Source: Pirellulales bacterium
Lineage (GTDB): Bacteria; Planctomycetota; Planctomycetia; Pirellulales; Lacipirellulaceae
NCBI GenBank assembly: GCA_019636345.1
Contig: JAHBXQ010000003.1
Span: 496,001-560,000 of the forward strand
Length of the DNA: 64,000 bases
Direction: 5' to 3'
The notes under the pieces are model-generated. The model saw only the letters and a list, made by a program, of their open reading frames with translations, was not told where the DNA came from and did no database searches. The stretch's first letter is position 1, and the number at the start of each line of letters is the position of its first letter. This document shows positions 1-64,000 of this stretch, piece by piece. The position numbers were made by a program, and so were the translations under genes.

Positions 1-2
1 AC

Positions 3-629
3 AACGAAACGGCGATCTACTACATCACGCTCGAAAACGAGAACTACCTCATGCCCGAGATGCCCGCGGGGTGCGAGGAAGGGATCATCCGCGGGCTGTA
101 TCGTTACAAGTGCGTCGACGGTGCGCCGGGCAAGCCGCGCGTGCAGTTGCTGGGAGCGGGGCCGATTCTCAACGAGGTGCTCAAGGCTCAGACGCTGCTG
201 GCCGAGAAATACGGCATCGGCAGCGACGTGTGGAGCGTGACCAGCTTCAACCAACTGCGGCGCGACGCCCAGGAGTGCGAACGCTGGAACATGCTCAACC
301 CCGACAAGCCGGCGCGCACGAGCTACCTGGAAGAGCAGCTTGGCGGGACGACCGGGCCGATCATCGCCGCGAGCGACTACATGCAGATGCTCGCCGACCA
401 GTTGGGCCCGTGGCTGGGGGGCCGGATGTTCGCCCTGGGGACCGACGGCATGGGCCGCAGCGAAAGCCGCGAAGCCCTGCGCCGGCACTTCGAGGTCGAC
501 GCCGAGTGCATCACCGTCGCCACGCTGTACAAGTTGATGAAGGACGGCCAGGAAGAGGCCAAGACGGTCGCCCAGGCGATTAAGGAGTTCGGCATCGACC
601 CGAACAAGCCGTCGGCGCTGTACGCTTGA
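3..629 (+). CDS. aceE: Pyruvate dehydrogenase E1 component, C-terminal part (gene starts before the window)
   Basis: The reading frame is open from the first complete codon to the stop at 629, so about 208 C-terminal residues are present. The end matches the homodimeric AceE type of E1, which decarboxylates pyruvate with thiamine diphosphate and acetylates the E2 lipoyl group. The motifs seen are ENYLMPEMP near the left edge, an ASDY block, and the AceE C-terminal signature LGTDGMGRSESREALRRHF. The E2 gene follows 182 bp downstream in the same direction, so this is an aceE-aceF locus. A Met at 51 is internal to the protein, not the start. The family is clear; the N-terminal ThDP domain cannot be inspected here. 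Confidence 0.93.
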   Translation, partial: NETAIYYITLENENYLMPEMPAGCEEGIIRGLYRYKCVDGAPGKPRVQLLGAGPILNEVLKAQTLLAEKYGIGSDVWSVTSFNQLRRDAQECERWNMLNPDKPARTSYLEEQLGGTTGPIIAASDYMQMLADQLGPWLGGRMFALGTDGMGRSESREALRRHFEVDAECITVATLYKLMKDGQEEAKTVAQAIKEFGIDPNKPSALYA

Positions 630-811
630 GGGCGCGGCGATCGGCGACTCATGAATCGAGGCGGATCGTACCGAGCGTCTGGGTGCGAACCGTGGCCGAA
701 GCCGTCGCCGCGATCGAGGACGCCGACCATCGACTCCATCGCAACCAACCGTAAACCTTTGGCGCCTCTTCGCGCCGTTCGCGGTTCAGACAATCGAACC
801 AACTGCAAGCC

Positions 812-2164
812 ATGCCGACACAAGTGAAGCTCCCCTCGTTGGGCGAAAATATCGATTCGGGCGACGTGCTGTCGATCTTCGTCAGCGAAGGAGACGTCGT
901 CGCGAAGGATCAGGACCTGATCGAGATCGAGACCGACAAGGCGACGATGCCGATCCCCAGCCCGCAAGCGGGAAAGGTGGTGAAGATCCTCGTCGCCGAG
1001 GGCGAGACCCTGTCGGTGGGGGGCGCGATTTTGGAGCTTGAGGCAGCGGACGCCCCGGCCCCGGTTAAGCCCTCGGCGCCGGCGCCGGTTGCCGCGGCCC
1101 CAGCCCCGGCGGAGCCTGCTCCGGCCCCCGCGGCCCCGGTTGCCGTTGCTCCCGCTCCGGTTGCACCGGCGCCTGCCGCCGCGACCGCGGCGCCGGCGAA
1201 ATCGGCTCCGGCCCCCAAGCCGGCCAAGCCGGGCGAAGACGTCCCCGGCGACGGGCACGCCTCCGCCGCCGCAGGGCCCGCGGTTCGACGGCTCGCGCGC
1301 GAGTTGGGGGTCGATCTGCGCCGCGTGCGTCCCAGCGGCGACGCCGAGCGGATCACCGAGGAGGACGTCCGCAACCATGTCCGCACGGCCCAGCAAGAGG
1401 CCACCGCCGCGGCCCCCAAGGGGATCACTCCCCCCGGCGCCCCGGACAGCGACGCCCACGGCGCCGTGCGGCGCGAGAAGATGTCGCGAATGCGGCAGAC
1501 GATCGCCCGCAACATGGTGCAGTCGTACACGACGATCCCGCAGCTCACGAACTTCGACGACGTCGACGTCACCGAACTCGAGCGGCTCCGCAAAGACAGC
1601 GAGAAAGACTACGCCTCTCAAGGGGTGAAGCTCACCGCGATGCCGCTGTTGGTCAAGGCGGTCGCGGTGGCGCTCAAGCATCACCCGATCGTCAACGCTT
1701 CGGTCGGCGAATCGGGCGAGGAGATCGTCTACAAGGAATACGTCAACGTCGGCATCGCGGTCGACACCCCCAAGGGACTGATGGTCCCCGTGATCCGCGA
1801 CGCCGATCGCAAGGGCATCGCCCAATTGGCTCGCGACCTGGTCGAGTTGGCGACCGCGGCCCGGGACGGGACGCTCGCGATCGAGGACATGCGGGGCGGA
1901 ACGTTCACGATCAGCAACCTGGGAGCGGTCGGCGGGACGTACTCCACCCCGATCATCAACCCCCCCGAGGCGGCGATCCTGCTCGTGGGCCGCAGCCGGA
2001 TGATGCCGCAGTTCGTCGACGGCGCGTTCCAGCCGCGGCTGATGATGCCGCTGTCGCTCACGTACGATCACCGGATCGTCGACGGCGCCGCCGCGGCGCG
2101 GTTCTTGAACGACGTGAAGGGGTATCTGTCGAACCCCGGTCGGCTGCTCCTCGCCCCCGCGTGA
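812..2164 (+). CDS. aceF: Dihydrolipoamide acetyltransferase, E2 of the pyruvate dehydrogenase complex
   Basis: A 450-residue 2-oxo acid dehydrogenase acyltransferase that moves the acetyl group from lipoyl-lysine to CoA. A single N-terminal lipoyl domain carries the lipoylated lysine in ETDKATM (K43). A long Ala/Pro flexible linker follows (about residues 85-150), then a peripheral subunit-binding domain (about 151-190, AVRRLARELGVDL). The C-terminal catalytic domain ends with the DHRIVDG motif near residue 420. It has one lipoyl domain, whereas E. coli AceF has three. It is downstream of aceE. No E3 (lpd) gene lies in the window. It could in principle serve another 2-oxo acid complex, but the AceE neighbour makes pyruvate dehydrogenase most likely. 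Confidence 0.95.
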   Translation: MPTQVKLPSLGENIDSGDVLSIFVSEGDVVAKDQDLIEIETDKATMPIPSPQAGKVVKILVAEGETLSVGGAILELEAADAPAPVKPSAPAPVAAAPAPAEPAPAPAAPVAVAPAPVAPAPAAATAAPAKSAPAPKPAKPGEDVPGDGHASAAAGPAVRRLARELGVDLRRVRPSGDAERITEEDVRNHVRTAQQEATAAAPKGITPPGAPDSDAHGAVRREKMSRMRQTIARNMVQSYTTIPQLTNFDDVDVTELERLRKDSEKDYASQGVKLTAMPLLVKAVAVALKHHPIVNASVGESGEEIVYKEYVNVGIAVDTPKGLMVPVIRDADRKGIAQLARDLVELATAARDGTLAIEDMRGGTFTISNLGAVGGTYSTPIINPPEAAILLVGRSRMMPQFVDGAFQPRLMMPLSLTYDHRIVDGAAAARFLNDVKGYLSNPGRLLLAPA

Positions 2165-2322
2165 GGTGACGCTCAGGGGGCGGCTCACCACGGCGGATCG
2201 GCCGCTTCAGCGACTCGCCCGGCGGCGCAGATAAAGCGGAGCGTCGGCGCCGGGGCGAGAAGGGCGACGTGAGGCGAGGATTCGGCTGCTCGCGCGCGGG
2301 GGCGAGCAGCGCCAGTCCGCGT

Positions 2323-2385
2323 CTCCCCTTGCATGGGGGGGTCGTACAGCCCGTACGTCATAGCCAACGGTTCGCGCCCCGCCGA
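2323..2385 (+). repeat. Short imperfect direct repeat, copy 1 (partner at 5476-5535)
   Basis: The segment beginning CGCGTCTCC and TTGCATGGGG, and ending in a CCAACGG.TCGCG block, recurs at 5476-5535 with substitutions and small gaps. Both copies lie near PEP-CTERM genes. It may be the trace of a local duplication. Similarity was judged by eye and is moderate. Confidence 0.4.
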
Positions 2386-2456
2386 CAAATCGCCTCCCTA
2401 AGGGGGTTTTCTGGCCCAAGACCTCAAGACTCAAGACCCCCCGGTCGCAGAATGAA

Positions 2457-2485
2457 TTGACAAATCGCGTGCCCGCGGCTATTGT
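2457..2485 (+). promoter_or_regulatory. Candidate sigma-70-type promoter for the first PEP-CTERM gene
   Basis: A perfect -35 hexamer TTGACA (2457-2462) is followed after exactly 17 bp by TATTGT (2480-2485), which matches four of six positions of TATAAT. Transcription would start near 2492, leaving a leader of about 110 nt before the ATG at 2603. This is a prediction from sequence only. Confidence 0.4.
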
Positions 2486-2602
2486 CGCCCTAGGAGTCTG
2501 GAAGAATCCATTGACGTTTCCGGGCGATTTTGACTCGTCGCGTTCGGTCGAGTCGTCGCCAGTACAGCATCGCACGCGCAACTTTTTGAGAGGGGACGCC
2601 TA

Positions 2603-3217
2603 ATGAGTCGGATCACTTCCGGGGGATTTTATCTCGTCGCATCACTCCTCTCTCTCTTCAGTCTCGCCAGCGTCTCGCAGGCGGGCATTCTTAACGGCCA
2701 TGGAGCCGCTTACGGCGGCGTGACGGGCTCGGTCCCGTTCAACAACGGCGTCGGCCTCAGCGGAACCATCGACTACGCCGTCTTTACGGCTGGCGCGTTC
2801 AACGCCAATTTCGGCGGCTTGGGGTACGTGCCTGGCGATGCGCTGGTCTACACGTATCAGGTGAACGTCATCGGCAATCTCGGCGTGTCGGCCGAGATCA
2901 TCGGCGTCAGCAATCCGGCCAACACGATCGGCACATTTAACATCGGCGATCAGGATGCTGCTTCGGCGTCGTTTACGCCGAACGCGCGCTGGCTCTTCTC
3001 GCCGGAGATTCCCACGGGGATGAGCAGTTGGGGGCTGGCGTTCTCCTCGCCGAAGCTGCCGATCGTCGGCGCATCGTTGACGATCGACGGCGGCACGCAA
3101 GCGCTGGTGGCCGGCGTGCCGACGCCGGGGCCGATCTCGATTCCCGAGCCGGCGACGCTCGCGCTGAGCGCCGGCGGCTTGGCGCTTGTGCTGCTGTCGA
3201 AGCGAGTCCGCGGCTAG
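2603..3217 (+). CDS. PEP-CTERM sorting-domain exported protein
   Basis: A 204-residue protein with an N-terminal signal peptide (hydrophobic stretch about residues 8-27, cleavage likely after SVSQA). The C-terminus is a canonical PEP-CTERM tail: the IPEPATLAL motif, a hydrophobic helix and a final basic cluster ending KRVRG. Such tails are recognised by an exosortase, which anchors or exports the protein; no exosortase gene is in this window. The middle is low-complexity, Gly/Ala/Thr-rich and probably beta-rich, with no known domain. It looks distantly paralogous to the next protein: both share a YTYQV/YVYQI block and a W(L/F)F...FSSP/FTSP block. The specific function is unknown. Confidence 0.88.
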   Translation: MSRITSGGFYLVASLLSLFSLASVSQAGILNGHGAAYGGVTGSVPFNNGVGLSGTIDYAVFTAGAFNANFGGLGYVPGDALVYTYQVNVIGNLGVSAEIIGVSNPANTIGTFNIGDQDAASASFTPNARWLFSPEIPTGMSSWGLAFSSPKLPIVGASLTIDGGTQALVAGVPTPGPISIPEPATLALSAGGLALVLLSKRVRG

Positions 3218-3318
3218 GCGGGCCGCGCGCACCGGAGAAGTACGTCGCCGTCAGAGAAATCCGTCCGCAATCTCGCTTGTGATCTGCCGCCGTGAAGATC
3301 GAACTGGAGTTCCAAATC

Positions 3319-4032
3319 ATGAGACGCGCTAAGGCTGGTCGATTTCTTTTCCCGGCGTTCGCAGCGGTTTGTTGTGCGCTGGTCGGCTCGCAGGCGGCGG
3401 CGGGGCCGCTGGCGACGACGGCGTTCGCCCTGAACGACGGTTTTGGTCCGGCTGGCGGCGCGTGGCGCGGAACCGTGTCGATTGCCGGCGCCGCTTTCGG
3501 GGACACAGTGGTGGCGGAGGTCGACTGGGCGGCGTTCGGCGTGGGCGGATTTCAGCAGTATCTCAACAGCCAGGCGATCGCGCAGGTTGATCCCTCGGGT
3601 CCGAACGAGGTGACGTACGTTTACCAGATCAGTTTGGTCACGAACGCTTCGCCGGGAATCGATACGCTGACCGTAGGCCTCGATGCGGGCGACGGACGGG
3701 GGACCGTCTTGGCTCCGACGTTCGTGCCGACCGGCGCCGCGAATGAACAGTCGCCCGCCAGCGGCGGAGACAATTCGACTTCGATGGCGTGGTTCTTTAA
3801 CGGCGCCGAACTTGCGCCGGGGGACGTCAGCAGTTTGCTGGTCTTTACAAGCCCCTTCTCGCCGGAGTTCGACTTTCTGCAAGTGAACTCGGGGCTGGCG
3901 GGGCCCGTGGTCTCGCCGCTGGTCGCGAGCCCGAGCGATCGGGTGTACATCGTTCCGGAACCGGCGTGTGGACTGTTGCTCGCGGTCGCCGCGGTCATCG
4001 GGGCGTGGCGGAGAGCGTCTGCGAAGGCGTGA
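3319..4032 (+). CDS. PEP-CTERM sorting-domain exported protein, paralogue of the previous gene
   Basis: A 237-residue protein if started at ATG 3319. An in-frame GTG at 3292 would add nine residues in front of the signal peptide and is less likely. The signal peptide MRRAKAGRFLFPAFAAV is followed by an AXA-like site (SQAAAG). The C-terminal PEP-CTERM tail is VPEPACGLLL, a hydrophobic helix and a terminal RRASAKA. The middle shares a block order with the 2603-3217 product, which suggests tandem duplication with strong divergence. It is probably an exosortase-processed surface or matrix protein of unknown role. The 101-bp gap to the previous gene and shared direction allow co-transcription. Confidence 0.85.
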   Translation: MRRAKAGRFLFPAFAAVCCALVGSQAAAGPLATTAFALNDGFGPAGGAWRGTVSIAGAAFGDTVVAEVDWAAFGVGGFQQYLNSQAIAQVDPSGPNEVTYVYQISLVTNASPGIDTLTVGLDAGDGRGTVLAPTFVPTGAANEQSPASGGDNSTSMAWFFNGAELAPGDVSSLLVFTSPFSPEFDFLQVNSGLAGPVVSPLVASPSDRVYIVPEPACGLLLAVAAVIGAWRRASAKA

Positions 4033-4521
4033 CGATCGTCTTGAAGGGGGCACGCCGCAATCGAGCGGTGCTATTGACGCTCCGGACTTTGAGCGCCGGA
4101 GCTTCGCCCATGGCTTTTCGAAGCCCCATGGCTTTCCGGAGCCGCTTCCCACGGAAGCGCCTCGCTCCGACACGGCTTACGGAGCAAAAAGAGGAACGCT
4201 CCCTGCTTGAAATCGCTCTGGTCAATCTCGTCGTGGTCAAGCGATCGATTGGGGCGGCGAGTTGCGTCTGCCGCAATCCGAACCACCTCGTCCGGCACGT
4301 GACGACGGGCTGGTCACATGCTCGACGCCGGCCTGGGCCGCGAACAAGCCGCGCATCAAGGCCGGCTTGAGGGCAGCAATTCGCCGTCACTGCTCCCCGG
4401 AGCGTGAACGGTTACGCCGACAGTTGATCATCAGGGTCGGCGATTTTCTCCTTGCCCCCCGACTTCGTTTACACTGGTGCGGGCGTCGGCAAGACCGGCC
4501 TTCCTCGTTTGGAGGTGCTCC
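4033..4521. other. Intergenic region with an IS-end-like repeat
   Basis: No gene is supported. Around 4108-4145 the CCATGGCTTT phrase is repeated, giving a small internal duplication. The right part holds the IS66-end-like copy at 4316-4414. The ribosome-binding site of the next gene is at 4511-4516. Confidence 0.55.
4316..4414 (-). repeat. Repeat copy 1 with an IS66-like end (short version)
   Basis: On the minus strand this segment begins GTAACCGTTCACG, then has a CGGGGAGCAGTGACGG block and ends in a block containing GATGCGCGGC and CGGCGTCGAGCATG. The same two end blocks occur at 5559-5819, where about 160 extra bases separate them. IS66-family elements start with GTAA, so a decayed IS66-type terminus is a plausible reading, but no transposase was recognised next to it. 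Confidence 0.5.
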
Positions 4522-5502
4522 ATGCGGCTTTTCACGACAGGCTTGGTCGCGGTTCTGAGCGTCTTGCTCTTCCCCGCGGCGACGTGCGCCGACCTCTTCG
4601 GCAGCGGGGCGAACTCGTTCACCATCGACTTCGTCACGATTGGCGCGCCCAATAACCCGCAGGACTACTTTATCGCCCCTGGCGACGTCGCGGCGCCGCC
4701 GGGGGGGGGATCGGTCCCCTACGTCTTTCGGATGGGAACCTACGAGGTCTCCGAGCGGATGATCGCCGCGGCCAACGCGGAGGGGAACTTGGGGATCACG
4801 CAGACGTCGCGCGGACCCGACTTCCCCGCGGGGGGGATCTCCTGGCTCGACGCGGTCCGGTTCGTCAATTGGCTCAATACGAGCACCGGCAACCCCGCCG
4901 CATACAAGCTCGATCCAGCGGGGAACTTCCAACTGTGGGCGCCGACCGATCCGGGCTACGACCCGACCAATTGGTTCCGCAATACGCAGGCCAAGTACTT
5001 CTTGCCGTCGCACGACGAGTGGTACAAGGCGGCCTACTTCGACCCGCTGCTGGGGGTCTACTACGACTACCCGACCGGCAGCGACACGGCGCCGCTGCGA
5101 GTCGCCGGCGGCACGGCCCCCGGCACGGCCGTCTATGGTGGCTCGTTCTTCGCCCCCACCCCCAGCCCGATCATGTCGGCCGGCGGACCCAGCCCCTTCG
5201 GCACGTTCGCCCAAGGGGGAAACATCGGCGAGCTCATCGAGACCGAGATCGACAAGGTCAATGACTCGATCGAGAGTGCGCGAACGGCCCGAGGGGGAGC
5301 GTATACATCAGGCGCAGCAGAACTTGTTTCTTACACCGCAATCGGCTATGGCCCGAATTTTCAGTCTCCAAACCTCGGCTTCCGCGTGGCCAGTCGGATT
5401 CCCGAACCGTCGACCTTGTCGCTGGCGATCGGGCTCCTGTGGCTTGCCGGCGGGGTCGCCAAGCGAACCGCCCGCGTCTCCTTGCATGGGGAGATCTCAT
5501 AG
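4522..5502 (+). CDS. Exported SUMF1/formylglycine-generating-enzyme-like protein with PEP-CTERM tail
   Basis: A 326-residue protein. The start at 4522 is chosen because GGAGGT (4511-4516) precedes it at ideal distance and it yields a clean signal peptide (MRLFTTGLVAVLSVLLF). The body resembles the FGE-sulfatase (SUMF1) fold: VFRMGTYEVS near the start, GISWLDAVRFVNWLN, FLPSHDEWYKAAYFDP, then RGGAY and a closing LGFRVAS. The tail is PEP-CTERM (IPEPSTLSL, hydrophobic segment, basic KRTAR). Most planctomycete relatives of this type are thought to be binding or structural rather than formylglycine-forming, and catalytic cysteines are not evident. Role at the cell surface is inferred. Confidence 0.88.
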   Translation: MRLFTTGLVAVLSVLLFPAATCADLFGSGANSFTIDFVTIGAPNNPQDYFIAPGDVAAPPGGGSVPYVFRMGTYEVSERMIAAANAEGNLGITQTSRGPDFPAGGISWLDAVRFVNWLNTSTGNPAAYKLDPAGNFQLWAPTDPGYDPTNWFRNTQAKYFLPSHDEWYKAAYFDPLLGVYYDYPTGSDTAPLRVAGGTAPGTAVYGGSFFAPTPSPIMSAGGPSPFGTFAQGGNIGELIETEIDKVNDSIESARTARGGAYTSGAAELVSYTAIGYGPNFQSPNLGFRVASRIPEPSTLSLAIGLLWLAGGVAKRTARVSLHGEIS

Positions 5503-5535
5503 CACGCACGTCTTATCCAACGGATCGCGAAGCTC
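5476..5535 (+). repeat. Short imperfect direct repeat, copy 2 (partner at 2323-2385)
   Basis: It starts inside the last codons of the SUMF1-like gene (CGCGTCTCC, TTGCATGGGG) and ends in ATCCAACGGATCGCG. The pairing with 2323-2385 is imperfect. The overlap with coding sequence suggests the end of the gene was copied or recombined with it. Confidence 0.38.
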
Positions 5536-6524
5536 TTGACGCGCGCCGGCGAGCGGGCCCATGTTCGACGCCAGCCTGGGGCGCGAACAGGCCGCGCATC
5601 AAGCCCGGATCGGGCCGTTCCTCAAGCACGACGGCGTCGAGCAACAGCGCCAGCGCACGGGCTCTGCGTCCGCCGTCATCTGGCGCAAGCTCTCCTTCGG
5701 CACGCAAAGCCCCGCGGGGAGCAAGGACGAAGCGCCTTCGCCTGCCTCGTCCAAGCAATCCAAGACCGACTTGACGGCAACAAAACCCCGTCACTGCTCC
5801 CCGGGGCATGAACGGTTACCATCTGCCATGATTCTCGATTGTCAACGATTGCGAGCAACGATGTCGTGCCGTTGTTGCGATTCGTAGGCAACTCGACTAA
5901 GCGACGACACGAGCCGCCGCGCGATTGGCCGGCGGGATCCCGACGAGCGCGTTGTCGAATTCGTTGTTGAAATTGGGCCAGCGCATCGCGTACAACCAAC
6001 ATGCGCGCCTCAAGGCGTGCCGAGCCGGGGTGCGCCGCAGGGGCATTGGCTCCCAGGGCTTCGGTCTTGGACAAGTGCAAACGTTCGACGAGCGCCAGGA
6101 CGTCGAGCGCCAAGACGACGACGGAAGATCGCCATTTTGCTCGCCCGGTCGGAGTATTGCGAGCAAAACTCGGCGGCGGCACGCGGCGAGCGCACGCCTA
6201 AATCGCTGACATGTCGGCGGTTAGGGCCACGATCGGCAGCGCCGCCGGCGGAGTTTTGCACAAAGGACGCGTGTGTTTTTGCTCGACGGAAGGGCCGCTC
6301 CGACGCCGAGAACCGGCGGGGCGGCCCCCGCGAGCGGCGTCAACCTCGCTCGACGAAATCCGCAGCGCGTCGGCGTCTTCCGTGGTTGTCAAAAAGCGCT
6401 GGAGAACTGCCAGGGCCGATCCGTTGTTCCCACGGCCATGCTTTACCGACACGGCTCCCTGCCCACGCGGACGAGGGCAGGGCGCCCCGGGGAAAACGGA
6501 CCGGCCCTTGCGTCGCAGGCGCCG
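5503..6524. other. Gene-poor region between the SUMF1-like gene and the Cys-rich gene
   Basis: About 1 kb without a gene I can support. The left quarter holds repeat copy 2 (5559-5819). Between 5820 and 6520 there are only short frames on both strands without recognisable similarity or start signals; a minus-strand frame at 5897-6166 was considered and not accepted. Confidence 0.5.
5559..5819 (-). repeat. Repeat copy 2 with an IS66-like end (long version)
   Basis: The minus strand begins GTAACCGTTCATG at 5819, followed by CGGGGAGCAGTGACGG. At the far end it carries the block with GATGCGCGGCCTG and GGCGTCGAACATG. The two end blocks match 4316-4414, but here they are separated by an additional ~160 bp. 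Either copy 1 is a deletion derivative or copy 2 carries an insertion. Confidence 0.5.
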
Positions 6525-6845
6525 TTACTTGCAGCACGGGCAGCAGCAGGTCGTCTTGACGACGACGGTGCAGCAGACCGGCTTGCAGCAGGTCGGCTTG
6601 CAGCACGGGTCGGCGATCGGGATGCAGCACTCGCCCCGGCGGGCGGCGCGGCGGGCTTGCCCGGGTCGCATCGTCTTGACGCAGGCCTGTTCGCAGCAGC
6701 AGTCGTCGCAGCACGAGCAGCAGGGCGCGGCCTGATAGCACAGGTACTTGGTCGCCCGAGCGCTCGCTTCGTCGGGATTGCCGAGCACGCCGGCCCCGAT
6801 GAGCAAGGCCGAGGCGGCAAGCCCAAGAGCAGATTGGCGAAACAT
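6525..6845 (-). CDS. Small exported cysteine-rich protein
   Basis: A 106-residue protein. The start at 6845 is set by a strong GGGGGAGG ribosome-binding site 7 nt upstream and by the signal peptide it gives (MFRQSALGLAASALLIGAG, then an ASARA-like cleavage region). The mature part contains 22 cysteines, nearly all as CC or CCC clusters (for example APCCSCCDDCCC and TTCCCPCC), with a basic stretch (RPGQARRAARR) in the middle. The pattern suggests metal binding or dense disulfide cross-linking outside the cytoplasm. It is not a recognisable metallothionein family. It stands alone between repeat-bearing intergenic regions. A real gene is very likely; function unknown. Confidence 0.82.
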   Translation of the reverse strand: MFRQSALGLAASALLIGAGVLGNPDEASARATKYLCYQAAPCCSCCDDCCCEQACVKTMRPGQARRAARRGECCIPIADPCCKPTCCKPVCCTVVVKTTCCCPCCK

Positions 6846-7394
6846 GGCAATACCTCCCCCTTCGAAACAAAACCAGCAGGACAAAAGGCAGAAGCGCTGC
6901 AAAGTCGTACGGCGCCGCTCTCACGGAGAACACGGCGCGCCGCGAAGGCGCAACACCGACTGCCAACCTCGCGCGAACTGGGCAGCGCTTCTGGAACAAA
7001 CCGCGTGCGCCATCCACCACAAGGCGGCAATTGACGTTCCGCTCGCGGGGATGCAGGATCGCCCGAGAAAACGCGGGTTTTGCCTCGGGCGCCCCGTTTG
7101 CCCGCAGTTCCCAATCGGCACAGTTGCGTCGTCGCGGCACAGTGCTCCGGGGGCGGAGACTTACCGGTCGCCGCGTCTCGCCGAGACGCGAAGCGCGTGC
7201 CGACCGCGTCTTGGGGTCGTGATCCCATTTGCGCCCTTGGAAGGGCGCCTGGGGTCGCAGCGCAGCGGAGCCCCCAGGGAATCCGCTGGGGTCGCACTTC
7301 GTTCGACCCCAACCACCCATCAATTTGGCAAATGGGTATCACGACCCGTTTTGTCGACGCGGCCACGTAGGAGTCACGGGCTACGCCACGGCGA
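6846..7394. other. Intergenic region upstream of the Cys-rich gene, containing a MITE
   Basis: No gene is supported. The left part is the leader and upstream region of the Cys-rich gene; no convincing promoter hexamers were seen. The transposon-like element at 7215-7346 occupies the right part, 48 bp past the end of glpK. Confidence 0.55.
7215..7346. mobile_element. MITE-like palindromic element, copy 1
   Basis: A 132-bp element. It begins GGTCGTGATCCCATTTGC and ends with the reverse complement of nearly the same sequence (GCAAATGGGTATCACGACC). Inside lies the GGCTGGGGTCG-type palindrome also found at 14061, 26651 and 58288. The flanking 8-mers CGTCTTGG and CGTTTTGT agree at six of eight positions, consistent with a decayed target duplication. 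It is a sister of the 26622-26751 copy. It carries no gene and is presumably mobilised in trans. Confidence 0.75.
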
Positions 7395-8885
7395 TCACTC
7401 GGCGAGCCAGCCTCTGCTCCGCTCCACCGCGGAGGTCCAGCGTTTGATGCGCGTCGTTCGTTCGCGCGGGGGAAGTTGCGGGGCGAACTCGCGGTGGAGC
7501 GCCCATTGCTCGGCCAAATCGGCCGGCTTCGACCAGACCTGGGCGTGCAGGCCCGCGAGGTACGCGGCGCCCAGCGCGGTCGTCTCGGTGACGACCGGGC
7601 GCTGGACCGGCTTGCCGAGCAGGTCGGCCTGGAACTGCAGCAGTTCGTCGTTGACCGCCGCGCCGCCGTCGACGCGCAGCTTGGTGAGCTTCACCCCCGA
7701 GACCGCTTCCATGGCGGCGATGACGTCGCGGCTTTGGTAGGCCATCGACTCGACGGTCGCCCGGGCGATGTGGCCGGCAGTCGTCGAGCGATCGAGCCCG
7801 ATGATCAGTCCCCGGGCGTACGGGTCCCAATGGGGCGTGCCGAGCCCCACCAGCGCGGGGACGAAGTACACCCCGCCGCTGTCGGGCTGACTGCGCGCGA
7901 GGCGCTCGACGTCGGCCGAGGTCTTGATCAGTTGCAACCCGTCGCGCAGCCACTGCACGGCGGCGCCGCCGATGAACACGGCCCCCTCCAGGCAGTAGGA
8001 CGCCTTGCCGGCGAGCCTCCAGCCGACGGTGGTGAGCAGGCCCGGGGGGGACTCGACCGGTTCGGCGCCCGTGTTGAGGAGGATGAAACAGCCGGTGCCA
8101 TAGGTGTTTTTAGCCATGCCCGCCTTGAAGCACGCCTGACCGAAGAGGGCGGCCTGCTGATCGCCGGCGACGCCGCCGATCGGAAGCTCGAACCCGAAGT
8201 GCCGTTTGTCGGCGACGCCGAAATCGCCGCTGGAGTCGCGGACCTCGGGCAGCATCTCGCGCGGCACGCGGAGCGCGTCGAGCAGTTCTTGATCCCAGTC
8301 GAGGGCGTGGATGTCGTACAGCATCGTCCGGCTGGCGTTGCTGCAGTCGGTGGCGTGGACGGCGCCGCCGGTGAGCTTCCACAACAGCCAGGAGTCGATC
8401 GTGCCGGCGAGGATCTCGCCCTTGGCGGCGCGGCGGCGGAGCTTGTGCTTGTCGAGCAGGTGGCGAATCTTCGTGCCGCTGAAGTAGGGGTCGATCACCA
8501 AGCCGGTCTTGGCGCGGACGACCGGTTCCAGCCCGGCCCGTTTGAGCCGCTCGCAGAGCGGGGCGGTGATGCGGCTTTGCCAGACGATCGCGTTGTCGAC
8601 CGGGCGGCCGGTGGCGCGGTCCCACAGGACGACGGTCTCGCGCTGGTTGGCGATCCCCAGGGCCGCGACGTTGCGACCGTCGGCCTTCGCCTGCCGGAGC
8701 GCAGCCCGAGCCGTCTTGAGCTGCGCGGCCCAGATCGCCTCGGGATCATGCTCGACGTGTCCCGACGAGGGATAGATCTGCGGGAACTCTTGCTGGTCCT
8801 GGCCGGCAAGGCGTCCCTGGCGATCGAACACGATGCTGCGACTGGAGGTGGTCCCCTGGTCGAGGGCCAAGACGAATTGCGTCAC
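7395..8885 (-). CDS. glpK: Glycerol kinase
   Basis: A 496-residue FGGY-family kinase that phosphorylates glycerol to sn-glycerol 3-phosphate in the cytoplasm. The N-terminus LALDQGTTSSRSIVFD is the GlpK phosphate-binding block. Other family signatures are HVEHDPE, NQRETVVLWDRATG, FSGTKIRHLLD and the C-terminal GLGTPHWDPYARG and DGGAAVNDELLQFQ. Length equals the family norm. The start codon is GTG. It lies 116 bp downstream of the aquaglyceroporin gene on the same strand, so the two probably form a glpF-glpK uptake unit. No glpD or regulator is adjacent. Confidence 0.97.
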   Translation of the reverse strand: MTQFVLALDQGTTSSRSIVFDRQGRLAGQDQQEFPQIYPSSGHVEHDPEAIWAAQLKTARAALRQAKADGRNVAALGIANQRETVVLWDRATGRPVDNAIVWQSRITAPLCERLKRAGLEPVVRAKTGLVIDPYFSGTKIRHLLDKHKLRRRAAKGEILAGTIDSWLLWKLTGGAVHATDCSNASRTMLYDIHALDWDQELLDALRVPREMLPEVRDSSGDFGVADKRHFGFELPIGGVAGDQQAALFGQACFKAGMAKNTYGTGCFILLNTGAEPVESPPGLLTTVGWRLAGKASYCLEGAVFIGGAAVQWLRDGLQLIKTSADVERLARSQPDSGGVYFVPALVGLGTPHWDPYARGLIIGLDRSTTAGHIARATVESMAYQSRDVIAAMEAVSGVKLTKLRVDGGAAVNDELLQFQADLLGKPVQRPVVTETTALGAAYLAGLHAQVWSKPADLAEQWALHREFAPQLPPRERTTRIKRWTSAVERSRGWLAE

Positions 8886-9001
8886 GAGGTTGCTCCGGTT
8901 CTAGCGACAAGAATTGCGACAAGGTGCGCGTCATGCTACGACGAGCCTGAACCCAGTGCGACGCCTGCGGTTGGCGCCGGCCGGCTCAGGCGAGCGCGGC
9001 G

Positions 9002-9748
9002 TTACAGGCCGAGGACGCGCCACAGCAGGGCGCCGACCATGGCGCCGGCGAAGGGGCCGGCGACGGGGATCCAGGCGTAGCTCCACCCCGAGTCTCCTTT
9101 GCCCGCGATCGGCAGCAGCGCGTGGACGATCCGCGGGGCGAAGTCGCGGGCCGGGTTGATCGCGTAGCCGGTCGGTCCTCCCAGCGACAGCCCGATCCCC
9201 GCGACCAGCAGCCCCACCAGCAGCGGATTGACCCCGACGGAAAACGCCTTCGCAAGGTCGACCTCGCCTTGCGGCAACTCGCCCGCATTGGCGCCGATGG
9301 CCAAAATGCCGAAGATCAGCACGGCCGTGCCGATGAACTCGGTGACGAAGTTCCAGAAGGGAGCGTCGATCGCCGGCCCGGTGCAAAAGCAGTTGCGAAT
9401 GGCCACGGGATCGTCGGTGGCGTCGAAGTGATACTTGTAGGCGAGCCAGACGAGAACCGCCCCGATCGCGGCGCCGACCTGCTGTCCGGCGAGGTACTGG
9501 GGGAGGAGGCTGCCGTCGAGTTGCTCGAGGCCGTACAGCGCCAGGCTGACCGCCGGATTGAGGTGGGCGCCGCTGATCCGCCCGACGGCGTACACGGCCA
9601 AAGCGACCCCCAACGCCCAGCCGGCCGTGATGCAAATCCACCCGCCGCCGTTGCCTGCGGTCTTGTTGAGCAGGACGTTGGCGACGACCCCGTTGCCGAA
9701 CAGGATGAGAATGGCGGTCCCCGCCGCCTCTGCGAGAAACAAGTCCAT
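9002..9748 (-). CDS. glpF: Glycerol uptake facilitator (aquaglyceroporin)
   Basis: A 248-residue MIP-family channel with six predicted membrane helices. The start at 9748 gives a normal N-terminus (MDLFLAEAAGTAILILFG); a longer frame upstream adds 88 arginine-rich residues and is rejected. The two half-helix motifs are intact: HLNPAVS (NPA at 64-66) and INPARDF (198-204). The aspartate after the second NPAR is the usual mark of glycerol facilitators rather than strict water channels. It feeds glycerol to the adjacent kinase. An AGG-type ribosome site is only weakly visible. Confidence 0.93.
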   Translation of the reverse strand: MDLFLAEAAGTAILILFGNGVVANVLLNKTAGNGGGWICITAGWALGVALAVYAVGRISGAHLNPAVSLALYGLEQLDGSLLPQYLAGQQVGAAIGAVLVWLAYKYHFDATDDPVAIRNCFCTGPAIDAPFWNFVTEFIGTAVLIFGILAIGANAGELPQGEVDLAKAFSVGVNPLLVGLLVAGIGLSLGGPTGYAINPARDFAPRIVHALLPIAGKGDSGWSYAWIPVAGPFAGAMVGALLWRVLGL

Positions 9749-10094
9749 GGTTGCGATCGCCTCGTGCCGTCGGAGCAGGTCCCCCCGGCGCGGGCGTCCG
9801 GAGGCCTCCGCATGGTAGCGTCGGCGGCGTCCGGCGTCACTTGCAGCCGCGCGGCTTGCTGCCGCAACCGGCGAGGGGTCATCCGTGCCCGGCTTGGAGC
9901 GGTTCGGCGGCTTGCACTCTCGTTGCGGGGCGGGAGAAGCCAACTCTTGGGCGCGCGGCAAGAATCGCCGCAACTCACGCCCCGGGCGCGGAGTTGATAG
10001 GATTGTCGCCACCCCGGGCGAGACCGGCTCGGGGTGGACGTGCGAGGATGAACCGAGTAGTCAGTGAGTCGGTCACCGGAAAGCGAGGGGAGCC
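9749..10094. other. Divergent intergenic region glpF / hydrolase
   Basis: The upstream regions of both divergent genes lie here. GAGGGGAG before 10095 is a good ribosome-binding site for the hydrolase. I see no convincing promoter pair, operator palindrome or RNA element. Confidence 0.5.
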
Positions 10095-11144
10095 ATGGGC
10101 ATCGTCCGTCGTCGCCGATCCTGGTTGCTGGCGATTCTGTTGGCGGCGCGGATTGTGCCGGTCGAGAGCGTCGCTGCGAAGGATGCGTACGATCCGTTGG
10201 CGGTCGACGACGCGGCGTTGCCGCCGCCGCTCGATGCGACGGTGCATGACGCGGCCCGGGGCCGCGACGTCCCGGTGTTCGTTTACCTGCCGGCCGACCC
10301 CGCGCCGACGCCGGTCGTGCTGTTCAGCCACGGGTTAGGAGGAGATCGCCAGGGGAACGGGTATCTTGGTCGGCATTGGGCGGGACGGGGGTACGTCGCC
10401 GTGTTTCTTCAGCATGCAGGGAGCGACGGGTCCGTAGGAAAGGACGCCTCGCCGTTGCGCCGGATGAGCGCTCTGCGCGACGCGGCCACTGGCGAGAACT
10501 TCCTGCTGCGAGTTCGCGACGTCTCGGCCGTGCTCGATCGGCTGACGGAGTGGAACGAGTCGGGGCGCGATGCGCGCGGGACCGACCCTGCAGACGGAGA
10601 CCAGGAGATCGCCGCGCTCGTGGCGGGTCGGCTCGACATGGGGCGCGTGGGGATGTCGGGTCACTCGTTCGGCGCGGTGACGACGCAGGCGGTCGCCGGT
10701 CAGTCGTTCGCCCGGGGGCGCATGTCGATGACCGACTCGCGGATCAAGGCCGCGGTGCTGATGAGTCCCAGCATGCCGCGGCGCGGCTCGGCCGCCGACG
10801 CCTTTGGCCAAGTCGCCGTGCCGTGGTTGCTGCTGACCGGGACGGAGGACGGATCGCCGTTGGGGGATCAAACGCCCGCGACGCGCCGGCAGGTGTATCC
10901 GGCGCTCCCTGCGGGAGACAAGTACCAACTGATGCTCGCGGGAGCGGAGCATTCGGCGTTCGGCGATCGACCGCTGCTCGCCGATCGCAAGGCGCGGAAC
11001 CCCAACCACCATCGGGCGATCGTGGCGCTGACGACGGCGTTCTGGGACGCATATCTGAAACAGGATCCCGCCGCCCGAGAGTGGCTCGCCGGGGCGGGGC
11101 CGCGATCGGTGCTCGAAGAAGGGGACGCGTGGGAGAAGAAGTGA
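10095..11144 (+). CDS. Secreted alpha/beta hydrolase (dienelactone-hydrolase-like)
   Basis: A 349-residue protein with an N-terminal signal sequence (RRRRSWLLAILLAARIV). The alpha/beta-hydrolase core begins PTPVVLFSHGLGGDRQG, which supplies the oxyanion region. The nucleophile is the serine of GHSFG (about residue 193), and likely acid and base are in TGTEDGSPLG and GAEHSAFGD. The overall plan matches predicted dienelactone hydrolases and PAF-acetylhydrolase-like esterases, whose natural substrates are mostly unknown. It is probably periplasmic or extracellular. GAGGGGAG precedes the start. The neighbours do not narrow the substrate. Confidence 0.85.
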   Translation: MGIVRRRRSWLLAILLAARIVPVESVAAKDAYDPLAVDDAALPPPLDATVHDAARGRDVPVFVYLPADPAPTPVVLFSHGLGGDRQGNGYLGRHWAGRGYVAVFLQHAGSDGSVGKDASPLRRMSALRDAATGENFLLRVRDVSAVLDRLTEWNESGRDARGTDPADGDQEIAALVAGRLDMGRVGMSGHSFGAVTTQAVAGQSFARGRMSMTDSRIKAAVLMSPSMPRRGSAADAFGQVAVPWLLLTGTEDGSPLGDQTPATRRQVYPALPAGDKYQLMLAGAEHSAFGDRPLLADRKARNPNHHRAIVALTTAFWDAYLKQDPAAREWLAGAGPRSVLEEGDAWEKK

Positions 11145-11192
11145 GGGGTGGCGAACGTCATGCGATCACGACTTGATGTTTTCCCCTCTCGC

Positions 11193-11582
11193 TCACGCGC
11201 TCGTACGGCTTTGCGCCCGTCCGCGCCGGCTTCGCCATTGCAGCGGCGATTCATCGGTCTGAACATAAAACATCAATAGCAGGTCGCCCCCGATCGAAGA
11301 ATTGTCATCGTTGACCGTCATCAGGTCGGCTATATGATCCCACCACCGTCGCACGACCGAGTGATGAGGAGAACGGACGGTCGACTTGTTGTTGCGGACA
11401 AGTTCCTAGGCAAACAGCACGCCGGTCGATTCGTACTGCCAGAAAGCGTAGTCGACGAGGCCCGCCTCGCGTAGTGCCGGGTCCATCGCCGGCCTGACTT
11501 CGTCATGCCGCCGGCGACAATCCTCGGGCATGACGCGATTCAGTTGCACGCGGAAGGCGAGGCGGTTAATGTGCAGTCCCAT
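11193..11582 (-). pseudogene. rhaM: L-rhamnose mutarotase, interrupted by one in-frame amber codon
   Basis: From ATG 11582 the frame gives 58 residues (RLAFRVQLN, RRRHDEV, TGVLFA) and meets TAG at 11408-11406. The same frame continues to a TGA at 11195-11193 and encodes the rest of the family: VVRRWWDHIADLM, a DDNSS block and LLLMFYV. Compared with E. coli RhaM from memory, the distance between the LLFA and RWW blocks is exactly conserved if the stop replaces one residue, a Tyr in many relatives. The catalytic-region His (RRRH) and the WW pair remain, but the usual IWPEL reads VRPAM. No other rhamnose gene is nearby. A decayed gene, a sequencing error or stop readthrough are possible, in that order. 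Confidence 0.82.
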
Positions 11583-11714
11583 CAGTAGGCGGTAGCGAGT
11601 AACACGGGTGTGTTCACATAAAATACCGCAGATCACCCCGTGATCGCCGGGGCGGCTGTCCGGCTTTGACAAGCTCCATCCGATCCGCATTGACAGAGCT
11701 AAGGCAATTATTCG

Positions 11715-12410
11715 ATGGGCAATGGCGATGCCCCGGGATGTCTCGGGTGGTTGTTGGGAGGAGGGCGACGCACGTCGACCGACGGCGAGGCCTCGGTGCA
11801 TGCTGACGAGTGGCCGTTTCGCCAGCGAGACGACTTTCTCACTCCGGCCGAGTTGTCGTTCTATCATGTACTCGAGGGAGTTGTACGCGGCGTGGCGGTC
11901 GTTTGCCCAAAAGTCCGGCTTGCCGACGTGGTGTTCGTCAAAGCTCAAGACGGCAAGCTCAACCACCAGAATAGAATCGACCGCCAACACCTTGACTTCG
12001 TCTTGTGCGACCCCCAGACCATGCGACCGCGATGCGTGGTGGAACTCGACGACACGAGCCATGCAGGAAAGCGTCAGCAAGAGCGGGATGGCAAGAAGAA
12101 TAACGTCCTGGCGGCCGCGGGACTGCCGCTAGTGCGCATCGCGGCACAGCGGCAATATCGTACAGCGGAGTTGGCCGCACAACTGCGTTCCTATCTCGTA
12201 CCTACGCCCGAAATGTCGTCCTCGCCCGCCGCGCCGCCCGTCCTGCCGTCGCAGAGGGCCCCAAGCGTCGCCGAGTCGCCCGTTCACCCGCTTTGTCCCA
12301 AGTGCGGCATACCGATGATAGCGCGTATTGCCCAAAAAGGGCCTCACGCGGGAACGGAATTCTATGGCTGTGCCAACTATCCGCAATGTCGTGAAGTGCG
12401 GCGACGGTGA
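11715..12410 (+). CDS. DUF2726 protein with C-terminal topoisomerase-type zinc ribbon
   Basis: A 231-residue protein. Residues about 41-160 match DUF2726, a PD-(D/E)XK-like fold: FLTPAELSFYHVL, then HLDFVL (D94), VVELDD (E110, D112) and the GLPLVRI strand. A Pro/Ser linker leads to a four-cysteine zinc ribbon of the topoisomerase C-terminal kind (CPKCG at 194-198, then GCANYPQC). This architecture recurs in bacteria, often near restriction or mobile genes, but its biochemical activity is not established. It lies divergently 132 bp from the rhaM pseudogene. Codon choice looks less GC-biased than the neighbours, which may indicate transfer. It is probably a nuclease or DNA-binding protein. Confidence 0.8.
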   Translation: MGNGDAPGCLGWLLGGGRRTSTDGEASVHADEWPFRQRDDFLTPAELSFYHVLEGVVRGVAVVCPKVRLADVVFVKAQDGKLNHQNRIDRQHLDFVLCDPQTMRPRCVVELDDTSHAGKRQQERDGKKNNVLAAAGLPLVRIAAQRQYRTAELAAQLRSYLVPTPEMSSSPAAPPVLPSQRAPSVAESPVHPLCPKCGIPMIARIAQKGPHAGTEFYGCANYPQCREVRRR

Positions 12411-12812
12411 GAGCATGCCATGCGAGAGACCAACGCTGCGACGCCGCATGGGGCCGGCGCTGCGAGGATGTCGTGGTATGCTGCGCGGGAGTCGTGGCCA
12501 GGCATCTGATTCTTGCGCCATAAGATATTTGAAGAGACCAATTTGGATAGCTCGCTGTCTTGAGGCGGCCAACTCATCCTAATCGAAGAGATTCTCGTGT
12601 GGCATGGCAAGCCACTTGGGCGAACATCCCAAAATCACGCGCTTCGCCGACGCCGCTACGTGACAAGTTTGCAGGCAAAGCCGGGGGCCCTCGGCGCTTG
12701 CATTTCCCCAATCCCGGCGTGCGAAAGCGAGAAATTCGGATTCCTGATTTCAAGAGACGACAGTCGGCTAGCGTTGACAGATGCCCGGAAGGTACATATA
12801 GTATACAAATGT
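12411..12812. other. Intergenic region with the DNA polymerase promoter
   Basis: The 402 bases between the DUF2726 gene and the polymerase hold no supported gene. An in-frame extension of the polymerase up to 12597 exists but encodes unrelated Arg-rich sequence and lies upstream of the promoter. The promoter elements are at 12774-12802. Confidence 0.55.
12774..12802 (+). promoter_or_regulatory. Strong sigma-70-type promoter of the Y-family polymerase gene
   Basis: TTGACA (12774-12779), a 17-bp spacer and TATAGT (12797-12802) form a near-consensus promoter. The expected transcription start is about 12808-12810, only 3-5 nt before the ATG at 12813. The transcript would therefore be leaderless or nearly so. 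Confidence 0.6.
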
Positions 12813-12814
12813 AT
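12803..12814. promoter_or_regulatory. Candidate operator palindrome over the transcription start
   Basis: ATACAAATGTAT is a short dyad (ATAC/GTAT around AAAT) directly after the -10 hexamer, overlapping the predicted transcription start and the start codon. A repressor bound here would block initiation. DNA-damage control is a guess from the gene's role; the site does not match the common LexA consensus sequences. Confidence 0.3.
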
Positions 12815-14054
12815 GCTGTATGTCGATTGGCTGTTTCTTGACATGAATTCGTTCTTCGCCTCGGCGGAGCAGCATCTGCAGCCGCGGTTGCGGGGGCGGC
12901 CGGTGGCGGTCGTGCCCGTCAGGACCGACCGCACGTGCTGCATCGCCGCCAGTTACGAGGCGCGGGCGTACGGCGTGAAGACCGGCACGAACGTCGGCGA
13001 GGCGCGGCGTCGCTGCCCGGGGCTGGTGCTTGTCGAGGGGCGGCACGAACGGTACGTCGAACTCCATCACCGGATCATCGCCGCGGTCGAGACGGTGCTG
13101 CCGGTCGAGAAGGTCTGCTCGATCGACGAAATGGCGTGCCGGTTGTCGCCGCAGCATCGCGAAACGGGCGCCGCCATGGCGTTGGCGCGACACGTGAAGT
13201 GCGCCATCGACGAGCAGATCGGGCCGAGTTTGAAATGCTCGATCGGGCTGGCCACGAATCGCTTTCTGGCCAAGGTGGCCAGCAACATGCAGAAGCCGGA
13301 CGGCTTGTCGGTCATCGCGCGCGAGGAACTCCCCCGGCGGCTGCACGCGCTGGAACTGACCGATTTCCCCGGCATCGGCCGGAACATGGAGCGGCGCCTG
13401 CATGCCTGCGGCATTCGCACGACGCGGCAGTTGTGCGGGCTGTCGAAGCAGGCGCTGGTCGATGCGTGGCAAAGCGTGCTGGGGGAGCAGTGGTGGCACT
13501 GGCTGCGCGGCGACGATTGCCCCGAGCGGCCGACCGTGCGCCGCACCGTGGGCCATTCGCACGTGCTGCCTCCCGAACTGCGGACCGACGACGGGGCCCG
13601 GGCGGTGCTGGTGCGGCTGTTGCACAAAGCGGCGATGCGGTTGCGGCAGATCGGGTACTGGGCGAAACGGATGTCCGTGTCGCTGCGATACGCCGACGGC
13701 TCGCCCCGTTGGCGACGCACGCTGTATTTGGGCTGCTGCCAGGACACGCCGACGATGCTCAAGGCGCTGGACCGGGCGTGGCGAGAGCGGTTGCGCGGCG
13801 GTCGGCCGCTGCAACCGGCGATCACGCTGCTGGACCTCGTCCCGGCGGCGAGCGCGACGCCGAGCCTGTTCGAGGAGGACCGCCGCGCGCTGGCCGCCGC
13901 CCGGGCGATGGACGCGGCGAACCTGCGATTCGGCGCGGGGGCGGTCTACTTCGCCTCGATGCCCGAAGCCCGCGCCGCGGCGCCCCTGCGGATCGCGTTT
14001 ACGAACATCCCGGACGTGGCGAGCGAGAGCACGGACAAGGGGCGGCTCGAGTAG
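12813..14054 (+). CDS. Y-family DNA polymerase (DinB/UmuC-like translesion polymerase)
   Basis: A 413-residue protein from ATG 12813, which gives the expected N-terminus with WLFLDMNSFFASAEQ, where D10 is the first catalytic aspartate. The second acidic pair is in CSIDEMACRL (D105, E106). The block CSIGLATNRFLAKVASNMQK and the helix-hairpin-helix DFPGIGRNMERRL follow, then a little-finger region to the end. Such enzymes copy damaged DNA with low fidelity. It is not next to imuA or dnaE2, so it is not an evident ImuB cassette. Expression from the promoter at 12774-12802 would be almost leaderless. An inverted repeat follows its stop. Confidence 0.9.
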   Translation: MLYVDWLFLDMNSFFASAEQHLQPRLRGRPVAVVPVRTDRTCCIAASYEARAYGVKTGTNVGEARRRCPGLVLVEGRHERYVELHHRIIAAVETVLPVEKVCSIDEMACRLSPQHRETGAAMALARHVKCAIDEQIGPSLKCSIGLATNRFLAKVASNMQKPDGLSVIAREELPRRLHALELTDFPGIGRNMERRLHACGIRTTRQLCGLSKQALVDAWQSVLGEQWWHWLRGDDCPERPTVRRTVGHSHVLPPELRTDDGARAVLVRLLHKAAMRLRQIGYWAKRMSVSLRYADGSPRWRRTLYLGCCQDTPTMLKALDRAWRERLRGGRPLQPAITLLDLVPAASATPSLFEEDRRALAAARAMDAANLRFGAGAVYFASMPEARAAAPLRIAFTNIPDVASESTDKGRLE

Positions 14055-14060
14055 CCCGAA

Positions 14061-14256
14061 TGGGTGGCTGGGGTCGGAGCGAAGCGGAGCCCCCAGATGC
14101 GTCCCATACGTTGAGGGCTACGTACGAGGCGCGTGCTTGGCCAATATCCAGCAACAGATTGTGGAAAAGCGGCTTCCATCGTACGCGACGAACAGGCGGG
14201 ACAACAACAAAACAGTCGTTAACTGGGGGCTCGCTTCGCTCGACCCCAGCCACCCA
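14061..14256. repeat. Long inverted repeat between convergent genes (GGCTGGGGTCG family)
   Basis: The left arm at 14061-14096 starts TGGGTGGCTGGGGTCGGAGC. The right arm at 14223-14256 is its reverse complement apart from two one-base gaps. About 126 bp of less GC-rich DNA separates the arms. It lies just after the polymerase gene and before the end of mqnE, which converge here. It may act as a bidirectional terminator, or the spacer may be an insertion into one palindrome. The arms are the same core as at 7215, 26622 and 58288. Confidence 0.8.
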
Positions 14257-14278
14257 TCCTAAGTGGGGTCACTGCATA

Positions 14279-15412
14279 CTACCCCGCCGCAATCGCCTCG
14301 CCTGCGTTCCAGCGCTCGCCTTGGCGCTGGACGCGGCGGTACAGCGTGTCGCGTTCCACCGGGTCGCGGCCGGCTTCTTCGATGAGGCGGCGGAGGTCGG
14401 CGACGCTCATCATCTCGGGGGTCTCGGCCCCCGCGTCGTGGTAGATCAGCTCGTGCCGCACGGTGCCGTCGATGTCGTCGGCGCCGTAGGCCAGCGCGAT
14501 CTGCGCCGTGCCGACCCCGAGCATGATCCAGTACGCCTTCAGGTGCGGCACGTTGTCGAGCATCAGCCGGCTGACGGCCATTGTGCGCAGGTCCGTCAGG
14601 GCATTGGGCTTCTTGATGTGCGACAGACCCGTATTGTCGGGGTGAAACGCCAGCGGGATGAACGTTTGGAAGCCGCCCGTTTCGTCCTGCAGTTCGCGCA
14701 AGCGGCAGAGGTGATCGATGCGGTGATACGGCTGTTCGATGTGGCCGTACAGCATCGTGCAGTTGCTCTTCAGGCCGAGGGCGTGGGCCGTGCGGTGGGT
14801 TTCGAACCAGCGGCCGGCGTCGGCCTTGTGTTCGCAGATCTTGTGGCGAACCTCGGGATGAAAGATCTCGGCTCCGCCGCCGGGGAGGCTGCCCAGGCCG
14901 GCGTCGATCATGTCGCGCAGGACCCACTCGATTGACTTCTTAGTGAGCCGGGCGAACCAGTCGATTTCGACCGGCGTCCAGGCCTTGAGATGAAGCGTCG
15001 GGTGCGCGTCGTGGAGCAGGCTGATCACCCGGCGATACGCGTCGTAGGAGTGCATGTGATGCAGCCCGCCGACGATGTGCATCTCGGTGCAGCCGTTGGC
15101 GACCGCCTCGGCGCCGCGGGCGAGGATCTGCTCGTCGCTCATCCAGTACCCCTTCGGATCGCGGAGATCGGCCCGGAAGGCGCAGAAGGTGCAGCGATAG
15201 ACGCAGACGTTCGTGGGGTTCAAGTGGGTGTTGATGTTGTAGTAGGCGGCGTTGCCGTTCTTGCGCTCGCGGACCAGGTTGGCCAGCTCGCCGAGTTCCG
15301 GAAGGGGCGTCTCGTCGCGGAACAGGAGCAGCCCGTCGTCGAAGGACAATCGCTCGCCGGCTTCGACCTTGTCGCGAACGGGCTTCAGGATGGGGGAAGA
15401 GGTGCGGAGCAT
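14279..15412 (-). CDS. mqnE: Aminofutalosine synthase
   Basis: A 377-residue radical SAM enzyme that joins SAM-derived adenosine to the MqnA product, giving aminodeoxyfutalosine in the futalosine route to menaquinone. The iron-sulfur triad is CVYRCTFC (C70, C74, C77), preceded by NPTNVC as in MqnE. HIVGGLH, WTPVEIDWFA, LPGGGAEIF and MLYGHIEQ further separate it from MqnC. It is the last gene of a four-gene minus-strand run for menaquinone synthesis. mqnA, mqnB, mqnC and mqnD are not in the window. Its 3' end faces the polymerase gene across an inverted repeat. Confidence 0.93.
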   Translation of the reverse strand: MLRTSSPILKPVRDKVEAGERLSFDDGLLLFRDETPLPELGELANLVRERKNGNAAYYNINTHLNPTNVCVYRCTFCAFRADLRDPKGYWMSDEQILARGAEAVANGCTEMHIVGGLHHMHSYDAYRRVISLLHDAHPTLHLKAWTPVEIDWFARLTKKSIEWVLRDMIDAGLGSLPGGGAEIFHPEVRHKICEHKADAGRWFETHRTAHALGLKSNCTMLYGHIEQPYHRIDHLCRLRELQDETGGFQTFIPLAFHPDNTGLSHIKKPNALTDLRTMAVSRLMLDNVPHLKAYWIMLGVGTAQIALAYGADDIDGTVRHELIYHDAGAETPEMMSVADLRRLIEEAGRDPVERDTLYRRVQRQGERWNAGEAIAAG

Positions 15413-15439
15413 GGCGACACTTTCAGGTCAATCGAACAA

Positions 15440-15533
15440 AAACTCGCGCCCAGGCGCGAAGGCGCAAAGATCGAGAGTCTCGCTTGAACGGTACGGAATG
15501 ACCTAAGCCTTGGCGCCTGGGTGCGAGTTGTTT
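15440..15533. repeat. Imperfect inverted repeat between mqnP-like gene and mqnE
   Basis: The left arm (15440-15463) reads AACTCGCGCCCAGGCGCGAAGGC. The right arm (15507-15533) is its near reverse complement (GCCTTGGCGCCTGGGTGCGAG). The loop is about 43 bp. It fills almost the whole intergenic gap of the operon and could pause transcription or protect RNA ends. Confidence 0.65.
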
Positions 15534-15542
15534 CCTTGAACG

Positions 15543-16439
15543 TTAACCGAGAACAAGGTCTACGATCCCAACCGCCAGCAGGCCGAGGCTGATCACGGCG
15601 TTGACGTTGAAGAACGCGGCGTTGACTCGGCTGAGGTCGTCGGGCCGTACGAGGGCGTGCTCGTAGACCAGCAGCACGGCGACCGCGGCCACCCCGGCGC
15701 CGTAGATCCAGCCGAAAGGGGGATAGACCAGGGGCAGGGCGGCCAGTGCCGCTATTGTCGCCAAATGGAGGCCCGCGGCTAGTCGCAGGGCGCCGGCGAC
15801 GCCGAATCGCACGGGGATGCTGTGGAGCCGCGCCTGCCGGTCGAAATCGACGTCCTGACAGGCGTAGATCACGTCGAACCCGGCGACCCACGTCAGCACG
15901 GCCAGCCCGAGTACGGCCGCGGGGAGCAGGTCTGTCGGGGCGGCAGCGACCTGCTCTCCCCGGACGGCAATCCATGCCGCCATCGGCGACAGGGCCAACG
16001 CCGCCCCCAACCAGAAATGGGCCAGCGCCGTATAGCGCTTCGTGTAGCTGTAGCCCAGGAGGAACGCGAGCACGGGGAGAGAGAGGCCAAGCGGCAGGCG
16101 GTTGGGGAGGAAGAGCAGCGTGCTCGCGACGAACGCCAAGCTGCACGCGATCGCCAGCGCGGCGACTTGGGGGACGCTGAGAACGCCGGCGGGGAGGTGC
16201 CGCCCCGCGGTGCGGGGGTTCAGGGCGTCGATGTCGCGATCGGCAAGGCGGTTGAACGCCATCGCGGCGCTGCGGGCCGTGACCATACAGAAGACGACGC
16301 CCATGAGTTCGCGCCAGCTCAGCGTCCGCGTCTCGCGCACGGCCGCCGCCATCAACATCGCCAGCAGCGCAAACGGCAGCGCGAACAGCGTGTGGCTGAA
16401 GCGGACGAGCGACAGGAAGTGGCGGACGGTGGCGAACAT
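15543..16439 (-). CDS. UbiA-family prenyltransferase, probable MqnP-type
   Basis: A 298-residue integral membrane prenyltransferase with about eight or nine helices. The start at 16439 (MFATVRHFLSLVRFSHTLFALP) is preferred because the 19 extra upstream residues come from repeat DNA. The two Mg-diphosphate motifs are NRLADRDID (63-71) and CQDVDFD (194-200). In futalosine-pathway bacteria, UbiA paralogues beside mqnE and a ubiX gene prenylate dihydroxynaphthoate, so this gene (mqnP or menA role) probably attaches the polyprenyl tail. 4-Hydroxybenzoate as substrate is possible by family name, but the operon argues for menaquinone. Confidence 0.88.
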   Translation of the reverse strand: MFATVRHFLSLVRFSHTLFALPFALLAMLMAAAVRETRTLSWRELMGVVFCMVTARSAAMAFNRLADRDIDALNPRTAGRHLPAGVLSVPQVAALAIACSLAFVASTLLFLPNRLPLGLSLPVLAFLLGYSYTKRYTALAHFWLGAALALSPMAAWIAVRGEQVAAAPTDLLPAAVLGLAVLTWVAGFDVIYACQDVDFDRQARLHSIPVRFGVAGALRLAAGLHLATIAALAALPLVYPPFGWIYGAGVAAVAVLLVYEHALVRPDDLSRVNAAFFNVNAVISLGLLAVGIVDLVLG

Positions 16440-16450
16440 TGCGGGGCGAA

Positions 16451-16533
16451 TGACCAATGACCAAGCACCAATGACCATAGCCGGGATTTCGCCCATCCGA
16501 CTTTGGTCATTGGGACTTGGTCATTGGTGCTTA
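16451..16533. repeat. Inverted repeat of ACCAATGACCA-type units upstream of the mqnP-like gene
   Basis: TGACCAATGACCAAGCACCA and following bases (16451-16478) pair with the reverse-complement units TTGGTCATTGGGACTTGGTC and following bases (16503-16533). Each arm is itself a partial tandem of a TTGGTCATTGG unit. The repeat fills the ubiX-mqnP junction. Confidence 0.7.
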
Positions 16534-16545
16534 GTTATTGGCGCA

Positions 16546-17241
16546 TCACTTCTTCACCCCCCAGCGTTCGACGAGGCAGTTGTCGATGCGGAGCTGGTCG
16601 CAGATGCGTCCCACGATGAAGTCGACCAAGTCGCGCAGCGTGGTGACGCCGTGGTACCAGCCGGGGGAGGCGGGGAGGACGACCGCGCCGGCCTCGGTGC
16701 ATTTGCGCATGTTGTCGATCGCGGGGAGCGACAGCGGCGTTTCGCGGGGGACGAGGACCAGTTTGCGACGCTCTTTCAGGTGAACCTCGGCGGCGCGTTG
16801 GATCAGGTTCCCCGCCGTGCCGTGGGCGATGGCCGACAGGGTCGTCCCCGAGCAGGGGGTGACGACCATCCCCTCGGTCAGGAACGACCCGCTGGCGATC
16901 GGCGAGTTGAAATCCTTGTAGTGGTGATAGTGCAAGTCGCCCACGCGGCCCGCGTCGACCGACAGGACGTTGCTGTCGGCCGTGCCGATGCCGGCCGAGG
17001 CTTGCAGCAGACGGATCTTGCTGTCGGAGGCGTGGGTGACGTCGTCGAGCATGAGGGCGGCGGGATTGAAATCGTCCAGGTCGACGGTCAGGTCCATCTC
17101 CTCGCGGATGACGTGGGCCCCGGTCGGGCTGATCGACAGGTGGACGTCGTGCCCCGTGGCGAGCAGCACCTCGACGAGTCGCAGCGAGTAGACCGCTCCG
17201 CTGGCCCCGGTGACGGCGACGACGATGTTCTTGGGGGTCAT
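16546..17241 (-). CDS. ubiX: UbiX-family flavin prenyltransferase
   Basis: A 231-residue flavoprotein-fold enzyme. UbiX proteins make prenylated FMN, the cofactor of UbiD decarboxylases. The N-terminal VAVTGASGAVYSLRLVE FMN-binding block, the CSGTTLSAIAHG segment and the signature RAAEVHLKERRKLVLVPRE are all present, with the closing PAIDNM block. In futalosine-pathway operons the UbiX/UbiD pair (MqnL/MqnM types) probably removes a carboxyl group from the prenylated intermediate. No ubiD is in the window. It is 43 bp downstream of the methyltransferase gene and co-directional with it. Confidence 0.93.
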   Translation of the reverse strand: MTPKNIVVAVTGASGAVYSLRLVEVLLATGHDVHLSISPTGAHVIREEMDLTVDLDDFNPAALMLDDVTHASDSKIRLLQASAGIGTADSNVLSVDAGRVGDLHYHHYKDFNSPIASGSFLTEGMVVTPCSGTTLSAIAHGTAGNLIQRAAEVHLKERRKLVLVPRETPLSLPAIDNMRKCTEAGAVVLPASPGWYHGVTTLRDLVDFIVGRICDQLRIDNCLVERWGVKK

Positions 17242-17284
17242 GACTTCAAACAGCTCGGGGGTCGGGGTGACTTGACCACGGCGG

Positions 17285-18079
17285 TCACGGAGAATCGATC
17301 GGTTTGGTCCCGACGTACAGCGTCGCGACGCCGAGGGTGAAGGGGCGGAACTCGACTTGGGTCAGGCCCGCTTGCTCCATCCGGACGACGAGCTGTTCGT
17401 ACTGCGGGAACTGGCCGACGCTTTCCGGGAGGTAGTCGTAGGCGCTCTCGCGATTGCGGGCGAGCAGTTGGCCGATTCGCGGCAGGACGCGACGAAAGTA
17501 CCAGCCGTAGACCGAGCGGAGCGGCTCGCGTCGCGGGGTGGTGAACTCGAGCACCGCGACCTTTCCCCCCGGACGGCAGACGCGGGTCATCTCGCGGAGG
17601 CCCGCGTCGGCGTCCGACACGTTCCGCAGGCCGAAGGCGACGCTGACCACGTCGAACCGGTCGGCGGGGAAAGGGAGCTGCTGGGCGTCGGCCTCGATCC
17701 AGGGGATCGTCGCGGACTTCCGGCGGGCGATATCGAGCATTTCGTGGCAGAAGTCCGTGCCGACGACCTCGACTTTCTCGCCGCCTGCGGCCAGGTACGC
17801 CAGGGCCAAGTCGCCGGTCCCCGTGCAAACGTCCAGCACGCTCGCCCCCGGCGCGGGGGGAACGAGCGTCACGGTGCGGCGGCGCCACCGTTTGTCGATA
17901 TTGAGCGACAGCAGGTGATTGAGCAGGTCGTACCGGCCCGCGATCTGGCCGAACATGCGGCGCACGCGCTGGCCCGATTTGTCGACGGGGGCGACCGGCG
18001 GCGGGAGCGTGGCGGGCATGGGAGGGGCGGGCAGTCGGCGGCCGGGGCGGGGCGATGGCGACCTGTTCAGTATCGCCAT
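17285..18079 (-). CDS. ubiE: Demethylmenaquinone methyltransferase (UbiE/MenG)
   Basis: A 264-residue class I SAM methyltransferase that converts demethylmenaquinone to menaquinone. The MFGQIAGRYDLLNHLLSLN block is the family N-terminal signature; motif I is VLDVCTGTGDLAL (81-93), and the UbiE-specific VAFGLRNVSD and the late FRPFTLGVATLYVG blocks are intact. A Pro/Arg-rich head of about 20 residues makes a start at Met21 (18019) possible. It is the first gene of the minus-strand menaquinone operon and stands back to back with comB. The other operon genes make MenG the likely role. Confidence 0.94.
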   Translation of the reverse strand: MAILNRSPSPRPGRRLPAPPMPATLPPPVAPVDKSGQRVRRMFGQIAGRYDLLNHLLSLNIDKRWRRRTVTLVPPAPGASVLDVCTGTGDLALAYLAAGGEKVEVVGTDFCHEMLDIARRKSATIPWIEADAQQLPFPADRFDVVSVAFGLRNVSDADAGLREMTRVCRPGGKVAVLEFTTPRREPLRSVYGWYFRRVLPRIGQLLARNRESAYDYLPESVGQFPQYEQLVVRMEQAGLTQVEFRPFTLGVATLYVGTKPIDSP

Positions 18080-18239
18080 AGAATGGGGCCCTCGCTAGCG
18101 CAAACCGGGGGCGGGCAGGGGGCTTAACTCCGTGCCGCCGGGGGCGAGAACGTTGCGCCGCCGGGGGCGGGGACGCCGTGTGCTCGCTGCATTGCGACGA
18201 CTGACCGCCGACCTCGACCCTCGCGTCTTTCCCAATGCC

Positions 18240-18995
18240 ATGTCGCTTCGCGTTCACTACTTGCCGCAGTTCGTGAGCGAGGCCGAGTTGGCCGGGCGGA
18301 CGGTCGTGGTCGTCGATCTGTTGCGGGCGTCGACGACGATCTGCCAGGCGCTTGCCGCGGGGGCGCGGTGCGTGCTGCCGTTCGTCGAGGTCGACCAGAC
18401 GCTGCGCGCGGCCCAGGGGCTCGATCGGGCCGAGACGCTGCTGGGGGGCGAGCGCGGGGGGCGGCTCATCGAGGGCTTCGACCTGGGGAACTCCCCCGCC
18501 GAGTACACGCCGGAGCGCGTCTTCGGCAAACGGGTCCTGTTCACCACGACCAACGGCACGCGGGCGCTGGAGCATGCTCGACTGGCCGGCCGGACGCTCG
18601 TGGGGTGCGGGGTCAATCGCCGAGCGATCGTCGAAGCGGTCGCCGACGATCGCGAGATCGACGTGCTGTGCGCCGGCACGGCCGGGATCGTGGGGCGCGA
18701 CGACGTGCTCGCCGCGGGGGCGATCGCGCACGAGTTGCAGCACGTGCGCGGCGACGACGCGACCAACGAGTGGGCCGACGCGGCGATCCGCGAGTGGGCG
18801 GAGCTGCTGACGACGGCGCGGGCCCTGGGCCGATCGCCGACCGAGCAGTTTGCCGACGAGCTGACCCGCACGACCCACGGCCGGACGCTGCTGGACCTGG
18901 ACTGCGGCGACGATCTGCCGCGGTGCGCGAACCTGGACAGCCTGGGGGTCGTCCCCGAGCGAGACCCCCGCACGGGCGAGATCACGCTGGCGTAG
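18240..18995 (+). CDS. comB: 2-phosphosulfolactate phosphatase family protein (ComB)
   Basis: A 251-residue ComB-family protein, start ATG 18240 (MSLRVHYLPQFV); a longer in-frame extension to 18132 is Arg-rich and unlikely. The family motifs are TVVVVDLLRASTTICQAL, GGRLIEGFDLGNSPAEY, VLFTTTNGTRAL and CAGTAG. The archetype hydrolyses 2-phosphosulfolactate to sulfolactate, a coenzyme M pathway step in archaea. In bacteria such as this the physiological substrate is often unproven. No comA or comC is adjacent. The divergent 160-bp gap to the menaquinone operon should hold two promoters, which I could not place. Confidence 0.88.
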   Translation: MSLRVHYLPQFVSEAELAGRTVVVVDLLRASTTICQALAAGARCVLPFVEVDQTLRAAQGLDRAETLLGGERGGRLIEGFDLGNSPAEYTPERVFGKRVLFTTTNGTRALEHARLAGRTLVGCGVNRRAIVEAVADDREIDVLCAGTAGIVGRDDVLAAGAIAHELQHVRGDDATNEWADAAIREWAELLTTARALGRSPTEQFADELTRTTHGRTLLDLDCGDDLPRCANLDSLGVVPERDPRTGEITLA

Positions 18996-19090
18996 GCGAG
19001 CGGCGCGTTCGCAAGTAAACTGGAGGATTCGCCGCCGATCGGCCGCCCTGGCGAGACAATACGCACGCAGAACAGAACATCGAGCGCATC

Positions 19091-20731
19091 ATGGAAATGG
19101 ACAAACTCGTCTCGCTGTGCAAGCGACGAGGATTCTTGTTTCAGTCGAGCGAGATCTACGGCGGGCTCAACGGGTTTTGGGACTACGGCCCGCTGGGGGT
19201 CGAGCTGAAGCGGAACATTAAGAACGCCTGGTGGCAGGACATGGTCACCGGGCACGACGACCTCGTCGCGCCCGCGGGCGCCCCGCAGCCGTACGAGATG
19301 ACGGGTCTCGACTGCACGATCATCATGCACCCGCAGGTGTGGAAGTGCAGCGGGCATTTCGATTTGTTCTGCGACATGATGGTCGACTGCCGCGAGACGA
19401 AAGGGCGTTACCGCGCCGACCATATTCGCTGCTATCCGGTCTCGTCCTTGGACAGCCAAGTGCTGGGGTGGGTGGCGTCGCTGCTCGAACCAGCCGATTT
19501 TGCCGCGTCGTTGTCAAATTCGTTTGAGAAGAAAGTCGGGAAACTGTTCGGCACGGCTGAATTGTGCATCGACCAGGTTCGCTCGATTCCCTATCCCTCG
19601 GTGCTCGAAGCGGATCGCTCCCGAGTCCTCGGTCCTGACGCGACGCAACTCGGCACACTGACGGCGCCGCGCGAATTCAATCTCATGTTCCCCACGACCG
19701 TGGGTGCGCTTAGCGGAGAAGAAGGCCGCGCCTTCCTCCGCCCCGAGACCGCTCAGGGGATCTTCGTCAATTTCAAGAACGTGCTCGACAGCACCCGCGT
19801 GAAGGTGCCGTTCGGGATCGCCCAGGTGGGAAAATCGTTCCGCAACGAGATCACGCCGCGGAACTTTACGTTCCGCAGTCGCGAGTTCGAGCAGATGGAG
19901 ATCGAGTTCTTCTGCCATCCGAGCGAGTCGCGCAAATGGTACGAGTACTGGCGCGATCGGCGGATGCGGTGGTACACCGACTTGGGGCTCGCCGGCGAGC
20001 GGCTGCAGATGCGCGAGCACGCGGCCGACGAGCTCAGCCACTACAGCGTCGGCACGGCCGACATCGAGTATGCGTTCCCGTTTCTGCCGCCGGGGGAATA
20101 CGGCGAGCTCGAGGGGATCGCCCATCGCGGCGACTTCGACCTGCGGAGCCACATGGAAGGCAAGCTGGTGAAGAACGCCGCGGGGTGTTTGGAGGTCGAG
20201 ATGGTCCCGGTCGAAGGCAAGCCCGACAAGATGCGGCCGAAGCACAAGGGCTCGGGCCGCGATCTCACCTACCGCGACGAGGTCACGGGCGAGCGGTACA
20301 CGCCGCACGTCATTGAACCCTCGGCAGGAGCCGACCGGGGCGTGCTGGCGTTTTTGTGCGAGGCGTACCACGAAGACCAGGCGCCCGACGACAAGGGCGA
20401 GCTGCAGACGCGAGTCGTGATGAAGCTCCACCCGCGGTTGGCGCCAATCAAGGCGGCGGTCTTCCCGCTCGTGAAAAAGGACGGCCTGCCGGAGATCGCC
20501 CAGGAGATTTACCGCGGCCTGAAGAAGAAATTCCCCGCGTTCTACGACGAGAAGGGCGCCGTGGGGCGCCGCTATCGTCGCCAGGACGAAGCGGGCACGC
20601 CGTACTGTATTACGGTCGACGGGCAGAGCCGCGAGGACGGCACGGTCACGGTGCGCGACCGCGACACGCTGGAGCAATGGCGCGTGAAGATCGACGACGT
20701 GGTCGCGGAGATCGAGAGCCGAGTGAGCTGA
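19091..20731 (+). CDS. glyS: Glycyl-tRNA synthetase, homodimeric type
   Basis: A 546-residue class II aminoacyl-tRNA synthetase of the alpha2 type that charges tRNA-Gly. The N-terminus KRRGFLFQSSEIYGGLNGF, the FNLMF...RPETAQGIFVNFKN block, motif 2 (SFRNEITPRNFTFRSREF) and motif 3 (GADRGVLAFLCEAY) are all clear, and an anticodon-binding domain ends the protein. It is longer than many bacterial versions (about 460). The insertion before TAPREFNLMF reads LGPDATQLGTL where I expect a CPxCG zinc knuckle, so the usual zinc cysteines seem to be missing. The gene seems to stand alone. Confidence 0.95.
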   Translation: MEMDKLVSLCKRRGFLFQSSEIYGGLNGFWDYGPLGVELKRNIKNAWWQDMVTGHDDLVAPAGAPQPYEMTGLDCTIIMHPQVWKCSGHFDLFCDMMVDCRETKGRYRADHIRCYPVSSLDSQVLGWVASLLEPADFAASLSNSFEKKVGKLFGTAELCIDQVRSIPYPSVLEADRSRVLGPDATQLGTLTAPREFNLMFPTTVGALSGEEGRAFLRPETAQGIFVNFKNVLDSTRVKVPFGIAQVGKSFRNEITPRNFTFRSREFEQMEIEFFCHPSESRKWYEYWRDRRMRWYTDLGLAGERLQMREHAADELSHYSVGTADIEYAFPFLPPGEYGELEGIAHRGDFDLRSHMEGKLVKNAAGCLEVEMVPVEGKPDKMRPKHKGSGRDLTYRDEVTGERYTPHVIEPSAGADRGVLAFLCEAYHEDQAPDDKGELQTRVVMKLHPRLAPIKAAVFPLVKKDGLPEIAQEIYRGLKKKFPAFYDEKGAVGRRYRRQDEAGTPYCITVDGQSREDGTVTVRDRDTLEQWRVKIDDVVAEIESRVS

Positions 20732-20803
20732 GGCGGAGAAGTTTGAACTGCGACGACGCGATTAGCGCATCGAGCATGCCGCTTTGGCCGTCGTGTCGTC
20801 GAG

Positions 20804-20821
20804 GCTTCTTCGCTGAGAAGC
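20804..20821. terminator. Possible hairpin between convergent genes
   Basis: GCTTCT (20804-20809) and AGAAGC (20816-20821) can pair around a six-base loop, just past glyS and touching the end of the minus-strand gene. There is no T-tract. Weak evidence. Confidence 0.25.
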
Positions 20822-20824
20822 GAG

Positions 20825-21577
20825 CTATCGCTCGAGTCGCGCCGCGAGCTGGTCGAGCTGCCCGCGCAGGTTCGCCATGGTCAGCGACGGGCTGGCCGTG
20901 GCGCCGAAGTGTTCGTAGTAGGCCTGGCTGCAGCTCATGCGGGCCATGGCGAGCCGTCCGGCCAAGTCGCCGAGTTCGTCGATCTGGGCGCCGACCCCCT
21001 CGAGTTGGCGGTTGATGCGGCGGCTGTTGCGCCACAGTCGCACCGCGGCGAGCGACAGGCCAAGGATGAGCATCCCCTCGCCGAAGATCGTGGTCGAGAG
21101 CCCCCATTGCCAGGCCGACGGGACGGCCAGCGCGGCGGCCCAGGTCATCGCCAGGGCGCCGGCGAGGAAGACGCCTCCGCCTCCCCACAAGAGCAGGGCG
21201 ACGGCCCACGCGGCGCTTTGCCGGGCGACCGGAGGGGCCGCTGGGGCGCGGGGCGGGGCCGAGACGGCGGTTGTCAGCGGCACGGCGCTCTCGGCCCAGC
21301 GGAACGGCGCCGTGCGGCCGAAGGCGGGGTCGATACGGCGCCGGGGGCGGAGCTTTTCGGCGAGCGCCGCCAGGGGATCGCGATCGTCGTCCGCGCGAGC
21401 CGGGACGGCGTGCGCGTCGTCGCGGCCCGCGGAGGCGCAGTGGACCGCGTCGAGTTCAATCCCGCGGTCGTCCGGACGGGCGACGGCGAAGGCGACGCCG
21501 CACCGGGCGCAGGCCGGGGCGCATTGGCCGGCGGCGCGGCCGGCCGGCACGTCTTGCTGGCAATACTGGCACCACAT
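20825..21577 (-). CDS. Zinc-ribbon membrane protein of unknown function
   Basis: A 250-residue protein with start ATG 21577 (MWCQYCQQDVPA). The N-terminus holds two CxxC knuckles (C3/C6 and C23/C26), a probable zinc ribbon. A disordered Pro/Ala-rich section follows to about residue 115, then two adjacent hydrophobic segments (about 120-175) likely forming a membrane hairpin. The C-terminal 70 residues are charged and probably coiled-coil (INRQLEGVGAQIDELGDLAGRL). The layout resembles planctomycete proteins of unknown role. It converges with glyS and is 187 bp from the cytochrome b-c gene upstream; a shared job with the cytochromes is not shown. Confidence 0.7.
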   Translation of the reverse strand: MWCQYCQQDVPAGRAAGQCAPACARCGVAFAVARPDDRGIELDAVHCASAGRDDAHAVPARADDDRDPLAALAEKLRPRRRIDPAFGRTAPFRWAESAVPLTTAVSAPPRAPAAPPVARQSAAWAVALLLWGGGGVFLAGALAMTWAAALAVPSAWQWGLSTTIFGEGMLILGLSLAAVRLWRNSRRINRQLEGVGAQIDELGDLAGRLAMARMSCSQAYYEHFGATASPSLTMANLRGQLDQLAARLER

Positions 21578-21764
21578 GCGAGGCGCTCTACGGCGACGAG
21601 GCAAGCGAGAAAAGTGCGGCGCGAAGAGTCCGCGCCGCCATTGAGAGTGATCGGCGCCGGGGTTGGGCGCACTTCAGCGAATGACGCTGCGAAGTGAAAT
21701 GACCGCTGACCAAGCTCTCATAACCAAGGGACGCACCTCGCCGGTTGCGGCGCTCGGCGCTTGA

Positions 21765-23714
21765 TCATTCTTGCTTCGCGCTTTGGCGGTCGTCTTGCTC
21801 CGGCCGGGCCCACTCGCCGCGGAGCCAGTCGACGATCAGTTCGATCGACTTCTGGTCGAGCTGGTTGAGTCGCGGGTCGTCGTGCGCGGCGAACGCCGGC
21901 ATGCGATCGTTGTTGTCGCCGTAGAAGCGTTCGCTGGAGGGGTTCTTGATGAAGTCGATAAGCCACTCGCGCGACATGTACCCGGTGAGGTCGGGCGCCG
22001 AGCCGAGCTCGCCCGCGTCGTGGAATTTGTGACAGTCGGTGCAGCTCATGCCGCTGGTCAGGACGTCGGCGAGGCCGCCGGTCATCAACTCGCGCCCCGC
22101 GGCGACGACTGCGGCGACTTTCGCGTCGGCATCGTGTTGGGACGACAGTTTCGCCTCGGCGGAGAGCGCGACGGCGACCGTTGCGAACGCCTCGCGGACC
22201 GCGGCTTGCTGATCCTCGTCGGCGTCGTCGCCGAATTCGTCGCGGACGTAGGAGACCATGTCCCCTTCGGCAAACGGGGAGCCCTCGTATCCGTAGAGGT
22301 GGGCGGATGCGATCTGCTCGGGGTCGAGCAGCGCGGCCGCCCAGGCTCGCGAGCCGACGCCGAACAGGTTTGGCGCCGTGGGGGCGGCGTTGGCAAGATC
22401 GCCGGCGTCGGGTTCTTTCTGTGCGACCGATACGTGGTTGTGACAGCTCGCGCAGTACTGCCGATACAACTTCGGCCCCTGCAGGTACGGGTCTTCGTAG
22501 ACGAGCGTGAGCGCGCCGGTCGGGGGGATGCGGTCCGGGCCGCCGGCCAACTCGATCACGCGCTCGGCGTCGTGCTCGGCTTGGCGTTTGGCGCGCAAAA
22601 AGCGGTCCGACGCCTCCCATCGCGCAGCGGCGGCGGGATCGTTCATGGCGACGACCTCGTCTTGCGTAGTCCCCTGCGCGAAGTAGTCCTCGCGGATCGC
22701 CTGAGCGGTCAAGAGCGCCGCTCCTCCCAGCAGGACGCACAGCAGGGCGACGTTGAACACATGCCCGCGGCGGGTGCGGCCGATCCACGGCATGGCCAGC
22801 AGCACCGCGGTGACGACGCCGGGGATGATGAAGGCGCCCCACACCTCGGTTTCGCCGGGGAACCACTTGAGGAACTGAAACAGGAACAGGAAGTACCACT
22901 CGGGCCGGGCGGCGTCGTACGGGTTGGCCGGGTCGGCGGGGGCGGTCAGTTCGGCCCCGCCGTAGTAGACGGTCAGCCCCAGCACGGCCGCGAGCACCCC
23001 CAGCGCCGCAACCGCGTCTTTGAGGACCTGGTCGGGCCAGAACATGGCCGTCGGCGATTTGAGCGGCTGCTTGGCGTGGATGCCGTGCCGTCGGAACAAC
23101 GCGATGTGGAGCGCCAGAAACGCCGCCATCGCCCCAGGGAGCACCCCTGCGTGGAGCGCAAAGAACCGCGTGAGCGTCTGGTGTCCGTAGTCGCTGCCGC
23201 CGATGGCGAGCTTGCGCAGCTCGGGTCCGACCACCGGCGCTTGGCTGGCGAGGTTCGTGCCGACAGTGGTCGCCCAGTAGCCCTTCTGGTCCCAGGGGAG
23301 CAGGTATCCCGTGAGCGCCAATCCCAACACGATCAGCATCAGCACGACGCCCAGCACGAAGTTGAGTTCGCGCGGCGCGCGATACGCCCCGTCCCACACG
23401 ACCTGGACGAAGTGGAGCGCCAGCAGCACGACCATCGCCGAGGCCATGAAATGGTGCACCCCGCGCAGCAGCCAACCGCCGGTCGCTTCGTATTGGATGT
23501 AGTAGACGCTCTCCCAGGCGGTCGTCGTACTGGGGCTGTAGAACATCCACAGGAATACGCCGGTGACGATCTGCGTGACCAGCGCCATCACCAGGGCGCT
23601 CCCCCAGACGTAGCGCCAACGGGCGCCGCCGGGGATCGGCTCGAACAAGGCTTCGTGGATCAGCTTGCGGGCGCCGGTGCGGTTGTCGAACCAGTCGGCG
23701 AGGGACTTGAGCAT
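21765..23714 (-). CDS. Cytochrome b fused to a c-type cytochrome region (menaquinol-oxidising bc complex)
   Basis: A 649-residue fusion. Residues 1-340 are cytochrome b plus the subunit-IV part: paired haem ligands in HHFMASAMVVLLALH (H87 or H88/H101) and HAGVLPGAMAAFLALH (H188/H203), and the quinol-site PEWYFLF (271-277). A soluble tail carries two CxxCH haem-c sites, CASCH (421-425) and CTDCH (558-562), with a late MPAF that could give a Met ligand. Separate b6/IV or separate cytochrome c1 are more usual. With the Rieske gene just upstream this encodes the electron-transfer core between menaquinol and a periplasmic acceptor. The menaquinone operon nearby fits. Confidence 0.92.
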   Translation of the reverse strand: MLKSLADWFDNRTGARKLIHEALFEPIPGGARWRYVWGSALVMALVTQIVTGVFLWMFYSPSTTTAWESVYYIQYEATGGWLLRGVHHFMASAMVVLLALHFVQVVWDGAYRAPRELNFVLGVVLMLIVLGLALTGYLLPWDQKGYWATTVGTNLASQAPVVGPELRKLAIGGSDYGHQTLTRFFALHAGVLPGAMAAFLALHIALFRRHGIHAKQPLKSPTAMFWPDQVLKDAVAALGVLAAVLGLTVYYGGAELTAPADPANPYDAARPEWYFLFLFQFLKWFPGETEVWGAFIIPGVVTAVLLAMPWIGRTRRGHVFNVALLCVLLGGAALLTAQAIREDYFAQGTTQDEVVAMNDPAAAARWEASDRFLRAKRQAEHDAERVIELAGGPDRIPPTGALTLVYEDPYLQGPKLYRQYCASCHNHVSVAQKEPDAGDLANAAPTAPNLFGVGSRAWAAALLDPEQIASAHLYGYEGSPFAEGDMVSYVRDEFGDDADEDQQAAVREAFATVAVALSAEAKLSSQHDADAKVAAVVAAGRELMTGGLADVLTSGMSCTDCHKFHDAGELGSAPDLTGYMSREWLIDFIKNPSSERFYGDNNDRMPAFAAHDDPRLNQLDQKSIELIVDWLRGEWARPEQDDRQSAKQE

Positions 23715-23788
23715 GGCTTAACGGTCGTGGGCTGGGAACGATTGAGAGGGAGCGGCCGGGGCGGTTCATCGTCCCGACTTTCGCCGCG

Positions 23789-24355
23789 TCATGCCGTGCG
23801 AATTTGCTCTTTGTGACCGGTTTGGAAGTCGATGAACTCGACCCAGACTTCAAAGTGGACAAGATCGCCGGGTCCGTCGATTTCACGGACTTCGACGGGC
23901 AGCCGGTCCATGTCGCGGGGCGAGACCTCGGCGTCGCCGCGGGCCCGGGCGCCGTCGAGCTTGAACGAGCTGGTGTGGCACGGGCAGTTGAAGTGGTCGG
24001 CCCCGGGGGCGAACCCGACGAAGCACCCCGCGTGGGGGCACTTGGCGCTCAGCGCGATCGGCGTTTTCTCGCCCGGGTTGCGGACGAGATAGACGGCGCC
24101 GATCCGTTGCGCGGGGGAGCGGTTCCAGGCGTCGACCCGGCTGGCGGTGACAGGGAACGAGCGCGGGACGCCGTCGTCGGGGACCTGCTCCAACAGGGCG
24201 ACGCGCACGAGCGGCGACTCGCGGCGGCGGAACAGCGGAGTGAGAAAGGCGACGATTCCGATCGCCAGCGGCGTGAGCGTAGCGATCGCCCCGGCGACGA
24301 CCGCCACGACCGCGGCGAGGAACGACCGCCGGGGGGGATGTGAATTATTGGACAT
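23789..24355 (-). CDS. Rieske iron-sulfur protein of the bc complex
   Basis: A 188-residue protein. A twin-arginine-like start (PRRSFLAAVVA) runs into a long hydrophobic anchor (about 12-41), fitting Tat-exported Rieske subunits. The cluster site is CPHAGC (C106, H108) and CPCHTSSF (C124, H127), with C111 and C126 placed for the disulfide. It transfers electrons from quinol to the c-type haem of its partner. The partner gene follows after 74 bp, so the two form an operon with the Rieske gene first. Function assigned with high certainty. Confidence 0.94.
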   Translation of the reverse strand: MSNNSHPPRRSFLAAVVAVVAGAIATLTPLAIGIVAFLTPLFRRRESPLVRVALLEQVPDDGVPRSFPVTASRVDAWNRSPAQRIGAVYLVRNPGEKTPIALSAKCPHAGCFVGFAPGADHFNCPCHTSSFKLDGARARGDAEVSPRDMDRLPVEVREIDGPGDLVHFEVWVEFIDFQTGHKEQIRTA

Positions 24356-24494
24356 GCAATTGCGATCGATCGAAGGGGACCAGCGAGTCGCGGAGGAGAC
24401 GAAGCATTCGGGGGGAGAGGCGAATCCTGGACGTGCTCCGTGGTCTCCGCGCCTGCGTGGCGAAGTTGAGATTCATGCCATGTCGGCGCCGCGA

Positions 24495-25478
24495 TTATCC
24501 AAGGCCCGCGCGCAGGGCGTCAAGGATCGCTTCCTGGGCGGCGGGGCGGGGTCCGCGGTAGGAGATGCCTGCGGCGGCGCGGTGACCGCCGCCGCCGAAT
24601 TGCTCGGCGACCGCGCGAACGTCGAAGTCGTTGCGGCTGCGGAGGCTCGCTTTGGTGACTTCCGGTTCGAGTTCGACGAACAGCGCCGCGACCTCCGCCC
24701 CGGCGACGGTCAACAGCGCATTGATCGCGTCCTCGGTGTCGGTCTTGCTTGCGCCGGTGACGGCGAAGTCCTCGGCCGTGACGTAGGTCCACATCAACCG
24801 GCCGTTGCACTCGCTGCGGACGTGGTCGAGGATCCGCCCGCGGAGGTGAAGCCGCGCCAAGCTGTGCTGCTCGAACAGCAGCGAAAACAGTCGCGGGGGG
24901 CTCGCCCCGGCGGCGGTCAATTTCGCCAGCGCCAGGAACGTCGCGTCCGTGACCGACGAAAAGCGGAACCAGCCGGTGTCGGTGGCGATCGCCGCGAACA
25001 GGGGCGCGGCGATTTCGGGAGTGATTGCGACGCCCAGCGCTTCGCACAGTTCGAGGATCAGGCGGCCGGTCGCCTCGGCGGTCGCGTCCTTGAACACGAG
25101 AGCGCCGAGGTCGTCGGCGCTGACATGGTGATCGACGACCGCCCGCGGGCCGGAGAACGCGCGGACGACGTCGGCCATGGGGCCGAGCTGCCCCCATGCG
25201 CTGGTGTCGACCACGATGAGCGCTTCGCACTGGCGGAGCGTCTCCAGCGGCGCGCCGACCCCCAGCTCCAGCACGCGGCCTTGCGGGTCGATGAACGCGA
25301 TGTGCTCGGGGAGGGGGTCGCCGTTGACGACGAGCGCGCGTTTGCCGAGCGACTCCAAGGCCAGGGCCAAGGCGATCTCGCTTCCCGCCGCGTCGCAGTC
25401 GGCGCGGCAGTGGCTGGTGATCAGGAACGATTCGTGCCGATCGATCAACTCGACCAGCGGCTGCCAGGAGATGCTCAT
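24495..25478 (-). CDS. DHH-family phosphoesterase, NrnA-like
   Basis: A 327-residue DHH/DHHA1 protein. The first motif is SHCRADCDAAGSE, the second an aspartate in VVDTSAWG, the third VDHH, and the C-terminal DHHA1 signature FGGGGHRAAAG is complete. Relatives (NrnA) degrade short oligoribonucleotides and/or dephosphorylate pAp; some act on cyclic dinucleotides. All metal ligands seem present. It sits 136 bp upstream of the riboflavin kinase gene's stop region, on the same strand, in a ribF-nrnA order that recurs in bacteria (often with rbfA and truB, which are absent here). Confidence 0.9.
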   Translation of the reverse strand: MSISWQPLVELIDRHESFLITSHCRADCDAAGSEIALALALESLGKRALVVNGDPLPEHIAFIDPQGRVLELGVGAPLETLRQCEALIVVDTSAWGQLGPMADVVRAFSGPRAVVDHHVSADDLGALVFKDATAEATGRLILELCEALGVAITPEIAAPLFAAIATDTGWFRFSSVTDATFLALAKLTAAGASPPRLFSLLFEQHSLARLHLRGRILDHVRSECNGRLMWTYVTAEDFAVTGASKTDTEDAINALLTVAGAEVAALFVELEPEVTKASLRSRNDFDVRAVAEQFGGGGHRAAAGISYRGPRPAAQEAILDALRAGLG

Positions 25479-25552
25479 GCGGGGCGCACTGTCGAGGGCG
25501 GGGCGGGGGAGAGCCGGACAGGATACCAGGATCGCGGCCGTCCCCCCAGTGC

Positions 25553-25578
25553 GGTCATGGGAAGGGCGGCTGGGGTCG
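25553..25578. repeat. Half copy of the GGCTGGGGTCG palindrome
   Basis: GGGAAGGGCGGCTGGGGTCG is nearly identical to the left inner part of the MITE at 26622-26751 (around 26645-26664). No partner arm follows. It lies between nrnA-like gene and ribF and is a fragment of the repeat family. Confidence 0.55.
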
Positions 25579-25614
25579 TCGCGTCGCGAAGGCCCTCAGG
25601 CATTCCGTCCGCCG

Positions 25615-26538
25615 TTATGGCGCGGCCGCCGCGCGGGCCGCGGCGACGTCGGCCTCGAGTTGGGCCAGCAGTTCGTCCTGCGAGGCGAAGGTCTGCACGC
25701 CCCGCAGCCGGCGGGCGAACTCGACCTCCAGCGGCTGGCTGTACAAGGTCTCGCTGCGGTCGATCAGGTGAATCTCGACCTTGCGGACATGATCGCCGAA
25801 GGTGGGGTTGGGTCCCAGGTGGATCGCTGCCGCGGCGCTGTCGCCGTCGAAGTACGCTCGGCCGGCGTACACCCCGTCGGCGGGCAGCAGCGTGTCGATC
25901 GCCTCGAGGTTGGCCGTGGGAAAGCCGAGCTTCGCTCCGCGGCCGGCGCCGTGGGTCACCATGCCGCGGATGCGGTACGGGCGCTGGAGCAGTTCAGCGG
26001 CCAGGGCCACGTCCCCCGCAGCGACAAGCGCGCGGATGCGGCTGCTGGAGACGAGCTCGCCCCCGACGGCGACCGGCTGCACGACGTCGAGCGTCATCCC
26101 CGCCGTGGCGGCGAACCGGCCGAGCACCTCGACGTTCCCCGCGCGATCGTGGCCGAAGTAGAAGTTGGGACCCTCGACGAGCGCTCGCGCCCCGAGGGCG
26201 TCGACGACGATGCGGTCGAAGAACTCCCGAGCCGAGAGCGCCAGCAGCGCCTCGTCGGTGGGATAGGCGACGACTCGATCGACGCCGATTTCGGCCAGCA
26301 GTTGGGCTTTGCGGCGGGTCCAAGTGAGCGGCGGGGGGCAGCTCTCCGGGCGCAAGAGTCGCACCGGGTGCGGGTCGAAGGTGAACACGAGGGCGGGGCC
26401 GCGCAGCTCGCGCGCCCGCAGGAGCAATTGAGCGACGATGCGGCGATGCCCGGCGTGGACCCCGTCGAAGTTGCCGATCGCCACGGCGCCGCCGCGCAGC
26501 TTGGCGGGGAAGTCGGCAAGTTGACGAATGACCGGCAC
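25615..26538 (-). CDS. ribF: Bifunctional riboflavin kinase / FAD synthetase
   Basis: A 307-residue RibF. The N-terminal adenylyltransferase domain shows GNFDGVHAGHRRIV, FTFDPHPVRLL, FFDRIVVDALGA and the SSSRIRALVAAGD block. The C-terminal riboflavin-kinase domain has GRGAKLGFPTANL and the GVYAGRAYFDG and NPTFG elements. The start is set at GTG 26538 because the protein then has normal length. The open frame runs on upstream into the transposon-like element at 26622-26751, so a naive longest-frame start is wrong. It makes FMN and FAD, cytoplasmic. Its promoter must lie between the element and the gene, or inside the element. Confidence 0.92.
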   Translation of the reverse strand: MPVIRQLADFPAKLRGGAVAIGNFDGVHAGHRRIVAQLLLRARELRGPALVFTFDPHPVRLLRPESCPPPLTWTRRKAQLLAEIGVDRVVAYPTDEALLALSAREFFDRIVVDALGARALVEGPNFYFGHDRAGNVEVLGRFAATAGMTLDVVQPVAVGGELVSSSRIRALVAAGDVALAAELLQRPYRIRGMVTHGAGRGAKLGFPTANLEAIDTLLPADGVYAGRAYFDGDSAAAAIHLGPNPTFGDHVRKVEIHLIDRSETLYSQPLEVEFARRLRGVQTFASQDELLAQLEADVAAARAAAAP

Positions 26539-26621
26539 GCGAGCGATTCCGAAGTCGGCAACGGCGACGAAACCGCGATTATCCCGCCCGGGCGCCGCAG
26601 GGTCAACGAGGCGTGACAAAC

Positions 26622-26751
26622 GGTCGTGATACCATTTGCAGCCTTTGGAAGGGCGGCTGGGGTCGCAGAGCAGCGGAGCCCAGGGGATCCGCTGGGGGCT
26701 CACTTCGTTCGACCCCAGCCACCCATCAATTTGGCAAATGGCATCACGACC
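26622..26751. mobile_element. MITE-like palindromic element, copy 2, with perfect target duplication
   Basis: A 130-bp element bounded by GGTCGTGATACCATTTGC and its reverse complement with one mismatch (17 of 18). It is flanked on both sides by the same 8-mer TGACAAAC (26614-26621 and 26752-26759), the footprint of transposition. The interior is the GGCTGGGGTCG palindrome with a short loop. It inserted between the divergent ribF and ppx genes. It codes for nothing, so a transposase elsewhere must move it. The 8-bp duplication limits the possible parent families; which one is not clear. Confidence 0.88.
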
Positions 26752-26837
26752 TGACAAACGCGCGACCATCGGCAAGCCGTCACCCGCACGGTATGATTGA
26801 GCGAGCGAACAGGCCGGTTCACCGCGGAGGGCATGGG

Positions 26838-28418
26838 ATGCCGCAGCAGCAGACGTATCTGAGTCCGGATCTTGCGCCCCGGTTGGCGGCGATTGACGTC
26901 GGCAGCAACAGCATTCGGCTGGTCGTCGCCGAGGCTCAGCCGGGGGGGCGCTACCGGGTGCTCGACGAGGATCGCGAGACGACCCGGCTCGCCCGGGCGC
27001 TGGCCAACGGCGGCGAACTCGACGAGGAGTCGATCAACCTGTCGGTCGCGGCGCTGCGGCGGTTCAAGGCCATCGCCGAGGGGCTGCACGCCGGGCGGAT
27101 ACGGGCGATCGCCACGTGCGCGGTTCGCGAGGCGACCAACGGCGCCGAGTTTTGCCGGCGCGTCGAGGAGGAGGTCGGCCTGCCGATCGAGGTGATCAGC
27201 TCGCACAAAGAGGCCGACCTGGCGTTCGCCAGCGTGCGGCGGCGGGTCGATCTCGCGGGCAAGAACACGCTGCTGGCCGACATCGGCGGGGGGAGCACCG
27301 AGCTGATCGTCGCCTCGGGCGAGGTCGTCGAGTCGGTCTACGCGACCCGACTGGGCGCCGTGCGGCTGGCCGAGCGGTTTGGCGCCGGGCAGGCGCTGGC
27401 CGGGGACGACTACGTGGCGATGCAGCGGTGGATCGACCGCGAGTTGAAGCAAATCACGGGGGGGAAAACCACGCCGCTCCATGGGCTGATCGGCTCGGGA
27501 GGGACTTTCACCAGCGCGGCGAGCATCGTGATGGCGGGGCGCGGATTGGCGGCGCTTCCGGCCGGCGGGTCCCAAATGTCGCGGGCCGAGGTGCGACACC
27601 TCGTCGACCGGTTGCGGAAGATGACCCCCAAAGAGCGTCGCGACGTTCCGGGCCTCAATCCCGATCGGGCCGACATCATCGTCCCCGGGCTGGCGATCAT
27701 CGACCGAATCATGAAGCGGTTTCGCGTGAACAAGCTGCATGTGCACGCGTACGGAGTGCGCGACGGGCTGCTGTTGTCGATGATCGACGAGATGCAGGGC
27801 GCCCGAGACGCCGGGCCTCCGTCGCCCGACGAGCAGATCGACCGCTTCGCCGCGACCTGCGGGGTGGAGCTGCGGCACGCGAGGCACATCTCGCGGTTGG
27901 CGGTGGAGATCTATCGGGGCCTGCGCAAGTTGTTCGAGCTCCCCGCGGGGGACGAGCGGTTGCTCGCCGCGGCGGCGCGGCTGCAGGACGCGGGATACCT
28001 CATCAGTTACGAAGGGCATCACAAGCATTCGTATCACCTGATCCTCCATTCGCGGCTCGACATGTTTCGGCCGGAGGAACTCGAGATCGTCGCGAACGTG
28101 GCGCGGTACCATCGCGGGTCGGAGCCGAAGGGGAAGCACCTCAATTGGCGGGCCCTCGCGCCGGCGGCTCAGTTGCGCGTGGCGCAGATGGCCGCTGTGT
28201 TGCGGATCGCGGGAGGGCTCGATCGGAGCCACAATCAGACGGTTCACCGCGTGCGGGTGGAAGGGACCCCCGACCAAGTCGAACTGGCGATCGAGGCGGA
28301 CGAGTACCCCGAGACCGACCTGTGGGCGGCGCGGCGACGGGCCGGGTTGTTCGAGAAGGTGTTCGCCGCGACGCTCACGATGGAGTGGGCGGGGGTGCGC
28401 GCGGCGGCGCCGGGGTGA
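26838..28418 (+). CDS. Ppx/GppA-family phosphatase with C-terminal HD-like domain
   Basis: A 526-residue protein from ATG 26838, preceded by GGAGG at 26826-26830; a longer frame to 26613 reads through the transposon-like element and is rejected. The actin-like ASKHA core is shown by AAIDVGSNSIRLVV, LADIGGGSTELIV and LIGSGGTFTSAASI. The C-terminal ~200 residues contain an HD-type helical region (HISRLAVEIYRGL, YEGHHKHSYHLILHS). The family covers exopolyphosphatase and guanosine pentaphosphate phosphatase; the long C-terminus fits the Ppx/GppA long form. It acts on polyphosphate and/or pppGpp in the cytoplasm. The upstream element may affect its expression. Confidence 0.9.
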   Translation: MPQQQTYLSPDLAPRLAAIDVGSNSIRLVVAEAQPGGRYRVLDEDRETTRLARALANGGELDEESINLSVAALRRFKAIAEGLHAGRIRAIATCAVREATNGAEFCRRVEEEVGLPIEVISSHKEADLAFASVRRRVDLAGKNTLLADIGGGSTELIVASGEVVESVYATRLGAVRLAERFGAGQALAGDDYVAMQRWIDRELKQITGGKTTPLHGLIGSGGTFTSAASIVMAGRGLAALPAGGSQMSRAEVRHLVDRLRKMTPKERRDVPGLNPDRADIIVPGLAIIDRIMKRFRVNKLHVHAYGVRDGLLLSMIDEMQGARDAGPPSPDEQIDRFAATCGVELRHARHISRLAVEIYRGLRKLFELPAGDERLLAAAARLQDAGYLISYEGHHKHSYHLILHSRLDMFRPEELEIVANVARYHRGSEPKGKHLNWRALAPAAQLRVAQMAAVLRIAGGLDRSHNQTVHRVRVEGTPDQVELAIEADEYPETDLWAARRRAGLFEKVFAATLTMEWAGVRAAAPG

Positions 28419-28447
28419 GCGCCGGCCCGCGGCCGAACGTTCGCGGC

Positions 28448-29335
28448 TTAACGCGGCAATTCCATGAATGCCGCGGGAAGCGCATCGACCAGATCGCGGG
28501 CCGTCATCGACTGCTGTCCTAATCGCTCGGCGGCGACGTCTCCGGCGGCGCCGTGGAGGTGAGCGCCAAGTCGGGCCGCGTCCCACGCCGACAGTTCTTG
28601 CGCCGCCAGCGCCGCGATCACCCCAGTGAGACAATCCCCCGTGCCTCCCGTGGCCATGCCGGGATTGCCGGTTCGGTTCACCGCGATTTGAGTCGCGTCG
28701 GCGACGACCGATCCGCGCCCCTTGAGCACGACGACCGTGGCGCCGCTCGGGTCACGAGCGACGAAATCGAGCGCAGCGTCGATCCGCTCGGCCGGCGTCG
28801 TGGGGCGAGCGCCGACGAGGCGCTCGAACTCGCCCGGGTGGGGAGTCAGCACTCGCGGCCCCGGCGGGTTCTCCCACAGGCGCGGGTTGCGCTCGCTCGC
28901 CGCGGCCAGCGCGTTCAGCCCGTCGGCGTCGACGACCATCGTCCCGGGAATCGTGCGGTAGAGTTGCGCGACCAGTTCGGTGAGTCCGGCCGAGCGTCCC
29001 AGCCCCGGGCCGACGGCCCACACGTCGTACTGCCGGGCGGCCGCGGCGAAGTCGACGATGTTGGCGAAGTCGATGCATCCGTCGGCGTCTTCGACCAGCG
29101 GCACGGTCATCGTGCAGGGGTCGAACGCGGCGACGGTCGGCTGCACGGACCGCGGGGTCGCGACCGTGACGAGTCCCGCGCCGCTGCGGTGGGCGGCCAT
29201 GGCTGCGAGCGCCGGGGCGCCGGCCATGCCCAGCGACCCGCCAACGACCAGCACGCGCCCGTAGTCGCCTTTGTGGCCGTCGGGCGCGCGGCGCGGCAAC
29301 ACGGGGAGCGGGTCTTGCGTGCGATCGACGGCCAT
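28448..29335 (-). CDS. nnrD: ADP/ATP-dependent NAD(P)H-hydrate dehydratase
   Basis: A 295-residue ribokinase-like repair enzyme that converts the damaged hydrated NAD(P)H back to NAD(P)H. Family blocks seen are GDYGRVLVVGGSLGMAGAPAL, VDADGLNAL, LTPHPGEFERL, VVLKGRGSVVAD and the catalytic NPGMATGGTGDCLTGVI. The start at 29335 (MAVDRTQDPLPVL) is 16 bp after the larB stop. It is a stand-alone dehydratase domain with no attached epimerase (NnrE). The larB-nnrD run is probably one operon. It converges with ppx, with only 29 bp between stops that include the 10-bp palindrome CGAACGTTCG. Confidence 0.93.
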   Translation of the reverse strand: MAVDRTQDPLPVLPRRAPDGHKGDYGRVLVVGGSLGMAGAPALAAMAAHRSGAGLVTVATPRSVQPTVAAFDPCTMTVPLVEDADGCIDFANIVDFAAAARQYDVWAVGPGLGRSAGLTELVAQLYRTIPGTMVVDADGLNALAAASERNPRLWENPPGPRVLTPHPGEFERLVGARPTTPAERIDAALDFVARDPSGATVVVLKGRGSVVADATQIAVNRTGNPGMATGGTGDCLTGVIAALAAQELSAWDAARLGAHLHGAAGDVAAERLGQQSMTARDLVDALPAAFMELPR

Positions 29336-29351
29336 GCTGCTTGCTCCGCGC

Positions 29352-30128
29352 TCACTCCGTGGCGCGCGAGGCGACCAGCCCCGCGAGATAACCGGCCTTG
29401 AACCCCGCGTCGATGTTGACCACCGCGACGTTGCTTGCGCAACTGTTGAGCATCGCCAACAGCGCGGCGATTCCGCCCAGGCTGGCGCCGTAGCCGACGC
29501 TCGTGGGGACGGCGAACACGGGGCACGCGACGTAACCGCCGACGACGCTGGGGAGCGCCCCCTCCATCCCCGCGACGACGACGATCGCCGCGGCGGATTG
29601 GAACTCGGCGAGCCGCTCGGGGAGCCGGTGGGGCCCCGCGACCCCCACGTCGAACACCATCGTCGCGTCGATTCCCATCCAGGCAAGCGTCTCGCGGGCT
29701 TCCTCGGCGACGGGGAGGTCGCTCGTTCCTGCGGCGATCACCGCGACGCGCCCCGGGCGGGCGCCCTCGGCGAGCGCCGCGGCCTCGCGGGGATCGATCC
29801 GCAGCGTGCGAGCCGTCGGATTGTAGGCGATCCCGGGGAGCAGCGCCGCGACGGCTGCGGCCTTGGCGGCGTCGATGCGCGTGGCGAGGACCCGTTGGTC
29901 GGCGGCGAGCAACCGCTCGGCGATTGCGGCGATCGTCTCGGGCGTTTTGCCTTCGCCGTAGATCACCTCGGGGAATCCGCAGCGGCGGCGGCGATCGAGA
30001 TCCACCGTCGCGTGAGTCAGCCCGGCGGGACGCTCCGACGCGGCGACGATCCGCTCGTGCATCTCGCCGGGCGACAGGTCGCCGGCGAGCATGCGTCGAG
30101 CAAGTTGCGTGAGCTCTTCGGCGGTCAT
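29352..30128 (-). CDS. larB: Pyridinium-3,5-biscarboxylate mononucleotide synthase
   Basis: A 258-residue LarB-family protein. LarB carboxylates nicotinate adenine dinucleotide at the start of the nickel-pincer cofactor pathway. The AIR-carboxylase-like core is visible: VAVIAAGTSDLPVAEEA, MVFDVGVAGPHRL, VVVAGMEGALPSVVGG, VFAVPTSVGYGASLGG and NSCASNVAVVNID. The N-terminal FPEVIYGEGKTPE block is typical. No larC, larE or lactate racemase gene is in this window, so the rest of the pathway must lie elsewhere or the protein has another task. It is co-directional with nnrD, which also acts on a nicotinamide nucleotide. Confidence 0.92.
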   Translation of the reverse strand: MTAEELTQLARRMLAGDLSPGEMHERIVAASERPAGLTHATVDLDRRRRCGFPEVIYGEGKTPETIAAIAERLLAADQRVLATRIDAAKAAAVAALLPGIAYNPTARTLRIDPREAAALAEGARPGRVAVIAAGTSDLPVAEEARETLAWMGIDATMVFDVGVAGPHRLPERLAEFQSAAAIVVVAGMEGALPSVVGGYVACPVFAVPTSVGYGASLGGIAALLAMLNSCASNVAVVNIDAGFKAGYLAGLVASRATE

Positions 30129-30263
30129 GACTGTAGTCTACTCCGCCGGGACGAGACGACGCCAGCGCGTGGCGTCGCCGCAAGGTTCGGAACAAACTCG
30201 AAGGCCGGTTTCCGGAAGGAACCGCTCAGGACGGCATTGCCGTCATTGGCGCCGGCGCGGCGA

Positions 30264-31088
30264 TCACGCGGCCATGGCGACGTTGACCAGCTCGTCGCTG
30301 ACCGCCTGGACGTCGGCCCCGTCGAGCGTGTGTTGCGAATTGGCGAATCCCACGAGCAGCGCCAGGTCGCACAGCCGATTGATCCGCCGGGGGACGCCGT
30401 GAGCGAGTTTGTGGGCGGTCGCCAGGGCGTCGGGCGAGAAGATGGTGCGCGTCGCCCCGGCTGCGGCGAGGCGGTGCTGGACGTAGGCGGCGGTCTGCTC
30501 GGCTGAGAGCGCGGCGAGCGTCACCTTCAAGTCGATCCGGTCGTCGAGCGCGCCGAACCGGGCGAGAATCGGCAACAGCGTCGGCTGCCCGCACAACACG
30601 AGCGTGAAGGCGGTCTCTCCGCCGGGGCGCAGGTTCAACAGCAGCCGCAGCGGTTCGAGCAAGCCCGAGTCCTCGAGCAGATGGGCTTCGTCGATCGCGA
30701 GCACGGCGTGCCGGCCGCTCGTGCGGTTCTGTTGGAACAGGTACTCCAAGCGGCGCAGACTCTCCTCGACCGTGTGTCGCGGCTGGGCCGTCGGCGGGGC
30801 GCCGAAGCGCTCGGCTAGGTAGACCAACAGGTCGCGCTCGCTCATTTGCGGGAACACGACATGGACCAACGGCCCGACGTTCGACGGCAGTTGCCCGGCC
30901 AGCGATTCGAGCAGCAGCGTCTTGCCGACCCCCGCCGGCCCCGCAAACGCCACGGCCGGCAGGCGGCTGTCGAGCGCGTAACGCAGCTTGTGCTCGGCGG
31001 CCTGAAACGCCTCGCCACGGAAGCAAAACGCCTCGCCGGGGTGTGATTCAAACGGCTTGCCGTTGAGTTGCCAATAGTCGAGGTACAT
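30264..31088 (-). CDS. ExeA/GspA-like AAA ATPase (first of two in the cluster)
   Basis: A 274-residue P-loop ATPase starting MYLDYWQLNGKPFES, the usual ExeA-type opening (Y..W.L...PF). Walker A is GPAGVGKT (50-57), Walker B AVLAIDEAH (128-136), and a GQPTL sensor segment follows. The family includes ExeA, TniB/MuB-like and XrtA-associated ATPases that assemble secretion or exopolysaccharide machines. No peptidoglycan-binding domain is attached. It ends a minus-strand run of three genes and faces, across a divergent promoter zone, a second ExeA-like gene. The catalytic residues look intact. The partner complex is unknown. Confidence 0.85.
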   Translation of the reverse strand: MYLDYWQLNGKPFESHPGEAFCFRGEAFQAAEHKLRYALDSRLPAVAFAGPAGVGKTLLLESLAGQLPSNVGPLVHVVFPQMSERDLLVYLAERFGAPPTAQPRHTVEESLRRLEYLFQQNRTSGRHAVLAIDEAHLLEDSGLLEPLRLLLNLRPGGETAFTLVLCGQPTLLPILARFGALDDRIDLKVTLAALSAEQTAAYVQHRLAAAGATRTIFSPDALATAHKLAHGVPRRINRLCDLALLVGFANSQHTLDGADVQAVSDELVNVAMAA

Positions 31089-31163
31089 GGGGGGAGGCGA
31101 GTGGTGATTTGGGGACTGGGGAGGACTGGTGATGTTCTTGAGTTCGCCATTCACCAATTGCCG

Positions 31164-32114
31164 TCAGCGGTGCTCCACGACGCCCAGCATGGCGGCGGCC
31201 AACTCGGGGCAGAGATCAAGGGCCGTCCGCGGCGCCGGGCCGCGAGCGGCGAGGACCACGGCGTCGAGTCGGCATTGGCGGGCGATTCTCCGGGCGATCG
31301 GCGCCTGGACGGGATCGGCGACGGAACCCAAGTCGACGAGCACCAGATCGTGATGGTAGCGCAGTACCCCGGCGGCCACCGAGGCGTGGATTGCGTCGAG
31401 CTTCTCCGCCGCGGGGACGCCCCCCTGCACAAGCGGCAACAGCGTAGCGTTGTCGGCCAGCGACAGGACCGAGCTCTCGGCGAGCGGCACGCGCCCGGCC
31501 AACACGTCCTCCCAGCCGAGATCGACTTCGAGTCCCAGTTCGCGGGCCAGCCCCGCGGTGACGAAGTCGCCGTCGACCAGCGCGACTCGCTTCCCCTGGC
31601 GGGCGGCGAGCCGTGCCAGACAGACGACCGTGGTCGTGCATCCCGCGCCGGCGCCCAGGCCTGCGACGCCGACGACCGTGCGGCCCTCCTCGCCCGCGGC
31701 CAGCACCGCGGCGATCGCCCCCTGCCAGTCGGCGACGCAACGATCGGCGAGCATCTCGACGGTCGGCGAAACGCGAAACGCGTCCACTTCGAGCGCGGGT
31801 CGAAACGCGGCGTCGACCAGCGGCGCCGATTGTTTGAGTTCCGACAGCGGTCGTCGTCCGCGAGCGGCCGGTTCGGCTTGGGGAGCGACGGCCGGCGCCG
31901 GCGAGGCGTACGAAGGCGCCCGCTCGGTCGCTGGGGCGACGCGCGGGAAGTGCGGACTCGGCGGCCCGATCACGGCCCCGGGATCGATGCGCGGCTCGAT
32001 CGGCGCCATGCCGCGGGCGATTGCAGCCGGCGAAGGACCGACAAACGAGGTCCCGTCCGGCGGGTCGGAGGTCGCTTGGTAAGCGCGGAGAAAAGCTTGA
32101 TCGATCGCGCTCAT
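31164..32114 (-). CDS. ParA/MinD/BY-kinase-like protein without the Walker A lysine
   Basis: A 316-residue protein. Residues 1-110 are Pro/Ala-rich and disordered. The C-terminal part folds like a MinD or CpsD/CapB (tyrosine autokinase) P-loop protein: VVGVAGLGAGAGCTT at the loop (about 147-161), KRVALVDGDFVTAGLA (Walker A'-like aspartates) and HHDLVLVDLG (Walker B). In the P-loop the invariant lysine of GK(S/T) is replaced by cysteine, so normal ATP hydrolysis is doubtful. No C-terminal tyrosine cluster is present, so it is not a typical BY-kinase. It is 75 bp upstream of the AAA ATPase gene and the two are probably co-transcribed. Confidence 0.75.
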   Translation of the reverse strand: MSAIDQAFLRAYQATSDPPDGTSFVGPSPAAIARGMAPIEPRIDPGAVIGPPSPHFPRVAPATERAPSYASPAPAVAPQAEPAARGRRPLSELKQSAPLVDAAFRPALEVDAFRVSPTVEMLADRCVADWQGAIAAVLAAGEEGRTVVGVAGLGAGAGCTTTVVCLARLAARQGKRVALVDGDFVTAGLARELGLEVDLGWEDVLAGRVPLAESSVLSLADNATLLPLVQGGVPAAEKLDAIHASVAAGVLRYHHDLVLVDLGSVADPVQAPIARRIARQCRLDAVVLAARGPAPRTALDLCPELAAAMLGVVEHR

Positions 32115-32165
32115 GCGTGGCTCGACGGTTGGATTCAGATGCAGGAGGCGGGCGAAGCCGCGAGG

Positions 32166-33242
32166 TTACCGCAACGCTGCGGCCCCGGACTCGACCGGAC
32201 GTCGGGCGACGTCGACCTGGTCGGTACGCGACGGCAGGCGCGCGGCGTCGAACGGCGCCCGCCCGGTCGTCGGATAGGCCGCTGGCGCCGGCGCGGTCGC
32301 GACGGCGGACTGACTTGGGGACTCCGTCTCGCTCGGCGGCGGAAGCGGAGCGACGGCCAAGGCCGGACTCTCTGCGGCGGGCGCGGCGAACGAGGTTACA
32401 GGTTTCGCCGGGCCGGCCTGTCGCGCGACGACCGACGGTTCGGCGAGCGCGGTCGCAGACGCCGCGGACCGTGCGGCGATCTGATCGGCTGCCTCGTCCA
32501 GACTAACGCAGGTCAGATGATGCGCGGGGAGCGGCGCGTCGGTCTGGCCCGTGACGTTGACGGCTTCGGGCAGGCGGGCCGTTTGATCGGCGTTGACGCG
32601 CGACCACTCGCGGCGGAGCGGTTCGACGCCGCTGATACCCGGCGCGGTCGTCGGTCCGAGCATCAGCCAATACAACAGTCCGGCCGCCGCCACGAGCGCC
32701 GCGGTCACGATGAGGCTGGCGTACTGCGCCACGGTCGAGTGGGCGTCGAACGCTTGGCTCGACAGGGCGCGGGCGAGACGACTGCCGGCGGAGGTCGCTT
32801 CGCCCCGGTCGATCCGGCGTCGCAACGGGGCCGGCGGAGCGATCGGTGCGGGCGCGCCTCGCCGCTCCGGCTGGCGATAGGTTTCCAAGGGGGGCGCTGA
32901 CGGCGCGACGGGAGCGAACTCCCTTTGTCGCAGATCGTCGTGTCGCCCGTCGAGGTACTGCCGCGCCGCAAGCGACGGTTCGTCGAGCGTTGTTCGCCTT
33001 TCGTCGCCGAAGCTGACATGATGCGGTTCGTCGACAGTCAGCGGCAGGTCGTCGGCTGCGGGGGAATCGAACGTCGGCAGCCGCGCGCCGTCCCCCTCGG
33101 CCAAGCGCGGCAGCCGCGCCAGCACCGGCCAAGCCGAGGCGCCAAGCGCCGCGGGCGAAGCCGACAAGTCGGGGCGGTGCGAAGCGGCCACGGCGTAGCA
33201 TCCTGCTGAGCATTTCAATCGCCGGACGCCAAGGCGAATCAT
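32166..33242 (-). CDS. Single-span proline-rich membrane protein of unknown function
   Basis: A 358-residue protein if started at ATG 33242; the true start is uncertain. A Pro/Arg-rich region of about 170 residues is followed by one hydrophobic helix (about 173-196, ASLIVTAALVAAAGLLYWL). A Pro/Ala/Ser-rich tail follows, including LDEAADQIAARSAAS. No known domain was recognised. The layout resembles the Wzz-like or adaptor subunits that pair with BY-kinase-like proteins in polysaccharide export, but no Wzz motif is visible, so this is only an analogy. It is the first gene of the minus-strand trio. Confidence 0.6.
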   Translation of the reverse strand: MIRLGVRRLKCSAGCYAVAASHRPDLSASPAALGASAWPVLARLPRLAEGDGARLPTFDSPAADDLPLTVDEPHHVSFGDERRTTLDEPSLAARQYLDGRHDDLRQREFAPVAPSAPPLETYRQPERRGAPAPIAPPAPLRRRIDRGEATSAGSRLARALSSQAFDAHSTVAQYASLIVTAALVAAAGLLYWLMLGPTTAPGISGVEPLRREWSRVNADQTARLPEAVNVTGQTDAPLPAHHLTCVSLDEAADQIAARSAASATALAEPSVVARQAGPAKPVTSFAAPAAESPALAVAPLPPPSETESPSQSAVATAPAPAAYPTTGRAPFDAARLPSRTDQVDVARRPVESGAAALR

Positions 33243-33709
33243 GCGATCCGCCGACGGCCGCGATTGTCGGCGCGCTGCCTCCATGCAGCGCGCAGGGACG
33301 ACCCCAGAAGTCGCTATCGGCTGCGACTCGGCGGGTCTTGAGGATTGTTCCGATTGCGCGTGCCGTCGCGGCGGGTGCTAGCGGAGACTTGCCGGACAGC
33401 GAGCGGACACTGAGCTCGCGACACGGCCGGTTTCCGTCGTCAGTTGCTAGCAGATTGCTCGGCGTCTGTCGCCGGCGGATTCCGCCGCGAGCTGATTGGC
33501 CGACATTCCAGCTTGATCGCCATGATCGTACAAGTTTGCCCGCTCTTCCGACCGATTCAACGATCGGGCGATCGTGCGCTAGTGCCGCATCCCCGCTAGC
33601 ATGTCTGTTGAAAAAGGGGACTGGTTCGCGGACCATCGCCCATCCTCTGGAAGCAGCAGTTCGTGAGCGTGCCAGTCCTCTTGTTCAACACGCCTTGCGA
33701 CGACTGACC
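33243..33709. other. Divergent intergenic region of the ATPase cluster
   Basis: 467 bases between the membrane-protein gene (minus) and the second AAA ATPase gene (plus). A small transposon-like inverted repeat occupies 33606-33690, 20 bp before the ATPase start. The remainder shows no gene and no convincing promoter pair. An in-frame extension of the ATPase to 33338 runs through the element and is not accepted. Confidence 0.55.
33606..33690. mobile_element. Short MITE-like element with 19-bp terminal inverted repeats
   Basis: TGTTGAAAAAGGGGACTGG (33606-33624) pairs with CCAGTCCTCTTGTTCAACA (33672-33690), 17 of 19 positions complementary, and weaker complementarity continues inward. The whole unit is 85 bp. 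No target duplication is obvious. It carries no gene and would have been mobilised in trans. It sits in the leader region of the AAA ATPase gene at 33710. Confidence 0.65.
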
Positions 33710-34519
33710 ATGTATCACGCCCATTGGGGACTCGAGCGCACGCCGTTCGCCGCGGGGATCGACCCGACGGCGTACTACGAGGGTGCGCCGCAAGCCGAGG
33801 CGTTGGCCCGGCTGCGATTCTTCGTCCACGAGCGGCGCCATGCGGGGATCCTGCTGGGAGATCGCGGGGCGGGCAAGTCGCTGCTGTTGGCGATGTTCGC
33901 CCGCGAACGACGCGCCGCGGGCCAGACGCCCATCGAGTTGAATCTCGCCGGACTCTCGACCGGCGAACTCTTGTGGCAGTTGGCCAGTCAGTTGGCGATC
34001 GGGCCGCGGGCCGGCGAAGACGCGCCGCGGCTGTATCGTCGCATCGCCGACTGGGTCGCCGCGCGCCCGGTCGACGAACCGCCGATCGTACTGTTAGCCG
34101 ACGACGCCGACCAAGCGGGGCCCGATGCGCTGGCACAACTCGTGCGGCTGGGGCGATTGGCTCCGCGAGCCGGGAGGCCGTGGTTGGCCGTCGTGTTCGC
34201 CGCGGCGCGGGCGCGTGCGGGCCGGCTGGGCGAGGCGCTCTTGGAAGCGATCGATCTGCGAATCGACCTCGAGCCATGGGACGACGACGACGCGGCGGGT
34301 TACGTGCAGTTCGCCCTGCTGGAAGCGGGATGCGAGCGGCCCCTGTTCGACGACGAAGCGTTGTCGGTGCTCCATGCCCTCAGCGGCGGCAATCCGCGCC
34401 GGCTTAACCGGTTGGCCGATTACGCCCTCTTGGGCGCCGCGGCGACGGGGCTCGACCAAGTCGACGCGGGGACCGTCGAGGCCGCTCACGACGCGCTCGG
34501 CTGGTCGACCGCGGCGTAG
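33710..34519 (+). CDS. ExeA/GspA-like AAA ATPase (second of two in the cluster)
   Basis: A 269-residue ATPase starting MYHAHWGLERTPFAAG, the same opening as the 30264-31088 product. Walker A is GDRGAGKS (50-57), and Walker B is LLADDAD (128-134), where the usual second acidic residue of DE is Asp. The C-terminal NPRRLNRLADYALL matches RRINRLCDLALL in the first ATPase, so the two are paralogues. It reads away from the other three genes. An 85-bp inverted-repeat element precedes it and a GC-rich hairpin follows it. Function unknown; an ATPase of a secretion or surface-polymer machine is the best guess. Confidence 0.82.
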   Translation: MYHAHWGLERTPFAAGIDPTAYYEGAPQAEALARLRFFVHERRHAGILLGDRGAGKSLLLAMFARERRAAGQTPIELNLAGLSTGELLWQLASQLAIGPRAGEDAPRLYRRIADWVAARPVDEPPIVLLADDADQAGPDALAQLVRLGRLAPRAGRPWLAVVFAAARARAGRLGEALLEAIDLRIDLEPWDDDDAAGYVQFALLEAGCERPLFDDEALSVLHALSGGNPRRLNRLADYALLGAAATGLDQVDAGTVEAAHDALGWSTAA

Positions 34520-34554
34520 TCGGCGCAGCCCGAATTTCTGCGACAGAATCGCCG

Positions 34555-34571
34555 GCGAGGCGGGGCCTCGC
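34555..34571. terminator. GC-rich hairpin between convergent genes
   Basis: GCGAGGC (34555-34561) and GCCTCGC (34565-34571) pair perfectly around a GGG loop. It lies between the stops of the AAA ATPase gene (plus) and the coiled-coil gene (minus). No T-tract follows on either strand, so intrinsic termination would be inefficient. Role inferred from position. Confidence 0.45.
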
Positions 34572-34621
34572 GGCTGGAGCGGTGACGGCTACGGCTCAAG
34601 ACAAACCAGAGGCGGAAAAGT

Positions 34622-36265
34622 TCACTCGGAAGGCTCGGGAGCTTCGCCCAAGACGCGGCGGACCGTCGCCATGGCGTCGCGCAAGACGGCCACTTGCTTC
34701 TCGAGCGCAGTTTGGTCTTTCCGCACGCGCTCGAGGATGGTCTCGCTGGACGACTTGATCGTCTCGGCGCTCTTGCGGACCTGATCGAGGTTCTGAACTC
34801 GCTTCTCGATGTCGAGCACGGCCCGGTCGATGGGCTCAAAGTCGATCTGCTCGCGCTGGGCGTTCTGCCCTTGGCGGACGCACAGGGCGCGGGCGATTTC
34901 GAGCGCCGCTTGCAAGTAGGCGTCGGTCGACGGGTCCTCGGCGTCCCAAACCACGACCACGTCCGTGCCGTAGCGGGCCAGCGGGGCGAGCCCCGCCGGA
35001 GCCGTGGCGCGGCTGAAGACGAACACGCCGTGGGCGGCGCCGCGGTTCTTGCGGGCCAGTTCAATTTCCTCGCGGGCCCCGGCGAGCGTCTTGCTCGTTT
35101 CCTCTTTCGCCTCGACGACGATCCGCGCTCCCGCGGCGGCGCAGTCGGGGCCAAGCTCGACGACCGCGTCGCCCACCTTGCGGTTCTTGATGAGCCCCGT
35201 CGTAGCGCCGGTCGCCTCGCAAATGTCGCCGCGGCGGTAGGCATCCTGAGCGACGAACTCGACGACCGCCGCCTCGAACGTCGCCCCGTGCTGCGTGCCG
35301 CGGGCCTCGGCCTCGCGCCGGGCGTCCATCCGAGCGAGCGACTCGCGGACGTCGCGCTGGAAGTCGGCGTTCGTCTTGACGTGAGCCTCGAGGATCGTGG
35401 TCAGCTCGGTCTTGAGCCGCCGCAGGGCCGACTGCTCATTGTCGAGCGAGAACTCGCTCGTGATGATGCGCTGGGCCCGGTCGACGTTCTGCACCAGCCG
35501 ACTGAGGGCCGAGTTCTCCTCGTCGAGCGAGAATTCCTTGACGACCTCGTCAATCTTGTCTTGCAAGTTTTTCGACAGATCGCCGTGTTTGGCGGTCAGT
35601 TCGCGCACCAAGCGGGCCAGGGCCCCCTCGGAGTTGTCGAGCGAGAATTCCTTGAGCAGCCGCTCGCGCTGCTGCTGCAACTGCGCCTCGACGTTCGACC
35701 GCAGCATAGCCAGCAGACCTTGCGACTGGTCGGGGCTGAGCACCTTCATCAGGGGGCTTGTCTCGCCGATGTGGGCGAGCAACGTGCGGGCAAGCTTCGA
35801 GTCGTCGCCGTCGAGCAGCCCGCGCAGCAGCCGGGCCAACTCGCCGTCGTCGGCCGTGAGTCGCTGGACGCGCTCGGTGAAGCGTCCTTCCTTGGGGTCG
35901 AAGTACTCCTTGAGCGATCCGGCCAGCCGGTCGTGGGCCTTGGCGGAGTGCTCGCCAAGCTGCCGGGTCATCGCCTCCAGCATCCCTTTCATCTCGCGTT
36001 GCAGCAGGTCGGCGTCGAGCTGCGTGCTCGCCCGGCGGAGGGCCAGCACGCCGATCTTGAGGGCTTCGAGGGCGAATTCCTGCCGCGCGGGCCCCGGGGC
36101 GTGTTTGACAAGCTCCGCGACGACGTCGCGATCGACGACCCGGAGCGACAGTTCAATCGCCCGCTGGGCGCCGACCGATTCGAAGCCTTCCAGCTGCGTG
36201 TCGTCCGTCCCGTCGTCGGGCGAACTCTGCGCGTCCAGGTCGAGTCCCTTGAGCAGTCGCGACAT
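34622..36265 (-). CDS. Coiled-coil protein with a possible PD-(D/E)XK nuclease core
   Basis: A 547-residue protein. Residues 30-320 are mainly helical and probably coiled-coil, with three copies of an EFSLDxxxSAL.RL unit (near 206, 244 and 271). Residues about 330-445 look like a restriction-endonuclease fold: VGDAVVEL (D366), then RIVVEAKEE (E385, K387), a helix, and two strands (HGVFVFSR, DVVVVWD). A second coiled-coil (about 485-540) ends it. The D-x18-ExK spacing and order fit PD-(D/E)XK, but I cannot exclude an inactive fold. It neighbours the ExeA-like ATPase convergently. It may act on DNA damage or foreign DNA; this is inference. Confidence 0.7.
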   Translation of the reverse strand: MSRLLKGLDLDAQSSPDDGTDDTQLEGFESVGAQRAIELSLRVVDRDVVAELVKHAPGPARQEFALEALKIGVLALRRASTQLDADLLQREMKGMLEAMTRQLGEHSAKAHDRLAGSLKEYFDPKEGRFTERVQRLTADDGELARLLRGLLDGDDSKLARTLLAHIGETSPLMKVLSPDQSQGLLAMLRSNVEAQLQQQRERLLKEFSLDNSEGALARLVRELTAKHGDLSKNLQDKIDEVVKEFSLDEENSALSRLVQNVDRAQRIITSEFSLDNEQSALRRLKTELTTILEAHVKTNADFQRDVRESLARMDARREAEARGTQHGATFEAAVVEFVAQDAYRRGDICEATGATTGLIKNRKVGDAVVELGPDCAAAGARIVVEAKEETSKTLAGAREEIELARKNRGAAHGVFVFSRATAPAGLAPLARYGTDVVVVWDAEDPSTDAYLQAALEIARALCVRQGQNAQREQIDFEPIDRAVLDIEKRVQNLDQVRKSAETIKSSSETILERVRKDQTALEKQVAVLRDAMATVRRVLGEAPEPSE

Positions 36266-36395
36266 CGGTCATCCTCCTCCGCACGCACGAACGAGGCCGC
36301 AGGGCCCCATGAACAGCCGTATATCAGTATGCCGCGTTGCGCCGCCCGAGGCAATGGCCGCACCGGCGGCTCGAACATTCGCCTCGTTGAGTGGT

Positions 36396-37970
36396 TCACT
36401 CCGGCACGAACTCGATCGTGTCGAGCGACAGTCGCAACGTGCGGCCGGACGTTTGGCGGTCCGACTCGAGGAGAAGCGAGTCGACGTACACGTTCGGGCC
36501 GTCGAGGCGGCCGTTGCCGCCGCTGAAGTTCGACCACTGGTCGGGGTCGGCGAGGTCCCACTCGTAACGACGCCACCGGCCGTCGGCGACGATTGGCCGC
36601 GGGGCGCTGCGTTCCAGCCCTGTCGCGCCGGGGGCGCCGTCGTCGAGGGCGATCGCGACGGACAGCCCGGGGTCGCTCGTCTTGATCCGGCAGGCGATCC
36701 GGCCGCGGGGCGGCAAGGCGTGGGGGATGTGCTCGATCTCGACCCGATTGCGCGACGGTTCGCCCCCAGCGGAGACGAGCCGCACCAAGGCCGCGGGCGT
36801 CGCGGTGCGGACGAGCGTCAGTTGCAGGCACCCCGGTGCCGGGCGGCCGTCGGCGGGATCGTGCACGAGCGTGCTCGAAGGGGCGATCCCGCGGGTCGAG
36901 CCGCTCGACGTCGGCGTGCCGTCGAACCGCCCGGGGCCTGCGGCAAAGCTCTCCAGCACGGTTCGCGCAGCGAGCGTCGGCTCGGGGGGCGCCGCGGCGG
37001 GGCGCAGCGGCGCCGACAGCGGCTTGTAGGCGGGGTTCGGCTTGGCGAACGCACCGAAGTGATTGGCAACCAGCCGTTCATGCCCCGGGGCGTAGCTCGA
37101 CGAACCGTCGCTGGGGCTGTTGACGGTGCGCGGGGCGCCCGCGGGGCCGTCGGCGAAGACCAGCGTGCTCGAGCCGCCGCCATCGAGGTTGATCGCATCC
37201 TCGACGCCAAACTCGAGGAGCAACTCGGCCATTTCGCCGGTGAGCATCCCCTCGCTGTACCCCGCTTGGCGACCGTCGACGACCAGGAAGTACAGCCGCC
37301 CGGCGTCCGCGTCGACGCCGACCGCCGTATGCGGGTTGAGCGTGCGCGAATAGGGATCGTCGGAGCGGAGGACCTGCCCGTCGCGCAGCAGGCGGATGTT
37401 GCCGCTGACCGCGTGCCAAGCGTCCGCCGGGACGTCGGATCCCGAGACCACCAATGCCCGGTCGTCCTTCGTAGCGATTAGCGCGTGGCGGAACGCCGGG
37501 TTGTCGGCCAGGGGCGAATCGATTCGCCCCGCGCTCATCCCCAGCCCCAGCACGTCGGCGACGAGTCCCGTATCGGTCGAGTAGAAGTCGCCGTTGATCG
37601 CAACGGCCAGCTTGTGGGCGGCCACGAAGTCGCTCGTCGTGCGGCGGGCGTACTCGTGCGGCTCGTCGCCGTTGCCGGGCGCGGCGAACAGCGTCACCCC
37701 CGGCGCCGCGGGATCGATCTCGACGAGGTGAATCGCCAGCGGCCGCGGCAGAATCGCCCGCTGCGGAGGATCGGGCCCTTGGACGATCTGGTAGTACGTC
37801 ACCCCGACGAACGGCTCGGCGGTGCGGGTGATCGGCGCCAGCCGGGCGGGGACCTCGGCCATCGCCGGGATCGACGCAGTCCAACAAGATAACAAGCTGA
37901 GAGCGGTTTGAAGGCGAAACCGTCGGCCGCCGCGCCGTTGCGCAGAGCCATCGTGGACACGGCAAACCAT
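36396..37970 (-). CDS. Secreted phosphodiester-glycosidase-domain (NAGPA-like) protein
   Basis: A 524-residue protein. The start is placed at ATG 37970 (MVCRVHDGSA), before a basic and hydrophobic export signal (RRFRLQTALSLLSCWTASIPAMA). The middle is the NAGPA-type fold (PF09992 by memory): LAVAINGDFYS, RTLNPHTAVGVD, LYFLVVDGRQAGYS and the signature INLDGGGSSTLV (about residues 257-268). The C-terminal ~170 residues look like a carbohydrate-binding beta-sandwich, with FDG and a WRRYEWDL strand. Bacterial members probably cleave phosphodiester-linked sugars on surface polymers, though most are uncharacterised. Confidence 0.85.
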   Translation of the reverse strand: MVCRVHDGSAQRRGGRRFRLQTALSLLSCWTASIPAMAEVPARLAPITRTAEPFVGVTYYQIVQGPDPPQRAILPRPLAIHLVEIDPAAPGVTLFAAPGNGDEPHEYARRTTSDFVAAHKLAVAINGDFYSTDTGLVADVLGLGMSAGRIDSPLADNPAFRHALIATKDDRALVVSGSDVPADAWHAVSGNIRLLRDGQVLRSDDPYSRTLNPHTAVGVDADAGRLYFLVVDGRQAGYSEGMLTGEMAELLLEFGVEDAINLDGGGSSTLVFADGPAGAPRTVNSPSDGSSSYAPGHERLVANHFGAFAKPNPAYKPLSAPLRPAAAPPEPTLAARTVLESFAAGPGRFDGTPTSSGSTRGIAPSSTLVHDPADGRPAPGCLQLTLVRTATPAALVRLVSAGGEPSRNRVEIEHIPHALPPRGRIACRIKTSDPGLSVAIALDDGAPGATGLERSAPRPIVADGRWRRYEWDLADPDQWSNFSGGNGRLDGPNVYVDSLLLESDRQTSGRTLRLSLDTIEFVPE

Positions 37971-38168
37971 GAGTGCACGCCCTGGGAGCGACGACGCAAA
38001 ACGACGACACGCTTCAAAGTACGTTGCCGCGACGGCGGACGCCACCGCGATCAGGGCGAGTTTCGCGCCGTGGAGCAGCGGAATCTGTTTGGACGATCTT
38101 GGGGCGACATGCGAGAATGTGTCCCCAGACGCGAGATCGACAAACCGTCAACCGGCAGCGGGGCGAAC

Positions 38169-38606
38169 ATGACTCGACGAGGAACGATCAATCCGGCGAC
38201 GGCCGTCGTGCTCATTCGGCTGATGGTCGGAGCCGTGTTCGTCTCGGAGGGGACTCAGAAGTTTCTCTTCCCCGCGGAGGTCGGCTCCGGGCGATTCGCG
38301 AAGATCGGGATCCCGTTTCCCGAGATCGTCGCGCCGCTCGTGGGCGGCGTTGAAATTGGCTGCGGTCTGCTCGTGCTGCTCGGCGCCTGGACCCGGCTGG
38401 CCGCGATCCCGCTGATCGTGATCATGCTGACCGCGCTGGCGACGACCAAGTTGCCGATACTGCAGGAGCAGGGGTTCTGGAAAGCGGCCCACGAATCCCG
38501 TACCGACTGGTCGATGCTGCTCGGCTCGATCTTCCTGCTGTTGGTCGGCGGAGGCACGCGGTCGGTCGACGAGCGGCGCAGCGTCAGATCGATCGCCGAC
38601 GAGTGA
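38169..38606 (+). CDS. DoxX-family membrane protein
   Basis: A 145-residue protein with four predicted membrane helices. The start at 38169 (MTRRGTINPATAVVLIRL) follows GGGGCGAAC and removes an unsupported extension. The DoxX pattern is visible: RLMVGAVFVSEGTQKFLFP at helix 1, EIVAPLVGGVEIGCGLLVLLG at helix 2, and TRLAAIPLIVIMLTAL at helix 3. DoxX proteins are linked in some bacteria to thiol/redox balance and quinone-dependent oxidation, but no general function is established. It is transcribed divergently from the NAGPA-like gene. Confidence 0.85.
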   Translation: MTRRGTINPATAVVLIRLMVGAVFVSEGTQKFLFPAEVGSGRFAKIGIPFPEIVAPLVGGVEIGCGLLVLLGAWTRLAAIPLIVIMLTALATTKLPILQEQGFWKAAHESRTDWSMLLGSIFLLLVGGGTRSVDERRSVRSIADE

Positions 38607-38869
38607 CGCGTTGCAGCGTCCTGAGGTTCTCTAGAGGAAAATCAGGCGCCTTGTCGCCGCTGGGCCGTAGCTGACGGGAACCTTGGCGCCGAGCAGTCGC
38701 AAGGAGACTCCCAATTCGCCTCAATGAGGACGCCAATGATTCAGGAGAATCGACCGCAAGACCACGTCCCGCGGCATGGCGAGCAGTCCTTGCTTGCCGT
38801 TGAGCAAGCGCAATCCGGCGAGAGAATAGAGAATTCAGCGAGCGTTTGACTGAGGCAGGACATTTTCAG

Positions 38870-41800
38870 CTACTCCCCCAATTGCCGCACAATGTCGTCC
38901 CAGGCGAGTTTCACCTGGCCGATGCGGCGGGCCAGGCGGTCGGCGCTGCTGACGTGGCTCAGCCGCGAGCGGGCTTCGGTCACTTCGTCCTCAAGCGCCG
39001 AGAGCCAGTCGGGGACGTCGAGACCGGCGCCGTGGGGTTCGCTGGCCAGTTCGGTGATCTCTTGTTCGAGCTCCAGGAACGCTTCATTGCTGCCCGGGAC
39101 GCCGCGGTCCATGGCGGGGCCGACCATCGCTCGCACCCGGTCGATGATCGCCGGGCGGATGAATCGCTCGCTCAGGCGGTCGGCCACCGTGGCCAGTTGC
39201 ATGCCGTGCTCGGCACAGAGTTCGGCGAGTCGGTTGAGGTGTTCGTCAGCGACCTCCGCGGTTCGCTCGGCGAACGCGCGGCGCCACATCTCGGCGGCCA
39301 GATCGCGATGCTGACGGACGAGGATTTCATGGGCCCAGACGACCGGTTTAAGATTCCAGGCGACCCGATCGTACTCGGCCCGCAGCCGCAGGAAGTCGAC
39401 CAGGGCGTGCAGCATCTCGCCGTGATCGCTTTGGGTGGTCGTCGTGTTGTAGTCGCGGTAGGCTCGGTAGTTTTCGACGACCGTCTCGATGGCGATCGAC
39501 AGCAGGTCGACGGCCGTCTTCTTGTCGAGCCCGCGGCCGATGGCGGCGAGGAACTTGTGAGCGTCGACCGCTTCGTCGTCGTGCAGCAGGCGATCGATCC
39601 AGGCCTCGACACCCTGGTGCAAAATGCCGCGCAGGTTGCCGAGACTGAGGAATTTTTGCGTGAACAGATCGGCGCCGTAGTCGGCGATGAACTGCGAGAA
39701 CCGCCGCCACTCGACCTCTTCGGCCAGCTTTTCGACGATGCTTAGCCGCAGGGTGCGGCTGTGGCCGAGCCAGCGTTCGAGCTGCCGTTCGGTGAGCAGT
39801 TGCAGCGAATCGACGAGCATGTGATCGGACTGCCCGGCGGGTCCGCTTGCGTCCCAGGCCTCGGCCGAGGCGACCAGGGCTCCGACGACCGCTTGGTAGC
39901 CGGTTTCGAACAGCCGGTCGAACTCGGTGACGGCTCCCTGGCCGACGGGGTTCTCGGTTTCCAAGTCTTGGGCCAGGTCGAGCAGTTCGCACGTTTCACG
40001 GAGCAGGCCCAATTTGGGGAGCCAGGCGAGCAAGTCGTGCAGCAGCCGCTGAAACCCGCGGGCGATGACGATTTTGCGCGGTTCGCCGCCGCGGGCGTAG
40101 GGGATGTAGAGCAGCTGCCGGGGTTTGAGCGAGTCGAGGAATTGCGGCCACACCTCGCGAACTCCGTCCGCATCGCCGGCCAGTAGGGCCCGCATGAGTT
40201 GCACGCTGACCGCGTCGATCGGTTCGCCGAACTCTTTGGCCGCTTCGGCGGGGTCAGGGCGAGTCGTCATCAGCAGCCGCGCGGCGGCGGCCGTCTCGAC
40301 GCAGGTGGCGATGATCCGCTGGACGATCGCTTCCTTGAGCGTCCGCAGCCGATCGAATTCGACGAGGGATTCGTGCGATCCCGAGGGCGGAGCGAATTTG
40401 TGCCGCCGCACATCTTCGAGCAGCTCGATCAGTCCGCGGTGATTCGCGGCGGCTTGACGGAGCCACTGGTCGAGCAGTTCGCGCCGCTCGGGGCTCTCGG
40501 CCTCTCCGCCCCAGGTGATCGCCGTGTGTTTCCATAATCGGGCGACCGTATTCAGAAACCCGAGTCGTTGTTCGAGACGCTCCGATTCGTATTCCCACTC
40601 GCTGAACAGCGGGTCTTCGCCGTCGTCGGCGAGGTCCCCCTCGACGCCGTCGTCGGTCGTGTCGCGGTAGACCATCTCCTCGTATGCGGCGCCGAACAGC
40701 TCGTCCGGCCCCTCGTCTTCGTCGGCTTCGTCCTCGCCTTCGAATTCGAGTTCCTCCGACTCGCCGTCGTAGTCTTCGTACTCGTAGTCGCCGTACTGCT
40801 CCTCGTCGGGGTCGTACTCGTCTTCGTCGTCGGCGTCGCCGAAGGGGATGTCGTCGTCGTCGTACGGGGGCGAGTCGTCGGCGAACAGTTCCGTCGGCGC
40901 CCGCCAGAACTCCTCGGCGTTCGCTTCCAGGAAGGCGAAGAACTTGGCCACTTCGTCCCACTGGTCGTCGCCGCGCGAGCGCTGTTGTTGTTCGAGCACC
41001 GCCAGCCAACGGAGGGCGAGGGGGTGCCAGGAGATTTCTCCTTCGTCGAGCGGGGTGCGCATCCGCTGATTGACCCACTGCATCATCAGAGCCCGCGAGG
41101 CGACGACGTCGCCGTGGTCGAGCAGCGCCTCGACGACCAGTTGGAAGGCCTTCGAGGAGTCGAACTGCTCGACGAACAAGGCCCAGAAGCCGACGTCCCC
41201 GGCCGCGGCGCCCGATTTGTGCCAGGCGTTGAGCGCCCCGGCCACCAGGTTCGCGGAGATCTCGATCTCTTTGCCGACCAGTCGTTTGACGCCTTCGACG
41301 GTGGCGGTGGCGTACTGGTCCCACCACTCGGCGAGCCGCTTCAGCAGCGTCTCGAAATGGCGTTCGTGTTCGGCGTCGTCGACCGCGGCGGCCTCGCTCC
41401 AGGAGCGGGCGCCCAGGTCGAGCACCTGCTCGACCAGCTCGATCAGCTCGTCGACGCGCCAATCGTGGACCGTGTTTTCCAGCGCGGGAAAGAGGCTGAA
41501 GTTCGCGGCGAAGCCGACGACGTTCCAGGGGTCGACCATGGCGCCGCACTCGATCCCTCGGCGGAGCAACTCCTCGACGGCGGCAAGCGCTTCGGCCGCG
41601 GCGGCTAGGTCGTTGCGGTCGAGCGCGTCGTGGCCGGCGGTCAGCCGGCAGTAGATGGCCGTCAGCATCCGGGCCGAGGCGACGCGGACCGCGGCGGCTT
41701 GGCGCAAGGCGCTCTCGGTGCGGCCCATCCGGGCAAATAACAGGGCCAGATGGACCCGCTGCAATTGCAGAGCCCGTCGCCGCGCGAGCTCGTGATTGAG

Positions 41801-42877
41801 GTGCTGCCGAGCGCCGCCGAACGGCTGCCGCAGTTTGAGCGCCTCGGCTTGGAGTCGCTTGCCCAACTCGCCGGGGGTCTTGGCGAGTTGCTGGGCGTAG
41901 AAGTCGTCGCGATACGCGGCGATGTGGGGCAGCAGCGTCGAGAGGGTCGTCGTCGAGTCGTGCCGTCCGGGGCCGTCGCCGCTGGTTCCCGAGGCCATGA
42001 GCATGGTCCCCGCAAGCACGGCGGCCGCTTCCTCGAGATGCTTGCTCCCGTCCGACTCGCTGCGCGACAGCAGGGCGTCCAGGGTGAGTTGCTGAATGAC
42101 GAACCGCGAGTAGTAGCCGCTTTCGGAGATTTGGAACGGATCCCACATCCCGAAGTGATGATTGGGGCGGCGATTGGCCGGGTGATCGAAGTCGTACGCC
42201 CGGGGGTCGAGGGCGATCTCTTCCAGCCGATCGAGGTCGAACCACGCCCGGGCGAGGATCTCGGGGTCGGCCTCACGGAGGATCTCCAGGGCGCGCGAAA
42301 GGAGCGCCTCGTACCGCCCCGTGGCCACCCCGGCGCCGGCGACGAACAGCGGGATCGGTCGCACGTACTCGTGCGGATAGGGCTCGGCGCGATGGGACCC
42401 GCTCAACTGCGGCGTCGGGCGGTAGCCGACATAGTCGTTCAGCCGGTGGAGCGCCCCTTCGACAATTCGCTGCGATTGGTCCCACGGGGGGCCTTCCTGC
42501 AGGATCGCCTCGAAGCAGCGACCGATAAAGAACGGTCGCCATAGGTCGCCGGTCGGCTGGTGGTGGAGCAGGTCGCGATGGAACTCGCGATAGTCCGACA
42601 ACAGTTCGGGAAGCAGGCCGACGACCGCGCGGGCTTGGCTGACGTCGGCGAACGCCCCTCCCGACGCCTGCAGTCGCTCGGCCGCGGCCGTGAGCCAAGC
42701 GACGATCCCCCCGGCCGGGTCCTCGGGGGCCGCCTCGTCCTCGAGGGGGCGCCACAGGTCGCTCAACCGGACGAGAAACCGCGGATCGCTTGCCCCGGCC
42801 GAGAAGTTGAGATACCCGACCGCCTCGTCCAGCAGCTTGGCTTCGCGCGGATCGGGCTGTCGGCAGGAATCGTTCAC
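38870..42877 (-). CDS. Very large cytoplasmic protein of unknown function with an acidic insert
   Basis: A 1335-residue protein if started at GTG 42877 (NDSCRQPDPREAKLLDEA); a TTG at 42904 would add nine residues. No signal peptide or membrane helix is seen. The protein is mostly alpha-helical, with repeated Leu-rich amphipathic helices that resemble TPR or HEAT-like scaffolds without a clear repeat unit. Near residues 665-735 (about 40680-40900) lies an extremely acidic stretch, with blocks such as DDDDIPFGDADDEDEY and DEADEDEGPDE. No enzyme motif was recognised. It is probably a planctomycete-specific scaffold. The reading frame is intact over 4 kb with typical codon bias, so it is a real gene. 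Confidence 0.8.
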   Translation of the reverse strand: MNDSCRQPDPREAKLLDEAVGYLNFSAGASDPRFLVRLSDLWRPLEDEAAPEDPAGGIVAWLTAAAERLQASGGAFADVSQARAVVGLLPELLSDYREFHRDLLHHQPTGDLWRPFFIGRCFEAILQEGPPWDQSQRIVEGALHRLNDYVGYRPTPQLSGSHRAEPYPHEYVRPIPLFVAGAGVATGRYEALLSRALEILREADPEILARAWFDLDRLEEIALDPRAYDFDHPANRRPNHHFGMWDPFQISESGYYSRFVIQQLTLDALLSRSESDGSKHLEEAAAVLAGTMLMASGTSGDGPGRHDSTTTLSTLLPHIAAYRDDFYAQQLAKTPGELGKRLQAEALKLRQPFGGARQHLNHELARRRALQLQRVHLALLFARMGRTESALRQAAAVRVASARMLTAIYCRLTAGHDALDRNDLAAAAEALAAVEELLRRGIECGAMVDPWNVVGFAANFSLFPALENTVHDWRVDELIELVEQVLDLGARSWSEAAAVDDAEHERHFETLLKRLAEWWDQYATATVEGVKRLVGKEIEISANLVAGALNAWHKSGAAAGDVGFWALFVEQFDSSKAFQLVVEALLDHGDVVASRALMMQWVNQRMRTPLDEGEISWHPLALRWLAVLEQQQRSRGDDQWDEVAKFFAFLEANAEEFWRAPTELFADDSPPYDDDDIPFGDADDEDEYDPDEEQYGDYEYEDYDGESEELEFEGEDEADEDEGPDELFGAAYEEMVYRDTTDDGVEGDLADDGEDPLFSEWEYESERLEQRLGFLNTVARLWKHTAITWGGEAESPERRELLDQWLRQAAANHRGLIELLEDVRRHKFAPPSGSHESLVEFDRLRTLKEAIVQRIIATCVETAAAARLLMTTRPDPAEAAKEFGEPIDAVSVQLMRALLAGDADGVREVWPQFLDSLKPRQLLYIPYARGGEPRKIVIARGFQRLLHDLLAWLPKLGLLRETCELLDLAQDLETENPVGQGAVTEFDRLFETGYQAVVGALVASAEAWDASGPAGQSDHMLVDSLQLLTERQLERWLGHSRTLRLSIVEKLAEEVEWRRFSQFIADYGADLFTQKFLSLGNLRGILHQGVEAWIDRLLHDDEAVDAHKFLAAIGRGLDKKTAVDLLSIAIETVVENYRAYRDYNTTTTQSDHGEMLHALVDFLRLRAEYDRVAWNLKPVVWAHEILVRQHRDLAAEMWRRAFAERTAEVADEHLNRLAELCAEHGMQLATVADRLSERFIRPAIIDRVRAMVGPAMDRGVPGSNEAFLELEQEITELASEPHGAGLDVPDWLSALEDEVTEARSRLSHVSSADRLARRIGQVKLAWDDIVRQLGE

Positions 42878-43368
42878 AGGGGCAACACGCGGGCGACTTC
42901 GCAACAGGGCCCAGGAGGCGCAGCGGGCGAATCGGGAGAAAGCAGAAGGGGTTTCATGGTACGGGACGCCCCCGCGGCTGGTCTAGGCGCCCCGGGGCCG
43001 AGCCGGGAGCGCCACTGGCAAGCCGATGGCGTCGTCCGAGGTTTTTCTCAGGCAGAGGCGCAGCGTTCGCAGGGCGACGTCGGAACGTCCCCGCAAGGGC
43101 TTGCTCGAAGCATCCGGCGGTTGGCGCCGACTCGGGCTGCTGGGAATCGGCCTTGAGCGCCGTTGGGCTGGGACGGTCTGTCGGACGACTTGATGCGACG
43201 CATTTGTCCGCGAGCTCCGCGTCGCGGCGTAAGGCGATCCCTACGTCGGTTCTGGAGGCGTGCGGGCCGGAGAAACCTGACCGGCGGTCTGTTCTGGTCT
43301 TCACAAACGGGCGAGTGGTTTGCACTATTGAGGGCCGTGTCTGCTCCGTTCGCCCTGACGATTGCCCG
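42878..43368. other. Divergent intergenic region giant gene / epimerase
   Basis: No gene is supported in 491 bases. A GC-rich hairpin can form between GGCGCCCCGG (42986-42995) and CCGGGAGCGCC (43003-43013) with one bulge. An in-frame extension of the epimerase to 43153 has no domain similarity. No convincing promoter pair was found. Confidence 0.5.
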
Positions 43369-44382
43369 ATGCCATCTTGCCTGATCACCGGCGCCAGCGG
43401 TTTCGTGGGGAGCAATCTTGCGCGAATTGCACGCGACGCGGGCTGGCGGGTCCGCGGGCTGATTCGTTCCGCCTCGAACGCCGACGAGCTTGAGCGATTG
43501 CACGTCGAACTCGTCTTCGGCAGTCTCGACGACGAGGCCAGTCTGGCGGCGGCGGTGCACGGGGTCGACGTCGTGTTCCACATCGCGGGGCGGACCAAGG
43601 CGCTGCGGCGCGAGGAGTTCGCGCGCGACAATGTCGAGGGGACCCGCCGCGTCGCCCAGGCGTGCGCCGCCCAGTCGCCGCCGCCGGTGCTGGTGATGAC
43701 CAGCTCGCTCGCCGCGGGGGGGCCGGGGACGTTCGCCCAGCCGCGGCGCGAGACGGACGCTGCCGAGCCCGTGTCGCACTACGGGCGGAGCAAGCTCGAG
43801 GCCGAGCGCGAACTGGCCGCTGTCGCCGATCGCGTCCCCGCGTCGGTCGTTCGCCCTCCGATCGTATTCGGCCCGGGCGATCGCGCGTCGCTGCAGATGT
43901 TCCGGGGGATGAAGTTCCTGCCGCTCCACCCGACGCCGGGGTTTCGCCGGTGGCCCGTGTCGGTGGTCTACGTCGACGACCTGTGCCGGGGGCTGATCGA
44001 GATCGCGCTGCGCGGCGAGCGGGCGCCGAAGAGCGACGCGGGCGCAGCGTCGGGGGAGGGAGTGTACTACATCGCCGCCGAGCGGAACGTCACCTACGGC
44101 GAGTTCGGGCGACTGGCCGGCGCCGCAGCAGGGTGGCTGGTCGTTCCCGTGCCGCTGTTTGTCGCCGCCTTCTGGGGAGTCGGCGCCATGGGCGAAGCGA
44201 TCGGCCGCCTGCGAAGTCGACCCTGCCTGATCAATCTCGACAAGGCCCGCGAAACGTCCGCCCGGGGATGGGTGTGCGACGACGCCAAACTCCGCAACCA
44301 ACTCGACTATCGTCCCACGGGTTCGCTCGAAGAGCAGCTCGCGACGACGGTCGCTTGGTATCGCGAGCGGGGGTGGTTGTAG
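43369..44382 (+). CDS. NAD-dependent epimerase/dehydratase (extended SDR)
   Basis: A 337-residue extended short-chain dehydrogenase. Start ATG 43369 places the nucleotide-binding motif ITGASGFVGSNLARI at the N-terminus, as the family requires. The active-site pair is YGRSK (Tyr and Lys, about 141-145), with MTSSLAAGG just before it. VVRPPIVFGPGD is the typical substrate-side strand. Family members act on nucleotide sugars, steroids or dihydroflavonols; the substrate cannot be told from sequence alone. There is no sugar operon around it. It is followed in the same direction by the phosphofructokinase gene 156 bp later. Confidence 0.88.
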   Translation: MPSCLITGASGFVGSNLARIARDAGWRVRGLIRSASNADELERLHVELVFGSLDDEASLAAAVHGVDVVFHIAGRTKALRREEFARDNVEGTRRVAQACAAQSPPPVLVMTSSLAAGGPGTFAQPRRETDAAEPVSHYGRSKLEAERELAAVADRVPASVVRPPIVFGPGDRASLQMFRGMKFLPLHPTPGFRRWPVSVVYVDDLCRGLIEIALRGERAPKSDAGAASGEGVYYIAAERNVTYGEFGRLAGAAAGWLVVPVPLFVAAFWGVGAMGEAIGRLRSRPCLINLDKARETSARGWVCDDAKLRNQLDYRPTGSLEEQLATTVAWYRERGWL

Positions 44383-44538
44383 GGACAGAGGGCCCGTGGC
44401 AGTGGGCGGCGCGGGGAGGGAAGCGGTAAGATAGCGGTCAATGCGCGGGGAGCGACTGGGGGCGCGCTGGGCACGACTCCAGCCGCCCGTCGCCGACCCC
44501 CTCTCCCCGCCGACCACCCCCAACTCCGTCTGCTTCCC

Positions 44539-45855
44539 ATGCTCGCCCAAGAACAACTTGCGATCTCCAACCTTGGCCCTTGCACGATTCCTTCGCCGTT
44601 GGGGCTGTCGACCGCCCCAGGGGACGGCTGCAGCGACTACATGCGGAACGAAATGCGGCTTCTGTACGAGCCGCGATTCTGTCAGGGGGACGAAGTCGAC
44701 CCGTTGTCGATCGAACTCGCCGGTCCGCGGGAAGCGATCTACTTTCGCCCCGAGGAGTCCAAGGCGGCGATCGTCACCTGCGGCGGATTGTGCCCTGGGA
44801 TCAACAACGTGATTCGGGCGCTCGTCCAGGAGTTGCAGTTTCACTACGGCGTGAAGCAGATTCTGGGAATCCGCTACGGTTACGCGGGGCTCAACCCGGC
44901 CGTCGCCCGGCCGCCGTTGGCGCTCGACGCCGAGGCGGTCTCGTCGATTCATCACCAAGGGGGAACGATCCTCGGCACGTCGCGCGGGCCCCAGGAGCCG
45001 CGCGTCACGGTCGACTATCTCCAGAGCGAGGGGATCAACCTGCTGTTTTGCATCGGCGGCGACGGCACGCAGCGCGGCGCTCACGCCATTGCGGAGGAGG
45101 TCGCGCGCCGCGGGCTGGCGATCGCCGTGGTCGGCATCCCCAAGACGATCGACAACGACGTCAAGTTTTGCTTCAGCACGTTCGGCTACTTCACCGCGGT
45201 GGCCGAGGCGGAGCTGGCGATCGACCGCGCCCACGTCGAGGCCAAGAGCGTGCTGAACGGCGTCGGGTTGGTGAAGCTCATGGGGCGCGAGGCGGGGTTC
45301 ATCGCCGCGGCGGCGACGATCGCCAGCGGCGAGGTCAACTTCTGCCTGATCCCCGAAGAGCCGTTTGCGCTCGACGGGCCCAACGGGCTGTTGGAGCGCT
45401 TGCGGCGCCGGCTGACGGCTCGCGAGCATGCCGTCCTCGTCGTCGCCGAGGGGGCGGGGCAGCACTTGCTGGCTGATCTCCCGGGCGGCGTCGACGCCTC
45501 GGGCAACGCGCGATTGGGGGACGTCGGCTACTTTCTCAAAATGCAGATCGAGAACTTCTGCCGCGATCAGAACATTCCGGTGAGCGTCAAGTACTTCGAC
45601 CCCAGCTATCAGATTCGCAGCGTCCCGGCCGCGGCGGTCGACTCGCTGTTGTGCGAACGATTCGCCCGCGCGGCGGTCCATGCCGCGATGGCCGGCAAGA
45701 CCGACGTGCTGATCGGCTTGTGGCACAACCAACTGATCCACGTGCCGCTGGAGGTGGCGACGGGGCAGAAGAAGCAGCTCGACCTGGAGGGGGAACTGTG
45801 GGCCAGCGTCCGGGCCGTCACAGGGCAAGGTTTCTGGAACCGATCTGGGGAGTGA
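44539..45855 (+). CDS. 6-phosphofructokinase, probably ATP-dependent
   Basis: A 438-residue PFK of the longer clade known from TP0108-type enzymes. The phosphate-donor loop is FCIGGDGTQRGA (about 171-182), where Gly after GGD indicates ATP rather than pyrophosphate (GGDD). The substrate motif PKTIDNDVKF and the MGREAGFIA block are intact. TCGGLCPGINNVI is the N-terminal motif. It phosphorylates fructose 6-phosphate in glycolysis. Donor choice is inferred from the one motif residue. It is upstream of an MFS transporter gene by 158 bp, but a common function is not evident. Confidence 0.9.
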   Translation: MLAQEQLAISNLGPCTIPSPLGLSTAPGDGCSDYMRNEMRLLYEPRFCQGDEVDPLSIELAGPREAIYFRPEESKAAIVTCGGLCPGINNVIRALVQELQFHYGVKQILGIRYGYAGLNPAVARPPLALDAEAVSSIHHQGGTILGTSRGPQEPRVTVDYLQSEGINLLFCIGGDGTQRGAHAIAEEVARRGLAIAVVGIPKTIDNDVKFCFSTFGYFTAVAEAELAIDRAHVEAKSVLNGVGLVKLMGREAGFIAAAATIASGEVNFCLIPEEPFALDGPNGLLERLRRRLTAREHAVLVVAEGAGQHLLADLPGGVDASGNARLGDVGYFLKMQIENFCRDQNIPVSVKYFDPSYQIRSVPAAAVDSLLCERFARAAVHAAMAGKTDVLIGLWHNQLIHVPLEVATGQKKQLDLEGELWASVRAVTGQGFWNRSGE

Positions 45856-46013
45856 CGACCGCCGGCCGGGCGAGGATCGCTCGACAGGTCGCCGACAGGC
45901 GGCCCCCTGGTCCGAACGCCGCTGCGAACCTGGCTGCTTCTCGCGTGTCCTGCGCACGTGCCTCGCAGTACAATGCTCGCGCGTCGCCGCCGGCCATCCG
46001 CCCCCGCCTGTCC

Positions 46014-47291
46014 ATGCAAGCCTTCTTCGCCCGCTATCGCGCTGCTTACTCCGGCTTGCCGCGAGACGTGTGGGTCATGGCGATCGTGCTGTTCGTCAAT
46101 CGCGCCGGCACGATGGTGCTGCCGTTTCTGACGCTGTACCTGACCAGCAAGATTCAACTGACCGAGGCGCTCGCCGCGCGGATGGTCAGCGTCTACGGCC
46201 TGGGCGCCGTCGCGGGGTCGTATCTGGGGGGCCGCTGGGCTCACCGCTATGGCGCCGTGCGGGTGCAGACGGTCTGCTTGTTGCTGTCGGGGCCGGCGTG
46301 TTTGTTGATCCCGCTGGGGTCGACCTGGCCGCCGATCGCGTTGAGCCTGTTCACCTGGAGCCTGTTCTCCTCGGCGGTGCGTCCGGCGAACGCCGCGACG
46401 ATCGCCAAGCTGACGACTCCCGAGAACCGGATGCGGGCCTTCGCCCTGCAACGGCTGGCGGCGAACTTCGGCTTCTCGTTCGGGCCGACCTTCGGAGGGT
46501 TGCTCGCGACCTGGAAATACGGCGCGCTGTTCGTCGTCGACGGAGCGACTTCGCTCGCCGCGTTTGCGGCACTGGCCTACTGCTTTCGTTTCCAACGGCT
46601 CGCTGACCCGGAGGACGACGGCTCGGTTCCCGAGCCGCGGTCCCCGCTGGGCGATCGGCAGTACGTGCTGTTTATGCTGTTGGTGCTCGCCGGGTCGTGC
46701 GTCTTCTTCCAGTTCGGCTCGACGTACCCGCTCTATCTGCGCGATCGCTACGGGATGCAGGAGTTTCAGGTCGGACTGATGTTCGGCGTGAACACGATGA
46801 TGGTCGTCGCGTTCGAGATGCTGTTGGTCGACGCCGTGAAAGGGCTCCCCCTGATCCGCACCGTGGGGTGGGGGACCTTTTTGTCGTGCCTGGGCTTCGG
46901 GATGTTGCCGTGGGGATCGTCCGCCGGCTTCGCCGTGCTGGCGATGGTCGTGATGACGATCGGCGAGATGCTGTCGGCGTCGCTGTCGGCCGCTTACGCG
47001 AGCAACCGGGCGCCCCGGGGAAGCGAGGCGCGGTACCTGGGCGCCTACACGCTGGTGTTGTCGCTGGCGTGGATGATCGGCCCCACGATCGGCGGCGCGC
47101 TGTACCAGCGCAGTCCCGATCTCATTTGGCATCTCGGCACGGTCGTGGGGATTGCCGCGTTGGCGGGGTTTCTCGTGCTGTCGCGACGGGTCGAACGCGC
47201 CGCCGACGAACCGCCGCTGCTGGTCCGGGAAGCCCCGCTCGGTCCCGACGTCGCCTACCCGGCGGCGCTGGAACTCGAAGAGGCGGTGTGA
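46014..47291 (+). CDS. MFS transporter
   Basis: A 425-residue protein with about 12 predicted membrane helices. The start at 46014 (MQAFFARYRAAYSGLPRDV) removes 121 Arg-rich residues of an upstream extension. The loop 2-3 motif GGRWAHRYGAVRVQ is the MFS motif A variant (GxxxDRxGxR). The LAANFGFSFGPTFGGLL helix and the ASNRAPRGSEARYLGAYT stretch are typical of drug/H+ antiporter-like members. Substrate unknown. It converges with a small unknown gene that ends 34 bp after its stop. Confidence 0.87.
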   Translation: MQAFFARYRAAYSGLPRDVWVMAIVLFVNRAGTMVLPFLTLYLTSKIQLTEALAARMVSVYGLGAVAGSYLGGRWAHRYGAVRVQTVCLLLSGPACLLIPLGSTWPPIALSLFTWSLFSSAVRPANAATIAKLTTPENRMRAFALQRLAANFGFSFGPTFGGLLATWKYGALFVVDGATSLAAFAALAYCFRFQRLADPEDDGSVPEPRSPLGDRQYVLFMLLVLAGSCVFFQFGSTYPLYLRDRYGMQEFQVGLMFGVNTMMVVAFEMLLVDAVKGLPLIRTVGWGTFLSCLGFGMLPWGSSAGFAVLAMVVMTIGEMLSASLSAAYASNRAPRGSEARYLGAYTLVLSLAWMIGPTIGGALYQRSPDLIWHLGTVVGIAALAGFLVLSRRVERAADEPPLLVREAPLGPDVAYPAALELEEAV

Positions 47292-47324
47292 TGCGGCGCC
47301 GGCTCAGCGGTCTTGCCGGCCTGC

Positions 47325-47603
47325 TCACCCCTTCGGCCGCTCCTCGAACCCCGCGTCGGCGATCGTCGCGGCGTTGAGCGGGCTGGTGAACTTGAAGGTG
47401 TTGATCACGTCGAACCCGATCACGATGAACCGCCCGCCGAGCGCATCGGGGACGTTGCGCTCCAACAGCAGGGTCTCGCCGCGGATCCAGAAGTTCTTAA
47501 ACGGCGTCTGTTCGTTGAGCGTCGAGACGACGATCCCCGCGCGCGGCACGTTGGCGGGCCACGTCATGAAGAAGTCGCGCCAGGGGGAGTTTGTCGCAGG
47601 CAT
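47325..47603 (-). CDS. Small protein of unknown function
   Basis: A 92-residue protein, start ATG 47603 (MPATNSPWRDFFMTWP). It has no signal peptide or membrane helix and no familiar domain. The amino-acid mix is balanced (for example GRFIVIGFDVINTFKFTS and RGETLLLERNVPDALG), unlike the Arg/Ala-biased shadow frames of this GC-rich DNA, which is why I accept it as a gene. It is convergent with the MFS gene and divergent from the DUF1559 gene. Function unknown. Confidence 0.65.
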   Translation of the reverse strand: MPATNSPWRDFFMTWPANVPRAGIVVSTLNEQTPFKNFWIRGETLLLERNVPDALGGRFIVIGFDVINTFKFTSPLNAATIADAGFEERPKG

Positions 47604-47842
47604 GGGGCACTCGCTGGAGCAGGGGGCGAACGTGAATCACCGCATCCTTTGCACTGTTCACGAGTTAAGTCTAGCTTGACGCCGCCGACGCGGCAGCCGA
47701 CGACGAGTTGCCGGGCTGCGCAAGGCAGCTCGCGATTCGCCGGGGCGCCCCCGTCCGCCTGGGCCCGCGCAGGTCCAATCGGTACAATCGAACCAGTCTC
47801 GCGATCGTCTCCCTCGCGCCGCCCGTCTTCCCGGGAAGTCCC

Positions 47843-48838
47843 ATGCCCCCTGTTGCGACAACCGCTCCTTCTGCCGGCCGCGGCCGCGCTTTCACGCTCA
47901 TCGAGTTGTTGGTCGTAATCGCGATCGTCTCGGTGTTGATGTCGTTGCTGTTGCCGGCCGTACAAGCGGCGCGCGAGGCGTCTCGTCGTTCCGCCTGTCA
48001 GAACAATCTCAAGCAGCTCGGGTTGGCGAGTCAAAACTACGAAGCGCAGCACAAGCGGCTGCCTCCCTCGGGCATGCGGAACATGTCGTACGCCGAGCTA
48101 GCCAAATTGGATGTCGGCGTGGGGTCGAGTTGGCTGGTGCGGATGTTGCCGATGATCGAACAACAGGCGTTGTACGATCAGTTCGACGTCCGGGGCGCCT
48201 TGTTCGAGCAACCCGCCGCGGCCCTGTCCGCCCAACCGGCGGCGTTGTTGTGCCCGAGCGACAACCCGACGGGCCTCCTGATGGACAGCATGGAGTTGGG
48301 GGCCGTGAGGACGTCTGTCAGCAAGAAGTTCGGCAAAGGAAACTACGCTGCGTTCGCCACGGCGTTCCATCTCGACTCGAACTGGCAAGGCGCCGTCAGT
48401 CACGAGGGGCGCCGCGTGGCCGAGGTGACCGACGGCCTGTCGCACTCGCTGTTCGTCGGCGAGTTGCGAGCTCGTGCTCACGACGGGGATCCGCGCGGGG
48501 CGTGGGTCGTGCCGTGGCCGGGGTCGAGCCTGGTGGCAATCGACTTTCACCACCTCAGCGCCGACGAGGCGCAGCATATTGATTTCGCGCGGACGCCCAA
48601 TGCGGCTACGCCCGACGTGTTGTTTCACTGTCCCGACCCGGCCGAGGCGCAACTGACGCGGATGCCGTGCCACGACCAGTGGCAGCAGTATATTGCCGAC
48701 GCCCCGCGCAGCGTTCATCCCGGCGGGGTCAACGGGGCCTATCTCGACGGGCGCGTCGAATTCATCAGCGACGACATTTCGCCCGAGGCCTTGGCGCTTC
48801 GGATTGCCGTCGACGACGGTCAAGTCATCGCCGAATAG
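47843..48838 (+). CDS. DUF1559 prepilin-like protein
   Basis: A 331-residue planctomycete-type protein. Start ATG 47843 puts a short leader before the type IV prepilin signature GRAFTLIELLVVIAIV, cleaved by prepilin peptidase before the Phe. The hydrophobic helix is followed by PAVQAAREASRRSACQNNLKQLGLA, the hallmark of DUF1559 proteins, and SVHPGGVNGAYLDGRVEFI at the end is the conserved HPGG-x-DG motif. Such proteins are numerous in planctomycetes and are thought to be pseudopilin-like surface components. A His-rich small gene follows 38 bp downstream and may be co-transcribed. Confidence 0.92.
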   Translation: MPPVATTAPSAGRGRAFTLIELLVVIAIVSVLMSLLLPAVQAAREASRRSACQNNLKQLGLASQNYEAQHKRLPPSGMRNMSYAELAKLDVGVGSSWLVRMLPMIEQQALYDQFDVRGALFEQPAAALSAQPAALLCPSDNPTGLLMDSMELGAVRTSVSKKFGKGNYAAFATAFHLDSNWQGAVSHEGRRVAEVTDGLSHSLFVGELRARAHDGDPRGAWVVPWPGSSLVAIDFHHLSADEAQHIDFARTPNAATPDVLFHCPDPAEAQLTRMPCHDQWQQYIADAPRSVHPGGVNGAYLDGRVEFISDDISPEALALRIAVDDGQVIAE

Positions 48839-48876
48839 CGCCCTCGGCGCGGCCCGCACGAAGGAAGGAGATCGGC

Positions 48877-49269
48877 ATGAATCGAAACGCTTGGTCGGCG
48901 CTCGCGCTGGCGCTGGGGGTGCTGCTGATCGGGGCGAGCTGGCTCGCCCCCCGCGTGGCGCCGAAAGGAGCGTTGTGGAATGAAGCGAACGCCGCGGAGT
49001 TCGTTGCGGCTTCGGAGGAGTTCCACGACCATCTCGAAGGCGCCGGGCCTTCGCATCGCCACAGCGAGCTCACTCAGCACTTGGGGCACGGCCACGAGCA
49101 TCACGACCATGACGAGGCGTCCGCCGCCGGCGAGCGTTATCGGACCGCGCTGGCCAAGCTCGAGTCAGCCCAGAGCCTCCACGATCGCTTGCCGACGATC
49201 CTCCGCTGGTGCGGCTTCGCCCTGTGCGCACTGGGGGCAGTCGGCCACTACGCCGGCAAGCGAGAATAG
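48877..49269 (+). CDS. Small His-rich two-helix membrane protein
   Basis: A 130-residue protein with AAGGAG (48865-48870) at good distance from ATG 48877. An N-terminal hydrophobic helix (ALALALGVLLIGASWLA), a soluble middle and a second helix near the end (ILRWCGFALCALGAVGHYAG). The middle contains the histidine cluster GHGHEHHDHDE, a likely transition-metal binding site facing the periplasm or cytoplasm depending on topology. It belongs to no family I know. The 38-bp gap after the DUF1559 gene suggests an operon. Confidence 0.78.
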   Translation: MNRNAWSALALALGVLLIGASWLAPRVAPKGALWNEANAAEFVAASEEFHDHLEGAGPSHRHSELTQHLGHGHEHHDHDEASAAGERYRTALAKLESAQSLHDRLPTILRWCGFALCALGAVGHYAGKRE

Positions 49270-49304
49270 ACCGCGTCTCGCGCTTCAACCGGGAGGCGAG
49301 CGAC

Positions 49305-50174
49305 TCACCGCCCGCGGTACTTGGCGATGCAGTAGAACGCGTTCACGGCGTCGCGCCAGCCGATCTTCTTTCCTTCGTCGTAGCCGCGGCTGTTGTAGCC
49401 GATCGGCAGTTCGAGGATCCGGTAACCGAGTCGCGACACCTTGGCGGTGATCTCCGGCTCGAAGCCGAACCGTTGCTGTTCGACGTGGATTTGGTCGAGC
49501 ACCTCGCGCCGGAAGACCTTGTAGCAGGTCTCCATATCGGTCAGTTGCTGTCCGGTCGCCAGGTTCGAGGCGGCCGTCAGCAACCAGTTGCCGAAGCGGT
49601 GCATCCGCGACGGGTCTTGTTCGGGATTGCCCAAGAATCGCGAACCGTAAACGACGTCGGCGTCGCCCCGTTCGATCGGCTCCAGGAGGCGCGCCAAGTC
49701 GTTGGGATCGTATTCGAGGTCGGCGTCCTGGATCATGACCACGTCGCCGATCGCCGCGGAGAACCCGGTCCGCAGGGCCGCCCCTTTGCCGCGGTTATAG
49801 CCGTGCATCAGCACCCGCACGTCGGGCTCTTCGTCCAAGAGCAACAACAGGTCGCGGGTGCCGTCGGTGCTGAAGTCGTCGACGATCACAATCTCGTGAT
49901 GCACGCCGACGGCTTGCACGCGGCGGACGATTTCGACGATCGTGTCCCGTTCGTTGTAGCAGGGGATGACGACCGACACGGCCAGCTTCGTCCGCGGGCG
50001 GACTTCGACGGGGGGCGCCGTCTCCATTTCGACGGCGACGCGGGCCGTTTGCTCCGCCAGGGCGAGCCGGGCTTCGATCCGGCGCTCCGCGAGTCGGTCC
50101 GCGGCCGCAGCGGGGGTCGGCGCGCCGGCGATCGTCGGCGTTTCGTCGCTTCGAACAGCAGGTTGGGACGTCAT
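49305..50174 (-). CDS. GT2 glycosyltransferase, DPM/GtrB-like
   Basis: A 289-residue family 2 glycosyltransferase. The start at ATG 50174 leaves a 65-residue Ala/Thr-rich head; the GT-A fold begins VSVVIPCYNERDTI. The nucleotide-binding VDDFSTDGT and the metal motif in QDADLEYDP are intact. The late blocks ETCYKVFRREVLDQ and YNSRGYDEGKKIGW are typical of polyprenyl-phosphate sugar transferases. No membrane helices follow, so it acts at the inner face of the membrane. The upstream gene encodes a GT-C-like membrane protein, and the pair may move a sugar from a polyprenyl carrier onto an exported acceptor. Confidence 0.88.
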   Translation of the reverse strand: MTSQPAVRSDETPTIAGAPTPAAAADRLAERRIEARLALAEQTARVAVEMETAPPVEVRPRTKLAVSVVIPCYNERDTIVEIVRRVQAVGVHHEIVIVDDFSTDGTRDLLLLLDEEPDVRVLMHGYNRGKGAALRTGFSAAIGDVVMIQDADLEYDPNDLARLLEPIERGDADVVYGSRFLGNPEQDPSRMHRFGNWLLTAASNLATGQQLTDMETCYKVFRREVLDQIHVEQQRFGFEPEITAKVSRLGYRILELPIGYNSRGYDEGKKIGWRDAVNAFYCIAKYRGR

Positions 50175-50232
50175 CACAGTCGCTCCAGAGACGCGGATCG
50201 GACACGGCGAAAGCAAGGGCGCGCGAGTCGGC

Positions 50233-52014
50233 TCAGTTCGTCGCGCCCAGCGGCGGCGAGAACGACGCAGGCTGACGGACGACGGCCTCCTCGGCCGCGT
50301 CGAGTTCCTCGGCCAAGCTGCGATCGGGAAGTGCGGGCCACTGGAAGCGGGCTTGCAGCAGTCGCTCGTCGGGCCGACGCAATTCGGGGGGCATGTAGTC
50401 GGGGCTCGCCGGGTCGCCGTACTTCGAGGTCCGGCCGTACAGCGCTGCACGTTGGTTGCTGTACAGAAGCGTCCACGGCGGGTCGTCGCCGGAGGAGAGC
50501 TCCTCCATCAGCGGCGTGCAGGGCCGATAGGTCCGATCGACCAGCACCATGTCGGGGTTCATGTGGTCGAGCGCTCGGCGCACGTCGATCGGTCCGGAAC
50601 TCGGATCGCGGTAGCGGTGTCCCATCTGGTCGCCGACCAGAAAGTCGAACGTCATGTCGTGCAGTTCCTGCGGGTAACAGGTGCGACAGCGGCCGTCGAA
50701 GCTCACTTTGACGTCGGGGGCGAGCGCGGCGAGCGCGTACTGGGCCCAGTTGAAGTTCACGACCAGGTTTCCTTTCATCCGGCGGTCGACCATGAACTGC
50801 ATCACGTCGACTGGGTACCGGCTGCGATAGACGGGGAAGTCGCTCAGCCGATTGGCCAGGGCCCAGCTCTCGGCCGTGATCGCGACCAGCACCGCGGCGC
50901 CAAGCGCGCCGCGCAACCAGACCGGCGCAGCCTTGGCGCGCTCGGGGCGGCCGTCCGGCTTCGGTTCGCCCCGCAGGCGGGCCAGCGTCGACTGGACGTG
51001 CTCAGGAAGCCAGAACCCGCACATCAGCGCAAAGAATGCGACGTGTCGCAGGTGGAGCCACGACTGCCAACAGGTGAGCGCCAGGATCACGACATGCGTC
51101 CAGTCGCGCCGCCGCCGCGTGCCGACGAGGCTGACCAGCGCGACCAACTGCAGCGTAACGAACGGCGTGAAGACCGGGTTGCCCGGCACGGGCGCGGCCC
51201 ACTCGGAGATTTCCGGCCTGGGGAGCGACATGTCGTAGTACAGCCAGGTCAAGAGCCCCGCTCCGTAGGGGTTCACCAGCAGCGCCGCCAAACAGCTCAG
51301 TCCTGTCAGGGCGATTCCCGCCTGCGTCGGCCAACTCGCCCGACCGCGGATCGTCAAAAGCTCGATCATCCGGCCGATCAGCAGCACGCCGGCGACTCCG
51401 ACCCCCAGGGCGAACCCGCCGTGAGAGTTGACCCAGCCGATCACCAGCGCCGGCAGCGGCACGAGCCAGCCGAGCCGCACCTCCCCCGACGGGGCGCCGT
51501 CGCGCTGGTCGTGCATCCGGCAGAACGCCCGGTCGCAACACACCATGACCGCCGCGAACCAGGCGAAACTGAGGAGTTGCGGCCGCATGGGGAAGAAGGC
51601 TTGCAGCGCCTGGGCCACGAGCAACAGCAGCAACCAAGCGACGACCGGGTGGACGCCGCGCTTGGTCGCGACCCAGGCCATCGAGGCCAGGATCGCCAGA
51701 CCCCACAGGCACTTCACGACCAGCATGGGATAGACCCCCAAGCGGTCGAAGCCCCAGGCGAACGCCAGTTCGGCGAGATTCTCGTGGTTGATCCACGGGT
51801 AGCCTTCGGCCGTGAACGAGTGAGTCGTCGTTCGCGGCAGCTTGCCCTCGGCGATCCACTCCTGGCCGTAGCGGACATGGCCCCACAGGTCGGGGTCGAC
51901 GATGTTGATCGCCAACGGGATCGCGCAGCCGAGCACGAGCACGGCCAGAACGCCGATCTTGAGCAGCCGAGCGCCGGCGGCGCTCCCAGGCGCGAGCGAA
52001 TCGGTCGAGGGCAT
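50233..52014 (-). CDS. GT-C-like polytopic membrane protein
   Basis: A 593-residue protein with about 10-12 predicted helices in the first 400 residues and a soluble C-terminus. The first external loop contains DPDLWGHVRYGQ and WINHENLAELAF, resembling the acidic first-loop motif of GT-C transferases that use polyprenyl-phosphate sugars. VNSHGGFALGVG and the NPYGAGLLTWL segment recur in related membrane proteins of this phylum. The acceptor is unknown. It is 58 bp upstream of the GT2 gene on the same strand, so the two are probably one operon. Confidence 0.75.
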   Translation of the reverse strand: MPSTDSLAPGSAAGARLLKIGVLAVLVLGCAIPLAINIVDPDLWGHVRYGQEWIAEGKLPRTTTHSFTAEGYPWINHENLAELAFAWGFDRLGVYPMLVVKCLWGLAILASMAWVATKRGVHPVVAWLLLLLVAQALQAFFPMRPQLLSFAWFAAVMVCCDRAFCRMHDQRDGAPSGEVRLGWLVPLPALVIGWVNSHGGFALGVGVAGVLLIGRMIELLTIRGRASWPTQAGIALTGLSCLAALLVNPYGAGLLTWLYYDMSLPRPEISEWAAPVPGNPVFTPFVTLQLVALVSLVGTRRRRDWTHVVILALTCWQSWLHLRHVAFFALMCGFWLPEHVQSTLARLRGEPKPDGRPERAKAAPVWLRGALGAAVLVAITAESWALANRLSDFPVYRSRYPVDVMQFMVDRRMKGNLVVNFNWAQYALAALAPDVKVSFDGRCRTCYPQELHDMTFDFLVGDQMGHRYRDPSSGPIDVRRALDHMNPDMVLVDRTYRPCTPLMEELSSGDDPPWTLLYSNQRAALYGRTSKYGDPASPDYMPPELRRPDERLLQARFQWPALPDRSLAEELDAAEEAVVRQPASFSPPLGATN

Positions 52015-52596
52015 GGCGGGGGCGACCGCCGAAGCGCCGCGAGGGCGGGGCGATCGTCAGAGGGGGGCGGGACGGGGAGTCAGGCAAATTGCGTGCTTTG
52101 GGCGCAGTCCTACAACTCTACGCGCGCCGCAGAGTCGCGCCGGCAAGAAGCTCCCCATCCCCCCGCTGAGCCGGTTTTCGCAAACCCGCATAAACGGTAC
52201 GACGTGCAATACCGCTCGCCAGGGGCGTTCGTTCCTCGTCGCTCTCCGAACGCCGCGGACCTGCGGGTCGCCGGCGCTCGGTTCGCATGGGCCGAAAAAC
52301 GGGGCCTGCGTTTCGCGCTTGGCACGCGCGGGGGCTTTTGGTAGTTTTCCCGGACGCCGGTCGCGGAGCGGTCCTTCGTCACGTTGCGAAGGGCCCTCTG
52401 GCGTCCGGGTGCATGGCCTCGACCGCGGCATTGCAGCGAGCACGGCGTGTCTCTTCGCGACAAACCTTGGTACGGTCGGCTCAAAGGATGGGTCGGCCGC
52501 GGCAAAAGCATTTTGGCGGCTGCGAGCGACGGTATGCGCGACGCCGCGGGACCACGAATCACGACGACTCTCAGGCCGACACGGAAGGAGGCCTCT
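52015..52596. other. Divergent intergenic region with a structured element
   Basis: No gene is supported in 582 bases, though a frame in phase with rimI runs back to 52384. A two-tier stem-loop lies at 52349-52409. The ribosome-binding site of rimI (GGAAGGAGG) is at 52583-52591. Confidence 0.5.
52349..52409. other. Two-tier stem-loop (candidate structured RNA or attenuator)
   Basis: CCCGGACGCC (52349-52358) pairs perfectly with GGCGTCCGGG (52400-52409). Inside, CCTTCG (52373-52378) pairs with CGAAGG (52387-52392) around an eight-base loop. The element lies about 190 bases before rimI. It could be part of a long leader, a terminator of an antisense transcript, or a small RNA. No known family was recognised. 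Confidence 0.4.
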
Positions 52597-53118
52597 ATGA
52601 CTTTGCAGCCGACGCAACAGGTGCGAGTTCACATCCGCTGGATGATTCGCCGGGATATGGAAGACGTGCTCTCGATCGAGCGGCATAGCTTCGAGTTCCC
52701 CTGGTTCGAGGAAGACTTCATCCGCTGCTTGCGTCAGCGCAATTGCATCGGCATGGTCGCCGAGCATGGCGAGCGGGTCGTGGGGTTCATGATCTACGAG
52801 CTCCATAAGACGCGGCTCCATATCCTCAACTTTGCCGTGGCCCCCGAATTCCGCCGTCGCGGCGTCGGCCGGCAAATGGTCGACAAGCTTGTCTCGAAGC
52901 TCTCCAGCCAGCGTCGCACGCGGATCACGCTCGAGGTGCGCGAGACGAATCTCCCCGCCCAGTTGTTTTTCAAGCAACTCAGCTTCCGGGCGACGATGGT
53001 CCTGCGGTCGTTCTACGAAGACTCGCCCGAGGACGCGTACCTGATGCAGTTCCGCCACGTGGCGACCGATCTGCCCGCGATCGCGTCCGAGAACCGGATC
53101 GACCGCAAGGCGGGGTAG
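52597..53118 (+). CDS. rimI: Ribosomal protein S18 alanine N-acetyltransferase (RimI-like)
   Basis: A 173-residue GNAT acetyltransferase. ATG 52597 is preceded by a strong GGAAGGAGG site. The first helix region RDMEDVLSIERHSFEFPW is the RimI signature, and the acetyl-CoA loop is RRRGVGRQMVDKL (Q/RxxGxG/A). LEVRETNLPAQLFFKQLSF closes the fold. RimI acetylates the N-terminal alanine of ribosomal protein S18. It is not next to tsaB/tsaD as in many bacteria. A different GNAT substrate cannot be ruled out from sequence alone. Confidence 0.85.
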   Translation: MTLQPTQQVRVHIRWMIRRDMEDVLSIERHSFEFPWFEEDFIRCLRQRNCIGMVAEHGERVVGFMIYELHKTRLHILNFAVAPEFRRRGVGRQMVDKLVSKLSSQRRTRITLEVRETNLPAQLFFKQLSFRATMVLRSFYEDSPEDAYLMQFRHVATDLPAIASENRIDRKAG

Positions 53119-53329
53119 GGCGAGGGCGACTCGAAATTCGGAAACCCGAGGCGGCGACGGCGGCACGAATCCGCCGTTGGTCCGTTTGGGCCCTTCGGGT
53201 TTCGGGTTGGTTTCGGATTTCGAGTTGCGTTCTTTCGCGTCCCCGCGTCGTAACGCGCCGCCGAATTGCCCGCTTCGTCCCGTGAATTAGAATGGCGGGC
53301 AGGGGGCGAACTTCTCGGTCGGGCGCGTC

Positions 53330-54943
53330 ATGCAACTCTCGCGGATCGGACCCTTTGCGCTCGAAGCGCCTTTGGGCGGCTCGGCCGACAGCAACGTGCT
53401 GCGCGGCGTGCATGTCGAACGCGGCGTCTCGATGGCCGTCAAGCTGCTCCCCAGACGCGTCGTCGCCAACCCTCTGACCGCGGGAGGCGAGGAGCTTGTG
53501 GCCAGCGTCAAACGGCTCCAAAAAGCGGTCCATCCCGGGGTGGCGCGCTACTACGGCGGGGCCGTCGACAAGGGGCAGCCTTACTTGGCCCTGGAGCTTG
53601 TCGCCGGCGAGTCGCTGCGCGAGCTGCTCGATCGCCGCGGGCGGTTGCCGTGGGAGACGGTCGTCGATTTGGCAGACTCGATCTGCCGGGCTCTCGACGC
53701 GGCCCACCAAGCGGGGATCGTCCACCGCCGGCTGACCCCGCGGCGGGTGCTGCTCCCCGCGGCGGGAGGGATGAAACTGGTCGGTTTCGACTGCGTTTGG
53801 GCCGACGCCGACGACGTGGTCGGGCTGCGCTGCCCGATGGACGTAGCCCATTACCTGTCGCCGGAGCAGTTTCGCGGGCGACCCTCGGCCAATCTGCCGA
53901 CGTGCGATCTCTACAGCCTGGGAGTGATTCTGTACGAGTGCCTCGCGGGCGAGCTGCCGTGGTTGGCCGACTCGCCGGCGGCGCTCAAGGCGGCGCGGCG
54001 CGAGGCCCCGGCGCCGCGGGTGTCGGCCCGGGTGCTCGACTGTCCGGTCTGGCTCGACGTGCTGGTGGCGAAACTGCTGGCTCGCAAGCGGGCGGATCGG
54101 CTCCCCTCGGCCGAGGCGGCCGTCGCAGCGATCGCCAATGCGCGGCTCAAGCTGGCCGAAGGGACCGGCGCCGCCAAGCAGGCGTACGCCGGGAAGCAGG
54201 GAGCGCTCGCGATCGAAGGGGACCGCGAGGAGCTGCGCCGTATCCGTCGCAAGCAGGTCGCTCGCAAGCAGGACGACGCCCCGTTCTACGAGCGGGCGTG
54301 GTTTTTGGCCGCGGGGCTGGCGGCCATCCTCGGGGGCGGGGCGTGGGCCCTGTGGCCCCCCGGCGAGGCGGCGTTGTTCGCCAAGGCCGAGCCGCTGATG
54401 GCCTCGGACCGGTCGGTCGATCAGCGCCGGGCCGAGGAGTATCTCGACGAGTTGCTCCAGAGGTTCCCGGAGACCCAGCATCGCGCGGCGATCGAGGCGT
54501 TCCAATTGAAACGCGAGATGCGACAGGCCGAAGAGAGGATCAAGAACCTCCGGCGACTGGCTCGAGCCCCCGCGACCGAGGCCGAGCGGTTGTTCGCCGA
54601 GGCGTGGCAGTTCGAGCAGTTCGGCGATCGGCTGAGCGCCTGGCAGCGGTACGAGGGGCTTGTCACCGTGCTGAGCGGCAGCGGCGAGTTGTCGGATCGG
54701 GCGTTCGTCGAGCTCGCCAAACAGCGGATCGCCGAGATCCGCGACGACGCCAAGTCGCAGCAAGACTTGGCCGAGTTCGTCGCCGAACAATTGGAGCGGG
54801 CCCGCGATTTAGCTGACGACGGCCAGCGGCTGGCCGCTCGCGAAGTGCTGACCAGCGTGATCTCGATGTACGACGGCAACCAGGAACTCAAGTCGTTGGT
54901 CGAAGAGGCCCGCCGCCGGAAGGCGGATCTCGACGCTCGCTGA
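53330..54943 (+). CDS. Membrane-anchored Ser/Thr pseudokinase
   Basis: A 537-residue protein. Residues 5-270 have the protein-kinase fold: the ATP-lysine is kept in MAVKLL (K38), and SPEQF (APE motif) and DLYSLGV are present. The catalytic HRDLKPxN motif reads VHRRLTPRRVLL, so both the catalytic Asp and the metal-binding Asn are Arg, and DFG reads GFD. It therefore should not phosphorylate. A membrane helix (323-343) follows, then a C-terminal helical region (about 365-537) with TPR-like and coiled-coil features on the other side of the membrane. It probably works as a regulator or scaffold. It precedes the ABC exporter gene, 163 bp away. Confidence 0.85.
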   Translation: MQLSRIGPFALEAPLGGSADSNVLRGVHVERGVSMAVKLLPRRVVANPLTAGGEELVASVKRLQKAVHPGVARYYGGAVDKGQPYLALELVAGESLRELLDRRGRLPWETVVDLADSICRALDAAHQAGIVHRRLTPRRVLLPAAGGMKLVGFDCVWADADDVVGLRCPMDVAHYLSPEQFRGRPSANLPTCDLYSLGVILYECLAGELPWLADSPAALKAARREAPAPRVSARVLDCPVWLDVLVAKLLARKRADRLPSAEAAVAAIANARLKLAEGTGAAKQAYAGKQGALAIEGDREELRRIRRKQVARKQDDAPFYERAWFLAAGLAAILGGGAWALWPPGEAALFAKAEPLMASDRSVDQRRAEEYLDELLQRFPETQHRAAIEAFQLKREMRQAEERIKNLRRLARAPATEAERLFAEAWQFEQFGDRLSAWQRYEGLVTVLSGSGELSDRAFVELAKQRIAEIRDDAKSQQDLAEFVAEQLERARDLADDGQRLAAREVLTSVISMYDGNQELKSLVEEARRRKADLDAR

Positions 54944-55106
54944 AGCGAGGCTTCGGGACTTGGGGGATGGTTGCCGGGCTCGTCGGCCTTGGTCGGCCGG
55001 GGGCGATCTGATACAAGTTCGCGGCGCGCACGCTCCGTGCGCCGCGGCGCCAGCAATGCCGGCGCCGGCGTCGATTGTCCGCCGCGTCCGCACTCGCTCC
55101 GTTACG

Positions 55107-57101
55107 ATGAACAACTTCGGTCGGATTCTGCGTTTGTCGCTTCAGCATCGCATGACGGTGTTCATGTCGATGTTCTGTTCGCTAGCGGTGGCGATCCTCT
55201 GGGGAGGGAACATCACGGCGATCTATCCGGTGGTCGACGTGATCATGGTCGGCAAGAGCGTGCCGCAGTGGCTTGACGAAATGGCGGCCGAGAAGCGCCA
55301 GGAGATTGCCGAACTGCAGGTCGCGATGGCCCTGGCCGAAGCCCAAGCGGCCGAAGACCCCGACGACAAAGGCCGCTCGCAACGACATCTGGCCCGCTTG
55401 ACCGACAAGCAGGCTTACCTGCGGATGCGGCTGGCATTGTTCGAGCGGCTTTCTCCGCTGGCCCACAAGCACTTGCCGACGACCGCGTTTCAGACGCTGA
55501 TGGTCGTCTGCGCGGGGCTGGTGGCGGGGACGCTTCTGAAGAGCGTGTTTCGCATCGTCGGCACCTACGCCTCGGCCCGGTTGGGCGCGCTCACCGCGTT
55601 CGACGTTCGCAAGGAGTTCTATCGCCGTACGCTGCGGCTCGATCTGGCGACGATCCGCGAGACCTCTCCGGGCGAACTCATGGGGCGGTTCACCAACGAC
55701 GTCAACGCCGCCTCGACCGGGGTGTCCGCGGTGTTCGGCACGGTGCTGCGCGAGCCGCTGAAGATGCTCGTTTGCCTGGGAATCGCCGCGTGGATCAGTT
55801 GGCGGCTGTTTCTGATCACGGCGCTGATCGCACCGTTGGCCGGATATACGATTCACTGGCTCGCCAAGAGCTTGAAGCGGGCCAACCGGCGCGCCCTGCA
55901 GGGGATGGCAGACGTGTACGATCGGCTCGACGAGACCTTCACCGGCATCAAGGTCATCAAGGCGTTCACCGGCGAGTCGCGGGAGCGGAGCCGGTTTCAC
56001 CACGACTCGAAGCAGCTCTATCGCCGCACGATGCGGATCGCGTTCTACGACTCGCTGACCAGCCCCATGACCGAGCTGCTGGGCATCGTGATGATCATCG
56101 CCGTGGTGCTCGCCGGCGGATTTCTGGTGCTGAACCAACAGACGCACTTGTTCGGGCTGCGGATCAGCGAAGAGCCGCTGTCGCACGGGGCGCTGACGCT
56201 GTTCTACATGTCGCTGGCCGGGGCGAGCGATCCCCTCCGCCGCATGACCAGCGTGTTCAACAACGTCCAGCAGGGCGCCGCCGCGGCCGATCGGCTGTAC
56301 GAACTGATGGACCGCGAGTCGAAGATCGTCGAGCCGGCCGACCCGGTCCGTCTGCCGCGACCGGCGGGACGGATCGAATTCCTCGATGTGTCGTTCGCCT
56401 ACAAGCCGAATGAGCCGGTGTTGCAGCACGTGAAACTGGCGATCGAACCGGGCGAGACCGTGGCGATCGTCGGCCCCAACGGCTGCGGCAAGAGCACGCT
56501 GATGAACCTCGTGCCCCGGTTTTACGACCCGACTCGCGGCACGGTCGCGATCAGCGGCGTCGACCTGCGGGACGTCCGGCGCCGCGATCTGCGCGAGCGG
56601 ATCGGCATGGTCACGCAGGAGACGGTGCTGTTCGACGATACGGTCGAGGCGAACATCCGCTACGGCCGGCCCGAGGCCATGTTCGCGGAGATCGAGGAGG
56701 CAGCCCGCCGCGCCCACGCCGAACGATTCATCCTCGACAAACTGGCCGACGGCTACGCCACGAAGTGCGGCCCCGGCGGCAACCGGCTCAGCGGCGGCCA
56801 GCGTCAGCGAATCGCCCTGGCCCGCGCGATCCTCCGCGATCCCGAGATTCTCATCCTCGACGAGGCCACCAGCCAGATCGACGTCGAGAGCGAGCGGCTG
56901 ATTCACGAGGTCCTGAAGGAGTTCGTCAAGCCGCGGACTGCGCTGATGATCACCCATCGTCCTAGTACGCTGGAACTGGCCGACCGGATCGTCGTGATGG
57001 ACCACGGCCAGATCGTCGACTCGGGGAGCTTCGCGGACTTGGCGGCCCGGTGCGTGCTGTTCCGCCGGTTGGCGCACTTGGAACTGCGCGAGAGCGCGTG
57101 A
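55107..57101 (+). CDS. MsbA-like ABC exporter
   Basis: A 664-residue half-transporter with fused membrane and ATPase domains. The nucleotide-binding domain has Walker A GPNGCGKST, Q-loop MVTQETVLF, signature RLSGGQRQRIALARA, Walker B ILILDEAT and the switch His in ITHRPST. The membrane domain starts with a helix (about 15-45). Between helices 1 and 2 is a hydrophilic, helix-prone segment of about 75 residues (WLDEMAAEKRQEIAELQ onward) that MsbA lacks; normal MsbA is about 580. The segment probably lies outside the cytoplasm. A lipid or lipopolysaccharide-like substrate is likely. It follows the pseudokinase gene. Confidence 0.88.
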   Translation: MNNFGRILRLSLQHRMTVFMSMFCSLAVAILWGGNITAIYPVVDVIMVGKSVPQWLDEMAAEKRQEIAELQVAMALAEAQAAEDPDDKGRSQRHLARLTDKQAYLRMRLALFERLSPLAHKHLPTTAFQTLMVVCAGLVAGTLLKSVFRIVGTYASARLGALTAFDVRKEFYRRTLRLDLATIRETSPGELMGRFTNDVNAASTGVSAVFGTVLREPLKMLVCLGIAAWISWRLFLITALIAPLAGYTIHWLAKSLKRANRRALQGMADVYDRLDETFTGIKVIKAFTGESRERSRFHHDSKQLYRRTMRIAFYDSLTSPMTELLGIVMIIAVVLAGGFLVLNQQTHLFGLRISEEPLSHGALTLFYMSLAGASDPLRRMTSVFNNVQQGAAAADRLYELMDRESKIVEPADPVRLPRPAGRIEFLDVSFAYKPNEPVLQHVKLAIEPGETVAIVGPNGCGKSTLMNLVPRFYDPTRGTVAISGVDLRDVRRRDLRERIGMVTQETVLFDDTVEANIRYGRPEAMFAEIEEAARRAHAERFILDKLADGYATKCGPGGNRLSGGQRQRIALARAILRDPEILILDEATSQIDVESERLIHEVLKEFVKPRTALMITHRPSTLELADRIVVMDHGQIVDSGSFADLAARCVLFRRLAHLELRESA

Positions 57102-57377
57102 CGAAGGTCAGGGTTTCTATCCTGATACGGCGTCTGCGAGGGACCTGCCAGGCTCGAGGAACTGACGTATTCCGCTCAACCCGAAATCGAGCCTGCATCA
57201 AAGCACTAGGGCGAGTGGCCCCGCAAGCGCCGCTCGCCGGGGAGGGCTCCAGGCGCTATGATGGACTTTGAATCACGGTCCGCAGGCGAGGAGGCTGCAG
57301 TTCGCGGCGCGCGACTCCTTCTCGCTGTCATCGCTCCGCTGCCGCGTCGCGGTTAAGTGTCTTCCTCCCCCTTCGTT

Positions 57378-58244
57378 ATGCTCGATCTTCACGCCCAGCA
57401 CGAGCGGTCGTTTGAGGCCAATCGTTTCGTCTACCCGGTGCTGAGCCGACGGTCGCGGGGGATTTCGATTGGGGTGAATCTTAATCCCGACAAGGTCTGC
57501 AACTTCGACTGCATTTACTGCCAGGTCGATCGCACGCGGCAGAGCGAGACGCGGTTCGTCGAGACCGACGCCCTGTTGGCCGAGTTGGGGGAGATGCTCG
57601 ACGCGGTCGCCTCGGGCGAGATCTTCGCCGTCGAGAAGTTTCGCGACACGCCCCCCGAATTGCGGCGATTGAACGACATGGCGTTCTCGGGAGACGGCGA
57701 GCCGACGACTTATCGCAACTTCGACGAGTTGATCGAAGCGTGCGCCCGGCTCAAGCGCCAGCGCGGTCTCGACGACGTGAAGATGGTCCTCATCACCAAC
57801 GCCAGCATGTTCCATCGTCCGCACGTGCGGCGGGGACTCGATATCCTCGACGCGAACAACGGCGAGATCTGGGCCAAGCTGGAGGCGGGGACCGAGGCCT
57901 ACTTTCAGCTCGTCGACCGCACGCCGATTAAGCTCGCCCAGGTCGTGGAGAATATTGCGACCGCGGCCCGCGCGCGGCCCCTGGTGATTCAGTCGCTGTT
58001 CATGCGGGTGGCCGGCCAGGCGCCCCCGGCGGAGGAACTGGCCGCGTTCTGCGACCGACTGTCGGAGATTACGGCCGCGGGGGGGCGGATCAAGTTGGTG
58101 CAGGTCTACACCGTGGCCCGGCGCCCTGCGGAGGAGTACGTCGCCCCGCTCGCTGACGCCGAGGTCGACGCGATCGTCGCGTTGGTCCGCGCTCGCACGG
58201 GGCTGGCGGCCGAACCGTTCTACGGCGGCTCGACGGGGGATTGA
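57378..58244 (+). CDS. Radical SAM protein of unknown substrate
   Basis: A 288-residue radical SAM enzyme; an upstream in-frame GTG at 57357 would add seven residues. The cluster triad is CNFDCIYC near residue 41, preceded by SRRSRGISIGVNLNPDKV, a motif arrangement like the COG0731 (wyosine-type) Fe-S oxidoreductases. FSGDGEPTTYRNFDEL and LITNASMFHRPHVRRGL are the typical SAM-binding and strand motifs. The substrate is unknown. It converges with the terpene-cyclase-like gene across a palindromic repeat. Confidence 0.85.
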   Translation: MLDLHAQHERSFEANRFVYPVLSRRSRGISIGVNLNPDKVCNFDCIYCQVDRTRQSETRFVETDALLAELGEMLDAVASGEIFAVEKFRDTPPELRRLNDMAFSGDGEPTTYRNFDELIEACARLKRQRGLDDVKMVLITNASMFHRPHVRRGLDILDANNGEIWAKLEAGTEAYFQLVDRTPIKLAQVVENIATAARARPLVIQSLFMRVAGQAPPAEELAAFCDRLSEITAAGGRIKLVQVYTVARRPAEEYVAPLADAEVDAIVALVRARTGLAAEPFYGGSTGD

Positions 58245-58287
58245 GCGGCGCGTGTCGGCAGGGATCCGCCGGACGCGGGGTGGCGGG

Positions 58288-58355
58288 GTGGCTGGGGTCG
58301 CAGCGCAGCCCCCAGTTGCGTCTCTGGGGGCTCGCTGCGCTCGACCCCAGCTGCC
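58288..58355. repeat. Palindromic repeat between convergent genes (GGCTGGGGTCG family)
   Basis: GTGGCTGGGGTCGCAGC and following bases (58288-58314) fold back on CTGGGGGCTCGCTGCGCTCG and following bases (58324-58355). The loop is nine bases. Its position between the stops of two convergent genes suits a bidirectional terminator. It is the compact form of the repeat also seen at 14061 and inside the MITEs. Confidence 0.75.
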
Positions 58356-58379
58356 GCCCGTCGTCGTTCTCACTCGCGA

Positions 58380-59498
58380 TCACTCCCGGCAGTGAGCGAG
58401 CGCCATCAGGGCGTACCCCGTGACGAGGTTCGGGTCCCCTTCGAGCCAACGATCGGCGTCGTTGAACCAACTGCCGTCGGGGTGCTGCCGCTCGGCGAGG
58501 GCGGCGGTAAGATCGGATCGCCAGTCGTGCACCGTCCCGGCGTCATCGACGAAGGTCGGCTCGCCGTACGCGGCCAGCGCCTTGGCGAGGGTGTGGTAGT
58601 AGTAGTACAGCCCCTGCAGCCCCATGCCGGGGTTTTCCTCGAGCGTATAGTGCTTGGCCAGCCACGCGACGGCCGCCCTGACCCGCGGGTCGTTGCGATC
58701 GACGCCGGCGTAGAGCATGCTCTTGAGCCCCTGATAGGTCATCGAGCCGTAGCTGCGCAGCCCGCCGTTGGGGAGCGAACCCGCTTGGCTCGACCCGCCG
58801 GCGGCGATGGTGTAGTAAAACCCCCCGTCGGGGTTCAGCGCCGGGAACTGCGACGTGTTGTGTTCGCTTTCCAGGTTCTGGCACTTCGAGACGAAGGCCA
58901 GGAGCCGCTGCATCGATTCTTCGTCGTCGTCCGTCTGGAGCACCTTGAGCGCCTCGGCTGCGAACGCGGTGTTCGACAGGTCGGGCCGTTTGTGGCTGCC
59001 GTAGCCGAAGCCGCCGTAGCTGTCGCTCGACGGGTCGTGCCCCTCGCCATCGTCCCATTGCAGGTCCTTGAGAAACTGCTTGGCGGCGTCGAGTTGCTTG
59101 GCGAATCGGCCGTCCTTGTTCGCCGCCGCCAGGGCCATGATCGACAAGCACGTTTCATAGTTGCGGTGGTTCGAGTCGCGCTGGTAAATGCCGCCGTCGG
59201 GCTGCACCGACTTCAGCACGAAGGCGAGCGCCTTGGCGACCGTCGGGTCGTCGGGGCTACGGCCGTTCTCCAGCATCCCCGCCGCGACGAGCGCAGTGAC
59301 GGCGGGGCCGGTTTGGGGGGTGAACGAACCGTCGGGTTGCTGGGCGCCGCGGAGAAAGGCGACGGCCTTGTCGACCATCTCGCCCCGGGTCGCGACGGAA
59401 GGTGCGCTCGGCGTCGTTTCGGCCGCGTCCGCCCAAGCGATCGAGATCAAGGACAGCCCAAAAACGGAAGCGACCGAGAGTCGCGACATACGGAACAT
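58380..59498 (-). CDS. Secreted terpene-cyclase/prenyltransferase-like repeat protein
   Basis: A 372-residue protein. ATG 59498 gives a signal peptide (MFRMSRLSVASVFGLSLISIAWADA). The mature chain is built of alpha-alpha repeats similar to squalene-hopene cyclase and prenyltransferase beta subunits: AVAFLRGAQQPDGSFTP, LKSVQPDGGIY, SYGGFGYGSHKR, PALNPDGGFYYT and ERQHPDGSWFND. The DxDD catalytic motif of cyclases was not found, so a binding or structural role outside the cytoplasm is more likely. Such exported PFTB-type proteins are common in planctomycetes. It converges with the radical SAM gene. Confidence 0.83.
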   Translation of the reverse strand: MFRMSRLSVASVFGLSLISIAWADAAETTPSAPSVATRGEMVDKAVAFLRGAQQPDGSFTPQTGPAVTALVAAGMLENGRSPDDPTVAKALAFVLKSVQPDGGIYQRDSNHRNYETCLSIMALAAANKDGRFAKQLDAAKQFLKDLQWDDGEGHDPSSDSYGGFGYGSHKRPDLSNTAFAAEALKVLQTDDDEESMQRLLAFVSKCQNLESEHNTSQFPALNPDGGFYYTIAAGGSSQAGSLPNGGLRSYGSMTYQGLKSMLYAGVDRNDPRVRAAVAWLAKHYTLEENPGMGLQGLYYYYHTLAKALAAYGEPTFVDDAGTVHDWRSDLTAALAERQHPDGSWFNDADRWLEGDPNLVTGYALMALAHCRE

Positions 59499-59933
59499 GA
59501 CGTGCACCCTTCCGGGGCGAGCAAGGGGGGCGAAACGGCCGACTGCCGAATGCGTGCCAGGAGCAAACGATGCGCCGATGCGGACAAGACCGACTTCTCC
59601 ATTGTCGCGACCCCAGCCGCCCCCGGCAATGCGGCGGGAGCGGTTCGCCGCGAAGGCGCTTGAGTTCCTGAGGGAAGTGTCGCCGCAAGCGACAATCGAG
59701 TCGCGCGGCGCGACACCCGAGACAAACCGGAGCCGAGATTGCCGAATCTTGCAGCGAGCTATCGCGCGATGTTGCAAGGGCATGAACGCAAGGCGTCCTG
59801 AACTTGCCGCTGCGACGCGCTCCAAACCAACACGCTCAGCAGGGAATCGTCGGGAGCGACGTCGCACCTTTGCACGCCAATGTCGAGGTGGATGCGGCGC
59901 CTGCCGATCGTACGGCACGGTCGAGTTCGCCGA
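59499..59933. other. Intergenic region upstream of the terpene-cyclase-like gene
   Basis: No gene is supported in 435 bases. A half copy of the GGCTGGGGTCG palindrome is at 59607-59622 (reverse orientation), and a small hairpin TGTCGC/GCGACA lies at 59678-59694. Several short frames exist but have no supporting features. Confidence 0.5.
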
Positions 59934-62321
59934 TCACTCCGACTTGGGCAAGCGCGCGAACAGGATCACGCCGCTCGAGCGGGGCTGCTCGCGGAAGCGC
60001 TGGCCGAAGTAGCTCGTTCCGTCGGTGTCGCGAAATTGATCGCGATCAGTCTCGACGAGTTTCTTCGCCTCGGGACAGACCTCCGCCAGCAACGTGCCGT
60101 CGGCCGCCGGCGTGGGGGGTTGGCGAGGTCTGACGTCGATCCACACGCGTCCTTGGCCGTCGGCGACGTACACTTCCCCGACGACCTCGCCTAGTCCTGC
60201 GAGCGATTCAGCGAGCATGGCGTTCATGTCGGTCTCGATCATGACCATGCCGAACGGATCGCCCGTGGTTTCATCGAACACTCGGACTGCGGCGATCATG
60301 CGCCGGACGACAGCTGAACTGGAAGACAAAGCCGCTTGGTGCGAGCGGGGGTTCATCGAGAAGACGACTCCTCCCAGTTCGGCCGCGAATACGTCGGCCA
60401 ACAACGTGTCGTCGTCTGTCGCAGCCTTTCGGCTGCGCGGCACAGTTCGCACGTAGGATCGGTCGATGGCGTTGCGCTCGACGCGCATGACGTCGACTGA
60501 AGCGATCTTCCTGCGAACCGCACCCTCCGAATTCGTCGAGGAGTCTTGATTCGCCTCGGCAGGCGACTCGGCCGCGACGAGAGTGACAGCTAGGAAATCA
60601 GGGTTCGCGCGCATCAAGCCGTGGTAGATCGTCTCCAGCCGCCCGAGCCATTCGGCCTCGGCGTCGCCGACGTCGCGGGCGCGGACGATCTCTTGGATCT
60701 CGGGCAACGTTGCCATAAACCGCGATTGTTTGCCGAGGTCGTGGGCTATGCTGCGAATGCGGAGCGACACTTCGCGGACGTCGCCCACGAGGGCTTGGTA
60801 CTGGGTCTGCCTGCCGACGACGCGATTGTGATTGAGCGTCACCCCCACCGTGGCGATCGCGGCCAAAGCGAGCCCCGCCATGCCGGCGATCAATTGCGAG
60901 AGTCGCTGATGGTGGCGAATCCATCGCCGGGCGCGGCGCCCCGGCGGCTCGGCGTAGGCCGAGACCGGTTCGCCCGCCATCCAGCGTTCCACGTCCTCGG
61001 CCAGAGCCGAAGCTTGCTGATAGCGGGCGTACCGCTTGCGGGCCATTGCCTTGGCGCAGATCGCCGCCAGCACCGGGTCGACGTCGGGATTGATCTCGGC
61101 GGCCTGCGGCGTCGGGCCGCTCGAGATGGCCGTGAACAACTCTCGGGCGGTCCCTTTGCCGTGGCTGGCGCCGGCGGTGCTGCGGGCGTGCGTCGCCTCG
61201 TGCGGCGGACGACCCGTGCAGATTGCAAACAGGATCGCTCCCAGGCCGTACACGTCGGTGCGAGCGTCGAGTTCGTCGAGCCGTCCGGACGCTTGTTCGG
61301 GGGCCATGAACAGCGGCGTGCCGAGCACTTGGCCTTCGCTGGTTCGGCCGACGTCGCCCGAGGGCGAGCCTTTCCCCAAGGTTTCGAGTTCCGCGTCGTC
61401 GAGCAGTTTGGCGAGCCCCCAGTCGATGACGATGACCTGCCCGAAGCTGTCGATGACGACGTTCTCCGGCTTGAGATCGCGGTGAATCACCTTGCGCGAG
61501 TGCGCGTGGCCGATCGCGTGGCAGACGCGGACGAACGCCGACAGGAGGTGCCGCAGCAGCATCGGGTCCTCGTCCCCGTCGGCGCGGCGTTCGTGGTATT
61601 CGGCGATCGAGTCCTGGAGGGTCCCCTTGCCGAGGAACCGCATCGTGTAAAACGTTCGACCCGACTCGGCGTCGCTGGCCAGTTGATACACGGGGACGAT
61701 CCCCGGGTGTTCCAGCCGGCCGGTGATCTCCGCTTCGTTCCGCAGGCGTTGGACGCTGGCGGCGTTCTCGCGCGTGGCGGAGATCTCCTTGAGGGCCACG
61801 AGCCGCTGCAGATCCCAATCGCGGGCGAGCCACACGCGGCCCAAGCCTCCTTGACCGAGCAGACGGATGAGCCGGTAGCGCGTCAAGCCCGTGCGGCCTT
61901 CACCCTGCAGTTCAGCGCCGACGGCCGTGCTGACCCCCAGCAATCGCGCGACGCGACCCGTCGTGTCGAAGCGGGCGATCGTGCTGGCGACCGGGTTGTC
62001 GGACTCGCCGCGCGGTTCCGGCAGCGGCGTTTGGGCAATTGTTTGCGCGACCTGTGCGTCGATTTCCTGAAGCTGCTGCGGGGACAGCAGCCCCGTGTTC
62101 TGCAGGTGCTGCCGCAGCGAGACGCTGCCGTACAGCGACCAATTGGCGAGCGTCTCGGCGACTTGCCGCTCGGTGAGCGCACCGCACGACAGCAATTCAG
62201 TGGCCAGGGCGACGTCGTTTGCCAGTCGTCGCCCCGAATCGTCGTCGCTGGGCAGGAAGACCGTCTCCGCGACGGACTGGGGCGTCGTCGGCTGCAACGG
62301 CTGAAACGAGGAGTCCGCCAT
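59934..62321 (-). CDS. Receptor-like Ser/Thr protein kinase with external sensor domain
   Basis: A 795-residue protein. An N-terminal helical region (about 30-100) precedes a complete kinase domain (149-440): glycine loop GQGGLGRVW (157-164), VALKE (K178), catalytic HRDLKPENV (280-288) and a DWG in place of DFG (IDWGLAK, 300-302), a variant common in planctomycete kinases. One membrane helix lies at about 480-503. The C-terminal ~290 residues are extracytoplasmic and look like a dCache-type sensor: a long helix (LRIRSIAHDLGKQSR) and paired PAS-like sheets (GDPFGMVMIETDMNAM). It probably phosphorylates cytoplasmic targets in response to an external signal. Confidence 0.9.
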   Translation of the reverse strand: MADSSFQPLQPTTPQSVAETVFLPSDDDSGRRLANDVALATELLSCGALTERQVAETLANWSLYGSVSLRQHLQNTGLLSPQQLQEIDAQVAQTIAQTPLPEPRGESDNPVASTIARFDTTGRVARLLGVSTAVGAELQGEGRTGLTRYRLIRLLGQGGLGRVWLARDWDLQRLVALKEISATRENAASVQRLRNEAEITGRLEHPGIVPVYQLASDAESGRTFYTMRFLGKGTLQDSIAEYHERRADGDEDPMLLRHLLSAFVRVCHAIGHAHSRKVIHRDLKPENVVIDSFGQVIVIDWGLAKLLDDAELETLGKGSPSGDVGRTSEGQVLGTPLFMAPEQASGRLDELDARTDVYGLGAILFAICTGRPPHEATHARSTAGASHGKGTARELFTAISSGPTPQAAEINPDVDPVLAAICAKAMARKRYARYQQASALAEDVERWMAGEPVSAYAEPPGRRARRWIRHHQRLSQLIAGMAGLALAAIATVGVTLNHNRVVGRQTQYQALVGDVREVSLRIRSIAHDLGKQSRFMATLPEIQEIVRARDVGDAEAEWLGRLETIYHGLMRANPDFLAVTLVAAESPAEANQDSSTNSEGAVRRKIASVDVMRVERNAIDRSYVRTVPRSRKAATDDDTLLADVFAAELGGVVFSMNPRSHQAALSSSSAVVRRMIAAVRVFDETTGDPFGMVMIETDMNAMLAESLAGLGEVVGEVYVADGQGRVWIDVRPRQPPTPAADGTLLAEVCPEAKKLVETDRDQFRDTDGTSYFGQRFREQPRSSGVILFARLPKSE

Positions 62322-62523
62322 AGCGAGCGCAGCGGGGGAAAGCGCGGCATGACCGGCGCTGAGAGCCCGGTCCGGCGGGAAGCCGCAGGCCCTTCCGCCT
62401 CCTCTATCTTGGTTGGCCGGCGGTCAAAAGCAAGAACGCTCGGCCTGAGCGGTCTGGAAGTCAGCAAGACCTCGCCAGTCGTATTGCGCCGCGGCGCGAG
62501 ACGTCCGGGCTCGGGGCGTACAG

Positions 62524-63468
62524 TTACCGGTCGAGGACCCCCCGCTCGCGGAGCCAGGGTTCCAAGAGCGTCGGCCACCGGTCCGCGGGGCGGTCGCCGC
62601 GGAGCATGCCGAAGCCATGACCGCCGCGTTCGTAGAGGTGCAGCTCCGCGGGGATCTTATGCGCCACGAGCGCCCTGTAGAACAACAGCGAGTTCTCGGG
62701 AACGACCGCCCCGTCATCGCTGGCGTGGACGAGGAACGTCGGCGGGGTTCGCTCGTTCACTTGCCCGTCGGCCGACCACTTGGCGACGAGCTCGTCCGAC
62801 GGGTCGGGCCCCAGCAGGTTAGCGAGCGACCCGCCGTGGGTCGTCCCGGGCTTCATCGAGACGACCGGATAGATGAGCACGAGAAAGTCGGGCCGGCTGC
62901 TCTGCCGATCGATCGAGTCGGCGGCAGTCGGATCGCCGCCGTCGTTGAACACGCCAGCGGTCGCGGCGAGATGTCCCCCGGCGGAGAAGCCCCAAATGCC
63001 GACGCGTTCGGGGTCGACGTCCCAATCCTTCGCGTGAGCTCGTACGGTGCGAATCGCGCGCTGGGCATCCTCAAGCGGCACGGGTTGCTTGTTCTTGCCG
63101 CCGCCGCACCGGTAGCGCAGCACGAACGCGACGACTCCCCGCTCGTTGAGCCAGCGGGCGGGCTCGACCCCTTCCTTGTCCATCGAGAGCCCTCCGTAGC
63201 CGCCGCCGGGACAGAGAACGCATGCGGGGCGGCCTTTGCTCTGCGAGGCGGACGGCTCGAGCAGATACGGCAACATCGACGGTCGCGCCACGACGCGCGT
63301 CATCCACTCGGGGGTCTCCCCCTCGGGCTGCGGAGCGGCGGCATTGGCCGGGTGGTCGGCGGGGTAGAGGAGGACCTCGGGATTGTCGGTCGCTGCAGCT
63401 CGGGGCGCCGGCAGGGCGAGGATCATCGCAGTCGTGGCGAGGGTCAGTCGCAGGGTCATCGAGGACAT
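62524..63468 (-). CDS. Secreted alpha/beta hydrolase, acetylxylan-esterase/BD-FAE-like
   Basis: A 314-residue protein with start ATG 63468 and a signal peptide (MSSMTLRLTLATTAMILALPAPRAAA). The oxyanion motif is CPGGGYGGLSMD, the nucleophile sits in GFSAGGHLA (Ser about residue 164), the acid in HASDDGAVV and the base in GGHGFGM. The arrangement matches carbohydrate esterases or prolyl-oligopeptidase-like lipases of the BD-FAE type, which deacetylate polysaccharides. It is probably extracytoplasmic. The gene upstream is rsmD, so no operon clue is available. Confidence 0.85.
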   Translation of the reverse strand: MSSMTLRLTLATTAMILALPAPRAAATDNPEVLLYPADHPANAAAPQPEGETPEWMTRVVARPSMLPYLLEPSASQSKGRPACVLCPGGGYGGLSMDKEGVEPARWLNERGVVAFVLRYRCGGGKNKQPVPLEDAQRAIRTVRAHAKDWDVDPERVGIWGFSAGGHLAATAGVFNDGGDPTAADSIDRQSSRPDFLVLIYPVVSMKPGTTHGGSLANLLGPDPSDELVAKWSADGQVNERTPPTFLVHASDDGAVVPENSLLFYRALVAHKIPAELHLYERGGHGFGMLRGDRPADRWPTLLEPWLRERGVLDR

Positions 63469-63547
63469 GGCGAGCAACTCGGAAGAAAGGAGAAGGGATG
63501 ACTCGTTGGAAAGCGAACGTGCGTCAGGCGTGCAGCGAGCCGAGCCG

Positions 63548-64000
63548 TTATGTCCGCAGCACGCCGACGACCGCCGGCATGTAGGTGCGCATCTGCCAGC
63601 CTTCGGCGCGACGATCGACGGCGACGCCCCCCGGGAGTTGGGTGAAGTCGAAGCGATCGTCCGCTTCAACGATCACGATGCTCCCCGCGGGCGCATGGTG
63701 GATGACGGCGCCGATCAGTTCAAGCATCTCGTCGCGACGATCGACGAAGAACGCATAGGGGGGACTGCAGAAGACGAGCCAGGGCAAGCCGGCAGGGGGA
63801 ACGAGCGGATCAGGTGCTCCGCATTCCCCCTTCTCCCAGCTCCCATCCCCTTTCGGCAAGTCTCGCTTGCCCCACAAAAACGCGCTCGTGGCGAGCAGTT
63901 CGGACCGGTCCTCGACCCCCAGGTCGGCGATGTTGGCTTGAATGACGCGGGCCGTCGGGACGTGCTTTTCGATGAACGTCGCCCGCAGGGCGCCGCGGCT
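63548..64000 (-). CDS. rsmD: RsmD-like 16S rRNA (guanine966-N2) methyltransferase, C-terminal part
   Basis: The frame is open to the right edge, giving 150 residues with the N-terminus missing. SRGALRATFIEKHVPTARVI is the family's motif II region; motif IV reads FCSPPYAFF, with Ser where most members have DPPY or NPPY. The closing sheet GSIVIVEADDRF fits. It methylates G966 of 16S rRNA. A short insert (about residues 45-75, with LPKGDGSWEKGE) lies before motif IV. It may be a related N6/N2 methyltransferase, but the order of motifs favours RsmD. Confidence 0.85.
   Translation of the reverse strand, partial: SRGALRATFIEKHVPTARVIQANIADLGVEDRSELLATSAFLWGKRDLPKGDGSWEKGECGAPDPLVPPAGLPWLVFCSPPYAFFVDRRDEMLELIGAVIHHAPAGSIVIVEADDRFDFTQLPGGVAVDRRAEGWQMRTYMPAVVGVLRT

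Follow-up and report, generated by a model that had tools for sequence, protein, structure and literature searches.

The stretch between ribF and ppx in the analyzed window (the whole 64-kb stretch of DNA under study) raises two questions: how a short, gene-free sequence with inverted ends came to lie there, and which enzyme moved it. The initial annotation read it as a MITE with a perfect 8-bp target duplication. We consider it likely, with a probability of about 0.8, that the element is a MITE in which two ends of an IS1-type transposon enclose REP-like hairpins arranged as an inverted pair, and that it was moved by a transposase made elsewhere. Such a transposase would have bound the 18-bp ends of the gene-free element, excised or copied it, and placed it in a staggered cut of 8 bp (sometimes 9 bp), repair of which would have produced the duplication TGACAAAC.

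The element and its copies

The non-coding element spans 130 bp (26622–26751), with the bounds and length originally assigned. Its left terminal inverted repeat, GGTCGTGATACCATTTGC (26622–26639, plus strand), agrees at 17 of 18 positions with the right one, GGTCGTGATGCCATTTGC on the minus strand (26734–26751), and the two perfect 8-bp copies of TGACAAAC lie at 26614–26621 and 26752–26759; the single end mismatch and the perfect duplication had both been described correctly. The ends of the family are also given as GGTCGTGATNCCATTTGC. The element has no coding capacity, and frames of at least 60 amino acids merely pass through it.

Two REP-like units make up the interior. The left one (26651–26683, plus strand; consensus GGGTGGCTGGGGTCG..CCCCAG, with GGGCGG here) is a block also present in other genera, in whose genomes it is not accompanied by MITE-type ends. 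The right unit (26692–26724, minus strand) is inverted relative to the left, and nucleotides 30–103 of the MITE form an inverted pair of the unit GGGTGGCTGGGG...CCCCAG. The predicted fold of the 130 nucleotides has an energy of −76.3 kcal/mol (z = −7.8 against shuffled sequences). The sole Rfam match, to Mcr7, was sub-threshold (18.4 bits; gathering score 380) and was taken as chance.

Within the window, the end motif with up to three mismatches was matched 3 times versus 0.03 expected from shuffles. The third match is one end of a second MITE copy (7215–7346, plus strand), which has a degraded duplication, CGTCTTGG/CGTTTTGT.

The genome to which the window belongs (5.18 Mb, 15 contigs, 95.9% complete) contains further copies. 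A search with the element, in which scores were computed for 40 of 88 candidates, matched at least 40 places. The 18-bp end, with which the annotation had proposed to search, was matched at up to three mismatches 45 times in forward and 50 times in reverse orientation, versus 5 matches for a reversed control. We examined 42 copies, namely these 40 and two others shortened by deletion to 95 and 97 bp; four with unreadable ends were dropped. Among the 38 retained, all left flanks were different, 11 copies had perfect 8-bp duplications (28 with at most one mismatch, these 11 included), and four others had perfect 9-bp duplications. Of 1406 mispaired flanks, used as a control, none agreed perfectly and 2 agreed with one mismatch or fewer. 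The reading as a MITE is borne out by the number of matching places and by 8–9-bp target duplications far beyond chance. Identity of the copies to the consensus had a median of 93% (range 60–97%), which suggests that the burst was not very recent.

The element resembles MITEAba12 and other bacterial MITEs in being short and gene-free, with terminal inverted repeats, target duplications, tens of copies and mobilization in trans; MITEAba12 itself is attributed to ISAba12 and has 9-bp duplications, and the part of its description available to us contains no REP-pair core (PMC6382973).

Search for the parent transposon

The annotation had called the parent transposase unknown. This can now be narrowed by a complete relative in another genome of the order (G117), a 3269-bp element (L324, 1129–4397) with GGTAGTGATACCGTTTG exact at both facing ends and a perfect 8-bp duplication, GGGCGTTG. 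It encodes a 333-aa IS1-like transposase as one long frame. This protein scored 38.4 bits against PF03400 (DDE_Tnp_IS1), above the Pfam cut-off of 24.1; its best NCBIfam model was NF033558 (IS1 family; E = 4.5e-15), with 56 bits under a cut-off of 100. Since the relative has the same ends and duplication length, the parent of the MITE was probably a transposon of the IS1-family type. The window's own genome yielded no full-length parent. An orphan MITE family thereby gains a likely parent. Our conclusion is that the MITE relies on a transposase of the IS1 type, presumably through an element now lost from this genome or unassembled in it. The copy at 26622 appears to have been moved by an IS1-like transposase that is no longer active there. 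Two passenger frames of the G117 transposon (L324:1148-1603 and 3624-4214) had no family match above cut-off.

Pieces of the L324 transposase were found at four more loci, each no more than 2 kb inward of such an end. They lie about 30 bp from the end in L303 (G042), about 45 bp in L329 (G185, of the same family as the window's genome; weak, E = 7e-4), about 0.4–0.5 kb in L145 (G039; weak, E = 1e-5) and about 1.9 kb in L192 (G039). L315, L220 and L298 represent the same places and are not counted as extra loci. No further locus among those compared matched at E < 0.001, and the loci compared from the window's own genome gave no match at that threshold.

GG-starting ends with 8-bp duplications also occur in transposons of the IS6, IS256, ISL3 and IS1595 types, so a DDE transposase of another such family may move the element, the IS1-like gene of L324 then being a coincidence. 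We regard this as improbable. The L324 protein does match IS6/IS240 models, weakly and below the cut-off in each case (PF13610, 20.1 bits; NF033587, 22.6 bits), but the IS1 models score better, and pieces of this protein lie inside such ends at four further loci. An IS256-type parent was considered and rejected: PF00872 gave 6 matches, all partial (4 in the window's genome, 2 in G001, none in G039 or G057), and the best end-like match in the loci of the former four had 3 mismatches, with none closer in the IS256-type loci. These four matches (C2:754174, C10:127649, C5:295538 and C3:622757; L208, L210, L212 and L213), two of them with an internal stop, suggest decayed IS elements.

Besides the transposase of the G117 relative, the likeness to the IS1 family lies in the 8–9-bp duplications (in the window's genome 11 perfect of 8 bp and 4 of 9 bp among 38 copies; 8 bp in L324) and perhaps in the ends, which start GGT.(A/G)TG. 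The ends of IS1A from E. coli K-12, GGTAATGACTCCAACTTA and GGTGATGCTGCCAACTTA, share 9–11 of 18 positions with the MITE ends, a modest likeness; for the one pairing checked, with 10 of 18, 758 of 100,000 shuffles were as good. Differences were also evident. E. coli IS1 has the frame pair InsA/InsB with a frameshift, whereas L324 has a single frame; single-frame IS1 members exist. Furthermore, the L324 element is 3.3 kb long and carries other genes, and no complete IS was found in the window's genome. For a composite transposon whose borders are ISAba3-like elements of the IS1 family, one report describes 8-bp duplications and ends GGTGGTGTTTC..., which start GGTGGTG (PMC6382973).

In the window's genome, a check by eye of the end matches showed no pair at full-IS spacing; the matches mostly pair at MITE distance, and a long parent element was rejected there. 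Ten unpaired ends were read, with matches of 3 mismatches covered in part: eight lie beside a core, one (L079) beside a short end-only form and one (L078) in plain sequence.

Across 396 sampled genomes of this order, the end pattern of the window's genome (at most one mismatch) was present in 30 genomes and the variant GGTAGTGATACCGTTTG in 22, many matches of both patterns being single. Such single matches at 29 loci of other genomes (L113–L141) often fell inside long frames, and none had a partner end with duplication within 1.5 kb. Two genomes first set aside on single ends, G092 (L119) and G082 (L135), were later found to hold family elements. End matches in G057 were no more numerous than in the control (9 vs 10), and most further ends in G039 had no partner with duplication within reach.

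Longer elements with such ends were also observed. In G039, L142:381-3067 (2.7 kb) and L144:1879-3054 (1.2 kb) have the same ends and 8-bp duplications with one mismatch each. One L142 protein had no Pfam match, and the L324 transposase matched neither L142 nor L144; both are possibly non-autonomous transposons with passengers. In G185, family ends at L329:1037-2567, where no duplication was seen by eye, enclose a small IS1-like transposase remnant and a 406-aa AAA/STAND-like ATPase, possibly a cargo gene.

Effects at the ribF–ppx locus

The neighboring open frames enter the element, as had been noted: the longest ribF frame (25615–26775) begins at a TTG and the longest ppx frame (26613–28418) at a GTG. 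The warning that longest-frame annotation would give both genes false N-termini proved justified. The likely ribF start, read from the sequence, is GTG 26538 (25615–26538, minus strand), and that of ppx, which encodes an exopolyphosphatase, is ATG 26838 (26838–28418, plus strand). In this form the ppx product aligns from residue 1 with homologues from 6 other genomes. The element explains two false N-termini, and further copies may cause more.

A promoter scan based on consensus matches gave two predicted promoters here (shuffle mean 0.0), both outside the element: TTGACC-17-GATAAT for ribF (26578–26606, minus strand) and TCGGCA-17-TATGAT for ppx (26769–26797, plus strand). If these predictions are correct, the MITE separates the two promoters and would be transcribed with neither gene. 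The insertion added 138 bp, element and duplication together, between divergent promoters; since the predicted hexamers are untouched, it was probably near-neutral.

That the insertion was instead retained for a function, for example to insulate the two promoters or to provide a protein-binding hairpin, is unlikely, and such a role would not compete with an origin by transposition. Its position between two predicted promoters, its strong structure and its still perfect duplication would suit a function, but none of 25 other ppx loci shows the element. Among the 26 loci, only the window's own has MITE ends in the upstream stretch of 800 bp (225 bp in L182; the L179 and L187 matches begin inside the gene). 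A single TGACAAAC was likewise kept at none of the 25, because the intergenic sequence is neither conserved nor alignable.

Hairpin cores within the ends

The middle of the MITE is a separate REP-like inverted pair that also occurs elsewhere without the MITE ends, a feature absent from the initial annotation. Partial matches to the MITE were found in 14 of 59 genomes, with at most 14 candidates scored per genome. The window's genome and G001 have the ends; in the other 12 only the core matches. Most of the 20 loci displayed from these 12 genomes showed inverted pairs with differing spacers, or single units (in L094 and L102 the core match lies outside the displayed stretch). None of the 12 has an end match of the window's type, and one, G042, has a match to the GGTAGTGATACCGTTTG variant. 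Inverted pairs of the form GGGTGGCTGGGG...CCCCAGCCACCC constitute a REP-like repeat in several families of the order (e.g., L083, L086, L100 and L104), with a conserved tag and a variable loop. The window itself holds two unit pairs without MITE ends. One, at 14062–14255, is inverted, with about 125 bp of other sequence between its units and no target duplication visible by eye; in the other, at 58286–58352, the right unit has a diverged tag.

As a short tagged palindrome that occurs in inverted pairs and also alone, the core resembles REP/REPIN sequences (PMC3733652, PMC3116915). It differs from the GTAG-tagged REPs of those reports in its tag, GTGG, in the lack of a RAYT link in our search, and in lying inside DDE-type transposon ends. 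GTAG does occur in the cores of G039 and NP86.

Palindromic REP repeats are normally thought to depend on RAYTs. The whole element could instead be a REPIN (REP doublet) that owes its movement to a RAYT, a Y1 transposase, with the outer 18-bp ends incidental. This is very improbable. The inverted hairpin pair in the middle stands alone in many genomes, and Y1 transposase genes are present in the window's genome and in relatives, but the 8–9-bp duplications lie directly outside the 18-bp ends, which contradicts movement by a RAYT, and a core-free element of 33 bp also duplicated its target. In addition, a search of 33 Y1 loci (of 74 matches) with short exact patterns gave one core match, about 1.4 kb from the gene (L111). 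With no closer link in these loci, a RAYT-linked REP was rejected as a description of the core, and we call it REP-like rather than a RAYT-moved REP. A chance inverted repeat beside a chance flanking octamer is refuted by the at least 40 places in the genome, the 3 end-motif matches versus 0.03 expected, and the duplications compared with mispaired flanks.

The ends recur around other cores. Across different planctomycetes they enclose five inverted hairpin pairs that are unrelated to one another, of the types GTGG, GTAGGGAACGG, GTAGGACGGAT, GTGTGCC and GGTACTCCGAGG. A genome_contigs scan for both ends at MITE distance returned 39 stretches, and three planctomycete assemblies in it had full-end elements: HKST-UBA22 (G001; 7 stretches, with the core type of the window's genome), new MAG-42 (G092; 8 stretches, core GTGTGCCATGTCCACG..) and NP86 (2 stretches, core GTAGGACGGATTGCTAATCCGTC..). 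By eye, none of the hits beyond these three combined both GG ends with a duplication, and most of them were dismissed as chance. G039 contains elements whose core is GTAGGGAACGGACTCCGTGCCGTTCC.., and one element with the GGTACTCCGAGG palindrome was found in G022.

The comparison used a single core per kind, which made six cores with the window's genome and G001 counted apart. In 14 of the 15 pairs, similarity did not rise above the 95% level of shuffled sequence; the window's genome with G001 was the exception. The self-inversion of all six cores exceeded the best of 200 shuffles. Duplications were perfect at 4 of the 8 MAG-42 elements, with one mismatch at 2 more; NP86 had one with one mismatch and one with two. 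In G001, 2 of 6 scored were perfect and 1 had one mismatch at a 1-base offset. In G039, the duplication at L188 was offset by 1 base and had one mismatch, and L194 had no duplication.

Existence without ends was shown for two of the five cores, the GTGG type and the G039 type (in L198 and L192). The view that the core is an independent REP in all lineages was not supported. In 131 kb of MAG-42, on contigs chosen mostly for holding ends, 13–14 unit matches lay near an end; one unit pair (L347) had no recognized end, although to the eye its flanks resemble decayed ends. The G022 core appeared once in 160 kb of that genome, and this case rests on a single element at which no duplication was found.

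Elements with little or nothing between the ends bear on the role of the core. At L326:2525-2557 (G082), a 33-bp element consists of the two ends alone and has a perfect 8-bp duplication, CCGCCCTT. The window's genome has two forms of 49 bp: L050, whose 9-bp duplication contains one mismatch, and L031, which has no duplication. Since such end-only elements carry duplications, the hairpin core is probably cargo not needed for movement, and the ends seem to be enough. The 33-bp element is very small for a transposable element.

By itself the MITE is ordinary; its probable IS1-type parent and its interchangeable hairpin cargo are the noteworthy parts. Our search of titles and abstract beginnings in the open-licence literature returned no description of the family, and we consider it a new MITE family with an interchangeable and unusual hairpin cargo. 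One transposon end-pair frames unrelated hairpin cores in several planctomycete lineages, and two of these cores exist independently as REP-like repeats. A tentative extension, which we hold to be somewhat less probable than its opposite, is that IS1-type ends in Planctomycetota act as a cassette frame into which REP doublets or other hairpin pairs, unrelated to one another, have repeatedly been captured, the palindromes then being spread by a DDE transposase. If capture is recurrent, REP-type repeats would have a second route of dispersal besides RAYTs.

Short elements with ends strongly inverted around GTGATNCC.TTT were also observed in unrelated bacteria, namely bacterium DS4.bin61 (L263), Bacteroidales (L280 and L288) and Clostridia (L283). 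Their terminal letters differ and no duplication was visible by eye; they are perhaps other MITEs or chance.
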